From an uncultured bacterium (GTDB lineage Bacteria > Bacillota_I > Bacilli_A > Acholeplasmatales > Anaeroplasmataceae): a stretch of DNA of 47,707 nt. The position numbers were made by a program, and so were the translations under genes. Shown here piece by piece: positions 1 to 47,707 of the stretch. Where the stretch lies: NCBI GenBank assembly GCA_949291115.1, contig CASETY010000010.1, positions 1 to 47,707 on the forward strand, in the 5' to 3' direction. A model generated the notes under the pieces. That model ran no database searches, was not told where the DNA came from, and saw only the letters and a program-made list of their open reading frames with translations. Position 1 is the first letter of the stretch. The number at the start of each line of letters is the position of its first letter.

Positions 1-89
1 CCTCCAAAGTAGACTTTAATAATTTTGGAGGTCGCGAATCCCTTAAGGGATTGTTATTCTTTAATTATTTTATTTGTCTACTTTGGAGA
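1..89. repeat. Inverted repeat at the window edge
   Basis: Bases 2-14 (CTCCAAAGTAGAC) are the exact reverse complement of bases 76-88 (GTCTACTTTGGAG). Between them lies the perfect palindrome AATCCCTTAAGGGATT (38-53). A second, shorter pairing is possible between CTCCAAA (2-8) and TTTGGAG (25-31). It could be the end of a mobile element, a recombination site or a structured RNA. The window stops here, so its left extent is unknown and no function is assigned. Confidence 0.5.
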
Positions 90-143
90 TATCATATCAC
101 TTATGCTGCCCAGTAATTTGTTAATAACTATTCCTTTTAGATA

Positions 144-356
144 TTATGAAGTCAATCTTTTTTCTTTTTTACAAGCTTTTTTATAAGCTTTTTTTAATTT
201 GTTATAATTGAAGGCATTGCACTGCTTAGCACTAGCACAATCGCCACAAGGAGATTTTTTATATACTTTAATTAGGTGAATAATAGCTAGAACTGCCAAA
301 ACTGCTACTATAACACACACTATTATATTTATATTATTTATGACAAGAATTGTCAC
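144..356 (-). CDS. FeoB-associated Cys-rich membrane protein
   Basis: Small protein of about 70 aa with one N-terminal membrane helix (rich in I, V, L, A), then a short cytoplasmic part containing CGDCASAKQC and a very basic Lys-rich tail. This arrangement, directly behind feoB, is that of the FeoB-associated cysteine-rich membrane proteins, which are thought to assist Fe2+ uptake, perhaps by handing iron on through the cysteines; the role is inferred from family and context. The reading frame stays open to a GTG at 368 (74 aa), but the GTG at 356 has a better-spaced AGGTG ribosome site 9 nt upstream, so I prefer 356. It overlaps the end of the preceding small gene, which suggests translational coupling. 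Confidence 0.7.
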   Translation of the reverse strand: MTILVINNINIIVCVIVAVLAVLAIIHLIKVYKKSPCGDCASAKQCNAFNYNKLKKAYKKACKKEKRLTS

Positions 357-480
357 TTTCTTTAGCACCTACCTTTTTAGCTTTAATTTTAGGTAAGACA
401 AATCTTAAAAATACTACTAATAAAACAAGTAAAATTACTAATATTACTACTAATATATCAATTCCATTTACAAGAAACAT
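334..480 (-). CDS. 48-aa single-pass membrane protein in the feo operon
   Basis: A short reading frame between feoB and the Cys-rich protein. It starts with ATG at 480 behind a strong AGGAGG site (11-nt spacing) and encodes 48 residues: MFLVNGIDILVVILVILL and more hydrophobic residues, then a basic segment (KIKAKK) and a short tail with one Cys. It reads as a one-helix membrane peptide with a positive cytoplasmic side. It starts 15 nt after the feoB stop and its last codons overlap the start of the next gene, so the feo genes form one tightly packed unit. I do not recognise the family; a role as an accessory subunit of FeoB is inference from position only. Confidence 0.6.
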   Translation of the reverse strand: MFLVNGIDILVVILVILLVLLVVFLRFVLPKIKAKKVGAKESDNSCHK

Positions 481-495
481 AATTTAATCATCCTC

Positions 496-2550
496 CTACA
501 ATAAAGCACCCCAAATACCAACTAAACTAGCTAGTACCCAAGCAAGACCAGTTTGGAATAAAATGGCTCTAAAGAAATCATGACCATTGTTTAACTCACG
601 CTTCATAGCGCCAATTGCCCCAAAACATGGTGCACTAAATAAGGTAAATATCATATAACCAAAAGCACTAAAACCATTAAAGAAGGCAAACATACCATTA
701 CCAGCAAATACATCGCCACCTTCACCAACTGCTGTAATTACTTCCATTGATGAAACTACTAGTTCTTTTGCTACTAAACCCTGTACTGCTGAAACCGAAG
801 CTCCCCAAGAAAAATTCATACCTAACATAGGTGCAAACAACCAAGAAATAGATCTACCTATATCAGCTAATAAACTTTGTTCAACATCGGTTGTGTACCT
901 AAATTGATAATTCACATTTAAAAGAATCCAAATTACAATTGAACAAAGGAAAATAATTGTACCTGCTCTTTTAATGAAAGCCCAAGTTTTATCTAAAACA
1001 TCACGACAAACATAACTTGCACTAGGTGTATGATAATCTGGTAATTCAGTTATATAACTTGTTGAATGGCTCTTAACAAAGAATTTATTTAACAAATAAC
1101 CTGATAAAATAATAACTACAATAGCTAATAAATACATAGAAGCAGTTACTAACCAACTACCACCAAATATACCAGCAACAAAACATGAAATAATTGGCAA
1201 TTTAGCTGAACATGGCATAAATGGTGTTAGAGTTACCGTCATTTGATGTTCTTGCTTATCTTCGATTGTTCTTGTTCCCATAATGGCTGGTACACTGCAA
1301 CCAGTACCAACTATGAATGGAATTAGACTTTGTCCAGACATACCTAATTTTTTAAATAAACTATCAAACAAGAATGTAACTCTAGACATATAGCCAGATG
1401 TTTCTAACAAACTTAACAATAAGAATAAAATAGCAATTTGCGGAACGAAATTTAAAACTGCACCAACTCCCGCAACAGCTCCGTCTGCCACTAAACTAGC
1501 GGCCCATTCGCTACCACCGGCATTAGTAATACATTCTGCTAACCATGGACCTAAGCCCGTAATTCCATCACCAAGCGATACTTCATAAGAGCCCCATGGC
1601 ATTGGGAATTCAATAACGTCACCACCATTAAATAACATATCAACAATTCCAACAGTAGCCCCACCTACTAAACCTACACTTAGTAAATATACCAACACAA
1701 TAACTACTAAAAATATTGGAATCGCTAGCCATTTATTTAATAAAATTTTATCTATTTTATCAGTAATATTTTCTTTTTTAACTACTGCCTTAGTAACTGC
1801 GCTATTCTTTACCTTTTCTATATATTCATAACGTTCTTTGGCAATAATTTCTTCTGTATCTAAATGATATTTTTCTTCAATTAATTTAATATAATTTTCG
1901 AATTTTTCAACATAATATTTTTCATAATAGCGACTATCTCTTTCAATTATCTTAATTGCTGCAAATCTTTTTTCAACAACATCAGCATCTAATTCTTTTT
2001 GAACATCATTAATTAAAGCTTCAATATTATTATCAAATAAATGATGAGACATCGGATTTGGTACTAACTTATCACTATTTTTAATCGTTTCTATTAACTC
2101 TTTAATTCCTGTTTTCTTTAAAGCACTAATTTGTACACATTTAGTACCAAGTTCTTTTTCTAGTTGTTTTAAATCAATATGATAACCTTTTTTAGCAAAA
2201 ATATCGGTCATATTCAAAACAACTAAAACTTTAGTATTTAGTTCCATTAATTGTGTAGTTAAATAAAGAGCACGTTCAATTGAAGTAGAATCAATAATAT
2301 TAATAATTAAATCTGGTCTTTGTTCAACTACAAACTTTCTAGAAATTTCTTCTTCTGATGTATAAGGTGATAAGCTGTAAATACCTGGTAAATCAGTAAT
2401 ATGAATCGAAGTCCCCTTAATTATACCATCTTTTCTTTCAACAGTAACACCTGGCCAATTACCAACCTTTTGATTTAAACCAGTTAAAACATTAAATAAT
2501 AATGTTTTACCACTATTTTGATTACCGACTAAAGCACAAGTCTTAATCAT
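496..2550 (-). CDS. feoB: Ferrous iron transporter FeoB
   Basis: GTP-dependent Fe2+ importer of the cytoplasmic membrane. The N-terminal G domain shows the P-loop GNQNSGKT (residues 9-16), the switch segment WPGVTVE, G3 motif DLPG (53-56) and G4 motif NMTD (113-116). A helical spacer follows, then a membrane region with two gate-like repeats, the first including GTGCSVPAIMGTRTIED and the second CFGAIGAM. The 684-aa length fits the compact Gram-positive form. The ATG overlaps the feoA stop (ATGA), so the two are translationally coupled. Expression probably follows the feoA promoter and its palindromic operator. Confidence 0.97.
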   Translation of the reverse strand: MIKTCALVGNQNSGKTLLFNVLTGLNQKVGNWPGVTVERKDGIIKGTSIHITDLPGIYSLSPYTSEEEISRKFVVEQRPDLIINIIDSTSIERALYLTTQLMELNTKVLVVLNMTDIFAKKGYHIDLKQLEKELGTKCVQISALKKTGIKELIETIKNSDKLVPNPMSHHLFDNNIEALINDVQKELDADVVEKRFAAIKIIERDSRYYEKYYVEKFENYIKLIEEKYHLDTEEIIAKERYEYIEKVKNSAVTKAVVKKENITDKIDKILLNKWLAIPIFLVVIVLVYLLSVGLVGGATVGIVDMLFNGGDVIEFPMPWGSYEVSLGDGITGLGPWLAECITNAGGSEWAASLVADGAVAGVGAVLNFVPQIAILFLLLSLLETSGYMSRVTFLFDSLFKKLGMSGQSLIPFIVGTGCSVPAIMGTRTIEDKQEHQMTVTLTPFMPCSAKLPIISCFVAGIFGGSWLVTASMYLLAIVVIILSGYLLNKFFVKSHSTSYITELPDYHTPSASYVCRDVLDKTWAFIKRAGTIIFLCSIVIWILLNVNYQFRYTTDVEQSLLADIGRSISWLFAPMLGMNFSWGASVSAVQGLVAKELVVSSMEVITAVGEGGDVFAGNGMFAFFNGFSAFGYMIFTLFSAPCFGAIGAMKRELNNGHDFFRAILFQTGLAWVLASLVGIWGALL

Positions 2551-2804
2551 TTTGTCACCTTCCTAACTTTAATATGTTCCATATCTTCTTGTCTTAAACA
2601 AAGTTCATATCCTCTTAACATAACACTTACAGGATTACCAAGTGGACTTTTCTTAACTATTGTGATTACTACCCCTTTAGTAAGTCCCATGTCTAAGAGT
2701 CTTCTTCTAAATGCTTTATCACAACCTAGATAATTAACTAATTCTCCACTTTCACCGATTGAAAGTTTATCTAATGAATAAAGCCTATCTTTGTTTTCAC
2801 TCAT
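2547..2804 (-). CDS. feoA: FeoA, SH3-like partner of FeoB
   Basis: 85-aa cytosolic protein with the FeoA pattern: L-x(4)-GESG, a central RRRLLDMGLTKG, and a C-terminal segment (PVSVMLRGYELCLRQED) that gives the typical GxxxxLR turn. FeoA-type proteins bind the FeoB G domain and are needed for iron transport. This is the first gene of the feo operon; its ATG at 2804 follows an AAGGGG ribosome site. A promoter and the palindrome AGTTAGC-N4-GCTAACT lie immediately upstream. Confidence 0.93.
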   Translation of the reverse strand: MSENKDRLYSLDKLSIGESGELVNYLGCDKAFRRRLLDMGLTKGVVITIVKKSPLGNPVSVMLRGYELCLRQEDMEHIKVRKVTK

Positions 2805-2820
2805 ACATTTACCCCTTTCT

Positions 2821-2838
2821 AGTTAGCACCGGCTAACT
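2821..2838. promoter_or_regulatory. Candidate metal-repressor operator of feo
   Basis: AGTTAGCACCGGCTAACT is a 7-bp inverted repeat around a 4-bp centre, just downstream of the -10 box and upstream of the feoA ribosome site. Position and form suit a repressor of the DtxR/IdeR type, whose known sites carry TTAG/CTAA half-sites; which regulator binds is inference. The same arms occur again at 2891-2908. Confidence 0.5.
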
Positions 2839-2846
2839 TTACTTAT

Positions 2847-2874
2847 ATTATAATCCTTTTGTTTTAAAAAACAA
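2847..2874 (-). promoter_or_regulatory. feo operon promoter
   Basis: Read on the minus strand: -35 TTGTTT (2869-2874), 16-nt spacer, -10 TATAAT (2847-2852). Transcription would begin near 2840, so the palindrome at 2821-2838 would cover the start site. Confidence 0.6.
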
Positions 2875-2880
2875 GGGGTA

Positions 2881-2915
2881 AAACAAAAAAAGTTAGCAAA
2901 AGCTAACTCTTTTTA
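2881..2915. terminator. Bidirectional hairpin with operator-like arms
   Basis: AGTTAGC-AAAA-GCTAACT (2891-2908) flanked by an A-rich run on the left and TCTTTTT on the right, so it can terminate transcription from either side. Its arms are identical to those of the feo operator 70 bp away, so it may also be a second upstream binding site. Confidence 0.55.
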
Positions 2916-2918
2916 TAA

Positions 2919-3107
2919 TCATTCAATAAAATTATTATATTTTATCCTTTCATATTCCTTTTTAATAGCATAATGAATATTAGAATATGATATCATCCTA
3001 TTATTTTCAGAATGTTCTTCTAATTCTTTTCCTATTTGTTTAATACTATTTTTATTACCTTGGATAATAAATAAATTAAATTTATAATAATGCTGAATAC
3101 TTTTCAC
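2919..3107 (-). CDS. Hypothetical 62-aa protein
   Basis: Open frame from a GTG at 3107 with an in-frame TAA two codons earlier and no clear ribosome site. The product is polar and probably helical, with a stretch of mixed Lys/Glu (SIKQIGKELEEHSENN) and a basic second half. It ends just before the hairpin at 2881-2915, which would be its terminator. No family recognised. It may be a real small gene or the end of a decayed one. Confidence 0.35.
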   Translation of the reverse strand: MKSIQHYYKFNLFIIQGNKNSIKQIGKELEEHSENNRMISYSNIHYAIKKEYERIKYNNFIE

Positions 3108-3301
3108 CCATTATTTAATACTGTAGTTATCACAAACAATTATTTAAGCCTTTAAATTATTGTCAAAATCTTTTTATTATATTATTAAACTCTTTCCTTA
3201 TCCTATAAATAATTATTTCTTAGTTTCTATCTTATAATGCTATTATCGTAACTGTTGTTTTAATTGATTTATTATCAGGATATTTGAGAAAAAATTAGTA
3301 T

Positions 3302-3334
3302 AAAAAAAGATGATTTAAAAATCATCTTTTTTAT
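3302..3334. terminator. Bidirectional terminator
   Basis: A-run, GATGATTT-AAA-AATCATC, T-run. It lies 19 bp beyond the stop codon of the lipoprotein gene and would end that operon on the minus strand. The 190 bp to its left (3108-3300) show no gene. Confidence 0.75.
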
Positions 3335-3352
3335 TTGTATACTAAAAATGGC

Positions 3353-4345
3353 TTAACTAAGACTTATTTTAATAAAATTTTGATTATTAAATAGACTATC
3401 TTCACCTAAATAAATACACCCTAATTCTATAAAATAAGTAGAGTAATTATTGTCTATATAAAAGCATTTAACGCCAACCTCATTACATCCTAAAATGACA
3501 TAACGACTAAATAAACTTTTAGGCTTATCTTTTTCATTAATATGAATTAATAAGTAAATACTATTATTATAACTAATTACTGAACATAGATAATAACTAT
3601 AATCATTTGGAATTATAATTTCATATATTAGACTAAGTTTATTTTTGTTATATTCATAAATTTTTATTGTTTGAGGATTAAAATTTTCATAAATAATATC
3701 ATAGACTTTAAAATATAACTCACTATCATAATTATAATCTATCACTTCTATTATATCGTCAAAGTGATATAAAGATTCTTGTCCTTCATCTGTAATTAAA
3801 TAAAAGTCTCTTATTCCATACCCAATATAACCATCTTTAGTTATTTTAAATGAATACAGTTCTGATTCTAGCCTTATTTCTTTATTAATAGTTTTATCAT
3901 CATTTAATATAATTATTTTATTCGTAGTTAAAATGTGAATTGAACTAGTATATATAACTTCATTTATGTCTTTTGTACTTTCAAAAATAATTTCAACTGT
4001 ACTCTCATCAAAACAAATGATTTTAGAAAGATAATTATTGTTTAACAAGGTAATTACTAAATATAATTTATCATCAACAATATTGGCTTGTTTTACATAG
4101 ATAGTATTGGCTTCTAAAGTTTCAATAATATCATTATTTTTATAAACATAAAGCTTATAAATTGATGCTTGTTCAAGATAATAACCATATTTTTCATCAA
4201 CTTTATGGTATCTATTGTTTTCAACTTCTACGGCTTCTGTTTTTAAATCTAAAGCATCATAATTATTAACAATTTCAGGAATCTTAGTTTTATTGCAGCT
4301 AATTAATAATAATATTAATAGCAATAAAAATATTATCTTTTTCAT
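3353..4345 (-). CDS. Hypothetical lipoprotein
   Basis: 330 aa with a classic lipoprotein signal: MKKIIFLLLLILLLISC, lipobox LISC with the modified Cys at residue 17. The mature part is rich in Asn, Ile, Tyr and Glu and is made of short repeating beta-like segments (for example NDIIETLEANTIYV, NNYLSKIICFDES), which suggests a beta-propeller or similar sheet fold exposed outside the membrane. No enzyme motif seen. Its ATG overlaps the TGA of the upstream lipid-kinase-like gene by 4 nt, so the two are co-expressed. Function unknown. Confidence 0.75.
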   Translation of the reverse strand: MKKIIFLLLLILLLISCNKTKIPEIVNNYDALDLKTEAVEVENNRYHKVDEKYGYYLEQASIYKLYVYKNNDIIETLEANTIYVKQANIVDDKLYLVITLLNNNYLSKIICFDESTVEIIFESTKDINEVIYTSSIHILTTNKIIILNDDKTINKEIRLESELYSFKITKDGYIGYGIRDFYLITDEGQESLYHFDDIIEVIDYNYDSELYFKVYDIIYENFNPQTIKIYEYNKNKLSLIYEIIIPNDYSYYLCSVISYNNSIYLLIHINEKDKPKSLFSRYVILGCNEVGVKCFYIDNNYSTYFIELGCIYLGEDSLFNNQNFIKISLS

Positions 4346-5250
4346 AGGAAATATCTCTTTTTAGTTTTTTTACTTATAATAATATCTATAGCTTTATTTA
4401 TAACTTTTAGTTTTACTTCTTTTTTCTTAAAGGCAAATTCACCATCTAAATTAAAAGATAATTCTTTATTTGAACGAATAATTGCTTCATTAATTTTAAT
4501 AGTTTCTACACCATTTTTAATTCTATCACCAAACAAGAAAAAAGATATTAAATAAACAATAGACATACGATATCTAGCTTTAGAAACTAAGGTTAAATCA
4601 ATTACTCCATCATTTAATTTTGGCTTTACTGAGCGATATAACCTAAATCCAGCAATTCTTTTAGAATTTAAGGCAAGCATTACATAATAATCACCAGTTA
4701 TTATTCTATTGTTTGTATTAATTTCTAAAGTTATAGTGTCATCTTTTTGTAATTCTTTAGCTGCTTCTAAAAAATAAGCCATTTTACCAACATGTCTTTT
4801 CAATTTAGAAGGTGCATCATAGCTAACATTAGTAAATTTGCCAACACCACAAGCATAGATAAAATACTTATCTTCTAATTGACAAACATCCATTTTAGTA
4901 CTGTTACCATCTACTATTATCCTTAACACTTTCTTTAAACTTTTATTTAATTTCAACATGTGGCCAACATCATTAACTGTACCTACCGGAATATAGGCAA
5001 GCTTTGGTCTTTTTTCAATATGCATAAGGCCATTAATAGCTTCATTTAAAGAACCATCGCCACCACAAACTAAAATTAAATCATAATTACTACCAAATGA
5101 TTCAATATATAAGGTTATAGTTTTTTCTTCTAATGAACGAAAAACATCTACTACATCATACTTAGTCTTTAATTTCGTTATTATATAATCTAGCTTTGAT
5201 TCAATTTTTTGTTTACCACTAAAGGGATTATAACAAATTAAAGCTTTCAT
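4342..5250 (-). CDS. Diacylglycerol/lipid kinase family protein
   Basis: Cytosolic ATP-dependent lipid kinase of the DagK/YegS type. Visible motifs: N-terminal YNPFSGK (residues 6-12), the nucleotide-binding VCGGDGSLNEAINGLM near 60-75, PVGTVNDVGHML near 91-102, and the C-terminal LNDGVIDL followed by FNLDGEF. I chose the ATG at 5250 (302 aa) because AAGGAG lies 7 nt before it; an in-frame start at 5271 would sit in the upstream terminator. It is one of two such genes here (see 37670-38509). The substrate cannot be read from the sequence; a bacterial diacylglycerol kinase role is possible. Confidence 0.85.
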   Translation of the reverse strand: MKALICYNPFSGKQKIESKLDYIITKLKTKYDVVDVFRSLEEKTITLYIESFGSNYDLILVCGGDGSLNEAINGLMHIEKRPKLAYIPVGTVNDVGHMLKLNKSLKKVLRIIVDGNSTKMDVCQLEDKYFIYACGVGKFTNVSYDAPSKLKRHVGKMAYFLEAAKELQKDDTITLEINTNNRIITGDYYVMLALNSKRIAGFRLYRSVKPKLNDGVIDLTLVSKARYRMSIVYLISFFLFGDRIKNGVETIKINEAIIRSNKELSFNLDGEFAFKKKEVKLKVINKAIDIIISKKTKKRYFL

Positions 5251-5267
5251 AATTATCTCCTTAAAAG

Positions 5268-5294
5268 ACAAAAAGACGGCAAGCCGTCCTTTTT
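5268..5294 (-). terminator. Terminator of the degV gene
   Basis: GACGGC-AA-GCCGTC perfect stem (5275-5288) followed on the minus strand by a T-rich run. It lies directly after the DegV stop codon. Confidence 0.85.
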
Positions 5295-6169
5295 TATTTT
5301 ATTAGTTTTTTAGTAACAGCAATAGCTAAAGCTCCTGGACCAATATGACAAGAAACTGATAATGATAGTGGATCAACAATAGTTCCTCTATCACCAAATC
5401 GATCGATGATTTCTTGTTTAAATTTTAAAGCATTTTCTAAATTATTAGTGTGAGCTATATCAATATAATAATCATCTGATTTGCCATTTAACTTGTTGTA
5501 AATGTTTTCCATATCTTTTTCTACTTGGTCTAGCATTATAAGTTTAGCATTTTCTAAAGTACGGGTTTTTTTAAATGAATCTAGTTTTTCACCATGAATT
5601 TGTAAAATTGGTTTTATTTTTAATAATGTACCCATTAAGGCTACTGCTGGTGTAATACGACCACCTTTTTTAAGATATTTTAAAGTATCAACCATTATAT
5701 AAATGCTTGAATTAGCTTTATTTTTCATTAAAATGTTTTTAATTTCAGCCCCACTATAGCCTTCTTTAACTAATTGTAAAGCTTCAGCTACTGATCTTTT
5801 TTGGGTAATAGAAATTCTTTGGTTATCGACAACAAAAACTTTTCCTTTAAAAGGTTCAGTGTTAGCTAAAGTTTCCGCACTTTTGCATGACATTGATAAA
5901 CCAGACGACATTGGTATATAAACAATTTCATCATATTCTTTTAATAGACGACTCCATATTTCACTTATAAAACCAATAGCTGGTTGACTAGTACATACAT
6001 TCGCATCATTAATCAAATTATAGAATTGTTCTTGACTTAAATTTATATCTTCAAAATATTCTTCACCATCTATCATAAAAGGCATTGGCACAACTTCAAC
6101 ATCTAGTTTTTTGCCTTCACTTTGGGTAATGCCTGAATTACTGTCGGTCATAACTTTAATTTTTTTCAT
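5294..6169 (-). CDS. DegV family fatty-acid-binding protein
   Basis: 291 aa, the usual length. It begins with MTDSNSGI (residues 7-14), has the central YIPMSSGLSMSC segment whose Ser residues line the ligand carboxylate site in the family, and CTSQPAIG and YLKKGGRI further on. DegV/FakB proteins bind a fatty acid and present it to a fatty acid kinase for phosphorylation; whether this copy is a true FakB is not shown by the sequence. Single-gene unit: own promoter upstream (TTGCAA-N17-TATAAT near 6190-6220) and a terminator right after the stop. Confidence 0.88.
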   Translation of the reverse strand: MKKIKVMTDSNSGITQSEGKKLDVEVVPMPFMIDGEEYFEDINLSQEQFYNLINDANVCTSQPAIGFISEIWSRLLKEYDEIVYIPMSSGLSMSCKSAETLANTEPFKGKVFVVDNQRISITQKRSVAEALQLVKEGYSGAEIKNILMKNKANSSIYIMVDTLKYLKKGGRITPAVALMGTLLKIKPILQIHGEKLDSFKKTRTLENAKLIMLDQVEKDMENIYNKLNGKSDDYYIDIAHTNNLENALKFKQEIIDRFGDRGTIVDPLSLSVSCHIGPGALAIAVTKKLIK

Positions 6170-6261
6170 ATTATAGCCTCCTAATGTGCTAATTATATTA
6201 AAAAATCAATCATTTTGCAATATAAATTGTAAAGTCAAATTAAATCATATGTGATATTAAC

Positions 6262-6813
6262 TTAATCTAAATCTTTTATTTTAGCATCTAAAACATTATC
6301 TAAATTACGTTCTTTTTTATAAACTAGATAAGCATTAATTAAATTATAGAAAGCAAATAAAATAATTAAAGAACCAGCAACATATCTTAAATATTTTAAG
6401 ACATCTTCTAAACCACATAAAAAGATAATTACACCTATAGCCATAATGAAGATTTCATCTTTAAATGTACTTAATTTATTTTCACTCAATATAATTCTTA
6501 CAAGTGGCAAAATTAGCAAAAACACTAAAGTAACACTAGATATAACAATGCCAGAAAAGAAAGTTAAACAAACACCAAGCAATAAATAAATTGAACCGCT
6601 AATTAAATTGAATCTACCTATTACACTATTTTTAGCATTCATATTAACTAATAAGCGTAAGACACCAATAATAATTAACATTATTCCAAACATGATTAAA
6701 AAAAATCTAACTGCATTTTCAAGAGGTATGAAAAAGCAAAGAATTCCGGCAACAATTTGCAGCAGAGCATAAATTAATGATTTTTTAAACTCTTGTTTAT
6801 AATTTTGTTTCAA
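6262..6813 (-). CDS. DUF308/HdeD-like membrane protein
   Basis: 183 aa with about six hydrophobic helices in pairs, including GIMLIIIGVLRLL and SGSIYLLLGVCLTFF, the repeating small-loop pattern of the DUF308 (HdeD-like) family. The start is a TTG at 6813 inside the 3' end of the GH28 gene, with GGAG 9 nt upstream, so it overlaps that gene by 17 nt and is likely coupled to it. The function of the family in Gram-positive bacteria is unclear. It ends with a charged tail (KIKDLD). Confidence 0.7.
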   Translation of the reverse strand: MKQNYKQEFKKSLIYALLQIVAGILCFFIPLENAVRFFLIMFGIMLIIIGVLRLLVNMNAKNSVIGRFNLISGSIYLLLGVCLTFFSGIVISSVTLVFLLILPLVRIILSENKLSTFKDEIFIMAIGVIIFLCGLEDVLKYLRYVAGSLIILFAFYNLINAYLVYKKERNLDNVLDAKIKDLD

Positions 6814-8320
6814 CTTTTACATCTCCTTCGACAATTTCACCTAAATTACCATCAAACTTAACATTATCTAAAATCAAATGATCTAAATTTAAGCAAACCA
6901 AACCTTTTCTAACCATTTTTTCTTTATGTTCAATCATAACTGGATAATCAGGAGTTGCATTTAAGTCATAAAAGAAACTAACGTTTTTAAAAGTAAGACC
7001 TTTTATTGGCTCTTCTGGCAAGCCCAAGAAAACGCCAGCAGCTAATTTAACATTTAAGCATTTAATATTTTCAAAAGTAAAATGACCAACATATGGTGTA
7101 AGTTCTGTTACTTCTTGTTTTTCTAAAGTCCAAACATATTCTTCATGGCCACCTTTAGGTCCCATGTTATAGAACATATTTACCACAAATGGTGTTTTTA
7201 CACCATCCATTAAAATATTTTTAAAGGTAGTATTATCAACAACACCTACTTTTCCACGGCCACGTCTAGTTTTAATACGTAAACCTCTATCAGTACCTTT
7301 AAAAATACAATTTGAAACGGTTACATTTAAAATACCAGCTGATGATTCACTACCAAAGACTACACCACCATGGCCTTCATTCATTAAGCAGTTTCTAACT
7401 ACGATATCTTTAGATGGTTTTTTATATTTCTTAGCTAAATCAAAAGTACCTGATTTAATCGCAATACAATCATCACCAACATTAAAAGTATTACCTAAGA
7501 TTAATACATCATCTGAACAATCTGGATCAATACCATCAGTAGTTGGCATATTAGGGTTTTCAATACGCATATTTATAAACTTTAAATGACTTGAAAAATA
7601 AGGGTGAATATTCCAAGCTGGTGTATTGTGAATATAAAGACCTACTACATTTATATTAGTTGCACGGTTAAAATACATGCCAAATGGACGAGCCGCTATT
7701 CTAATTAAATTATGATTTATATACCAATCACCACTAGTTGCGTTACAATCAACTTCCCCTTCACTAATAATATTTACATTATCACAATCAAGTAATGTAA
7801 ACATTGATGTAAAGGTATCAATTTCTGAGCCTTCAAAAGAACCATAGCTAATTTCATTATTATTATTTTTAACAAGTCCTGGTAAGACTGGATAATTATT
7901 ACGATCAGGATCACCTATTAATTTCGCATTTTTACTAATATATAAGTTCATATCTGATTTTAATAACATAGAAGTTATAAAATAAGTGCCTTCATCTATA
8001 TATAAAGTGCCGCCTTTAGGTAGGGCTAAAATAGCAGTTTGTAGTTTAAAAGTGTCATCTTTTTTACCATCTTTAGCAGGATTAAAACTATTAAAGTTAA
8101 GACAAATAGTTTCTTCTTTAGTTTTTACTTCACAAACTTCATTATCGGCCATTACTTTATAAACAGTATTTGGTTCAAGATTGAAAATTGTAAAAACATT
8201 ACGATTATCCTTACTATAAAACTTATCATTTACATAAATTTCATATTCATTTTTGTAATATGGACTATCATTTTCAAATTCAAAGCTTAAGCTTCTTGGT
8301 GTTTTTAATACTAATTTCAT
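6797..8320 (-). CDS. Glycoside hydrolase family 28 (polygalacturonase-like)
   Basis: 507 aa. After an N-terminal fibronectin-III-like part (about 1-75) comes a right-handed beta-helix with the GH28 signatures: TTDGIDPD (catalytic Asp), GDDCIAIKSG (two Asp), GHGGVVFGSE (His) and RGLRIKTRRGRG (substrate-binding Arg/Lys). Family knowledge: hydrolyses alpha-1,4 bonds of galacturonan by inversion. No signal peptide is present, so it probably works in the cytoplasm on imported oligogalacturonides, releasing galacturonate. It lies in one operon with a LysR regulator and opposite a galactarate-degrading operon, which fits pectin use. Confidence 0.9.
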   Translation of the reverse strand: MKLVLKTPRSLSFEFENDSPYYKNEYEIYVNDKFYSKDNRNVFTIFNLEPNTVYKVMADNEVCEVKTKEETICLNFNSFNPAKDGKKDDTFKLQTAILALPKGGTLYIDEGTYFITSMLLKSDMNLYISKNAKLIGDPDRNNYPVLPGLVKNNNNEISYGSFEGSEIDTFTSMFTLLDCDNVNIISEGEVDCNATSGDWYINHNLIRIAARPFGMYFNRATNINVVGLYIHNTPAWNIHPYFSSHLKFINMRIENPNMPTTDGIDPDCSDDVLILGNTFNVGDDCIAIKSGTFDLAKKYKKPSKDIVVRNCLMNEGHGGVVFGSESSAGILNVTVSNCIFKGTDRGLRIKTRRGRGKVGVVDNTTFKNILMDGVKTPFVVNMFYNMGPKGGHEEYVWTLEKQEVTELTPYVGHFTFENIKCLNVKLAAGVFLGLPEEPIKGLTFKNVSFFYDLNATPDYPVMIEHKEKMVRKGLVCLNLDHLILDNVKFDGNLGEIVEGDVKVETKL

Positions 8321-8322
8321 TT

Positions 8323-8586
8323 TTACATACCTCTCATTTTCTTCATTTTATAGAAACATATTGTAAAGCCAATAAAGCCTAAAACAATCATTACTAACGC
8401 AATTATAATAAATGTATCAGTAATAGTTTTTTCTAAATAGCCCCCATAACCAATAGTTAAAGAAGCAAATATAGCACCTATTATCCCACCTAATATAATA
8501 ATACCTACTGATACATATTCAATTATCTTTAATTTTTGATATAACACACCTTCTGGTGTCATTATTTGATTCTTATTTTTTTTCAC
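8323..8586 (-). CDS. Small two-helix membrane protein
   Basis: 87 aa. Polar N-terminus (about 25 residues), a hydrophobic helix rich in Gly/Ile (VGIIILGGIIGAIFASL), a short Gly/Tyr loop, a second helix (FIIIALVMIVLGFIGFTICF) and a basic end KMKKMRGM. No family recognised. It lies between lysR (8-nt gap) and the GH28 gene (2-nt gap), so all three are co-transcribed; a link to oligogalacturonide use is inference from position. Confidence 0.65.
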   Translation of the reverse strand: MKKNKNQIMTPEGVLYQKLKIIEYVSVGIIILGGIIGAIFASLTIGYGGYLEKTITDTFIIIALVMIVLGFIGFTICFYKMKKMRGM

Positions 8587-8594
8587 TTTAGCAC

Positions 8595-9482
8595 CTACAC
8601 AATCTTACCATAGTATTTTTTAACTAATTCAATAAAATATTTTTCCGGACTAGTTAACTTTTTATTATAAGCTATCGCAATTTCCCATTTAGGATGTTCC
8701 TTAATTGTATAAAAGATAATATTATCATCATCATAAGCATAAGATTTAGGAATTAAACTAATACCTAAATGAGCTTTTACTAAATTATATGATATTTTAT
8801 TACTCTCTGTTTCAAAAATAATATTAGGATTAATATTATAATGATTGAATATTTCATTTTGAATTTGTCTTAATGTTGATTCTTGATTTATGACTATAAA
8901 AGGTTCATTTTTTAAAAGTTTTAAATCTATTTCTGAATATGGTTCTCCTAAATTAAACTTAGAGATTTTAGGAAGAGCTATAACAATTTCTTCATCCGCC
9001 AGATGAATAGTTTCTAGTTCGTTTAAATATCCCTTTTTAAAAGTTAAAATGCCTAAATCTAATATACCTTCTTTTAAAAGTTCTATTTGTTTATTAACAC
9101 TTAATTCTTTAGCACTTATTATCATATTAAGATATTTCTGGTGGAATTCAGGATATAAACTAACTAACATTTGATTGCCGCGTTCTTTAGTTATGCCAAG
9201 GTTTATAATATCTTTATTTTCCTTATTTAAAGCCTTTATTTGCATATAAGCCTCTTCTTTTAAATCAATTATTTTTTTGGCATATTCAATATATATTTCA
9301 CCTGCTTTAGTAGGTATTAATTCTTTATTATTTCTTATAAACAATTTTTGATTTAATTCTTTTTCTAAGTTTAATAATTGTTGATTCAAAGCTGATTGCG
9401 AAATAAATAATGAGGATGAAGCTTTACTAATATTTTTGCATTCAGCAATTTTAACAATATATTCAATTTGCTTAGTGTTCAT
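8595..9482 (-). CDS. LysR-type transcriptional regulator
   Basis: 295 aa from the ATG at 9482. This start has GAGGTGG just upstream and begins the helix-turn-helix at its normal place (MNTKQIEYIVKI); an in-frame extension of 34 residues to 9584 has no such support. DNA-binding part: ASSSLFISQSALNQQLLNLE (residues about 21-40) and the typical LFIRNNKELIPTKAGE wing. The rest is a periplasmic-binding-like effector domain. It is divergent from the galactarate operon and probably activates it; the effector may be galactarate or a related acid. It is the first gene of the operon that includes the GH28 enzyme. Confidence 0.9.
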   Translation of the reverse strand: MNTKQIEYIVKIAECKNISKASSSLFISQSALNQQLLNLEKELNQKLFIRNNKELIPTKAGEIYIEYAKKIIDLKEEAYMQIKALNKENKDIINLGITKERGNQMLVSLYPEFHQKYLNMIISAKELSVNKQIELLKEGILDLGILTFKKGYLNELETIHLADEEIVIALPKISKFNLGEPYSEIDLKLLKNEPFIVINQESTLRQIQNEIFNHYNINPNIIFETESNKISYNLVKAHLGISLIPKSYAYDDDNIIFYTIKEHPKWEIAIAYNKKLTSPEKYFIELVKKYYGKIV

Positions 9483-9505
9483 CTTCCACCTCTTAATTTT
9501 TCTTA

Positions 9506-9532
9506 GACATCTATCTATTTTTAATAGTTGTC
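9506..9532. promoter_or_regulatory. Candidate LysR operator
   Basis: GACATCTAT (9506-9514) and ATAGTTGTC (9524-9532) form an inverted repeat with one mismatch and a 9-bp centre. It lies in the 126-bp region between lysR and garR and overlaps the -35 box of the garR promoter, where LysR-type activators bind. Confidence 0.5.
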
Positions 9533-9555
9533 TTTTCTTATTTCTTTTATATAAT
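9528..9555 (+). promoter_or_regulatory. Promoter of the galactarate operon
   Basis: -35 TTGTCT (9528-9533), 16-nt spacer, -10 TATAAT (9550-9555). The leader then contains a small hairpin GAAAGC-AAGA-GCTTTC (9567-9582) before the AAAGGAG ribosome site of garR. Confidence 0.6.
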
Positions 9556-9608
9556 AAAATTAGATAGAAAGCAAGAGCTTTCAAAATATTTTTAAAGGAG
9601 AAAGAAAA

Positions 9609-10487
9609 ATGAAAGTAGGATTTATTGGTCTAGGCATTATGGGTAAACCCATGTGCAAAAATTTGATTAAGGCTGGTCACAGCTTATTTGTAAACACTCA
9701 CAAACAAAGTGTTATGGATGAAATGTCATCACTAGGAGCGACTGCTTGTCCTAATGCCAAAGAGGTAGCATTAAATAGTGAAGTTGTTATTACAATGTTA
9801 CCAAATAGCCCACAAGTAAGAGATGTTTGTCTAGGGGAAAATGGTATTTCTTCTTCAATGAAAAAAGGATTAGTTGTAATTGATATGTCATCAATTGACC
9901 CTGTACAATCTAAAGAAATTAGTGCAGAATTAAACAAAGTTGGAATCGAATTAATGGATGCCCCTGTTTCTGGTGGTGAACCAAAAGCTATTGATGGTAC
10001 TTTATCAGTGATGGCTGGTGGTAATAAAGAAACTTTCGATCGTTTTGAAAGTCTTTTAAAATCAATGGCAAGTAGCGTTACTTATTGTGGTACTATTGGT
10101 TCTGGTAATGTTTGTAAACTTGCAAACCAAGTAATTGTTGCAATTAATATTGCAGCTGTTAGTGAAGCTTTAACTTTAGCTAAAAAATTAGGTGCCGATC
10201 CTGAAACTTGTTATAAAGCTATTCGAGGTGGTTTAGCTGGTTCTACTGTTTTAGATGCTAAAGCACCAATGATGTTAGCTCACAATTTCAAACCTGGTTT
10301 TAGAATTGATCTTCATATTAAAGATTTAACTAATGCTTTAAATGCTTCCCATGCTGTAAAAGGTTTCTTACCTTTAACTAGTAATTTAATGGAAATTATG
10401 CAATCAATTAGTAATGAAGGTTATGGCAATGATGATCATAGCGGTATCTTACGTTACTATGAAAGAAATGCAAAAACTTCTTTATAG
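9609..10487 (+). CDS. garR: Tartronate semialdehyde reductase
   Basis: 292-aa beta-hydroxyacid dehydrogenase. NAD(P)-binding GFIGLGIMGKPM at residues 4-15, the substrate-loop signature DAPVSGGEPKAIDGTL near 117-132 and the catalytic lysine in GNVCKLANQ near 170. It reduces tartronate semialdehyde to D-glycerate. This specific substrate is assigned because the three following genes are the other galactarate steps; by sequence alone 3-hydroxyisobutyrate dehydrogenase would also be possible. First gene of the operon, AAAGGAG 7-8 nt before ATG. Confidence 0.88.
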   Translation: MKVGFIGLGIMGKPMCKNLIKAGHSLFVNTHKQSVMDEMSSLGATACPNAKEVALNSEVVITMLPNSPQVRDVCLGENGISSSMKKGLVVIDMSSIDPVQSKEISAELNKVGIELMDAPVSGGEPKAIDGTLSVMAGGNKETFDRFESLLKSMASSVTYCGTIGSGNVCKLANQVIVAINIAAVSEALTLAKKLGADPETCYKAIRGGLAGSTVLDAKAPMMLAHNFKPGFRIDLHIKDLTNALNASHAVKGFLPLTSNLMEIMQSISNEGYGNDDHSGILRYYERNAKTSL

Positions 10488-10496
10488 GTGATAATT

Positions 10497-11387
10497 ATGA
10501 ATTTTAAGCCAAAAGGTATTATCCCTCCTATCATCACTCCTTTAGATGATGAGGGAAATGTAAAATATGATGTTTTAAAACAAATGGTTAATCACTTAAT
10601 TGAACAAGGAGTTCATGGCCTTTTCCCTTTGGGAACTACCGGTGAGTTCTATGCCTTTGATGATGAAACTTATGAAAAAATCATTAGAACAGTTAAGGAA
10701 GAAACTAAAGGACGTGTTCCCGTTTATGCTGGTTGTAACCACATAACAACTAGAGGTGTTATCCATCAAGTTAAAATTTGTGAAAAAATTGGGGTTGATG
10801 CGGTATCTGTTTTAACACCTATGTTTGTTAGTCAAACACAAGATGAATTATATAAGTTCTATGCTGATATAGCAAAATCTACATATTTACCTATTATTCT
10901 TTATAACAATAAGCCTAAAACTAATGTAACTATCGAACCTAGTACCGTTCAAAAATTATCAAAAATCGATAATATTGTTGGCGTTAAAGATTCTACTGGT
11001 GATATGACTAATACTTGTGAATATATAAGATTAACTTTAGACAATCCTAATTTTAGTGTTTTAATGGGTCGTGACACTCTTATTTACCAAGCTTTATGTA
11101 GTGGAGCCACAGGCGCTATTTCTTCTTGTGCTAATGTTGCTCCTCGTTTAGTTGCTGATATTTATGATAAATTTATGGCTAAAGACTATAAAGGTTCTTT
11201 AGAAGCCCAATATAAATTATCACCACTTCGTTTAGCTACTAACTTAGCTACTTTCCCAGCTATCATTAAAGAAGGTTTATGTCAAGAAGGATTTAATGTT
11301 GGCAAATGTTTAGATCCAATTGGGGAAGCTAGTAAAGAAGCTAAAGAAAAATTACACGCAATATTAAAGGATTTAAATTTAGTATAA
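10497..11387 (+). CDS. DHDPS-family aldolase, probable 5-keto-4-deoxy-glucarate aldolase
   Basis: 296-aa TIM-barrel lyase of the dihydrodipicolinate synthase/N-acetylneuraminate lyase superfamily. Motifs: GTTGE (residues 46-50), catalytic Tyr in IILYNNKP (about 136) and the Schiff-base lysine in VGVKDSTGD (about K164). In the operon it stands where class II GarL would be expected, so the likely reaction is cleavage of 5-keto-4-deoxy-D-glucarate to pyruvate and tartronate semialdehyde. A family relative (KdgD) instead decarboxylates/dehydrates the same substrate, but then garR and garK would have no role. The ATG at 10497 is preferred over the GTG at 10488, with AGGTGA overlapping the garR stop as ribosome site. 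Confidence 0.75.
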   Translation: MNFKPKGIIPPIITPLDDEGNVKYDVLKQMVNHLIEQGVHGLFPLGTTGEFYAFDDETYEKIIRTVKEETKGRVPVYAGCNHITTRGVIHQVKICEKIGVDAVSVLTPMFVSQTQDELYKFYADIAKSTYLPIILYNNKPKTNVTIEPSTVQKLSKIDNIVGVKDSTGDMTNTCEYIRLTLDNPNFSVLMGRDTLIYQALCSGATGAISSCANVAPRLVADIYDKFMAKDYKGSLEAQYKLSPLRLATNLATFPAIIKEGLCQEGFNVGKCLDPIGEASKEAKEKLHAILKDLNLV

Positions 11388-12526
11388 TGAAAGTTGTAAT
11401 TGCAATTGATTCATTTAAAGGAAGTTTATCATCTTTAGAAGTAGGAACCGCTATTAAAAAAGGAATTTTAAAAGCTATCCCTCTAGCTGATGTTACCATT
11501 ATTCCTCTAGCTGATGGTGGTGAAGGAACAATTGAAGCTTTTACATATCATAATGATGCAAAATTAGTTAATATATTTTCTGTTGATGCTTATCAAAATA
11601 AACTCCTTTCTCAGTACGCTATTTATAATAATGTGGCGATTATTGAAGTTGCTAAAACTATTGGCTTACCTTTAGTAAAAAATGCACTTAATCCCTTAAG
11701 AGCTACTAGCTACGGGGTTGGTATTCAAATTAATGACGCCTTAAATAAAGGCATTAAAAACTTTGTGGTTGGCTTAGGTGGTAGTGCTACTAATGATGCT
11801 GGTTTAGGTATGTTAAGTGCTCTACGTTATAAATTTTATGATCAAAAAAACCAGTTAGTTGAACCTTTGCCTAGTAACTTAAAAATGATTTTTAAAATAG
11901 ATGATAGCGATGTTAACCCGCTATTAAAAGAGGCTAATTTTGAAATCGCTTCTGATGTGAAAAACCCTTTAACAGGGCCAAATGGTGCTACTTTTGTCTA
12001 CGGTAGACAAAAAGGTGTTAAGCCTACTTTTGAGCAAGATTTAGATGATAGTATTTTACATTTTGCTAATGTTGCTTCAAATTATCTAGGTTATGATTGT
12101 AAAGATGAGCCTGGTTCTGGAGCGGCTGGTGGCTTAGGTTTTGCTTTTAAGGCTTTCTTAAAGGCTAACATTAAAGAAGGCATTTATCTAATCTTAGATA
12201 AAATCCATTTTAAAGATATTGTTAAAGATGCTGACATTGTTATTACCGGTGAAGGAAGATTAGATAAACAAACTGTTAATGGTAAAGCTCCAATTGGTGT
12301 GGCGAAAATAGCTAAAAGTTTAGGTAAAAAAGTTATTCTTTTAGCTGGTGGTATTGATGATGAGCTAGATTCTTATAATAGTTATGGTATTGATGCTTAT
12401 TTTTCAATAATTAGAAACATTACCACTCTAGAAAATGCTTTAAATAAACATAATGCTTTTAATAATATTTCTAAAACTAGTGAACAAATTTTCAATTTAA
12501 TAAAAACGATGAAAGGAGATAATTAA
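11387..12526 (+). CDS. garK: Glycerate 2-kinase
   Basis: 379 aa, standard length for the GarK/GlxK family. N-terminal IDSFKGSLSS (residues 6-15), LADGGEGT (42-49), GLGGSATNDAGLGML (about 129-143), PGSGAAGGLGF (about 244-254) and ITGEGRLDKQT (about 286-296). Phosphorylates D-glycerate, giving 2-phosphoglycerate for lower glycolysis. The ATG shares one base with the upstream stop codon (TAATG), so translation is coupled. Last step of the galactarate route encoded here. Confidence 0.92.
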   Translation: MKVVIAIDSFKGSLSSLEVGTAIKKGILKAIPLADVTIIPLADGGEGTIEAFTYHNDAKLVNIFSVDAYQNKLLSQYAIYNNVAIIEVAKTIGLPLVKNALNPLRATSYGVGIQINDALNKGIKNFVVGLGGSATNDAGLGMLSALRYKFYDQKNQLVEPLPSNLKMIFKIDDSDVNPLLKEANFEIASDVKNPLTGPNGATFVYGRQKGVKPTFEQDLDDSILHFANVASNYLGYDCKDEPGSGAAGGLGFAFKAFLKANIKEGIYLILDKIHFKDIVKDADIVITGEGRLDKQTVNGKAPIGVAKIAKSLGKKVILLAGGIDDELDSYNSYGIDAYFSIIRNITTLENALNKHNAFNNISKTSEQIFNLIKTMKGDN

Positions 12527-12527
12527 A

Positions 12528-14036
12528 ATGCTTTACGTAAAAATTGGCGATAAAGATAACGTGGCAATTGCCATTAAAGATTTACCTAAAGGCACTGATT
12601 GCGGTAATGGAGTAGTTACTATTGATGATATTCCCCAAGCTCACAAATTAGCTTTAGTAGATATCCCAAAAGGTAAAGAAGTTATTCGTTATAATGTCGT
12701 TTTAGGTTATGCCAAAAATGATATTAAAAAAGGCGAATGGATCAATGAATTTAAATTAGACTTACCTACTCCTCCTTCTTTAGATAATATGGTTTATGGC
12801 ACTAATTTAAATTATCCACTACCAGATCCGATTAGAACTACTTTTATGGGTTATGAAGTAGAAAATAATCCTTATGCTGGTATTCGTAATATTTTAGCTA
12901 TTCATACTACTGTTCAATGTGTAACTGGTATTTTAAATGTCGCTATCAAAAAAATTAAACAAGAATTATTACCAAAATATAAAAATGTTGATGACGTTGT
13001 AGCTATCAACCATGCTTATGGTTGCGGTGTTGCTATCAACGCTAAAGAAGCTAAGGTACCAATTAGAATTTTACAAAATCTAATTTATAACCCTAACTTT
13101 GGTGGAGAAGTTATGGTACTTAGCTTAGGTTGTGAAAAACTAAGTGTTGATAAATTATTACCTAAAGAATATATTAATGATGAAAATGTCATTGTTTTAC
13201 AAGACAAAAAAGGCTTTAAAGACATGATGACAAGCATATTAGAAATGGCTGATAAAAAGCTACAAAAGTTAAATAAAAGAACAAGAAAAGAACTTCCGCT
13301 TTCTAAACTTTGCATCGGTATGCAATGTGGTGGTTCTGATGCTTTTAGTGGTGTTTCAGCCAATCCATCTGCTGGTTATGCTTCTGATATGCTAGTAAAA
13401 GCTGGGGCGACTGTTATGTTTTCAGAAGTTACTGAAGTTAGAGATGGTGTTCATTATATCGCTGAAAGAACAGTTGATAAATCTGTTTGCGATAAATTGG
13501 CCAAGGAAATGAAATGGTATGATAATTACTTACTAGAAGGTGAGGTTGACCGTAGCGCTAACCCTACACCTGGCAATAAAAAAGGTGGTTTATCCAATAT
13601 TGTTGAAAAGGCGATGGGTTCAATTGCTAAATCTGGACACGCACCAATTTCTGAAGTATTATCACCTGGCGAAAGGCCTACTAAACATGGCTTAATTTAT
13701 GCAGCCACTCCTGCTTCTGACATTGTTTGTGGTCCATGTCAATTAGCTAGTGGCATTACCTTACAAGTCTTTATGACTGGTAGAGGTACTCCTTATAACT
13801 TAGCTGCTGCCCCTGTTATTAAAGTTTGTTCACGAAATGAACTTAAAAACATGTGGGATGATTTAATTGATATTAATGCCGGACCAGTTGCTACTGGCGA
13901 AAAGACAATTAAAGAAGTTGGTACGGAACTATTTAATTATATTTTAGATGTCGCTTCTGGTAAGAAAAAATCAAAAGCTGAAGAATATGAGTTAGCTAAC
14001 GATTTTTGTATCTTCAACCCAGCGCCAATAACCTAG
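12528..14036 (+). CDS. garD: Galactarate dehydratase
   Basis: 502 aa, similar to E. coli GarD (523 aa) along its whole length. Recognisable blocks: N-terminal SAF-like domain with VALVDIPKGKEVIRYNVVLG-type sequence, LNHAYGCGVAIN-like INHAYGCGVAIN (about 163-174), NPNFGGEVMVLSLGCEK, GMQCGGSDAFSGVSANP, SEVTEVRDG, DRSANPTPGNKKGGL and the C-terminal FNPAPIT. Metal-dependent dehydration of galactarate to 5-keto-4-deoxy-D-glucarate, first step of the pathway. An N-terminal stretch that in GarD/UxaA proteins usually reads like DGSVGTKN is here NPYAGIRN. Follows garK with a GGAGAT ribosome site. Confidence 0.93.
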   Translation: MLYVKIGDKDNVAIAIKDLPKGTDCGNGVVTIDDIPQAHKLALVDIPKGKEVIRYNVVLGYAKNDIKKGEWINEFKLDLPTPPSLDNMVYGTNLNYPLPDPIRTTFMGYEVENNPYAGIRNILAIHTTVQCVTGILNVAIKKIKQELLPKYKNVDDVVAINHAYGCGVAINAKEAKVPIRILQNLIYNPNFGGEVMVLSLGCEKLSVDKLLPKEYINDENVIVLQDKKGFKDMMTSILEMADKKLQKLNKRTRKELPLSKLCIGMQCGGSDAFSGVSANPSAGYASDMLVKAGATVMFSEVTEVRDGVHYIAERTVDKSVCDKLAKEMKWYDNYLLEGEVDRSANPTPGNKKGGLSNIVEKAMGSIAKSGHAPISEVLSPGERPTKHGLIYAATPASDIVCGPCQLASGITLQVFMTGRGTPYNLAAAPVIKVCSRNELKNMWDDLIDINAGPVATGEKTIKEVGTELFNYILDVASGKKKSKAEEYELANDFCIFNPAPIT

Positions 14037-14060
14037 AATATAAAGATTCTTTAACTAAAA

Positions 14061-14097
14061 ACAAGGTGTAGACAAAAAAACTACACCCTGTTTTTTA
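14061..14097 (+). terminator. Terminator of the galactarate operon
   Basis: ACAAGGTGTAG (14061-14071) pairs with CTACACCCTGT (14081-14091), one mismatch, followed by TTTTTTATTT. It lies 25 bp after the garD stop. Confidence 0.88.
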
Positions 14098-14108
14098 TTT
14101 ATATTATC

Positions 14109-14648
14109 TTAATTTTTACCTAATAACCAATCTAATGCGTTTGCTCTTCTTATTCCATTATAATTAGCTTCAGGATCATCATCTAATGTTAAAATAAATT
14201 TTTGATAATGATCATTAATTTTTTCTAATGGTGTTATTTCTCTTTCTAAAGTCTTGTTATCTCTAACAGTAGCTGCCGCTTGAAAATAATATACATTATT
14301 ATCTAACATGGCTACAAAATCAACTTCTAAATCATTTATTTTGCCTATATACACTTTATATCCTCGTCTAATCAGTTCTAAATATATTACATTTTCTAAT
14401 GTGTGACCTACATCATACACTCTAGTTCCTAATAAGGCATATTTTAAAACCACATCTACAATGTAGTATTTTTTATTATTAAAATTTCCCTTTGGACTAG
14501 CAACTAAAAACTCGCTATTAGAATTATATTTACTTGTCCATGTTTTACCACACCACTTTGGTCCTTCAATCAAAATAGCACCAAATATTTTTAGATATTC
14601 TTTAATTTTATTATCGATAATTCTACTTTTATATTCTAAAACATTCAT
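14109..14648 (-). pseudogene. Internally deleted DUF4143 ATPase (AAA_14 type)
   Basis: 179 aa. The first 45 residues are the start of an AAA_14/DUF4143 ATPase with an intact P-loop, GPKWCGKTW. After SNSE the protein jumps straight to the C-terminal DUF4143 part (VVDVVLKYALLGTR, ENVIYLELIRRGY, VDFVAMLDNN). Full proteins have about 430 aa, so roughly 240 residues, including Walker B, the sensor and the winged helix, are missing while the frame is kept. The N-terminal EGPKWCGKTWT type differs from the intact gene at 16738, so they are paralogues rather than copies. Probably non-functional. Confidence 0.8.
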
Positions 14649-14675
14649 TTTGTAATCATATATATATTACTATGT

Positions 14676-14767
14676 TCCGAGAGTTTTCTATTTTTCAATC
14701 CGATAGATTTTTATTTTTTATTCCGAGAGTTTTCTATTTTTTAATCCGACAGTTTTTTGGATTTTCC
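14676..14767. repeat. Four 23-bp tandem repeats starting TCCGA
   Basis: Units at 14676-14698, 14699-14721, 14722-14744 and 14745-14767, each exactly 23 bp and each beginning TCCGA followed by G/T/C-AG and a T-rich tract. Units 1 and 3 are nearly identical (TCCGAGAGTTTTCTATTTTT); units 2 and 4 have drifted. In the sense of the broken ATPase gene the units read GAAAACTCTCGGA and end about 28 bp before its ATG, a position for a promoter/operator. Confidence 0.85.
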
Positions 14768-14792
14768 AACTTTACTCTTTTAGTAAATAAAA

Positions 14793-14960
14793 TTAAATAT
14801 TATTCTCTTTATCAATATATATTTGTATATTATCTTTTCCTAACTCTTTGAATGCTTGAATAACTATATTAGCAATATAAGAAAACGAATTTGTCTCTTT
14901 TAAAGTCGCATGTTTAAAGAAAAGAATATTTTCTTCATACTCAGATAAACTAAATAACAT
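14793..14960 (-). CDS. Hypothetical 55-aa reading frame, possible gene remnant
   Basis: ATG at 14960, immediately preceded by TAG, without a good ribosome site. The product (MLFSLSEYEENILFFKHATL and on) is mixed hydrophobic/charged and looks protein-like, ending YIDKENNI. No family recognised; its place in a decayed island suggests a fragment. Confidence 0.25.
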   Translation of the reverse strand: MLFSLSEYEENILFFKHATLKETNSFSYIANIVIQAFKELGKDNIQIYIDKENNI

Positions 14961-15040
14961 CTAAGACTATGACAAATTCCAAATCAAAGTTTTATTTTTT
15001 GCTTATTTATTACTTGAAAAGATAACATTTCTATCTATTC

Positions 15041-15172
15041 TTAAAAAATTCCTTTGTTATATCTTATTTGGGCATATAACATAAGTATTATACCAATAAT
15101 TAGTCCAACAACGATAATATAATCTATATTTTCATTTTTATAAAAAATTTTTATAACGCCTGTAACTAGCAA
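15041..15172 (-). pseudogene. Fragment of a small membrane protein
   Basis: Open frame of about 43 codons with only non-ATG starts (TTG at 15172). It contains a hydrophobic helix (YIIVVGLIIGIILMLYAQI) after a basic segment and ends NKGIF. It may be the tail of a two-helix membrane protein lost by decay. No other feature is visible in 14961-15310. Confidence 0.25.
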
Positions 15173-15309
15173 AGTGTTAAAAATATTCTTAATTTTTCTA
15201 ATTCACGAATTGTAACATTTAGTATTATTTTATAAATAATTTAGTCGATGTTCCAAAATAATTCTATCTAACTTTCCATCTAATTAAAGATATCTTTTGG
15301 TAATGTAGC

Positions 15310-16265
15310 TAAGAATAAACCTCCTACAAAACATCGAGTTTATCTAATGCAACAGTCAATAGTAAATAGAAATATTGAAGGACCCAATGTTTATATAGTG
15401 CAAACCACTATAAGCAATGTTCAAGTAATCCGAAATTGAAGATAAACCTAGAACAATAAATTGTAATTATTGATGGTTGAAAATAAATGGGATATTCTTG
15501 AATAAATTTACAAATAGAAGGAGGAGCAGCAAATGAGATTAATAGATGAAATACTTAGCAAGGAAAATATCGATAGTGTAATTAAAAGAGTCAAAACTAA
15601 TAAAGGTTGCGCCGGCATTGATAAGATGAAGGTCGATAAACTTGAAGACCATTTTAAGATTAATGGAAAACCAATTATAAACTCAATATTAGAAGGGACA
15701 TATAAACCACAACTAGTAAAAAGAGTATACATTCCAAAACCAAATGGTAAACAAAGACCTTTAGGAATACCAACGGCAACTGATAGAGTAATACAACAAG
15801 CAATTGGGCAAAAATTAAGTGAAATATACGAACCATATTTCAGTGATTCAAGTTGTGGTTTTAGACCAAATAGAGATTGTCATTTGGCAATGTCTAAAGT
15901 TTTAAATTACCTAAATGAAGGTTATGAGTGGATAGTAGACTTAGATATCGAGAAATACTTTGATACAATTAATCATGATAAATTAATCTCAACACTTAGA
16001 GAACGAGTTAATGATTCATTGACCCTAAGTCTAATTAGAAAGTTCCTTAGAGTAGGAATAATTGAAAATGGTTTGGTAAGTAGTAATACAAAAGGTATGC
16101 CACAAGGTGGTCCATTAAGTCCAATCCTAAGCAATATCTACCTTGATAAATTTGATAAAGAACTAGAACAAAGAGGTCTCAAATTTGTTAGATATGCAGA
16201 TAATTGTAATATATTTGTCAAAAGTGAACTAGCAGCAGATAGGGTTATAAAATCAGTGGTAATGT
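15310..16265 (+). mobile_element. Truncated group II intron
   Basis: The RT reading frame (15533-16279) is preceded by about 220 nt of gene-free sequence with intron-like character: a GACCCAATG segment and the hairpin TATAGTG-CAAAC-CACTATA (15394-15412), a GTAATCCGAA stretch, then AGGAGG and the RT ATG. The exact 5' end was not found (no GTGYG start seen). On the right, intron similarity stops near 16260, before the maturase domain, and domains V/VI are absent. Limits are approximate. Confidence 0.6.
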
Positions 16266-16279
16266 CAAATATTCTATGA
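15533..16279 (+). pseudogene. Group II intron reverse transcriptase, truncated
   Basis: 248 aa of the RT-finger/palm part of an intron-encoded protein: start MRLIDEILS, GCAGIDKMKVD, RVYIPKPNGKQRPLGIPT (RT1-2), SCGFRPNRDCHLA (RT2a/3), DLDIEKYFDTINHD (RT3, first catalytic Asp), GMPQGGPLSPILSNIYLD (RT4). The RT5 active site reads YADN at 221-224 instead of YADD. Thumb, maturase and endonuclease domains are missing; the frame runs into unrelated sequence after IKSVV. It has a good ribosome site (AGGAGG, 6-7 nt). Enzymatically dead by two independent lesions. Confidence 0.85.
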
Positions 16280-16283
16280 AAAA

Positions 16284-16472
16284 TTGACATTTAATGATTG
16301 TTATATTAGTATATTTGAACTACTTGGATTATCTATTGAAGATCACTTCTCTAGTAATGAAGGTGAAATATTAAATATGTATTATAACAACATGAACTTT
16401 AGACATCTAATTGATAGATATCGTAGTTATGAAACATTTAGAAATGAACTTGATAAAGTGTTAGATTCATAG
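16284..16472 (+). pseudogene. C-terminal fragment of an unknown protein
   Basis: Frame open from a TAA near 16260, only a TTG at 16284 as formal start. Sequence IFELLGLSIEDHFSSNEGEI then MYYNNMNFRHLIDRY and FRNELDKVLDS; polar, probably helical. The open frame begins exactly where the RT similarity stops, so it is the tail of another gene joined at that point by a deletion or insertion. Family not recognised. Its stop codon lies inside the terminator hairpin at 16469. Confidence 0.45.
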
Positions 16473-16490
16473 GCTTAAATGCCTATTTTT
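16469..16490 (+). terminator. Terminator after the fragment gene
   Basis: ATAGGC-TTAAAT-GCCTAT followed by TTTTAT. The TAG stop of the preceding fragment is part of the stem. Confidence 0.65.
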
Positions 16491-16598
16491 ATGTCACAAG
16501 ATATTTTCTGGGTTAACCCTTAAAACACCTTGCGAAAAATTATAATTTTTAAATCATAAAAGTTTTTATTTTGTAAATAATAAATATATATACTATTT

Positions 16599-16704
16599 TT
16601 ATCACGAAAACTATCTAACAATTTAAACATTATCGGAATACAAAAGCCAAATTTATTGACTATTTACATATTAAGTGGTATACTTATTACGAAAAGTGTC
16701 TAAC
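16599..16704. repeat. Direct repeat pair flanking the ATPase promoter
   Basis: Two 21-bp copies, 16599-16619 and 16684-16704, 18 of 21 positions equal, core ACGAAAANTNTCTAAC. They lie 85 bp apart. The second begins on the last base of the -10 box and covers the expected start of transcription; the first is upstream of the -35. This is an operator-like arrangement. Confidence 0.6.
16656..16684 (+). promoter_or_regulatory. Promoter of the intact DUF4143 ATPase
   Basis: -35 TTGACT (16656-16661), 17-nt spacer, -10 TATACT (16679-16684). Start expected near 16691, inside the second direct repeat; the gene's TTGGAGG ribosome site follows at about 16724-16730. Confidence 0.65.
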
Positions 16705-16737
16705 TTTTATAATTATTTCGTATTGGAGGTTAAAACA

Positions 16738-17991
16738 ATGATTGTCAAACGTGAAGTATATTTGCAAATGTTAATTGATAGAATGAACAATGGTGCCATC
16801 AAAGTAATCACTGGTTTAAGACGTTCGGGAAAATCAATACTTCTTTTTAATATTTTTTATGACTATTTATTATCGATAGGTACTAATCCTAATAATATTA
16901 TCAAAATAGACCTTGATTCAGAACAATTTGAAGATCTACTCGATTACAAAAAACTTGGACAATACATTCGTTCTAAAATAAATGAAACAGAAAAGTTTTA
17001 TATATTCTTAGATGAAGTTCAATTTTGTAAAAACTTTGAGAAAGTTTTAAATGGATTAAATAGATATGAAAATCTAGACATATATGTTACTGGATCTAAC
17101 TCTAAATTTTTATCAACAGATATTTTAACTGAATTTAGAGGTAGAGGTGATGAAATTAGAGTTTACCCTCTATCATTTAGTGAATACTACTCAGCATTGA
17201 CTAATGTGGAATTTAGTGTTGCATTCAATGATTATCTAATATATGGTGGTTTACCTAGAATGTTAGCACTAAAAACAGAACAACAAAAATCTAAATATTT
17301 AACTGATTTATTTAAAGAAACTTATCTAAAAGACATTGTAGATAGAAACCATTTAAGAGGCGAAGAAACATTATATAAATTAGTTGATATACTAGCTTCT
17401 TCTGTTGGCTCTTTAACTTCACCTAACAAACTTTCAAAAACTGCAAGTAGTGTTTTAGGTAAAAGCATTTCTGATAAAACAATCCGTACATACATTGACC
17501 ACTTAAAAAATGCATTTTTAATTAATGAAGCTCAACGCTTTGATATAAAAGGTAAACAATACCTTTCTTCATTACAAAAAATTTATTATGCAGATTTAGG
17601 ATTAAGAAATGCTAGACTTAACTTTAGACAAAACGAACAACCTCACTTAATGGAAAATCTAATTTACAATGAATTACTATATAGAGGTTATAACGTTGAT
17701 GTAGGCATTGTAGAAATCAATGAAAAAATAAATGGTAAATATACTCAAAAACAAATTGAAGTTGATTTTGTTTGTAATCAAGGTAGCAAGCGTTACTACA
17801 TTCAATCAGCATATGCCTTACCAACAGAAAGCAAAACTAATAAAGAATTAAGACCATTACTTAATGTTAATGATTTCTTCAAAAAGATTGTAATAGTTAG
17901 AGAAGATATTAAACCTTATTCTAATGAACAAGGTATCACAATCATGGGAATTAGATATTTCCTTTTAAATAACAATAGTTTAGAATTCTAA
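16738..17991 (+). CDS. DUF4143 (AAA_14) ATP-binding protein
   Basis: 417 aa from the ATG at 16738, chosen because GGAGG lies 7 nt upstream; the frame continues to 16675 without support. Order of parts: P-loop GLRRSGKS (near 25-32), Walker B FLDEVQ (near 92-97), sensor TGSNSKFL, Arg-rich FRGRGDEIRVYPLS, a winged-helix region (LVDILASSVGS, ISDKTIRTYIDHL) and the C-terminal DUF4143 domain with EVDFV and YYIQSAYAL, a pattern like a restriction-nuclease fold core. These ATPases are common in gut bacteria in many copies; their role is not established. Complete and probably expressed, unlike the paralogue at 14109. Confidence 0.9.
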   Translation: MIVKREVYLQMLIDRMNNGAIKVITGLRRSGKSILLFNIFYDYLLSIGTNPNNIIKIDLDSEQFEDLLDYKKLGQYIRSKINETEKFYIFLDEVQFCKNFEKVLNGLNRYENLDIYVTGSNSKFLSTDILTEFRGRGDEIRVYPLSFSEYYSALTNVEFSVAFNDYLIYGGLPRMLALKTEQQKSKYLTDLFKETYLKDIVDRNHLRGEETLYKLVDILASSVGSLTSPNKLSKTASSVLGKSISDKTIRTYIDHLKNAFLINEAQRFDIKGKQYLSSLQKIYYADLGLRNARLNFRQNEQPHLMENLIYNELLYRGYNVDVGIVEINEKINGKYTQKQIEVDFVCNQGSKRYYIQSAYALPTESKTNKELRPLLNVNDFFKKIVIVREDIKPYSNEQGITIMGIRYFLLNNNSLEF

Positions 17992-17994
17992 TTG

Positions 17995-18025
17995 ACTCAG
18001 TTTATCAAAGCTGGGTTTTCTTTTT
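17995..18025 (+). terminator. Terminator of the ATPase gene
   Basis: ACTCAG (17995-18000) pairs with CTGGGT (18011-18016, one G-T pair), then TTTCTTTTT. Starts 4 bp after the stop. A further perfect hairpin, AACTTGG-TAT-CCAAGTT (18031-18047), follows without a T-run. Confidence 0.6.
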
Positions 18026-18169
18026 GCTCGAACTTGGTATCCAAGTTGCGAAACACCGAAAAACTATGTTTTAGTTTTTCTTATCTTGTTAAGTAAATAA
18101 TAGCTACATTTCCATTTCACTATCATTTCTTAAGTTTCCATCATGATCAATAATGCCTTCTTCTCCTAA

Positions 18170-18937
18170 TTAAATAATCTTAACTAAATCCTTGCACATT
18201 TCTATAAGAGAATATCTTATACTTTTTCTATCTCGCCAATTTCTTTTATCCCATACTTCTTGAGATACGTCATCGCCAGCATAAATAATTGCTCCATATT
18301 TTATATTTCTGAATTGAGCCACTGCAATACAACCTGATTGTTCCATTTCAACAATTTTGGCTCCTTCTTCTTTTCTTACCATAATCTTATCTCTTGTTTC
18401 TCTATAAAATGCATCAGTAGTCCATGTTAATCCTTCAATATAAGGTATATTATTTTCATTCAAATATGAGCAAATAATATTTCTCACATCTTCTTGAGAA
18501 TAAATAATTCTAGATGGTTTCACATAATGGTAAGAAAATCCTTCATCCCTAATAGAACCTTTTACAACTAGCAATTCACCTACTTTTATGTCTTTATCTA
18601 AAACTCCACCGCCACCGCAAAACATTACTTCAGAAATGCCAATTCCAGTTAGTTCATCCATATATCCTGCACAAGCAGGACAACCTATTGTTCCATGCAT
18701 AAGCAAAACATCTTCATCAATAAATTTATATAAAACTAAGTCGTTTTCTCCGCTAATTGTTAAGTACTCTTTTATTTTTCCATCATCTAATAACATATTA
18801 ACTGCTTCTTTAAAAAATGTAATAATCAATTTTTTAATTGGTAAAACACCATATTTCTTTTGAAGAAAATATGGATTAATTAAAGCTTCTTTATTATCAT
18901 CGAACTCCAATATAGGGTAATCCTTGTTTTTTAGCAT
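18170..18937 (-). CDS. Nucleoside phosphorylase family protein
   Basis: 255 aa from the ATG at 18937 (AAAGGATG upstream, 17 nt after the HIT gene stop); the frame could start at 18970 but would overlap that gene. PNP/UDP phosphorylase fold: LMHGTIGCPACAGYMDEL, Gly-rich MFCGGGGVLDKDI, GSIRDEGFSYHYV as in uridine-phosphorylase-like enzymes, and the ribose-binding KIVEMEQSG (the MExE-type motif). It would split a nucleoside with phosphate into base and ribose-1-phosphate. The substrate is unclear; a late YAGDDVSQEVWD segment fits the family. Forms an operon with the HIT protein. Confidence 0.82.
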   Translation of the reverse strand: MLKNKDYPILEFDDNKEALINPYFLQKKYGVLPIKKLIITFFKEAVNMLLDDGKIKEYLTISGENDLVLYKFIDEDVLLMHGTIGCPACAGYMDELTGIGISEVMFCGGGGVLDKDIKVGELLVVKGSIRDEGFSYHYVKPSRIIYSQEDVRNIICSYLNENNIPYIEGLTWTTDAFYRETRDKIMVRKEEGAKIVEMEQSGCIAVAQFRNIKYGAIIYAGDDVSQEVWDKRNWRDRKSIRYSLIEMCKDLVKII

Positions 18938-18953
18938 AATTCCACATCCTTTT

Positions 18954-19472
18954 TTATAACACATAGTCATTTATCATTTCTTTTACTTTATTAAACTTTG
19001 CTTCATCATAGATATAACTATGTCTTTCTTTAGTAAAGTTTTTACTTCCTCTTTTTTCATAACTATATCTAGGAATTAACTGTATATGATAATGATTATT
19101 AGGTCCATCACACATAGTACACATATACACTCTTTCACACTTATATACTTCTTTAATAATAATCATAAATTGCTTTGCAAATCTAATAATCTTCTCATTT
19201 ATATAATCAGGAGCTTCACTTAAATCATGATAATGGTCGATTGTTGATATACACATATGACCATCAGCTCTAGGATTGCCTACAAAGAAACATTCTATAT
19301 CTTCGTCTTCATATATTAACTTATCGCTATTATCACCATATAAAGTGCCATTATGTTTTCTATTAAAACAAGTTGGACATATTCCTAAATCCACTAGTTC
19401 ACCTGGAGTTAATTTTAATAATTCTTTATCATCCACAATATAAAACTCCCTTCTATCAATTATAAATCTCAT
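18954..19472 (-). CDS. HIT-like / GalT-type zinc protein
   Basis: 172 aa. N-terminal Zn-binding CPTC (about 33-36), phosphate-site FVGNPRADGHMCI (about 63-75), second Cys pair MCTMCDG (about 119-125), and the histidine-triad motif HYHIQLIPR (about 129-137), whose middle His is the nucleophile in HIT hydrolases and transferases. Likely acts on a nucleotide or nucleotide-sugar ester by way of a nucleotidyl-His intermediate. Co-transcribed with a nucleoside phosphorylase, so the pair may work in sequence on a nucleotide: inference from context. Confidence 0.8.
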   Translation of the reverse strand: MRFIIDRREFYIVDDKELLKLTPGELVDLGICPTCFNRKHNGTLYGDNSDKLIYEDEDIECFFVGNPRADGHMCISTIDHYHDLSEAPDYINEKIIRFAKQFMIIIKEVYKCERVYMCTMCDGPNNHYHIQLIPRYSYEKRGSKNFTKERHSYIYDEAKFNKVKEMINDYVL

Positions 19473-19543
19473 AAATCTTCATTCGATATCTTATTATAAC
19501 ATTTTTCTATTAAATAATCTAAAAATATATATTATTAGATTCA

Positions 19544-19581
19544 GACTGTTGACAAAGTAATTTGTTGACAGTCTTTTTTTT
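19544..19581 (+). terminator. Orphan hairpin with T-run
   Basis: GACTGTTGACAAA (19544-19556) pairs with TTTGTTGACAGTC (19561-19573), two mismatches, followed by eight T. No plus-strand gene precedes it nearby, so it is probably left over from a lost mobile element. Confidence 0.5.
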
Positions 19582-19623
19582 ACGTCATTATGATTGTCCT
19601 GAGTTTTACAGTTGTTATGCTAC

Positions 19624-19668
19624 AAAAGCCGATTACCTACTCGATTAAGTAAGTGACCGGCTTTTTTT
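19624..19668. terminator. Terminator next to the transposase remnant
   Basis: AAAAGCCG (19624-19631) pairs with CGGCTTTT (19658-19665), loop of 26 nt with some further pairing. It touches the stop codon of the transposase fragment. Confidence 0.55.
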
Positions 19669-20020
19669 ATGGTTTATAAACTATTGAATTCAAGTATTTG
19701 TCAAATTCTTGTCTAGTGTATTCTGCATAAGGAATTTCAGCATTCATAGCATTAATTATTTGTAATAAATCATTAATTGTTTGGTTATCTAAAGTTAATT
19801 TGTTTGTCTTATCAAATGATAAAACTTAGTCATTTCTTAAAACTCTTACCTTATTTGGTGAGTCGGTAATACACATACTAGTATTTAAAGTTTTAATTAT
19901 TCTTTCAGCTGAAAGAGAATAATTCATTCTTAATTGAAGCATTCTTATAAGTAGTAAAGAAATAAAACAAATCAAGAAATGACCTTCTATATGTTTTTGA
20001 GTTCTACATCTATGAAAGTT
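19667..20020 (-). pseudogene. C-terminal remnant of an IS1634-like transposase
   Basis: Reading the minus strand from about 20020 gives HRCRTQKHIEGHFLICFISL and then LLIRMLQLRMNYSLSAERII, a pattern of DDE transposases of the IS1634/IS1549 type (…HIEGHFLICF…). After VRVLRND an in-frame TAA interrupts the protein, and the same frame continues with SFDKTNKLTLDNQTINDLLQ and on to a final stop at 19667-19669. The catalytic N-terminal two thirds are absent. The 20021-20150 stretch has no gene; it contains a direct repeat ATCTAGTCATT at 20041-20051 and 20084-20094. Confidence 0.7.
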
Positions 20021-20155
20021 GAAAAAACAAGGATTTTACCATCTAGTCATTATATATTTCCACAGGAATGGTCTAAACCCTTTATCTAGTCATTTTTAGG
20101 GGTATGCACGGACAATATTACCATTTTTAAGGTAAAAATATTCATCCTATAAAAA

Positions 20156-20200
20156 AGAGCCAAAACTAGAAATTATCTAGGAATGGCGCTATTTTTTCGA
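20156..20200 (-). terminator. Terminator of the uvrB-sdaA-rlmCD operon
   Basis: On the minus strand AGCGCCA pairs with TGGCTCT (one mismatch), with inner CTAG/CTAG pairing, followed by TTTTTTATAGG. Ten bases beyond the methyltransferase stop. Confidence 0.6.
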
Positions 20201-20209
20201 CTTTTAAAA

Positions 20210-21544
20210 TCACTTTTTTAGATCTAGTAATGTAATACATTCAACATGATTTGTTCTTGGAAATAAATCAACAGGAATTATTTTTTCTACGTCATAAATA
20301 CCTTTTAATAAATTTAAATCTCTCGCTAAAGTTGAGGCGTTACATGATATATAAAGAACTTTTTTGATTTTTGATTTAATTAAAGTGTCGATAAATTTTT
20401 GATCACAACCTTTACGAGGTGGATCCACTATTAATGCTGTAACCTTAGTTTTATTTATTAGATTATCGATTAAATCTTCACACTTACCAGCATAGAAAAA
20501 TGCGTTTGTTACACCATTTTCTTTAGCATTTTCTAAGGCATCAACTATGGCTTGTTCAACTATTTCAATGCCGTGAACTTCTTTAACATAATCACTAGCT
20601 ATTAAAGAAATACTACCCATTCCACAATAGGCATCTATTAAAATATCTTCTTTAGTTAAATTTAATAATTCAAGACCGGTTTTATATAATATTTCTGTTT
20701 GTTCATAGTTAACTTGTAAAAAAGTGTTTGGTGATACGTTATAAGTTTTATTTAAAATAGTTTCTTTAAAGGTTTTGCCATCAATTAAGATATTATTATT
20801 GGTTAACATTACATTATTATCTAATTTATTAACATTTAAATAACTTGTTTTTAGGTTAACTTTAGTCTTTAATTGTAATACTAATTCATTTAAATTAATT
20901 TCTTCTCTAACTATAAAGGCTATCATTAATTCCTTATTAGTATTTTTTCTTAACATTAAGCCTCTAAAAATACCTGTTTTAGTATTTTCATCATAAATAG
21001 AAATGTTGTTAATGCCTAAATATTCTTTAGTAATATCAAGAATTATTTTTAATTCTTCTGGTTCTAACAAGCACTCATTATTATTAATAATTTCATGACT
21101 TTTAGCTTTATACATACCAGCTTTTATAATTCCATTTTCTTTTTGAAAAGGAATTATAGCTTTATTGCGATAATGAGTTGTTTGGCTAGCTTTTATAATG
21201 TCGCTAACTTTTATATCTAATTTAGCTATTTTATTTATAACATCTTCTACTTTAGCTTGTTTTATTTTAGCTTCTTCATCATAGGTCATATAACGAAGCT
21301 GACAACCACCACATAAATTAGCTATCTTACAGTCTAATTCTATTCTATTTGGTGATGGTTTTATTATTTCGATAGCAGTCGCAAAAATAGTATGATAATT
21401 TATTTTATCAATTCTAATTTTAACTATTTCATCTTTTAAGGCTTTATCAACAAAGACTATTTTATCATCTAAATAAGTTATGCCCTTACCATCATTATCA
21501 TATTTAATGATATTAACTTCATAAATATCATTTGTTTTTACCAT
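20210..21544 (-). CDS. 23S rRNA (uracil-5)-methyltransferase RlmD/RlmCD-like
   Basis: 444 aa. N-terminal TRAM domain (about 1-60), then the cysteines for the Fe-S cluster (LDCKIANLCGGCQLRYM at about 73-89, plus NNECLLE), a methyltransferase domain with DAYCGMGSISL (AdoMet site), IVDPPRKGCD and the catalytic Cys in YISCNASTLARDL. It methylates C5 of specific 23S rRNA uridines; in Gram-positives one enzyme often serves two sites (RlmCD). The ATG at 21544 is preferred (AAGGAG 10 nt upstream); the ATG at 21553 is too close to that site. It overlaps the sdaA stop by 17 nt and is last in the operon. Confidence 0.92.
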   Translation of the reverse strand: MVKTNDIYEVNIIKYDNDGKGITYLDDKIVFVDKALKDEIVKIRIDKINYHTIFATAIEIIKPSPNRIELDCKIANLCGGCQLRYMTYDEEAKIKQAKVEDVINKIAKLDIKVSDIIKASQTTHYRNKAIIPFQKENGIIKAGMYKAKSHEIINNNECLLEPEELKIILDITKEYLGINNISIYDENTKTGIFRGLMLRKNTNKELMIAFIVREEINLNELVLQLKTKVNLKTSYLNVNKLDNNVMLTNNNILIDGKTFKETILNKTYNVSPNTFLQVNYEQTEILYKTGLELLNLTKEDILIDAYCGMGSISLIASDYVKEVHGIEIVEQAIVDALENAKENGVTNAFFYAGKCEDLIDNLINKTKVTALIVDPPRKGCDQKFIDTLIKSKIKKVLYISCNASTLARDLNLLKGIYDVEKIIPVDLFPRTNHVECITLLDLKK

Positions 21545-22727
21545 TAATATCATACTCCTTAGCTAAACCACCTATTGAGGTTTCTTTTAGTTCACGTGGC
21601 AAAGATACACCTGTTTCTAACATGGTTTTGGCAATCGTATCAAAAGATATTTTAGCTTCTTTTGTCTCTAAAACTAAGGCTAATTTAACTGATTCTAAAG
21701 CCCGTAAAGCTCCAACGGCGTTTCTTTCAATACAAGGAATTTGTACATATCCACCAACAGGATCACATGTTAAGCCAAGATGATGTTCCAAAGCTATTTC
21801 TGCTGCTCGTTCTATTTTATAAATATCATTTGTAAACAACGACATAACATAGCTACTAGCCATAGCACAAGCTACTCCAATTTCAGCTTGACAGCCTGCA
21901 TAAGCACCACTTATAGAGGCATTTTGCTTAATAATGTTACCAATAACCCCAGCAACTTTTAAACCTTTTATTTCAGTTTCTAAATTTGTCTTATATAATT
22001 TGCGCATATATAGTAAGACACTTGGTAAAACACCAGCTGAACCACAAGTTGGTGTTGTCACTACGACGCCACCACTAGCGTTTTCTTCAGCTATAGCATA
22101 AGCATATGCAATTAACGTTTTTTCATCATTAGTAAATAATATATTATTAATTTCACTATCTAAAATAAGTTTAGCTTTTCTGGTTAAATTTAATTTGCCA
22201 GGTAGGTTATTTTTATTATTAAGACCATTTTCTAAACAATTTTCAAATGTTTTGATTACTTCTTTTAAATATTCATCTATATCTTCATGCCTATCAACAT
22301 ATAAAGATAGATCTATATTATTTTCTTTAAGATAATTTATAACTTCTTTAAATGATTTTTCATTATAAATATCTAAAGCTTTATCTTGTTTTTCACCTAA
22401 TATATTTACAATGCCACCACCAACTGAATTAAAGCTTAATGAGGCGATAAACTCATTATTATGATAACCATCAATTCGCATTGTGTTTGGAAAAGTTACT
22501 TCTGTTTTTAAATCAAAAATAACTTCAACATTTTTGAGTGTTTTTTTAATGATATAATCTGTTAAATGACCTTTACCAGTCAAAGCTAATGAGCCATATA
22601 AATATACTTTATAGTTATTACAATTAGGATAACTCTTTGTAAATATTAAACAAGCATTTTTAGGTCCCATAGTATGCGATGATGAGGGACCATTACCTAT
22701 TTTATATAATTCTTTTAATGATTTCAT
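21528..22727 (-). CDS. sdaA: L-serine dehydratase, iron-sulfur dependent, single chain
   Basis: 399 aa: beta domain first (IGNGPSSSHTMGPKNA near 11-26), then alpha domain with TPTCGSAGVLPSVLLYM, AGCQAEIGVACAMAS and LTCDPVGGYVQIPCIERNA; the conserved Cys hold the 4Fe-4S cluster. Converts L-serine to pyruvate and ammonia. It is shorter than E. coli SdaA (454 aa) but all signature blocks are present. Its ATG shares one base with the uvrB stop (TAATG). Confidence 0.93.
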   Translation of the reverse strand: MKSLKELYKIGNGPSSSHTMGPKNACLIFTKSYPNCNNYKVYLYGSLALTGKGHLTDYIIKKTLKNVEVIFDLKTEVTFPNTMRIDGYHNNEFIASLSFNSVGGGIVNILGEKQDKALDIYNEKSFKEVINYLKENNIDLSLYVDRHEDIDEYLKEVIKTFENCLENGLNNKNNLPGKLNLTRKAKLILDSEINNILFTNDEKTLIAYAYAIAEENASGGVVVTTPTCGSAGVLPSVLLYMRKLYKTNLETEIKGLKVAGVIGNIIKQNASISGAYAGCQAEIGVACAMASSYVMSLFTNDIYKIERAAEIALEHHLGLTCDPVGGYVQIPCIERNAVGALRALESVKLALVLETKEAKISFDTIAKTMLETGVSLPRELKETSIGGLAKEYDINGKNK

Positions 22728-24676
22728 TAATTTTTCCCCTTCAATTCCATAATTGCATCTCTTATTTGAGCGGCCATTTCGAAATTTAAATCTTTTGCAT
22801 ATTCTAACATTTCCATGTTAAGTTGTTCAATTAATTGTTCCTTCTCCAATTTAGTCATCTTAGCTTTAGCCACTCTTTCATTAGTAACTTCTGCTTTAAC
22901 TTGAATCTTATTAGGAATAGCTTTAATAATTGTTTTTGGTGTAATGTTATGAATTCTATTATACTCCTCTTGGATTTCTCTACGTCTATTAGTTTCTAAT
23001 ATAGCTTCTTCCATAGCTTCACTCACACTATCGGCATACATTATTACTTTACCATTAGCGTTACGTGCAGCTCTACCAATGGTTTGGATTAAAGAACGTT
23101 CGCTTCTTAAAAATCCTTGCTTATTGGCATCTAATATACAAACTAAGCTAACTTCTGGTAAATCTAGACCTTCTCTTAATAAGTTAATACCAACTAAAAC
23201 ATCATATTTGCCAAGTCTTAAATCTCTTAAGATTTCTAATCTTTCTAAGCTTTTAATTTCTGAATGTAAATAGGCAACATTTAAGCCCATTTTCTTTAAA
23301 TAAGCTGTTAAATCTTCACTCATTCTAATTGTTAAAGTGGTTACCAAAACTCTTTCATTTAAAGGAATTCTTTTCTTAACTTCACCATATATGTCATCAA
23401 CTTGACCTAAGGAAGGTTTAACTTCAATAATTGGGTCAAGCAAGCCCGTTGGCCTAATAATTTGTTCTACTACTGGATAATTTAATTCATAATCACCAGG
23501 GGTAGCTGATACAAATAAAACATGATTTATTTTCTTTGTAAATTCATCGAATTTAAGTGGCCTATTATCTAAGGCTGAAGGTAGACGAAAACCATAATCA
23601 ACTAAGGTTTGTTTACGACTTCTATCACCATTATACATACCTCTTACTTGTGGTAAAGTAACATGCGATTCATCAACAATTAATAAAAAATCTTCTGGAA
23701 AAAAATCTAATAAAGTATAAGGAGTTTCTCCTTCTTGGCGTAATGATAAGTGTCTAGAATAGTTTTCAACGCCTTGACATGTACCTATTTGTTCAAGCAT
23801 TTCAATATCAAAATTAGTTCTTTGTTCAATACGTTCAGCTTCTAAAGGCTTATTTTCATCTAAAAACTTTTTGTGTTGAATCTTCAATTCCGCTTTAATT
23901 CTTTTAATACCTTCTTCTAATTTAGATTTAGAAGTCATAAAATGGGTCGCCGCGAAAATGTTTACATATTTAACACTTTCAATAGCTTCCCCGGTTGTAA
24001 TATCGAATAAACGAATACGTTCAATTTCATCATCAAAAAATTCAATACGAACTCCTTCTTTATGTGAAAATGGTTGAATAATTTCTAAAACATCACCTTT
24101 AGAGCGAAAAGAACCTCTTTCAAAGTCTACTTCGTTTCGATTATATTGCATCTCAATTAATTTTCTCATTAAAGCTTTCTTATCATAAGTTTCGCCAGTT
24201 CTTAAACATAACATTGATGCTTTATATTCTTCTGGGTCACCTATACCGTATATACAAGAAACAGAAGCTATTACAATTACATCGTCATAATCCATTAAAG
24301 CTGCTGTGGCACTATGACGCATTTCATCAATTTCATCATTTATTTTCGCATCTTTCTCAATATAAGTATCGCTAGATGGTACATAAGCTTCTGGTTGATA
24401 ATAATCATAATAAGAAATAAAAAATTCAACATGATTATTAGGAAAAAGCATCTTTATTTCATTATATAATTGACCAGCTAAAGTCTTATTATGAGCTAAA
24501 ATAAGCGTTTTTTTGCCATACTGCTTAATTATATTCGCCATTGTAAAAGTTTTACCGGTGCCGGTTGCACCTAGTAAGACCTGTTTATTAATGCCATTGT
24601 TAAAATTATTTATTATTTTTTCTATCGCTTCAGGTTGGTCACCTGTTGGTTTATAGTCAGAAACTAATTCAAACAT
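22727..24676 (-). CDS. uvrB: Excinuclease ABC subunit B
   Basis: 649-aa DNA repair helicase. Walker A GATGTGKT (residues 38-45), damage-probing beta-hairpin [19 protein letters not shown] (near 90-108), [53 protein letters not shown] and a C-terminal UVR motif ([19 protein letters not shown]) that contacts UvrC. Works with UvrA and UvrC in nucleotide excision repair; uvrA and uvrC are not in this window, so it is separated from its usual partner. First gene of the operon with sdaA and rlmCD. Confidence 0.98.
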
Positions 24677-24716
24677 TTATCTCAACTTCTTTCCTAATAA
24701 TTTTATCATAATTGTA

Positions 24717-24748
24717 CAAAAAAAGAATAGCTTTCACTATTCTTTTTC
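24717..24748. terminator. Bidirectional terminator
   Basis: AAAAGAATAG-CTTTCA-CTATTCTTTTT with flanking A and T runs, just after the Na/Pi transporter stop. Confidence 0.85.
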
Positions 24749-24752
24749 ATTT

Positions 24753-26462
24753 TTAAGCCATATTTAATTCTTGATTAGAAGAACGATTTATACTTAAAAT
24801 ATTATCAGCTACGTTCTTAGAGTGATCACCAATTCTTTCAAGATTCATTAGTAATTCTTGATAATATTCAGAATTAGTATAACTACATGCGCCACTACTT
24901 ACACGGTGTAAATGACGTTCATGAAATACTTCTTGCATAGAATCTACTTTTGGTTCTGTCTCTTCTACAATTTTTGCTGCTTCTTTATCATTTTTATTAA
25001 TCGATAAAACGGCGTTTTTAACCATTAAATCTACTGCTTCAAACATTTGTTCTAAATCTTGAATAGAGTCAGTAGATAATTCTAAATTTCTTAAATAACG
25101 ATCTTTAAAGAAACCTATGATATTACTACAATGATCGCCAATTCTTTCATAATCTTTAATTGTATCTAAGTATTTAGAAATTTGCTTATTTTCTGATGGT
25201 TGAATTTGTTCCAATGTAAGATTAATTAAATAATCATGAATACGTTTATCAAAGTCATCTAAAGCTTTTTCTAAAACTTCACATTCTTTATATTTATCTT
25301 CATCTTCCTTAAATGAATATTCTTTAGTAAGTTCATAATCTTTAATTACTAATTGACCCATGTGTTCTATACAATTGTCAATAAACTTTAATGATAATGA
25401 TGTAGATTTTTTAATTAACGAATAATCTAATAATTCATTTAATAACTTATCAGTAACATCTTCTTCTTTTGGACTATCTTTAACAATTTTATTAATAAGT
25501 TTAATAATTGGTTTAATAAACCAAAATAGAATAAATGTTGTAATAAAGTTAAAGACAAAGTGAGCAATCGCAATTGTCATAGAAGGGTGTAAACCTAAGA
25601 CATCGGAGGCTATTGCATCATTAATTACTTGCATCAACATTACCCATGGAATTAGTAAAATCATAAATAATACTGCCCCAAAAATATTAAATATTAAATG
25701 GAATACAGATGTCTTTTTAGCCTCAACGCCACCGCCAATAGAGGCGATAACTGCTGTAATAGTTGTACCAATATTAGCACCAAGTAACATAGGTAAAGCA
25801 CCCATTAAACTGATTTGACCTGTTTGGTAAATAGTTTGTAAAATAGCGATTGTTGCAGATGATGATTGCACAACTGCTGTTACTACTGTACCTAGTAATA
25901 AACCTAAGATTGGCCATTCACTAAAGGTTGTGAATAATTTTTCACATGTTTCTTGATTAGTAGCTATTACATAATCTAAACCAGCACTCATTAATTGCAA
26001 ACCAAAGAATAATAAGCCAAAGCCACAAATAACTTTACCTAAGTCTTTAACTTTACGATTATTAATGAAGAAAATCAAAATAGCTCCTACACCAACGAAA
26101 ATTAAGGAATACTCTTGAATGTTTAAACCGACAATAAAGGCTGTAATTGTAGTTCCTATATTAGCCCCCATAATTACCCCAATAGCTTGTGGCAATGTCA
26201 TCAAGCCAGCTCTTACTAAGCCAACTGTTAAAGCTGTCGTTCCTGATGAAGACTGAATAATAACTGTTAATCCGCAGCCTACCAAAATACCTTTTATTGG
26301 TGTATTGGTTGATTTTTCAATAATCATTTTTAGTTTAGAACCAGCTAAATCTTTTAAAGAATCACCCATTAAGTTAATTCCATATAAAAAGATACCTAGC
26401 CCACCAAAAATAGCTAAAAATGTTTCAAATACACCAGAAGGATTAAGTAACGTATAAATCAT
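24753..26462 (-). CDS. Na+/phosphate cotransporter family protein with PhoU-like domain
   Basis: 569 aa. Two inverted membrane repeats each carrying the QSSS signature: IIQSSSGTTALTVGLV (near 68-83) and TAVVQSSSATIAILQ (near 195-209), each followed by a GANIGTTITA segment. The last 210 residues are a soluble helical PhoU-like domain (two repeats with YERIGDH and LERIGDHSKNVAD). The family imports phosphate with Na+ and the tail probably regulates transport. Stands alone, with an AGGAG-like ribosome site and a terminator behind it. Confidence 0.9.
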   Translation of the reverse strand: MIYTLLNPSGVFETFLAIFGGLGIFLYGINLMGDSLKDLAGSKLKMIIEKSTNTPIKGILVGCGLTVIIQSSSGTTALTVGLVRAGLMTLPQAIGVIMGANIGTTITAFIVGLNIQEYSLIFVGVGAILIFFINNRKVKDLGKVICGFGLLFFGLQLMSAGLDYVIATNQETCEKLFTTFSEWPILGLLLGTVVTAVVQSSSATIAILQTIYQTGQISLMGALPMLLGANIGTTITAVIASIGGGVEAKKTSVFHLIFNIFGAVLFMILLIPWVMLMQVINDAIASDVLGLHPSMTIAIAHFVFNFITTFILFWFIKPIIKLINKIVKDSPKEEDVTDKLLNELLDYSLIKKSTSLSLKFIDNCIEHMGQLVIKDYELTKEYSFKEDEDKYKECEVLEKALDDFDKRIHDYLINLTLEQIQPSENKQISKYLDTIKDYERIGDHCSNIIGFFKDRYLRNLELSTDSIQDLEQMFEAVDLMVKNAVLSINKNDKEAAKIVEETEPKVDSMQEVFHERHLHRVSSGACSYTNSEYYQELLMNLERIGDHSKNVADNILSINRSSNQELNMA

Positions 26463-26559
26463 TATCTTTTTCTCCTCATTTATATACTTCGTTAATAATT
26501 TTACAATATATTTACTTTTTAAACAATGTTTTTTTACATTTTAAGCCGATAAAAAAGCT

Positions 26560-27141
26560 CTAGGCTATTCCTAAAGCTTCCTTTGCTAATTTATCTGCTA
26601 AGTCATTATATTTATTATTAGTATGACTTTTTATTTTATAAAAATTGATTTTAATATCATTATAAACTTTATTTCTAAACTCTTGATATAAAATAGCTAT
26701 TTTAGAAGAAGCCTGCCATCTATTAGTCCACCACGCTTCAATACCTTCATAGTCATACATCAAATTTAGTTCATGAATATCTTGTTTTAAAAGATAATTT
26801 ATAATAAAGGCAGCTCCTTTAATTTCGCCAGCTACATTTCTAAATTGTGAAAATTCATCTAGAACATATTTCTTTTTAAAATGAAGCTCTTTATCATCAA
26901 TTAATAAGACACCACCAAAAGAATAAGCTTTAGTCTTAATATCATAAGAACCATCAATATAACATGTAGGAATATCATAACTAATTTCTTTAATTTCATC
27001 GTTCAAATAATTAAGAGCATCTTCTTTAGTACTAAATGATTTATAGATGGCCCCATTATAATTTAAAACATATTCTTTTGTTTCTTCCCAAGAGTCAAAA
27101 ATGCCTGTTTTACGCCCTTTTTTTACTACATAATATTTCAT
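26560..27141 (-). CDS. rnhA: Ribonuclease H with N-terminal viroplasmin-like domain
   Basis: 193 aa. Residues 1-47 form the caulimovirus-viroplasmin/RNase H N-terminal domain (YYVVKKGRKTGIFDSWEET), which binds hybrid duplexes. The catalytic domain shows CYIDGSYD (first Asp), AGEIKGAAF (Glu), MYDYEGIEAWW (second Asp) and HTNNKYNDLADKLAKEA (last Asp). It cuts RNA in RNA/DNA hybrids. Start overlaps the mtnN stop by 4 nt; last gene of the udk-mtnN-rnhA group. Confidence 0.93.
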   Translation of the reverse strand: MKYYVVKKGRKTGIFDSWEETKEYVLNYNGAIYKSFSTKEDALNYLNDEIKEISYDIPTCYIDGSYDIKTKAYSFGGVLLIDDKELHFKKKYVLDEFSQFRNVAGEIKGAAFIINYLLKQDIHELNLMYDYEGIEAWWTNRWQASSKIAILYQEFRNKVYNDIKINFYKIKSHTNNKYNDLADKLAKEALGIA

Positions 27142-27803
27142 AGATAATTAATAATATTCATTGTTAAGGAAGCAGATAAAATACTAGCTTCTTCTTCAAA
27201 TTTGTTGTAATTGTTAATTTGACTATTACTTTGAATAACATCAGAAACAAAGCGAATTGCATAACAAGCTATCTTAAAATGATCACAAACATGAGCGATA
27301 GCTGTACTTTCCATTTCCGTAACAATAATTGGATCTTTAATTTTAACATCCTTCATTTGGGTAATAAACTTATCTTGTGTTAAGGCTGTCCCTAAATGAT
27401 AATTTAAATTAAGCTTACGGCAAGCAAGTTCAATAGCTTTAGGATTAGTTAAGAAATAAGGTTCTTCATCAGGTACTTGGCCAAAAGAATAACCAAATAA
27501 AGAAGCATCTACATCACCATAGATAAACTTATTAATTAAAACAACATCTTTTGTCTTTAAAGGCTTAACTCCCCCAGCAATTCCTGTGGAAATAATAATG
27601 TCACATTTATAAACTAAAGCTAAAATGGTGGTCGCAATCGCTGCGTTTACTTTACCAACTTTAGATTTAACTACTACTACATCTTTAGAATGGATAATAC
27701 CTTTATAAAAATTTAAGGTGCCAATTTCTTTTTCTTCTTTATTATCTAAATTTTCAATTAATGTGTTTACTTCATATGGTAAAGCGCCAATAATACCTAT
27801 CAT
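27138..27803 (-). CDS. mtnN: 5'-methylthioadenosine/S-adenosylhomocysteine nucleosidase
   Basis: 221 aa. IGIIGALPYEVNTLIEN at the start with the catalytic Glu, KSKVGKVNAAIATT (near 46-59), STGIAGGVKPL (near 72-82), and the ribose-site EMESTAIAHVC (near 168-178) followed by FVSDV with the catalytic Asp. Hydrolyses MTA and SAH to adenine and a thioribose, recycling by-products of AdoMet use. ATG overlaps the udk stop by 4 nt. Confidence 0.93.
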   Translation of the reverse strand: MIGIIGALPYEVNTLIENLDNKEEKEIGTLNFYKGIIHSKDVVVVKSKVGKVNAAIATTILALVYKCDIIISTGIAGGVKPLKTKDVVLINKFIYGDVDASLFGYSFGQVPDEEPYFLTNPKAIELACRKLNLNYHLGTALTQDKFITQMKDVKIKDPIIVTEMESTAIAHVCDHFKIACYAIRFVSDVIQSNSQINNYNKFEEEASILSASLTMNIINYL

Positions 27804-28426
27804 TTTCCTTCAATAATCTCCTTAATTCTCGCTAAAATAACTTTCAATGCAATATCATGCTTTTTATCATTGGGAATAATGATATCTGCATATCTTTTAG
27901 TTGGTCTAATAAATTTTTCATACATTGGTTTAACAGTATCTAAATATTGATTAATTACATAATCAATACTCCTGCCTCTTTCCGCCGTATCTCTTTTTAA
28001 TCTTCTAATAAATCTAATATCCGGGTCACTTTCAACATAAATTTTTAAAGAAGCTAATTCTCTAATTTTTTTATCATATAGAGGTAAAATACCTTCCAAA
28101 ATAATTACCTTTTTAGGATTAACTGTAATTGTTTCATTTTGATTACGGCTATGAATCTTAAAATCATAGACTGGTTCTTTTATAGAATTCCCCTCTAATA
28201 ATTCTTTTAATTGTTCATAAAGTAAATCTAAATCAAAAGAATCTGGATGATCATAGTTAGTATTTAATCTTTCTTCCATACTTAAATTACTTTGATCTTT
28301 ATAATAATTATCCATTGATATTAAAGAAACATCACCAGGATTTAAACTATTTAACATTTTACTAACAACTGTAGTTTTACCAGAAGCTGAACCACCAGCT
28401 ACAACAATTAAGAAATTTTCCATCAT
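27800..28426 (-). CDS. udk: Uridine kinase
   Basis: 208 aa, typical length. P-loop AGGSASGKTTV (near 10-20), MDNYYKD (near 39-45), NYDHPDSFD (about 57-65), YDFKIHSRN and ILEGILPLYD. Phosphorylates uridine and cytidine, feeding pyrimidine salvage. It starts 6 nt after the ylmH stop with the AGGAGG site inside that gap. Confidence 0.93.
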   Translation of the reverse strand: MMENFLIVVAGGSASGKTTVVSKMLNSLNPGDVSLISMDNYYKDQSNLSMEERLNTNYDHPDSFDLDLLYEQLKELLEGNSIKEPVYDFKIHSRNQNETITVNPKKVIILEGILPLYDKKIRELASLKIYVESDPDIRFIRRLKRDTAERGRSIDYVINQYLDTVKPMYEKFIRPTKRYADIIIPNDKKHDIALKVILARIKEIIEGK

Positions 28427-28432
28427 ATCCTC

Positions 28433-29176
28433 CTAAATTGGCTTTTTAACATGTAAAATTATGTTATTACTTTTAGTATGCCCTTTAATTTTATCAACTA
28501 TTATTCTACCATAACCACGAACACTTATTAAATCATTTTCTTTTAAAAGAACACTACTATTTAAAGTTTCTAAGTGATTAAGCTTAACTCTTTGTTCTAA
28601 AATTAAATTTAAAGCTTCTTTTCTTGATAAATTTAAGAAGCCTGCAATTATAACATCTAGTCTTAAAGATGTCACAAAGATGTCTTTTTCTAAATAATTC
28701 TTTTTTACCTTAAAATCTAATTTAGGACATTTAGATACTTTAACTGGTGTAGAGCCAACATAACTTAGATTATCAATAATAAAATCACTAATATTTTTAC
28801 TAACGAAAATATAATAATCATCATTATTATTAATAATGTCACCTACTACTTCTCTTTTTAAACCTAAGCCTAATACACTCCCTAAAATACTACGATGATT
28901 TAAACTATAATTTTTCTTCGCATAATCTATTTTTAAAATATCAATTTGAAATAATTCATTATTAACTTCTTCATAACTAAAAATACATCTTTTATAGTCA
29001 GCCTCTTCATAACCACCATAAAAGTAATATTTTAAATCTTCATTCTTTTTAAATGTTTTAGTTATTAAATAACATTTACTATCATCTAAAAAAGGTAATA
29101 AAACAAAGCCATTTTGATAAGCTTTATCTTTTAAAGAAATTATTCTTTTTCGAAAAAATTCTAAATCTGTATCCAT
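28433..29176 (-). CDS. ylmH: YlmH-like S4-domain RNA-binding protein
   Basis: 247 aa. N-terminal two thirds carry the YlmH family blocks FLDDSK, FYGGYEEADYKRC and NHRSILGSVLGLGLKREVVGDI; residues from about 168 form an S4 RNA-binding domain (SLRLDVIIAGFLNLSRKEA, RVKLNH). Family knowledge: binds ribosomes/tRNA and acts in rescue of stalled complexes. Usually found in the division-gene cluster, but here it heads the udk-mtnN-rnhA operon. Confidence 0.88.
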   Translation of the reverse strand: MDTDLEFFRKRIISLKDKAYQNGFVLLPFLDDSKCYLITKTFKKNEDLKYYFYGGYEEADYKRCIFSYEEVNNELFQIDILKIDYAKKNYSLNHRSILGSVLGLGLKREVVGDIINNNDDYYIFVSKNISDFIIDNLSYVGSTPVKVSKCPKLDFKVKKNYLEKDIFVTSLRLDVIIAGFLNLSRKEALNLILEQRVKLNHLETLNSSVLLKENDLISVRGYGRIIVDKIKGHTKSNNIILHVKKPI

Positions 29177-29241
29177 TATTAACCTCTATCCTATAACTTC
29201 TTCCAACCAAAAATTATAACAAAACATTACTTAAAAATAAA

Positions 29242-29277
29242 GAAAAAAAGTGTATTAATGTCAAACACTAATACACT
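29242..29277 (-). terminator. Terminator of the Bax1-like gene
   Basis: AGTGTATTA (29249-29257) pairs exactly with TAATACACT (29269-29277); on the minus strand it is followed by TTTTTTTC. Confidence 0.88.
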
Positions 29278-29283
29278 AAATGA

Positions 29284-30048
29284 TTAATCACGATTTGATG
29301 AAGCAATGATTAAAGCAATAATTCTTAATACTTCTACATAAATGTATAAAATACTAATAATTAAGCCTAAAGAAACACTCCATTCATATTCTTTTTCTAA
29401 GCCTTGTTTTACAACTATATTAGCTTCTTCAAAGTTAAATAATAAAGTTATTGCCCCATATATTAATAAGAAAGCTTCTAAACCAATCATTAAAGGTAAA
29501 TTATTATAAATAGTCGGAACAAAGACACCAATAAGTGCAACTAATGGAATCATTGTTAAAGCACCAATGCCCATAACCATTACTAATTTACGAAGGAATG
29601 AACCTGTTCTTAAAATACCAGTTGCATATAAGATAAGCATTACTGAAAAAATTAATAAAGTTGAGAATATTGCAATAGGTGCAATACCTTCAAAGCCAGA
29701 AGCCTTAGCATATAAATCTAAAATACCTGTTAGAGCACCTAAAAATAGACCTTGACATGCCGCATAAATAACACCCATATACTTAGCTTTACGAGCTGAT
29801 ATTCTACCAACCATTGCACAAATAAAGCCAACGATACCAGAGATAAACAAAGCTACGGCAAAGCCAGTTACATTATTTACTAAAATCACTGGTAAAGCAT
29901 AAGCTGTAAGCGCAGCAATTACAATGGTAATAGCTAATAAAATTGTAGTTTTAATAACAACGCCTTTATATGAGGCGGCATCAACATCTTCATAATGAGT
30001 AGTTCCAACATTTATTTTAGAAAATACTGGATTTTGTGTTTTTCGCAT
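29284..30048 (-). CDS. Bax inhibitor-1/YccA family membrane protein
   Basis: 254 aa from the ATG at 30048 (CGGAGG 7 nt upstream; the frame opens at 30066). About seven hydrophobic helices after a polar 30-residue N-terminus, with the family features SARKAKYMGVIYAACQGLFLG and a conserved late Glu/Asp helix (EYEWSVSLGLIISILYIYV). Relatives are membrane proteins linked to Ca2+ leak or protease control; the role here is not known. Single gene with its own terminator. Confidence 0.88.
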   Translation of the reverse strand: MRKTQNPVFSKINVGTTHYEDVDAASYKGVVIKTTILLAITIVIAALTAYALPVILVNNVTGFAVALFISGIVGFICAMVGRISARKAKYMGVIYAACQGLFLGALTGILDLYAKASGFEGIAPIAIFSTLLIFSVMLILYATGILRTGSFLRKLVMVMGIGALTMIPLVALIGVFVPTIYNNLPLMIGLEAFLLIYGAITLLFNFEEANIVVKQGLEKEYEWSVSLGLIISILYIYVEVLRIIALIIASSNRD

Positions 30049-30134
30049 AATATACCTCCGAAGCAAAGCAATTATAACATTAAAACGCTATTAAATCTAT
30101 TAATTTTAATTTTTTACATAATTTCCCATTAAAT

Positions 30135-33100
30135 TTAGGCAAATAGACCAAGTGTTTCTTCCCTATCTTCTTCTGGCAGATTACCAAAAGCTCTTAAATC
30201 ATTAAATTCATTAAATAATGTTTGATTTAAACGTGTTCTTTTTAATACATCTTTTTTAGATGTAAATGGTCTTTCATTACGTTTATTAACAATATCAAAA
30301 GCTACTGCTTCACCAAGACCATCTAAAGAGGCAAATGGTAAACGTAAACCATCATCTTCCATCACAAAGGTTGTAGCTTCACTTTTCATAATATCAATAG
30401 GTAAGAACTTAATACCTCTTGATGTCATTTCTAAAGCTACATATAAACTATTTAATAAATCATTATCTTTAACTGTCTTATCTGTTTTATCATTAATTTC
30501 TTTAATTAAAGCTCTAATCGCTACTTTGCCACCAACAAAAGCACGTGGATGGAAAGCCTTAGCACGAGAACTAAAATAAGCACTATAAAATAATTTTGGC
30601 GCATAAACCTTAAACCAAGCGATGCGTAGTGCCATTGACACATAAGCAGTCGCGTGGGCTTTCGGGAACATATATTCAATCTTGCTACATGACCAAATAT
30701 ACCAATCTGGAATGTGCATTTCTATCATATATTTCTTATATTCTTCCCATTTTTCTGGAGACTTTTTAACATTACCTTTACGTACAAATTCCATAATTTG
30801 GAAAGCTTTAATTGGCTCTAAATTATCATGAAGTAACTGTACCATAATATCATCACGACAACCAATAACCTTTTTAAATGGTAATTTGCCAAACTCACTA
30901 TTACCTAAGACTAAGTCTTCACTATTGCCAAGCCAAACACCAGTACCGTGTGATAAACCAGATACTTTTACTAATTCGGCAAATGTCGTTGGTTTCGTTT
31001 CAGTTAATAGCTTACGAACAAACTGCGTACCAAATTCTGGAACTGCATAAGAGGCAACTTCACTATCAATATCTTCTGGTTTTAAACCAATAACGTCAGT
31101 TGATGAGAATAAACGATAAACATTTTTATCATCAATTGGAATATCTTGCGGATTGTCAAATGGAAAATCATCTTGATGTTCATTAACATAGTTCATTAAG
31201 TATCTAATCATCGTTGGATCATCATGACCTAAGATATCTAGTTTTAATAAATTATTTTCAAAACTATGATAATCAAAATGCGTAGTACGCCATTCATTAT
31301 TTGCATTATCAGCTGGATATTGAACAGGCGTTACATCATAAATTTCTTGATATTTAGGCACAACAACTATACCACCTGGATGTTGACCAGATGAACGTCT
31401 TACCCCTACTAACTTAGAGGCAATCCGATCCATTTCACAAGAACGAAGGTTAATATTTTTTCTTTCGCAGTAACCTTTTACATAACCATAACCATTCTTA
31501 TCTTGAATAACTTGAATAGTGCCAGCTCTAAATGATCTTTCACTACCCATTAATTCTCTTACATATAAATGAGCTTTAGCTTGATAATCACCAGAGAAAT
31601 TTAAATCAATATCTGGCACTTTATCACCATTAAAACCTAAGAAGGTTTCAAATGGTATATCATGGCCATCTTTCCTTAAAGTAGCACCACAAATTGGACA
31701 AGTTGCATCAGGTAAGTCAAAACCAGAATCTACTTGTTCTAAAATAGGTACAAAACTTTCTTCTTCTTTAGAAATACCATACTTATTCTTTTCATCTAGA
31801 GTCATTTTAAAAGTTTGAAAATGACAATGTGGGCAACGATAATGAGGAGCTAAAGGATTAATTTCTGTAATATTCATTAAAGTGGCTACTAAAGAAGAGC
31901 CCACTGACCCACGTGAACCTACTAAATAGCCATCACTTAATGATTTTTTTACTAATAAATGACTCATATAATAAACAGATGAATAGCCATTAGATATTAT
32001 GGAATTTAATTCTCTTTCTAGTCTAGCCTTTACAAGCGGATGGGGATTATCACCATACATCTTTACTAAATTAGTATTGACAATATTTTTAACTTCCGCA
32101 ACTATGCTATTAACATGTAATGATTCTGTAAACTCATCATCACGAGGAGCATACATTTCTTTAGGGAAACATCTAATTTCTTCAATACTGTCACTAATTA
32201 AGTTAGTATTATTAACAACTATTTCTAAAGCTTGGTCTTCACCTAAAAAACTAAAATCATTTAGCATTTCTGTAGTTGTTCTAAAATGAACATCTGGTGC
32301 TTCTTCATAGCGACTTAAATTATGGAAACCACCACCAATTAAAGGTGAGGCAATTAAAATATCTCTATATTTTTTATCTTCCTTCTTTAAATAATGGACA
32401 TCACCGGTCGCAACTACTATCTTACCTAAAGCTTTTGCGCGAGAAACTATTAATTTAATTGTTTCTTTAACAACTTCTTCACCATTTACTATGTCTTTAA
32501 ATAAATGCTTATAAGCTGTAGGTGGTTGAACTTCAATATAATCATAATACGAAAGATATTTATCTAGAGTTTCATCGTTACCATTTAAAGCTTCTTCAAA
32601 AACTAAGCCATTAACACAACCACTACCTACTAAAATGCCTTCTCTATACTTATTTAAAACACTTCTTAATAAACGAGCTTCTCCGTAACAATGAGTAGTT
32701 AAAGCATCACTTAATAATTTATACATGTTTTTATAGCCGATTTGATTTTTAACTAAAATAGAAACATGAGTTGGTATTTGGGTTTTATAAAAATAAGTTT
32801 CATCAATTAATGAATTAATATCTTTATAATTAGTAACACCTTTTTCAAAAATCTCATCTAACATCTTAACGAAACATAAAGCGGTAACTCTCGTATCATC
32901 AATAGCTCTATGATGATGTTCTTGTTTAACTTTATAAAAACTAGCAAACTCTTTTAAATTAAAACGCTTTAAATCATTAAAATGTAACGCTCTTAAGGCA
33001 TTTAAAGTATCAATAACTGGATAATCTTCATATTCCATACCAAGACGTTTAAAAATAGCTTTAATCATACCAACATCAAACTTAGCGTTATGGGCAACTA

Positions 33101-34574
33101 AAATAGAATCTTTAATAAATTCTTTAAACTTAGGCATAACTTCTTCTAAAGTTGGTGCATCTTTTACCATCTCATCATCGATAGAGGTTATCTCAGTAAT
33201 TTTTTCTGGAATATGACACTTTGGATTAACAAATGTTTCAAAAGTATCAATCTCAAATTTATGATGATACTTAGTCGCCGCAATTTCAATAATATTATCA
33301 CGTCTACTACTTAAGCCTGTTGTTTCTAAGTCAAAGATAACAAAGGTTGCTTCTTTTAAATCAATATCTTTATTATTAAAAGCAATAAAATAATTTTCAT
33401 CATCTATAAAGTTAAGCTCTACACCAAATATTGGCTTTATATCAGGAAATTTTGCATGTGCATGATCAATATCTGGAATACTATAAACACAGTTATGATC
33501 AGTAAAAGCAATGGCTTTATGACCTAATTTAGAGGCAAGTTTAAAATAATCAACAGGATCAACTAAACCATCTAAAGCACTCATTTTAGTGTGCGCATGT
33601 AACTCTACTCTTTTAACAATCGCATCATCTACAATATTTTCTTCTTTTTTATGGTCAATTAATTCCACACTACTTGCCATAATAACAACATTTTTTAAGA
33701 ATGGATCATATTCAGCTTTACCAATTACTTTTACATAATCTTCATTTACTAAATTTTTAAAAGCTTCAATTTCTTTTGGCCCTCTTAACCATTTTTTCAC
33801 GACAATTGAATCAGTACCATCAGTTATCTTTAAGGTTGCTAGGGTTGATTTAGTAAGTTGTCTAACTTCACTAGCGAAAATTTCACCTTCAATATGAAAA
33901 ATAGGTTGGCCAATTTGATTAGCATACATAGATAAATCATTATATGTATTAGGAATATCTTTGATTGCTTTTAAATCATAACTTGGTCTTATATATTGTT
34001 CCTTTTCCTTAAAAGCTTTTTGTTTTTGCTCGAAATAAATAGCTTCTTCATTCATCTTTCTTAAAGCTTCTTTTTGTTCTAAATCGAGTTTACGAAGCTC
34101 TTCACTGATTTTTTTATTAGGGTCTTGTTCCAATAAAATACTGATATTTAAACCATATTTTTTGAATTCTTCTTCTAAGCCTAAAGCTAAAGGCCCCATC
34201 CCATGGGCATCTTCAGGTACTAAAAAATTAAAAGTGTTTTCGCCATCATATTTAGATTCTTTTAAATCTAAGGCTTTATAACGTGGTTGTTCTTCTAATA
34301 AACGTTCTAAAATAACTTTCAAATATTCTTTTAAAACATCTTCACTAGCCTTACTATTCTCATAATTAATATTTAAACATACTTTAATATTTAAAGGTGT
34401 TAACCGTTCTTTAAACTTAATTACAAAATTATCATAATCATAAATACTTAAAACATTATTAAATATAACTTCTATCACTAATTCTTTACTTATACTCTTA
34501 TACTTGGCACTGACTATTTTAAAAGGATTGATACCATAATCAATCCCTAAATTATCTAAAAAAGAAAGTTCCAT
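30135..34574 (-). CDS. polC: DNA polymerase III alpha subunit, Gram-positive PolC
   Basis: 1479 aa. N-terminal domain, OB fold (about 220-300), PHP domain (RVELHAHTKMSALDG), an inserted DEDDh exonuclease (VIFDLETTGLSSRRDN … VAHNAKFD … HHRAIDDTR), then the polymerase: GSRGSVGSS, zinc-like CPHC … CPIC pair, catalytic PDIDLNFSGDYQ, SGQHPGGIVVVP, and fingers/C-terminal AHATAYVSMALRIAWFKVYAP. It is the replicative polymerase of Firmicutes and Mollicutes. The ATG shares a base with the DUF1189 stop (TAATG), so it is coupled to the two genes upstream instead of the usual proS/rseP neighbours. Confidence 0.98.
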   Translation of the reverse strand: MELSFLDNLGIDYGINPFKIVSAKYKSISKELVIEVIFNNVLSIYDYDNFVIKFKERLTPLNIKVCLNINYENSKASEDVLKEYLKVILERLLEEQPRYKALDLKESKYDGENTFNFLVPEDAHGMGPLALGLEEEFKKYGLNISILLEQDPNKKISEELRKLDLEQKEALRKMNEEAIYFEQKQKAFKEKEQYIRPSYDLKAIKDIPNTYNDLSMYANQIGQPIFHIEGEIFASEVRQLTKSTLATLKITDGTDSIVVKKWLRGPKEIEAFKNLVNEDYVKVIGKAEYDPFLKNVVIMASSVELIDHKKEENIVDDAIVKRVELHAHTKMSALDGLVDPVDYFKLASKLGHKAIAFTDHNCVYSIPDIDHAHAKFPDIKPIFGVELNFIDDENYFIAFNNKDIDLKEATFVIFDLETTGLSSRRDNIIEIAATKYHHKFEIDTFETFVNPKCHIPEKITEITSIDDEMVKDAPTLEEVMPKFKEFIKDSILVAHNAKFDVGMIKAIFKRLGMEYEDYPVIDTLNALRALHFNDLKRFNLKEFASFYKVKQEHHHRAIDDTRVTALCFVKMLDEIFEKGVTNYKDINSLIDETYFYKTQIPTHVSILVKNQIGYKNMYKLLSDALTTHCYGEARLLRSVLNKYREGILVGSGCVNGLVFEEALNGNDETLDKYLSYYDYIEVQPPTAYKHLFKDIVNGEEVVKETIKLIVSRAKALGKIVVATGDVHYLKKEDKKYRDILIASPLIGGGFHNLSRYEEAPDVHFRTTTEMLNDFSFLGEDQALEIVVNNTNLISDSIEEIRCFPKEMYAPRDDEFTESLHVNSIVAEVKNIVNTNLVKMYGDNPHPLVKARLERELNSIISNGYSSVYYMSHLLVKKSLSDGYLVGSRGSVGSSLVATLMNITEINPLAPHYRCPHCHFQTFKMTLDEKNKYGISKEEESFVPILEQVDSGFDLPDATCPICGATLRKDGHDIPFETFLGFNGDKVPDIDLNFSGDYQAKAHLYVRELMGSERSFRAGTIQVIQDKNGYGYVKGYCERKNINLRSCEMDRIASKLVGVRRSSGQHPGGIVVVPKYQEIYDVTPVQYPADNANNEWRTTHFDYHSFENNLLKLDILGHDDPTMIRYLMNYVNEHQDDFPFDNPQDIPIDDKNVYRLFSSTDVIGLKPEDIDSEVASYAVPEFGTQFVRKLLTETKPTTFAELVKVSGLSHGTGVWLGNSEDLVLGNSEFGKLPFKKVIGCRDDIMVQLLHDNLEPIKAFQIMEFVRKGNVKKSPEKWEEYKKYMIEMHIPDWYIWSCSKIEYMFPKAHATAYVSMALRIAWFKVYAPKLFYSAYFSSRAKAFHPRAFVGGKVAIRALIKEINDKTDKTVKDNDLLNSLYVALEMTSRGIKFLPIDIMKSEATTFVMEDDGLRLPFASLDGLGEAVAFDIVNKRNERPFTSKKDVLKRTRLNQTLFNEFNDLRAFGNLPEEDREETLGLFA

Positions 34575-35341
34575 TACATGCTCCTCCTCTCTATTTTAAC
34601 AATATTTCTAATTGAAAGTATAAAGTAAATTACTGGTAAAACAAGGGCAACATATACTAAAAATTCCAAATTAAAACAAATCGCTAAAAAATAAACAAAA
34701 AAGTAACTTACCATACAATGTAATATTAATCTAAATCTCAAAATACCACTTACCGCTTGATTGACTCCCATACCTAGTAAATAAATAACTAAAATAATAA
34801 CAATAGGATTGACAATTAAATCAAGCATATCAGCTAAAAAAACACCAAAAGCTAAATAAGGTCTAACTTCATCAAATATAGTTCTTATTAAAGATGTAAA
34901 ATACATTTGGTCAATATCTGAACTATTAGGCCCAAGTGTAAATGATGAGGCACCAAGTTCACTATAAGTAAGTGATTTTGATAACAAGTTTTGATAATAA
35001 ATATTGACTGTATCACTATTAAAAACAATATTTATCTCATTATCTAATTTAAGACTCGTTGGTAAAAAATCAAAAGTGAAAATAGAATAAACTGCCCTTC
35101 CACCACTACCTTCTAATTTACCATTATCTAAAGATACATCAACATTATTATTAACTTCATAATAAATCATTCTTTCATCAATACCAGCTAAATTAGTTTC
35201 TTTAAAAGCTAAGCCAAGTAATATCCCTGCACAGATAATTATCATTGATAATAGTAAGATAACTATTTTACTTGTTTTATCAATTATGAACTTACCAATA
35301 AAACGTGGGTGCAATAAACAGGTAGTTAATCTATCTATCAT
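34574..35341 (-). CDS. DUF1189-like membrane protein
   Basis: 255 aa from the ATG at 35341 (AAAGG upstream; three residues shorter than the open frame). First helix IVILLLSMIIICAGILLGLAF, an exterior beta-rich domain of about 110 residues (VSLDNGKLEGSGGRAVYSIF), then three to four helices ending in a basic tail. This layout fits the DUF1189 family, of unknown function. Located between the LeuRS-like gene (15-nt gap) and polC (1-nt overlap). Confidence 0.65.
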   Translation of the reverse strand: MIDRLTTCLLHPRFIGKFIIDKTSKIVILLLSMIIICAGILLGLAFKETNLAGIDERMIYYEVNNNVDVSLDNGKLEGSGGRAVYSIFTFDFLPTSLKLDNEINIVFNSDTVNIYYQNLLSKSLTYSELGASSFTLGPNSSDIDQMYFTSLIRTIFDEVRPYLAFGVFLADMLDLIVNPIVIILVIYLLGMGVNQAVSGILRFRLILHCMVSYFFVYFLAICFNLEFLVYVALVLPVIYFILSIRNIVKIERRSM

Positions 35342-35356
35342 TAATATCAAACCTTT

Positions 35357-37333
35357 CTAAAATGAAAATTCACGATTGCTTATTAATTGTTTCTTAGAAA
35401 AATAATCATAATTAAGTTCTTCCGCGAAATTAGGACAAACTAAATTTAAAATACTTAAGAAATCTAAAGCTTGTTTCTTACTCATAACTTCTTTCGTTAA
35501 AAAATTATGATAGAAATCTAAAATAGCCTTAACAACTTTACTTAAATCTAATTGAATTAATCCTTCAAATACCATATTCTTAAAGTAATAAAATGGATAT
35601 TCTAAGCTAAAATTAGTTTCTTTAAAGCCTCTTTCATAAATTCCACGAATACTTAATAACATTTGTTTAAACTGATAAATATGGTCCTTATTGAAATAAA
35701 GATACTCATTTTTGTTTTTACTTAAATAATATAATCTTAAAGCGTCTTTACCATAACTCTTTATTATATTAGACGTTTTAATACAATTATTATACTCTAT
35801 TTTAATATCATTACCAAAAGAATCTTTAACTTTTTTTACGAAAATTACCTCGATATTATCTAGTAATTTTACTTCACTTACATCTTCAATAATACTAGTT
35901 AAAATAATTATATTTAATAACTCATTATAAATATTATCAGGATCAATTATAAATAAAGATTTTCTTAACCATGATTTTAAAACAATTAAATTAGAATTAG
36001 ACAAAATATCATTATAATTAGTACCTTCTACTAATAAAATATTTAATAATGGTTCTAAACCATCACTAAAAAAAGAATTAAGACTACATTTAAAAGGCTT
36101 AAAATTAGAAGGAATATCATTAATATTAGGAATTTCCACTCTAAACTGGGAACTAAAAGTAATAGGTAAATTATTATCTAAAGCATAAAGGCCATCTCCT
36201 TTTAATAAAGGAATAGGCATACCATATTCTTCTAACTGGGTAAGTAAAAATTTAGTTTTTAAATAAACTTTTTTTATCTCACCAAGACCTTCACTACTAA
36301 ATACTTCAATAATCTTTTGATGAGCTTCTTTAACAGTTAAGCCATCTAAAAAATCACTATTAATCATTAAATTGTTATTAATTATTTTAAAATGTTCTAG
36401 GCCTAATTCATCTAATAAAATAATATCATTTATGATATTTAATTCTTTAAAGGCCTCTTCGTAATTAAAAGAAATAAATAGGGGAATTTTATTACCAGTT
36501 AAGGGATTATTAACATAACTACCAGTAAACAAAAAACCTTTTTTATTACTTTCTAAAAACCTTTCAATTAAAAATATTTCTTCTGGTTGAATAAAATCAA
36601 AAACATCAACCATATTAGGATTAATGACAATCGCAAAAATACCAGCCATATATTCAGGATGATCAAAAAGTAAAGAAAAGGAACTACCATTTTTTAAAGT
36701 AAACAAAACATCTAAATAGTAAGTTTCTTTAAAGGCTTCTTTTAACTTATCCTTATATTCACTTTCAATATTTAATTTATCAATATTTTCAATTATTTTT
36801 TCAATGTGGTTAGTTGTATCTAAAACAAGACATTCTTTATTTATTATTTCACCTGGTTTTTTTAAAAAAGTATCATAAATTTTATCTTTATGATGACTAA
36901 TAGTTACTTCAATTTTATCTTCTTTAATTAAACCGTGGTTAAAATAATATAAAAACAACTTCTCTAAAATTAACAACGCTTCATTACTACGATTATTTAA
37001 AAGCTTTGAATTTAAAAACCCAACATCTAAACTTTTTAATTCATCTTCATAATTAATTAAATTATTAGAATTTAAACTATTACTTTTAATTTTGGCATAA
37101 TAAAAAGCTTGATATGCTAAATAGTTAGCCCCTATACTAAAAAAAACATTATCATTCTTTAAACGATAAAAACGACTTATACTATCGGCATATAAATAAT
37201 TTCTAAAACCACCATCATTAAAACCCTCATCCTTAGCTTTTAAATATGGTGTATAAATATACTTTTTATGTTTATATTGATTATTTTCAATTTTAAATAA
37301 ATTAGCTTGTTCCCACAATTTATAAAAATCCAT
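35357..37333 (-). CDS. Degenerate leucyl-tRNA-synthetase-like protein (pseudoenzyme)
   Basis: 658 aa from the ATG at 37333 (AAGGTGG upstream); LeuRS has about 800. Colinear LeuRS traces: KLWEQANLFKIENNQY at the start; RNYLYADSISRFYRLKNDNV (44-63), matching the segment after HIGH; FTGSYVNNPLTGNKIPLFIS from the editing insertion; NSDFLDGLTVKEA and TQLEEYGMPIPLL, matching the RQRYWGEPIP region; IIKSYGKDALRLYYL after the KMSKS place; and an anticodon-binding-like end (NLVCPNFAEEL). HIGH is replaced by NDGG (39-42), KMSKS by KDSFG (503-507), and the editing loop GTGAVMAVPAHD is absent. Adenylate formation is therefore unlikely. The frame is intact, so it is probably a maintained protein with another role. 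Operon: DUF1189 and polC follow. Confidence 0.75.
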   Translation of the reverse strand: MDFYKLWEQANLFKIENNQYKHKKYIYTPYLKAKDEGFNDGGFRNYLYADSISRFYRLKNDNVFFSIGANYLAYQAFYYAKIKSNSLNSNNLINYEDELKSLDVGFLNSKLLNNRSNEALLILEKLFLYYFNHGLIKEDKIEVTISHHKDKIYDTFLKKPGEIINKECLVLDTTNHIEKIIENIDKLNIESEYKDKLKEAFKETYYLDVLFTLKNGSSFSLLFDHPEYMAGIFAIVINPNMVDVFDFIQPEEIFLIERFLESNKKGFLFTGSYVNNPLTGNKIPLFISFNYEEAFKELNIINDIILLDELGLEHFKIINNNLMINSDFLDGLTVKEAHQKIIEVFSSEGLGEIKKVYLKTKFLLTQLEEYGMPIPLLKGDGLYALDNNLPITFSSQFRVEIPNINDIPSNFKPFKCSLNSFFSDGLEPLLNILLVEGTNYNDILSNSNLIVLKSWLRKSLFIIDPDNIYNELLNIIILTSIIEDVSEVKLLDNIEVIFVKKVKDSFGNDIKIEYNNCIKTSNIIKSYGKDALRLYYLSKNKNEYLYFNKDHIYQFKQMLLSIRGIYERGFKETNFSLEYPFYYFKNMVFEGLIQLDLSKVVKAILDFYHNFLTKEVMSKKQALDFLSILNLVCPNFAEELNYDYFSKKQLISNREFSF

Positions 37334-37343
37334 TTTACCACCT

Positions 37344-37375
37344 TGAAAAAAAATACTGTGACTTATCACAGTATT
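37344..37375 (-). terminator. Terminator/attenuator between acpP and the LeuRS-like gene
   Basis: AATACTGTGA (37352-37361) and TCACAGTATT (37366-37375) form a perfect 10-bp stem, followed on the minus strand by TTTTTTTT and, only 11 nt before the next ATG, its ribosome site. The stem begins 5 nt after the acpP stop, leaving no room for a separate promoter. Confidence 0.85.
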
Positions 37376-37380
37376 AACTA

Positions 37381-37614
37381 TTATTCTTTTGACTTTTCAA
37401 TGTAATCAACTAAATCTTTAACTGTTTTAATTTGTTCAGTTGCTTCATCAGAAATTGTAATACCGAAACAATCTTCTAAATCCATAATAATTTCAACTGC
37501 ATCTAAACTATCTGCTCCTAAATCATCAGCTAAATTTGCTTCTAAAGTAACACGTTCTTTATCAACATTTAAATTATCAGCAATAATAGTTTGTACATTT
37601 TCAAAAACTGTCAT
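37381..37614 (-). CDS. acpP: Acyl carrier protein
   Basis: 77 aa, acidic. The phosphopantetheine serine lies in DLGADSLDAVEIIMDLED (Ser near residue 36). Carries growing acyl chains in fatty acid and phospholipid synthesis. No fab or plsX genes are adjacent; the upstream neighbour is a lipid-kinase-like gene and downstream is the LeuRS-like gene behind a terminator. AGGAAT/GAGG ribosome site precedes the ATG. Confidence 0.97.
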   Translation of the reverse strand: MTVFENVQTIIADNLNVDKERVTLEANLADDLGADSLDAVEIIMDLEDCFGITISDEATEQIKTVKDLVDYIEKSKE

Positions 37615-37669
37615 TTCCTATTCCTCCATAACACACTAATTTTAGCAAAAATCTTTAAAAAAGTAAATA

Positions 37670-38509
37670 TTAATAACGATTAACTACCAAAGAATTAACG
37701 CCAGCTTCAACTTCCCCATCTTTTTGCATAACATCGTAACCATTAACCTTAATAGAGAAGTTTTTACCTGCTACACTCTTAACATATTTTTTAGCCCAAA
37801 TATGTTTTCCTAAGAAAATTAAAGGAAAAATCGCAAGTAAACGACGATAACCAATATTATGAATTACATAAAACTCTAATTTATCATCTAATCTAACAGA
37901 ATAAGGTGATATTTTCATCCCACCACCAAAATATTTGCCATTTTGCACAACAAAAAACCAAACTTTATCATAATGATAACTATTACCATCAATAGTAACA
38001 TCAATAGAAAAAGGTTTAAAGTTCTTAAATGCTTTGAAAGCTATCTTAAAATAACTTTCTTTAATACCTCTATCAGCATTATCTATTTGGGCTTTACATG
38101 TATAAGCATCAATTCCTACACCTATACCATTAACAAAGTTAGATTTTAGGTTACCATTAGTAACTACATGTGGTAAATTTTTTAATTCTTTAGTTATTTC
38201 AAAAAACTTACCTTTATGTCCTCTAGAAAAATCATTACCACGGCCAGCTTTATATAAATATATCTTATTTGTAATATCACTAAATAATTTATGATTAATA
38301 ATGTGATGTAAAGTACCATCACCACCAATTATAACGATAATATCATCATATTTTAATTTCTTTTTAGCTTCTATTATATCTTCTTCAACCAATAAATTAA
38401 CTAATTGACAGGTATTTTTCTTCTTTTCCAACTTTTTAGCTAATTTTACAACTGTACTAATCGTATTACCAGCATTAGCTCTTGGATTAAACAATAAATA
38501 ATACAACAT
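37670..38509 (-). CDS. Diacylglycerol kinase family protein, second copy
   Basis: 279 aa from the ATG at 38509 (AAGGTG upstream; a GTG at 38518 is the far end of the frame). LLFNPRANAGNT at the start, VIIGGDGTLHHIINH (nucleotide site), KAGRGNDFSRGHKG in place of the usual GTxND, and VRLDDKLEFYVIHNIG and VMQKDGEVEAG near the end. Same fold as the gene at 4342-5250 but a clearly different subfamily. Could phosphorylate a lipid such as diacylglycerol; substrate unknown. Confidence 0.83.
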   Translation of the reverse strand: MLYYLLFNPRANAGNTISTVVKLAKKLEKKKNTCQLVNLLVEEDIIEAKKKLKYDDIIVIIGGDGTLHHIINHKLFSDITNKIYLYKAGRGNDFSRGHKGKFFEITKELKNLPHVVTNGNLKSNFVNGIGVGIDAYTCKAQIDNADRGIKESYFKIAFKAFKNFKPFSIDVTIDGNSYHYDKVWFFVVQNGKYFGGGMKISPYSVRLDDKLEFYVIHNIGYRRLLAIFPLIFLGKHIWAKKYVKSVAGKNFSIKVNGYDVMQKDGEVEAGVNSLVVNRY

Positions 38510-38565
38510 AAATCTCACCTTGTGATAAATTATACCAAATTAAAACATTATTTAAAAGAGAACTA

Positions 38566-38592
38566 AAGAAAAAAAGCGGACTTTAATCCGCT
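38566..38592 (-). terminator. Terminator of the P-type ATPase gene
   Basis: AGCGGA (38575-38580) pairs with TCCGCT (38587-38592); on the minus strand a run of T follows. Confidence 0.85.
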
Positions 38593-38598
38593 TAATTA

Positions 38599-41241
38599 TT
38601 ATTTATTTCTTTTAGCAATTTGTCTTTTAATTAACTTATAAATTTCCATGAATACAATTACAGAAATTGCTAAAGCAAATACAATAGCTAATTCAGCAAT
38701 ATTTAATGGAGCAAGTTGGAATACCACATTATTTAATCCTGGAATATATAATACTGCAAATTGTAAAGCCATACCAATTATAAAGGCAATATTTAAGGCT
38801 TTATTTTTGAATGTTTCTTTAGAGAAAATAGTACCATCTGTTCTAACATTATAAGCATGGAATAATTCAGCTGTAGCTAAAGTCATGAAAGCCATTGTAT
38901 GACCATGAATATTAGTATTATCAACATCAAATACGAATTCACCAATTAAGAAAGCAGCTAAAGTAATTAAACCAATGAAGATACCTTCAACCATAATGTT
39001 AATACCTATCTTACCAGCAAAGAAACTTTCTTTCTTAGGGCGTGGTTTATCATACATTACTTTATCTTCTGGTTCTTCCATACCTAGACCAAAGGCTGGT
39101 AAACTATCAGTAATTAAATTAACCCATAATAATTGAACAGCTAATAAAGGAACGCCAACATCTGGCACAAATAAGCCAATAATGGTTGCTATAAAGATAA
39201 CAATAACTTCACCTATATTACTTGATAATAAGAAACGAATACATTTCTTAATATTAGCATAAATACCCCTACCTTGTTTAACAGCTTCAACGATTGTAGA
39301 GAAATTGTCATCTGTTAAAATCATATCAGCAGCTTGTTTAGAAACATCTGTACCAGTTATCCCCATTGCACAACCTATATCAGCACGTTTTAAAGCTGGG
39401 GCATCATTTACACCATCACCAGTCATTGCAACAACGGCATCATTCTTTTGCCATGCATCAACGATTCTCACTTTATCTTTAGGAGCAACACGAGCAAATA
39501 CACGGTAATCATCAATTGTTTTTGCTAGAGTTTCATCATCGATTTGATCTAATTCTAAAGAAGTAATTGCTTTTTTATCATCTGTTAAAATACCTAATTC
39601 TTTAGCAATTGCAGAAGCTGTAGTAATGTGGTCACCAGTAATCATAACTGTTTTAACATTTGCTTGTTTAGCAATTCTAATAGAGTCTTTAACTTCTGGT
39701 CTAGCTGGGTCAATCATACCAACTAAAGCTACGAAATTCATATCAATTTCAAGTTCTTCTTTACTAGGAAGCTTATCAAATGTTTTTGTAGCTAAAGCTA
39801 AAACTCTTAAAGCATTAGAAGCCATTTCTTTATTAGCTTCTAAAGCATTATTAATAACTGCCTCACCATTCAAACTCTTTCTTAAAACAATATCAGGTGC
39901 ACCTTTAGTAATTGCCACATATTTACCATCAGCAGCAATTACTGTAGTCATCATCTTACGTTCACTATCAAAAGGCAAATCCATTAAACGATGATAATTA
40001 TTAATATCAATACCATATAAATTATTAACATCTAATAAAGCAAGTTCAGTTGGATCACCAACACGTTTACCGCCTTCTTCAATCTTCGCATCACAACATA
40101 TAGCAAAATAACTTAAAATAGTTTTATCTTCTTCACTCTTAACATCTTCACTATTTTTTAAACAATCACTATAAACTTTAACAACAGTCATTTTGTTTTG
40201 TGTTAAAGTACCAGTCTTATCAGAACAAATTACATTAGTTGAGCCTAAAGTTTCAACAGCTGGTAATTTTTTAACAATAGCGTTATGTTTAGCCATCTTA
40301 GTAACCCCAATTGATAAAACAATAGTTACTACTGCTGCTAAACCTTCTGGAATAGCCGCAACTGCTAAAGCAACCGCCTCTTTAAAACTATCTAACCAAA
40401 TAGTAGCTACATCTTCAGTACCAGCTAAATAACCACCTAAAACTTCTAACAAGAACACAACCGCACAAATGGCTAAACATAACATACCAATCATCTTACC
40501 AACTTGGGCAAGCTTACCTTGTAATGGTGTTTGTTCTTGAGCTTCTGTTGTTAACATAGAGGCAATTTTACCAATTTCAGTTTTCATACCAACTGCAGTG
40601 ACTACAGCCTTAGCTTTACCATTAGTTGCATAACATGCCGAAAACAACATATTTTTTTGATCACCAAGTGGATGTTCACCTTCAGGTAATTCTAAATTGT
40701 TTTTAGAAGCCGGAACTGATTCACCAGTTAAAGATGATTCATCAACTTTTAATTCTGTTGATTCAATGATACGAGCATCAGCTGGGATAAAGTCACCTGC
40801 TTCAACTAAAATAATATCACCAACTACTACTTCAGCTGAAGGAATGACATCAACTTTACCATCACGAATAACTTTACAAGATGGTTGACTCATTTTCTTT
40901 AAAGCTTCTAAAGATTTTTCAGCTTTGTTTTCTTGGAAAACGCCTAAAACAGCATTTAAAATAACTACTACTAAAATAATAATTGTTTCAATCCATTCAG
41001 TGCTTTCAACATGACCCTTATTAACAATGGCGTTAATAATGATTGGAACTATTGCCGCAATAATTAAGATGATAATTAACACATCTTTAAATTGTTCCAA
41101 AAACTTAACAATTAATGGTGTTTTTTTACCTTCTTCTAATTGGTTGACCCCATTTAAATTGCGTGACTCTTCAACTTGGCTTGCTGTTAGGCCATTTACA
41201 CTATCTGTTTTTAGTGTACTTATAACTTCTTCTAACTTCAT
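38599..41241 (-). CDS. P2-type cation ATPase, probable Mn2+ (or Ca2+) exporter
   Basis: 880 aa from the ATG at 41241 (AAAGGAG 6 nt upstream; the frame opens at 41307 inside the riboswitch). Parts in order: N-terminal cation-ATPase domain, two helices, actuator domain with LTGESVPAS, helix 4 with the ion-site AAIPEGLAAVV, phosphorylated Asp in SDKTGTLTQNKM, nucleotide domain with KGAPD, MTGDGVNDAPALKRAD, and a C-terminal six-helix part (NLITDSLPAFGLG). By sequence it is of the Ca2+ SERCA/PMCA type. The yybP-ykoY riboswitch in front means that Mn2+ raises its expression, so manganese export is the likelier role, as reported for the lactococcal YoaB system. Confidence 0.93.
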   Translation of the reverse strand: MKLEEVISTLKTDSVNGLTASQVEESRNLNGVNQLEEGKKTPLIVKFLEQFKDVLIIILIIAAIVPIIINAIVNKGHVESTEWIETIIILVVVILNAVLGVFQENKAEKSLEALKKMSQPSCKVIRDGKVDVIPSAEVVVGDIILVEAGDFIPADARIIESTELKVDESSLTGESVPASKNNLELPEGEHPLGDQKNMLFSACYATNGKAKAVVTAVGMKTEIGKIASMLTTEAQEQTPLQGKLAQVGKMIGMLCLAICAVVFLLEVLGGYLAGTEDVATIWLDSFKEAVALAVAAIPEGLAAVVTIVLSIGVTKMAKHNAIVKKLPAVETLGSTNVICSDKTGTLTQNKMTVVKVYSDCLKNSEDVKSEEDKTILSYFAICCDAKIEEGGKRVGDPTELALLDVNNLYGIDINNYHRLMDLPFDSERKMMTTVIAADGKYVAITKGAPDIVLRKSLNGEAVINNALEANKEMASNALRVLALATKTFDKLPSKEELEIDMNFVALVGMIDPARPEVKDSIRIAKQANVKTVMITGDHITTASAIAKELGILTDDKKAITSLELDQIDDETLAKTIDDYRVFARVAPKDKVRIVDAWQKNDAVVAMTGDGVNDAPALKRADIGCAMGITGTDVSKQAADMILTDDNFSTIVEAVKQGRGIYANIKKCIRFLLSSNIGEVIVIFIATIIGLFVPDVGVPLLAVQLLWVNLITDSLPAFGLGMEEPEDKVMYDKPRPKKESFFAGKIGINIMVEGIFIGLITLAAFLIGEFVFDVDNTNIHGHTMAFMTLATAELFHAYNVRTDGTIFSKETFKNKALNIAFIIGMALQFAVLYIPGLNNVVFQLAPLNIAELAIVFALAISVIVFMEIYKLIKRQIAKRNK

Positions 41242-41257
41242 ATTATCTCCTTTTTCA

Positions 41258-41295
41258 ATAAAAAAGCCTTTATTGAAACATAAGTTCAACAAAGG
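41258..41295 (-). terminator. Riboswitch expression platform
   Basis: On the minus strand CCTTTGTTGAA (41295-41285) pairs with TTCAATAAAGG (41277-41267), one G-T pair, then CTTTTTT. The 5' arm includes the 3' strand of the aptamer P1 helix, so ligand binding and termination exclude each other: an ON switch. Confidence 0.85.
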
Positions 41296-41383
41296 TCTTG
41301 CAATCAAACGATGTTATATCCGGATTTAAAATCGTGTTGACGAATATAACCACTTATTAAATAAGCTCGCTACTCCCCTTTTT
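41290..41383 (-). ncRNA. yybP-ykoY manganese riboswitch
   Basis: On the minus strand the conserved 5' block AAAGGGGAGTAG (41381-41370) and the 3' block GCAAGACCTTTG (41301-41290) are present at the right spacing, with helices between them including a CGTCAACACG loop region. This is the signature of the yybP-ykoY class, which senses Mn2+. It precedes the P-type ATPase by about 50 nt and feeds into the terminator at 41258-41295. Confidence 0.9.
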
Positions 41384-41410
41384 AAAAGGCTTGATTAAGT
41401 TACGGCACCA

Positions 41411-41439
41411 ATTATACTAAAAATAATATCTAAATGCAA
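41411..41439 (-). promoter_or_regulatory. Promoter of the riboswitch/ATPase transcript
   Basis: Minus strand: -35 TTGCAT (41434-41439), 17-nt spacer, -10 TATAAT (41411-41416); start near 41405, about 20 nt before the aptamer. The -35 lies 7 bp after the stop of the preceding gene. Confidence 0.7.
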
Positions 41440-41446
41440 TATCTAT

Positions 41447-42529
41447 TTAAGCCATATTTTTAAGAGGAACCATGTATGCATAAACTAAATCTGCTTCATT
41501 AGCTAAAATCAACTCTTTGACATAGTTAAGATATTCTGTAACGGTTGGATTGTTTTTAGCTTTTTTTACAAATTTATTGAACGTAGTTAAAAACAATGGA
41601 TGGGAAAAATCACATAAAATATCTTTAACTTGGGCTAAATCACGATTCTTTCTAATGAAACGATTTAAAGATTTATATAAAGTATGATATTTATATAACC
41701 TTTTAGTTACCTTCATACCACTTAAAATTGTATATATTTTTTCTAGTTCAATATAAATAATATCTTCTTTTAGTTCTTTACCTAATTTAGAAATGTTTTT
41801 AAATTGATATTTATTAATAAGTTCTACTAAATAATAACGCCACAAAAACCGATGTTCACTTGCTCTAGCATTTTTATATTTGTCTAAATAATAAGTATAA
41901 ATTTGATTTAAAGTATCTAAATAACTAGGATTAGGAAATTCATTAATCATTCGTCTAGCTAAATTAATTAAATGTTCATTAGCAATAGAAATCTTAGCTA
42001 AATTAAATAAGTTATTTAAAGCATTATTAGCTTCTACATAATAAGCGCTCACTAAACTAACTAAATCAACATTTCTAACATCTATCCCTTTTTCACTACA
42101 AATTAGATATTTAAATGTTTTTGAAGTTAAGCTTTTCTTATCTAAAAAGCAATAAGCTTCACCTTTTGTTCTAATATTTCTATTAGCTGGATGACCAACC
42201 ACATCATTACGAATATATTTAAGCTCACGCATATCTTTATTTTGGTTAATGTTTAAAAACTTTTTACTACCAACTAAAGCATAACTTAAAGCATATAAAG
42301 CGTCAACTGACACGAATAATGATTGTAACATTCCATAAAGTTGCATCAAAAGTTCATCTATATTCTTATTTTTATCAATATTCTTAACATAATATTTTTG
42401 AACTTCGTTAGTTATTTCTAAAGCTTGTAAGGCCCCTAGAACAGAATAATTTTTTTCCTGTTCATAAACCTTAACATCAAATTTTTCAATTAAATCTTCA
42501 TTACTTCTAACTAAATTAGAAATATCCAT
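41447..42529 (-). CDS. Hypothetical helical protein with possible HEPN-like motif
   Basis: 360 aa, almost entirely alpha-helical by composition, without signal or membrane segment. Residues 101-118 hold ELKYIRNDVVGHPANR, in which R107-x5-H113 resembles the R-x(4-6)-H active site of HEPN RNases and of a family of uncharacterised proteins with RND-x2-GHP. The second half is rich in Tyr, Lys and Leu. No known name. It follows pyk by 9 nt and is presumably co-transcribed with it. The nuclease idea rests on one motif only. Confidence 0.55.
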   Translation of the reverse strand: MDISNLVRSNEDLIEKFDVKVYEQEKNYSVLGALQALEITNEVQKYYVKNIDKNKNIDELLMQLYGMLQSLFVSVDALYALSYALVGSKKFLNINQNKDMRELKYIRNDVVGHPANRNIRTKGEAYCFLDKKSLTSKTFKYLICSEKGIDVRNVDLVSLVSAYYVEANNALNNLFNLAKISIANEHLINLARRMINEFPNPSYLDTLNQIYTYYLDKYKNARASEHRFLWRYYLVELINKYQFKNISKLGKELKEDIIYIELEKIYTILSGMKVTKRLYKYHTLYKSLNRFIRKNRDLAQVKDILCDFSHPLFLTTFNKFVKKAKNNPTVTEYLNYVKELILANEADLVYAYMVPLKNMA

Positions 42530-42538
42530 AAATTTATC

Positions 42539-43957
42539 CTAAATAATATGTAATTTAAAGGTGTCAGTGCCATAATCACCAATGCGAGAACCACCAGTTA
42601 CAATAACTGTATCACCTTTTTTAACTAATCCTGTTTTTAAAGCTTGTTCAATAGAATACATAAATAATTCATCAGTACTGTTTTTCTTTTCACCATAAAT
42701 AGGGTAAACATTCCAAGCTAAGTTCAATTGACGACAGGCTTTTTCATTAACGCAAATCGCAATAATTGGACATTCAGGACGATAAGCTGCTAGATTAAAG
42801 GCTGTAATGCCATTAATAGTAACACAAATAATCGCTTTCGCTTTAATTTGATAAGCACTAGTTACAGCTGCATTGCATAGAGCACTATTAAAACTATTTC
42901 CTAAATCCAAGGCATTACGATGGAAACGTTCAGCCCAGTTAATATCACTTTCAGTAGCTAAAGCGATATCTTTCATAGCTGTAACTGATTCTAATGGATA
43001 TTTACCAGCTGCCGATTCACCAGATAACATAATACAAGTAGTACGATCGTAAATAGCATTTGCCACATCACTAACTTCTGCTCTGGTAGGACGTGGGTTT
43101 TGTTGCATTGAATCTAGCATTTGGGTAGCAGTAACAACGATTTTACCTGCTCTATAACATTTAGAAATAATTTCCTTTTGTATACCAGGTAAAATTTTAA
43201 ACGGAACTTCAACACCCATATCGCCTCTGGCAACCATTACGCCATCAGAAGCTTCAATGATTTCATCCATTTTTTGAATACCTTCAGTATTTTCAATCTT
43301 AGAAATAATCTTAATTTTCTTAGAGGTATCATACTTAGCTAATAATTCTCTAAGTTGATAAACATCTTCTTTTCTTCTAACAAAAGAAGCTGCGATATAA
43401 TCAACACATTCTTCAATACCAAATATAATATCAGCTCTATCTACATCACTTATATAAGGCATATCAACAATAACATTAGGAATATTAATACTCTTATGAT
43501 TAGAAAGAGGACCATCATTTAAAACTTTAGTAACGACATTTTTACCATCAATAGCAGTTACTTCAAATGAAATTTTACCATCATCAGCTAAAATCTTATC
43601 ACCTGGATGCAAGAATAAAGCTAAATCTGGATAAGTAAGTCCACATCTAGTTTCATCACCAATCAAATCTTTATCGGGAGTAAAAGTAAAAATATCGCCC
43701 GTATGTAGAAAAATCTTTCCATCTTTAAAATCTCTAATTCTAATTTCAGGGCCTTTAGTATCTAAAAGAATAGGAAGAGGAACACCTAATTCTTCTCTTA
43801 TTCTTTTAACTCTATCCATTCTTACTTTTTGTTCAGCATGGGTTCCATGAGAAAAGTTAAGTCTAGCACAGTCTAGACCATTTTGAATCATCTTTTTCAA
43901 TAATTCATCATCATCGCAGGCTGGGCCTAAAGTACAAATAATCTTTGTTTTACGCAT
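42539..43957 (-). CDS. pyk: Pyruvate kinase
   Basis: 472 aa. KIICTLGPACDD (residues 4-15), RLNFSHGTHAE (near 32-42), LDTKGPEIR (near 65-73), KIENTEGIQKMDEI (catalytic Lys), MVARGDMGVEV, ATQMLDSM and a C-terminal domain with VTGGSRIGDYGTD. Transfers phosphate from phosphoenolpyruvate to ADP, the last glycolytic step; the garK product 2-phosphoglycerate would also pass through it. It lacks the extra PEP-utiliser domain of Bacillus Pyk. Promoter TATAAT near 44000 and GAGGTG ribosome site. Confidence 0.98.
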   Translation of the reverse strand: MRKTKIICTLGPACDDDELLKKMIQNGLDCARLNFSHGTHAEQKVRMDRVKRIREELGVPLPILLDTKGPEIRIRDFKDGKIFLHTGDIFTFTPDKDLIGDETRCGLTYPDLALFLHPGDKILADDGKISFEVTAIDGKNVVTKVLNDGPLSNHKSINIPNVIVDMPYISDVDRADIIFGIEECVDYIAASFVRRKEDVYQLRELLAKYDTSKKIKIISKIENTEGIQKMDEIIEASDGVMVARGDMGVEVPFKILPGIQKEIISKCYRAGKIVVTATQMLDSMQQNPRPTRAEVSDVANAIYDRTTCIMLSGESAAGKYPLESVTAMKDIALATESDINWAERFHRNALDLGNSFNSALCNAAVTSAYQIKAKAIICVTINGITAFNLAAYRPECPIIAICVNEKACRQLNLAWNVYPIYGEKKNSTDELFMYSIEQALKTGLVKKGDTVIVTGGSRIGDYGTDTFKLHII

Positions 43958-44077
43958 TTAAAACACCTCAAAACCTATATTTTTTATTTATCTACAACAT
44001 TATAATACTACAAAATCAATGCAAAAAAAAGCTTTTTAAATAAAAAAGTAAAAGCGCATTTATAAAATGAAATTTAA

Positions 44078-44105
44078 TTGAAAAAAAACTAAAAAATGGT
44101 ATAAT
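44078..44105 (+). promoter_or_regulatory. tRNA promoter
   Basis: -35 TTGAAA (44078-44083), 16-nt spacer, -10 TATAAT (44100-44105), 8 bp before the tRNA. Confidence 0.75.
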
Positions 44106-44113
44106 TTAATTAT

Positions 44114-44189
44114 GCCGTAATAGCACAGCTGGTAGTGCAACGCTCTCGTAAAGCGTAGGTCGTAGGTTCAAATCCTATTTACGGCACCA
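44114..44189 (+). tRNA. tRNA-Thr(CGT)
   Basis: 76 nt with encoded CCA. Acceptor GCCGTAA/TTACGGC (7 pairs), D stem GCAC/GTGC, anticodon stem ACGCT/AGCGT around the loop CTCGTAA (anticodon CGT), T stem GTAGG/CCTAT with loop TTCAAAT. Reads the codon ACG. It is a single tRNA on the strand opposite to its neighbours, with its own promoter and terminator. Confidence 0.97.
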
Positions 44190-44202
44190 TCTTTTAACAG
44201 CA

Positions 44203-44227
44203 AGCGATATTTATAATCGCTTTTTTT
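44203..44227 (+). terminator. tRNA terminator
   Basis: AGCGAT (44203-44208) pairs with ATCGCT (44216-44221), then a run of T. Confidence 0.85.
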
Positions 44228-44245
44228 ATATTATGGCCTTATAAA

Positions 44246-44275
44246 AAGAAAAAAGCCACCTAAGTGACTTTTTTA
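44246..44275 (-). terminator. trxA terminator
   Basis: On the minus strand GTCAC-TTAG-GTGGC (one wobble pair) followed by TTTTTTC, overlapping the trxA stop region. Confidence 0.75.
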
Positions 44276-44578
44276 GCGAACTAATTCTTCTAAATCAGAA
44301 ACACTAATTACACCAACAGATTTCTTTACTGCTTTACCACCTTTAAAAACTAAAACTGTTGGTATACTAGAAACACCAAATCTAGCAGCTAAATCTGGTT
44401 CTTCATCAACGTTAACTTTCGCAACTACAACATTACTTGTTTTATTAGCAAATTCTTCTAAAATTTGTGAAAACATTCTGCATGGTCCGCACCAAGAAGC
44501 CCAAAAATCAACGACAACTGTTTCATTTTGATTAACAACATCATTAAATTCTTTAGTAGATAAATGTAATACTTCCAT
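44273..44578 (-). CDS. trxA: Thioredoxin
   Basis: 101 aa. Active site WASWCGPCRM (about residues 27-36), cis-Pro segment SSIPTVLVF and the final Gly-containing helix. Reduces protein disulfides in the cytosol. Single gene between gdhA and the tRNA, GGAGGAG ribosome site. Confidence 0.96.
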   Translation of the reverse strand: MEVLHLSTKEFNDVVNQNETVVVDFWASWCGPCRMFSQILEEFANKTSNVVVAKVNVDEEPDLAARFGVSSIPTVLVFKGGKAVKKSVGVISVSDLEELVR

Positions 44579-44641
44579 TTTTGTCTCCTCCTTTATTTAT
44601 CTATATTTTATCATATTTAAAAATTAATGCATCTAATTTGC

Positions 44642-45973
44642 TTAAAAACCTTGTTTAACCATCGCATCAACAACTTTTAAGAATCCAGCGATATTAGAAC
44701 CTAAAACATAGTCTTCTTCTAAATTATATGTTTTTAAAACATTTAACATATTTTGATAAAGTTCATTCATAATTGTTTTAAGTTTATTATCGACTTCTTC
44801 TCTTGTCCAAGATAAACGCATACTATTTTGAGTCATTTCTAAACCAGAAGTTAAAACACCACCAGCATTAGCGGCTTTACCAGGAACAAATAAAACATGA
44901 TGTTCTTTAAAATATGATGTTGCTTCTAAAGTAGATGGCATATTCGCTCCTTCTAATACGGCAATAACACCATTATTAACTAGCATCTTAGCATCTTCTA
45001 AAGTTAGTTCATTTTGAGTAGCACAAGGTAGGGCGATGTCACATTTAATCATAAATGGCTTTTTACCATCATAATAAGTCGCATCCTTTTTATAATTTAA
45101 ATATTCTTTAATGCGAACTCTTTTTACTTCTTTTAATTCTTTTAATAAAGCTAAATCAATACCATTAGGATCATATATAAAGCCATTAGAATCAGAACAT
45201 GTAATAGGTAAAGCACCTAATTGATATGCTTTTTCAATCGCATAAATAGCTACATTACCAGCACCACTGACTACTATCTTCTTATCTTTTAGTGACATTT
45301 CATGTTTCTTTAATAAAGCTTCCGTCATATATAAAAGACCATACCCTGTTGCTTCTGTTCTAATTAAAGAACCACCATATGTTAAACCTTTACCAGTTAA
45401 AACACCTTCATAATTAGATGTTAAACGCTTATATTGACCATATAGATAACCAATTTCTCTAGCACCTACACCAATATCACCTGCTGGTACGTCAGTATTA
45501 GGGCCAATATATTTATAAAGTTCCGTCATAAAACTTTGACAAAAAGCCATAACTTCACGGTCAGATTTGCCTTTTGGATCAAAATCAGAACCGCCTTTAC
45601 CACCACCCATTGGTAAAGTTGTTAAAGAATTTTTAAATGTTTGTTCGAAGGCTAAAAACTTTAAAATACTTTCATTAACACTAGGGTGTAAACGTAGGCC
45701 TCCCTTATAAGGACCAATCGCATTATTCCACTGGATGCGATAACCCATATTTACCTTGATTTCCCCTTTATCATTAACCCAAGGCACTCTAAATTTAATA
45801 ATACGATCAGGCGTTACCAATCTTTCTAAGATAGCGTTCTTTTCATAAAATTCTTCATTTTTTGAAATAACAACTTTTAAAGATTCTAAAACTTCCGTAA
45901 TAGCCTGTACAAATTCTTTTTCATGACTATATTTTTCTTTAATATTGTTTAAAACTCTTTCTACGTAATTCAT
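44642..45973 (-). CDS. gdhA: Glutamate dehydrogenase, probably NADP-dependent
   Basis: 443 aa, the length of the hexameric bacterial NADP enzyme. Blocks: GGLRLHPSVNESILKFLAFE, catalytic Lys in LPMGGGKGGSDFDPKGKS, AGDIGVGAREIGYLYGQYK, TGKGLTYGGSLIRTEATGYG, the coenzyme-binding VVSGAGNVAIYAIEKA and the end VDAMVKQGF. Makes glutamate from 2-oxoglutarate and ammonia; together with the serine dehydratase it links amino acid and carbon flow. AGGTG ribosome site. Its upstream region is shared, divergently, with the candidate ncRNA and the cre site. Confidence 0.96.
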   Translation of the reverse strand: MNYVERVLNNIKEKYSHEKEFVQAITEVLESLKVVISKNEEFYEKNAILERLVTPDRIIKFRVPWVNDKGEIKVNMGYRIQWNNAIGPYKGGLRLHPSVNESILKFLAFEQTFKNSLTTLPMGGGKGGSDFDPKGKSDREVMAFCQSFMTELYKYIGPNTDVPAGDIGVGAREIGYLYGQYKRLTSNYEGVLTGKGLTYGGSLIRTEATGYGLLYMTEALLKKHEMSLKDKKIVVSGAGNVAIYAIEKAYQLGALPITCSDSNGFIYDPNGIDLALLKELKEVKRVRIKEYLNYKKDATYYDGKKPFMIKCDIALPCATQNELTLEDAKMLVNNGVIAVLEGANMPSTLEATSYFKEHHVLFVPGKAANAGGVLTSGLEMTQNSMRLSWTREEVDNKLKTIMNELYQNMLNVLKTYNLEEDYVLGSNIAGFLKVVDAMVKQGF

Positions 45974-46064
45974 AATTAAACACCTACTTTCTTTTATAAT
46001 ACAATAATAATTTATGTTTTAACTAAAAACAATAAAAAAATTTAAAAAAAATTCATTTTAGGTA

Positions 46065-46092
46065 TTGACAGCGCTTACATATATGCTATAAT
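46065..46092 (+). promoter_or_regulatory. Strong ncRNA promoter with UP-like tract
   Basis: -35 TTGACA (46065-46070, perfect), 16-nt spacer, -10 TATAAT (46087-46092, perfect). Just upstream (about 46025-46055) are A-tracts of the UP-element type. Start expected near 46099. Confidence 0.85.
46066..46079. promoter_or_regulatory. cre site (catabolite control)
   Basis: Read on the minus strand TGTAAGCGCTGTCA fits every position of the cre consensus TGWAANCGNTNWCA. It overlaps the -35 box and spacer of the ncRNA promoter, so a CcpA-like protein bound here would block it. It lies about 95 bp from the gdhA start and could also affect gdhA. No ccpA gene is in the window. Confidence 0.75.
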
Positions 46093-46098
46093 AAAGGT

Positions 46099-46322
46099 GC
46101 AAAGAGGTAATTACATAGATTAAGTTCTATGTAAATATAAATAGGTAATCGGAAATATAGACTTTTTTAGAACTATATGGAAGATAACTAAAAAAGACTC
46201 AAGAGAAGACAAAAAGAGACAGAAAGAAAAGAAAATCTGAAAGTATTAAAAGAAAAGTTGTCTTAGAGTCGAAACAAAAAGAAAAAGAGATTTAGAAATT
46301 AAAAAACTAAATCTCTTTTTCT
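46099..46322 (+). ncRNA. Candidate structured small RNA, about 220 nt
   Basis: Transcribed from the promoter at 46065 and ended by the terminator at 46282. No usable ORF: the ATGs are followed by a stop within at most four codons. Hairpins: TTACATAG/CTATGTAA (46111-46134); AGACTTTTTTAG/CTAAAAAAGACT (46159-46199, one A-A mismatch); and a long-range stem AAGACAA/TTGTCTT (46206-46212, 46258-46264) closed by GACTC/GAGTC (46196-46200, 46266-46270). GACT belongs to both of the last two, so two folds compete. The loop 46213-46257 is almost pure purine. It does not look like tmRNA, SRP RNA, RNase P or 6S RNA. Confidence 0.7.
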
Positions 46323-46325
46323 TTG
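46282..46325. terminator. Convergent terminator of the ncRNA and the GNAT gene
   Basis: GAGATTTAG (46287-46295) pairs with CTAAATCTC (46307-46315), then TTTTTCTTT. The right arm contains the GNAT stop codon and last codons (KEKEI), so both transcripts use the same stem. Confidence 0.85.
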
Positions 46326-46870
46326 TTTATTAAAATATATTTTCTAACTGGCTTTATCTCATTATCAATTGTTTTATAAACGCTATCTTTAATAAAGGAA
46401 AAACCTAGTTTTTCAATCACCCTTCTACTTTGATAATTATCTATAAAATGACCACAAAGTAAAAAATCTAATCGTTCTTTTTTAAATAAATAATCAACCA
46501 CTAAAGACATGGCCTCTACCATAATCCCTTGTCCCCAGTATTCTTTAGCAAGAACATAACCGATTTCTACACCTTCTAAATTAGCTAATTCTAAGAACAC
46601 AGTTTCATTATATCTTTCAATACCAATAGAACCAATGACTTTTTGATTATCATTAAATATAATTGCCAGTGTTTTTCTATCTTTAATAAATTCAGTTAAA
46701 ACAAATTTACTAACATTAATATTTTTATGGTGAGGCCAACCAGCCATCTCACCAACTCCAGGAACTTTACAATAATTATAAAAATCTAATAAATCACTTT
46801 CTTTAAAAGCTCTTAAGGTAATTCTCTTACCAACTAATATAATATTAGATACATCTACTTTTTTATTCAT
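46307..46870 (-). CDS. GNAT N-acetyltransferase, RimJ/RimL type
   Basis: 187 aa. ITLRAFKESDLLDFYNY near 17-33, VIGSIGIERY, GVEIGYVLAKEYWGQGIMVEA (the acetyl-CoA loop, with GQG in place of the longer R/QxxGxG/A) and NYQSRRVIEKLGF at the end, all typical of the RimJ/RimL group that acetylates ribosomal protein N-termini or small amines. The exact substrate is not readable. Single gene; ATG at 46870 without a strong ribosome site. The 230 bp upstream (46871-47101) show no gene. Confidence 0.88.
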   Translation of the reverse strand: MNKKVDVSNIILVGKRITLRAFKESDLLDFYNYCKVPGVGEMAGWPHHKNINVSKFVLTEFIKDRKTLAIIFNDNQKVIGSIGIERYNETVFLELANLEGVEIGYVLAKEYWGQGIMVEAMSLVVDYLFKKERLDFLLCGHFIDNYQSRRVIEKLGFSFIKDSVYKTIDNEIKPVRKYILINKEKEI

Positions 46871-47101
46871 ACAATCACATCCGTATGAATTATAACTTAA
46901 CTATATATAAATTTAAATATTTATTGTGTAATAATAACGTTGGATAAAACAATGCAACTATCTTACATAATAAAAAAGCTTAATCAAAATTAAAATTTAA
47001 TTATCACTAAGCCTTTATTTTTAAATTAATCAAATGGCAATAAATACCAATTGTGATGCACTTGCGACCCCTATGTAAGGTGTTTATTACTATAGCCTAA
47101 C

Positions 47102-47200
47102 TTACCTATATTTGCCAAAGTACTCTTCTTCACCAGCTAGTCTTGCTTTTGCTGCTTCTTTTTTAGTTTTGAATCTACCAAGAATATGAGCTTTTCTTTG
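47102..47200 (-). pseudogene. Remnant of an AP2-domain (homing-endonuclease-type) protein
   Basis: Only the last 30 residues of the open frame make sense: HILGRFKTKKEAAKARLAGE then EYFGKYR, the end of the AP2/integrase-like DNA-binding domain found in HNH homing endonucleases (pattern GxFxTxEEAxxARxxAExxYFG). The preceding 37 codons (up to 47305) belong to other sequence. A small overlapping frame, 47175-47276 minus (MPIGYLYKWIFYAVIAVGSS), looks like a helix of a sodium symporter. The region is thus a mosaic of fragments. Confidence 0.5.
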
Positions 47201-47278
47201 AAACAGGAACAAAACAAGAAGAACCCACCGCAATGACAGCGTAAAAAATCCATTTGTAGAGATAGCCGATAGGCATTG

Positions 47279-47313
47279 AAAAACCGCCGTGTTGGTTTTA
47301 CCCATAGCGGCGG
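47279..47313 (-). terminator. Terminator of the ABC permease
   Basis: On the minus strand CCGCCG pairs with CGGCGG, with an inner GGT/ACC pairing, followed by TTTTTC. It is the most GC-rich stem in the window. Confidence 0.75.
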
Positions 47314-47340
47314 ATTACATAATCATTTGCAGCTACTAAA

Positions 47341-47707
47341 TTAATAGTTATATTTTTTTGATTTGTTTAACAAAATATAAATTCCAATCAATACCAAAAT
47401 AGTGATACCAAGTATCATATACATCGTTCCAATATTTACTTGACTTCCGAAAAAATAAAGATTGCAATCAAGGGAATCTTTTAGTTTTTCAATAACCTCT
47501 GTTGGAATACCTTGATTTTGCATTTCGGCAAGCGCCCCTTGCATTGCATGATTTCGGATAAGTGATGTACCATAAGTGCCTGGCAAAAATGAGATTATTT
47601 TTTGCAGCCCTTCTCCAAATGAAGAAATAGGCATATATGCACCACAAATGAAACCATATCCCGCACTGATGATTGTGCCTACCGCTGAAATTTGTCCTTG
47701 TGTTGAT
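47341..47707 (-). CDS. ABC-2 type transporter permease, C-terminal part
   Basis: The frame stays open to the window end, so the N-terminus lies outside. Visible: STQGQISAVGTIISAGYGFI, CGAYMPISSFGEGLQKIISF, LPGTYGTSLIRNHAMQGALA, DSLDCNLYFF and a last helix MYMILGITILVLIGIYILL followed by a basic end. This is the C-terminal end of multidrug/antibiotic-type ABC-2 permeases, which pair with a separate ATPase subunit. Codon and base use are less AT-biased than elsewhere in the window, a sign of transfer from another Firmicute. Confidence 0.82.
   Translation of the reverse strand, partial: STQGQISAVGTIISAGYGFICGAYMPISSFGEGLQKIISFLPGTYGTSLIRNHAMQGALAEMQNQGIPTEVIEKLKDSLDCNLYFFGSQVNIGTMYMILGITILVLIGIYILLNKSKKYNY

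What the first reader, a model, noticed from the sequence alone, without database searches (positions are those of the whole stretch)
14676..14767. Exact 23-bp tandem array in front of a DUF4143 ATPase gene
Four TCCGA-headed units with no spacers lie in the promoter region of the broken ATPase gene. Regular phase of 23 bp (about two helical turns) would align bound proteins on one DNA face. Such arrays may be the binding sites or targets of this ATPase/nuclease-like family.
Basis: partly seen in the sequence, partly recalled or inferred. Interest (0 to 1): 0.52.

Follow-up and report, generated by a model that had tools for sequence, protein, structure and literature searches.

The report
Tandem operators of PDC-S01 ATPase genes
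The short tandem repeat is one case of a pattern found in bacteria and archaea: genes of a very common suspected anti-virus ATPase-nuclease carry in front of them a row of short DNA repeats whose spacing follows the protein lineage, probably the switch by which the protein controls its own gene.

Summary
The array is real: four TCCGA-headed units exactly 23 bp apart (14676-14767), directly 5' of ORF 14109-14648(-). That ORF is a decayed chimera: 65 N-terminal residues of one DUF4143 ATPase (91% to an intact gene with the same array in another species of the genus) joined to the C-terminus of another.

The array belongs to a general pattern. Significant direct repeats lie upstream of 26 of 45 DUF4143 genes in the genus (downstream 1 of 44, other genes 2 of 109, one being the focal array), 51 of 78 across phyla (cleaned controls 9 of 237) and 42 of 53 in five selected genomes including two archaea. 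In the cross-phylum set all 51 periods are 31-33 bp or double. A 23-bp class, like the window's, maps to one protein clade spanning bacteria and archaea: one change on the tree, shuffled mean 15.1. Unit sequence tracks the winged-helix region, not the ATPase or nuclease. PADLOC calls the family PDC-S01, an unvalidated defence candidate.

Best reading: autogenous operators read by the protein's own winged helix. Binding, and the sign of control, are untested. No report of this was found in the papers searched; the source preprint was not readable.

The parts
14676..14698 (.). repeat unit 1 (nearest to the ATG of the minus-strand ORF)
14699..14721 (.). repeat unit 2
14722..14744 (.). repeat unit 3
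14745..14767 (.). repeat unit 4, diverged in its second half
   Evidence: Tandem Repeats Finder ends the array at 14756
14664..14669 (-). possible -10 element (TAATAT on the minus strand) between array and ATG; in the intact relative L081 the same element has a TTGAAA -35 at 17 bp with one repeat core in the spacer, in the window the -35 looks degraded
   Evidence: by eye; L081 promoter scan; consensus match only
14109..14648 (-). chimeric remnant ORF, 179 aa: residues 1-65 (about 14454-14648) 91% identical to L081 (23-bp class, intact 424 aa); residues 59-178 (about 14115-14474) 77.5% identical to the C-terminus of L089 (GxRRCGKS class)
   Evidence: blastp; Pfam finds only part of DUF4143, below cut-off
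14468..15171 (-). segment matching the intact locus L081 of another species of the genus: 14468-14943 at 93.7%, 14941-15171 at 87.5%, about 500 bp of L081 absent between them
   Evidence: blastn
15533..16279 (+). reverse-transcriptase ORF (RVT_1), apparently truncated, between the two family genes; its sequence resembles group II intron RTs (recalled, not tested)
   Evidence: Pfam E 2e-36; no Rfam match in 13900-18200
16675..17991 (+). intact second family member (AAA_14 + DUF4143; GxRR[CS]GKS class), likely start ATG 16738; PADLOC PDC-S01
16656..16684 (+). promoter-like TTGACT-17 bp-TATACT of the intact gene
   Evidence: by eye
16599..16619 (+). candidate operator copy 1 of the intact gene (TTATCACGAAAACTATCTAAC)
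   Evidence: direct repeat at lag 85, p = 0.035 only
16684..16704 (+). candidate operator copy 2 of the intact gene, just downstream of the -10 element
   Evidence: direct repeat at lag 85, p = 0.035 only

Best explanation
The array is an autogenous operator: a row of sites that the AAA+ / winged-helix / PD-(D/E)XK protein encoded next to it binds through its own winged-helix domain, several copies side by side at a spacing fixed by how the subunits pack (23 bp in one clade, 32-33 bp in the main clade). Because the array lies in or just upstream of the promoter, binding controls the gene's own transcription, most likely by repression that keeps a potentially harmful nuclease low until something titrates or removes it. 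In the window the gene has since decayed by an in-frame fusion with a second family member and only the array and N-terminus remain. Shown by computation: the array, its family-wide association, the clade-specific period, the tracking of unit sequence with the winged-helix region, the predicted fold. Inferred: binding, cooperativity, repression, the benefit.
For: Association: upstream repeats at p<0.01 in 26 of 45 genus genes, downstream 1 of 44, other genes 2 of 109; 51 of 78 cross-phylum genes, downstream 6 of 76, other genes 16 of 249, falling to 9 of 237 once the 12 controls that are themselves family members are removed, none of the 9 with a 31-33 or 64-66 period; 42 of 53 genes in five named-locus genomes, among them 18 of 19 in a Methanomassiliicoccales archaeon (five of these 53 repeat cross-phylum loci). 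Period: all 51 cross-phylum significant arrays have lag 31-33 or 64-66. Class 23 against class 33 needs 1 change on a tree of 170 proteins, shuffled mean 15.1, minimum 12 of 500; within archaeon G055 alone 1 change against 5.1. Unit sequence similarity correlates most with residues 211-330 (r about 0.24); partial correlation winged helix given ATPase 0.186 (p 0.003), ATPase given winged helix 0.001 (p 0.53), nuclease given winged helix 0.033 (p 0.17); same for pairs under 45% identity. Fold: AlphaFold model pLDDT 89.6; residues 1-335 match archaeal AAA+ ATPases with winged helix, 2qen Z 16.7, 4.1 A over 266 residues, and 2fna Z 16.3; the C-terminal domain matches PD-(D/E)XK nucleases such as Can2 and McrC. 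Conserved words are oriented: sense 35 arrays, antisense 6. No excess of the units elsewhere in 779 kb for the two most specific cores.
Against: 19 of 45 and 27 of 78 genes show no significant direct repeat, and the GxRR[CS]GKS clade, to which the window's intact gene belongs, lacks regular tandem arrays. Predicted promoters overlap arrays no more than random placement would (44 of 62, expected 44.0), so the position does not by itself prove an operator. In 17 of 62 the array sits upstream of the predicted promoter, which would suit activation as well as repression. The Mantel correlations are modest. No binding or expression datum exists here.
Confidence: 0.62

Rival explanations
1. The array is a docking or nucleation track for the effector itself, not chiefly a transcriptional switch: the AAA+ nuclease assembles on it into an inactive or primed complex that is released or converted when invading DNA or a phage protein appears.
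For: The position relative to start codon varies widely (array end 0-97 bp from the start, median 32.5) while the spacing inside arrays is rigid; the two spacings differ by about one helical turn; relatives by fold include oligomerising STAND proteins and ORC.
Against: Arrays are confined to the 5' side of the gene (downstream 1 of 44 and 6 of 76), which a pure docking site would not need.
Confidence: 0.17
2. The array is the end or target site of a mobile unit (gene plus repeats) that the ATPase-nuclease moves or homes with.
For: Up to 40 family copies per genome, many fragments near insertion-sequence genes and an RT, copies on plasmids and phage-labelled contigs.
Against: Repeats are on one side only; no matching copies at the 3' end; no excess of the two most specific unit cores elsewhere in 779 kb; fixed orientation towards the gene. 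A suspected cassette swap (L073 against L075) did not hold up: only one flank matched and it is itself repeated.
Confidence: 0.08
3. A separate host transcription factor, not the ATPase, binds the arrays.
For: Binding by the ATPase has not been shown; a small regulator acting on direct repeats is the known precedent, RptR (abstract of PMC12255303).
Against: The period follows the ATPase phylogeny across domains of life and differs between paralogues within one archaeon; unit sequence tracks the ATPase's own winged helix.
Confidence: 0.08
4. Replication slippage or chance in AT-rich upstream DNA.
For: The window is AT-rich, and one array needs no function.
Against: Dinucleotide-shuffle p = 0.001; controls from the same loci lack arrays; G+C-richer genomes show the same period.
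Confidence: 0.02

Closest known systems
RptR-controlled defence island promoter (three direct repeats; abstract of PMC12255303 read)
   Same: Direct repeats in the promoter of anti-phage genes, bound by a regulator that represses.
   Different: RptR is a separate small regulator with a 6-bp palindromic site; here no separate regulator was seen and the candidate binder is the effector ATPase itself; the repeats have a clade-specific 23 or 33 bp phase in bacteria and archaea.
PDC-S01 phage-defence candidates (PADLOC; passages of PMC12988326 read)
   Same: The same protein family: ATPase joined to a PD-(D/E)XK domain, in bacteria and archaea.
   Different: The passages read describe prevalence and descent, nothing on promoters or repeats.
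Archaeal AAA+ / winged-helix ATPases (2qen PABY2304, 2fna SSO1545) and STAND proteins
   Same: Fold of residues 1-335.
   Different: A PD-(D/E)XK domain follows here; operator arrays of those genes were not examined.
DUF234 (PF03008) ATPases, a sister family
   Same: Repeats upstream too: direct or inverted p<0.01 in 14 of 22 genes.
   Different: Other geometry: period mostly 15 or 28 bp and palindromes.

Membership tests
DUF4143 / PDC-S01 ATPase (window intact gene 16675-17991) | AAA_14 plus DUF4143 domains | tested here: met
   E 2.4e-33 and 1.8e-17, both above cut-off
DUF4143 / PDC-S01 ATPase (window intact gene 16675-17991) | matches a PADLOC PDC-S01 model over its length | tested here: met
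   PDLC04787, E 1.2e-117, residues 2-412
DUF4143 / PDC-S01 ATPase (ORF 14109-14648 next to the array) | AAA_14 plus DUF4143 domains | tested here: not met
   only part of DUF4143, below cut-off; chimera of two members, so a remnant and not a member
DUF4143 / PDC-S01 ATPase | PD-(D/E)XK nuclease domain | tested here: met
   for relative L073, not the window gene: (Can2 Z 8.8, McrC Z 8.5, 2.8 A over 102 residues); near-invariant E-x-K in alignment. Z of 8-9 is moderate
DUF4143 / PDC-S01 ATPase | anti-phage activity | not testable with these tools
   described as awaiting validation in PMC12988326
Autogenous operator array | repeats specific to the promoter side of the gene | tested here: met
Autogenous operator array | the gene product has a DNA-binding domain | tested here: met
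   winged helix within the 1-335 match to 2qen, 2fna and ORC2; the domain was not folded and searched alone
Autogenous operator array | the product binds the array and changes transcription | not testable with these tools
   only co-variation with the winged-helix region
CRISPR array | repeats separated by unique spacers | tested here: not met
   units abut at 23 bp
Transposon ends | matching repeats at both ends of the gene | tested here: not met
   downstream repeats 1 of 44 and 6 of 76, only one of the 7 with a 33-bp lag

The most novel reading that the evidence does not exclude
One of the most widespread suspected immune gene families of bacteria and archaea carries its own DNA scaffold: each gene is paired with a private array of sites, in a clade-specific phase of two or three helical turns, on which its AAA+ nuclease assembles. 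The array both sets expression and holds the protein in a guarded state, so that array and winged helix form mutually private pairs which let dozens of paralogues coexist in one cell without cross-talk.
Probability: 0.18. Interest if true: 0.92.

Novelty: new variant of a known kind. Interest (0 to 1): 0.77.

Why it matters
PDC-S01 is described as the fourth most common defence system in prokaryotes, yet without experimental validation (passage of PMC12988326). A conserved operator geometry shared by bacteria and archaea gives a direct handle: it predicts what the protein binds, offers a reporter for when the gene is switched on, and supplies many natural pairs of DNA-reading domain and site for decoding winged-helix specificity. 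It could also serve as an annotation signature for the family.

Tried and rejected
CRISPR or Rfam element: no Rfam match in 13900-18200; no spacers. Mobile-element ends: rejected on one-sidedness. Cassette swap of gene plus array between L073 and L075: one flank matched but is itself a repeated sequence, so not claimed. Regulation of other genes by the same sites: no clear excess of unit cores elsewhere in 779 kb of G007; L212 and L205 cores hit only their own arrays, L218, L207 and L228 cores gave 17, 16 and 7 hits against null means of 13.6, 11.7 and 3.2, the L228 core with one near-exact hit elsewhere (L194) that was not followed up. Promoter overlap as evidence: observed 44 of 62 equals the 44.0 expected, so not used. 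GxRR[CS]GKS clade: direct repeats p<0.02 in 1 of 12, inverted repeats p<0.02 in 6 of 12 against 4 of 60 controls; weak, and the window's own intact gene reaches only p = 0.035. Viral collection: a first scan with the window protein found no relative. PDB by sequence: no match for two single proteins; by profile only the AAA+ core.

Rows dropped before counts: genus survey, ORFs with other Walker motifs set aside by hand, truncated ORFs in L077 and L084, and candidates in L079, L080 and L089 that the script's ORF and Walker-A filter did not pass; cross-phylum survey, L168 (no intact ORF) and L125 (too little upstream), leaving 78 of 80; five-genome set, seven of 60 loci (L283 short; L294, L295, L299, L309, L318 without a chosen start; L267 without Walker A), leaving 53. 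The five genomes were chosen because they hold many copies, and not every copy in them was fetched. The start codon in the surveys is a rule-based guess. The 23/33 state change count of 1 includes row L319, a long branch with a 22-bp repeat whose place is unresolved.

Literature searches. The library holds no preprints and few subscription papers; the source preprint of PDC-S01 (Payne et al. 2024, cited in PMC12988326) was not readable, so novelty is provisional.

Full report
WHAT IS THERE. The window holds four head-to-tail units beginning TCCGA at 14676, 14699, 14722 and 14745, an exact 23-bp phase. Tandem Repeats Finder gives 14676-14756, 3.5 copies, 82% matches, score 120, the highest of the window. 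Shuffling the 160 bp upstream of the ATG at 14648(-) gives p = 0.001, z = 14.5. The units occur nowhere else in the assembly (for the exact head; for the window).

THE NEIGHBOURING GENE IS A CHIMERIC REMNANT. ORF 14109-14648(-) has residues 1-65 at 91% identity to the N-terminus of an intact 424-residue ATPase in another species of the genus (L081), and residues 59-178 at 77.5% to the C-terminus of a different family member (L089). The DNA from 14468 to 14943, array included, is 93.7% identical to the L081 locus, and 14941-15171 continues at 87.5%, so this is the same locus. In L081 the array stands before an intact gene. The window also holds an intact member at 16675-17991 with two candidate sites around a TTGACT-17-TATACT promoter; the repeat there is weak (lag 85, p = 0.035).

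THE SURVEY. For each gene I took 160 bp upstream, found the best ungapped direct repeat, and compared it with dinucleotide shuffles. Genus (8 genomes): 26 of 45 genes at p<0.01, against 1 of 44 downstream regions and 2 of 109 other genes' upstream regions, one of the two being the focal array. Cross-phylum (80 named loci found by protein similarity alone): 51 of 78 against 6 of 76 downstream and 16 of 249 other genes. Twelve of those 249 controls are family members by HMM; without them it is 9 of 237, none with the family's period. Among the 51, 46 have lag 31-33 and 5 have 64-66; of the 27 that miss p<0.01, 15 still have their best lag at 31-33 (list). Five genomes behind named loci: 18 of 19 (Methanomassiliicoccales), 4 of 7 (Methanocorpusculum), 12 of 18 (a gammaproteobacterium), 5 of 5 (Verrucomicrobia), 3 of 4 (Bacteroidetes); these genomes were picked for their many copies and five of the genes repeat cross-phylum loci. 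In 779,316 bases of relative G007, of 34 direct-repeat arrays of score 20 or more, the intergenic ones with lag 31-35 number three, all just upstream of DUF4143 ORFs; two more family ORFs have arrays of lag 23 and 60, so 5 of the 14 family ORFs there have one.

THE PERIOD BELONGS TO THE PROTEIN. On a tree of 170 proteins, the 16 rows with a 23-bp class and the 92 with a 33-bp class need one change, against a shuffled mean of 15.1 and a minimum of 12 in 500. The 23-bp clade (16 rows, SH-aLRT 100, 15 significant and the sixteenth with lag 23 at p = 0.017) joins the window's genus with archaea and Verrucomicrobia. One outlying 22-bp row (L319) is a long branch of unresolved place. Within archaeon G055 alone, 10 rows of one class and 6 of the other need one change, against 5.1. 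So the spacing follows the protein and not the host.

THE SEQUENCE FOLLOWS THE WINGED HELIX. Among 92 arrays of the 33-bp class, similarity of unit cores rises with protein identity, on the sense strand far more than on the antisense strand. Sliding along the protein, the correlation peaks at residues 211-330. Partial correlations: winged helix given ATPase 0.186 (p 0.003); ATPase given winged helix 0.001 (p 0.53); winged helix given nuclease 0.185 (p 0.003); nuclease given winged helix 0.033 (p 0.17). They stay for pairs under 45% identity. Effects are modest but point to one domain. Units share a loose oriented core of an A-tract followed by TGTG or GTG-like letters, with gene-specific flanks.

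WHAT THE PROTEIN IS. A model of relative L073 (pLDDT 89.6) matches, over residues 1-335, archaeal AAA+ ATPases with a winged helix (2qen Z 16.7; 2fna Z 16.3) and then STAND proteins and ORC2. Its C-terminal domain, modelled alone (pLDDT 86.1), matches PD-(D/E)XK nucleases including Can2, McrC, VRR_NUC and DdmD (best Z 8.8). PADLOC calls these proteins PDC-S01. [quoted passage not shown]

HOW IT MOST LIKELY WORKS. The simplest account is an autogenous operator: subunits bind the units through their winged helices, side by side, and so control their own promoter. Repression is likelier because the product is a potential nuclease and because in several genus members a unit lies between -35 and -10 (L075, L078, L081). 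But in 17 of 62 cases the array lies upstream of the predicted promoter, and overall overlap equals chance, so activation is not excluded. A precedent for repression through three direct repeats in a defence promoter is RptR (abstract of PMC12255303).

HOW GENERAL. The GxRR[CS]GKS clade shows inverted repeats rather than tandem arrays (6 of 12 at p<0.02, controls 4 of 60). The sister DUF234 family shows direct or inverted repeats at p<0.01 in 14 of 22 genes, mostly with a 15- or 28-bp period. This suggests that self-directed operators, with a geometry set by the clade, are common to these AAA+ ATPases; that wider claim rests on small samples.

NOVELTY. None of nine searches of open papers gave a report of these arrays; listings were read for all, passages for two papers and the abstract of a third. 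Preprints and most subscription papers are not held.

Noticed in passing
G055 (archaeon of L132), G062 (gammaproteobacterium of L179): Very high family copy numbers: 32 DUF4143 matches in about 1.5 Mb and 40 in about 2.1 Mb, most with their own distinct array where tested.
   Followed up: partly
window 14109-14648: An in-frame fusion of the start of one family member with the end of another suggests that tandem family genes recombine and delete; whether the chimera is expressed is unknown. An assembly artefact is not excluded.
   Followed up: partly
L122, upstream of the minus-strand gene starting at 6491 (reverse-strand coordinate): Two copies of TGTTTCACGTGAAACA, which I recall as the ParB site parS, 70 bp apart before an ABC-F-like gene; it came up as a control hit.
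   Followed up: no
L002 and L001 (window's own genome): Further decayed DUF4143 fragments, one right after a sequence resembling an IS21-type helper gene (recalled likeness), point to active loss of these genes.
   Followed up: no
L194 minus strand near 4326 (G007): A near-exact copy (1 mismatch in 17) of the L228 array core away from that gene; possible second target of that protein.
   Followed up: no
L326-L354 upstream regions: DUF234 ATPase genes carry 15-bp and 28-bp period repeats and strong palindromes before their starts.
   Followed up: partly
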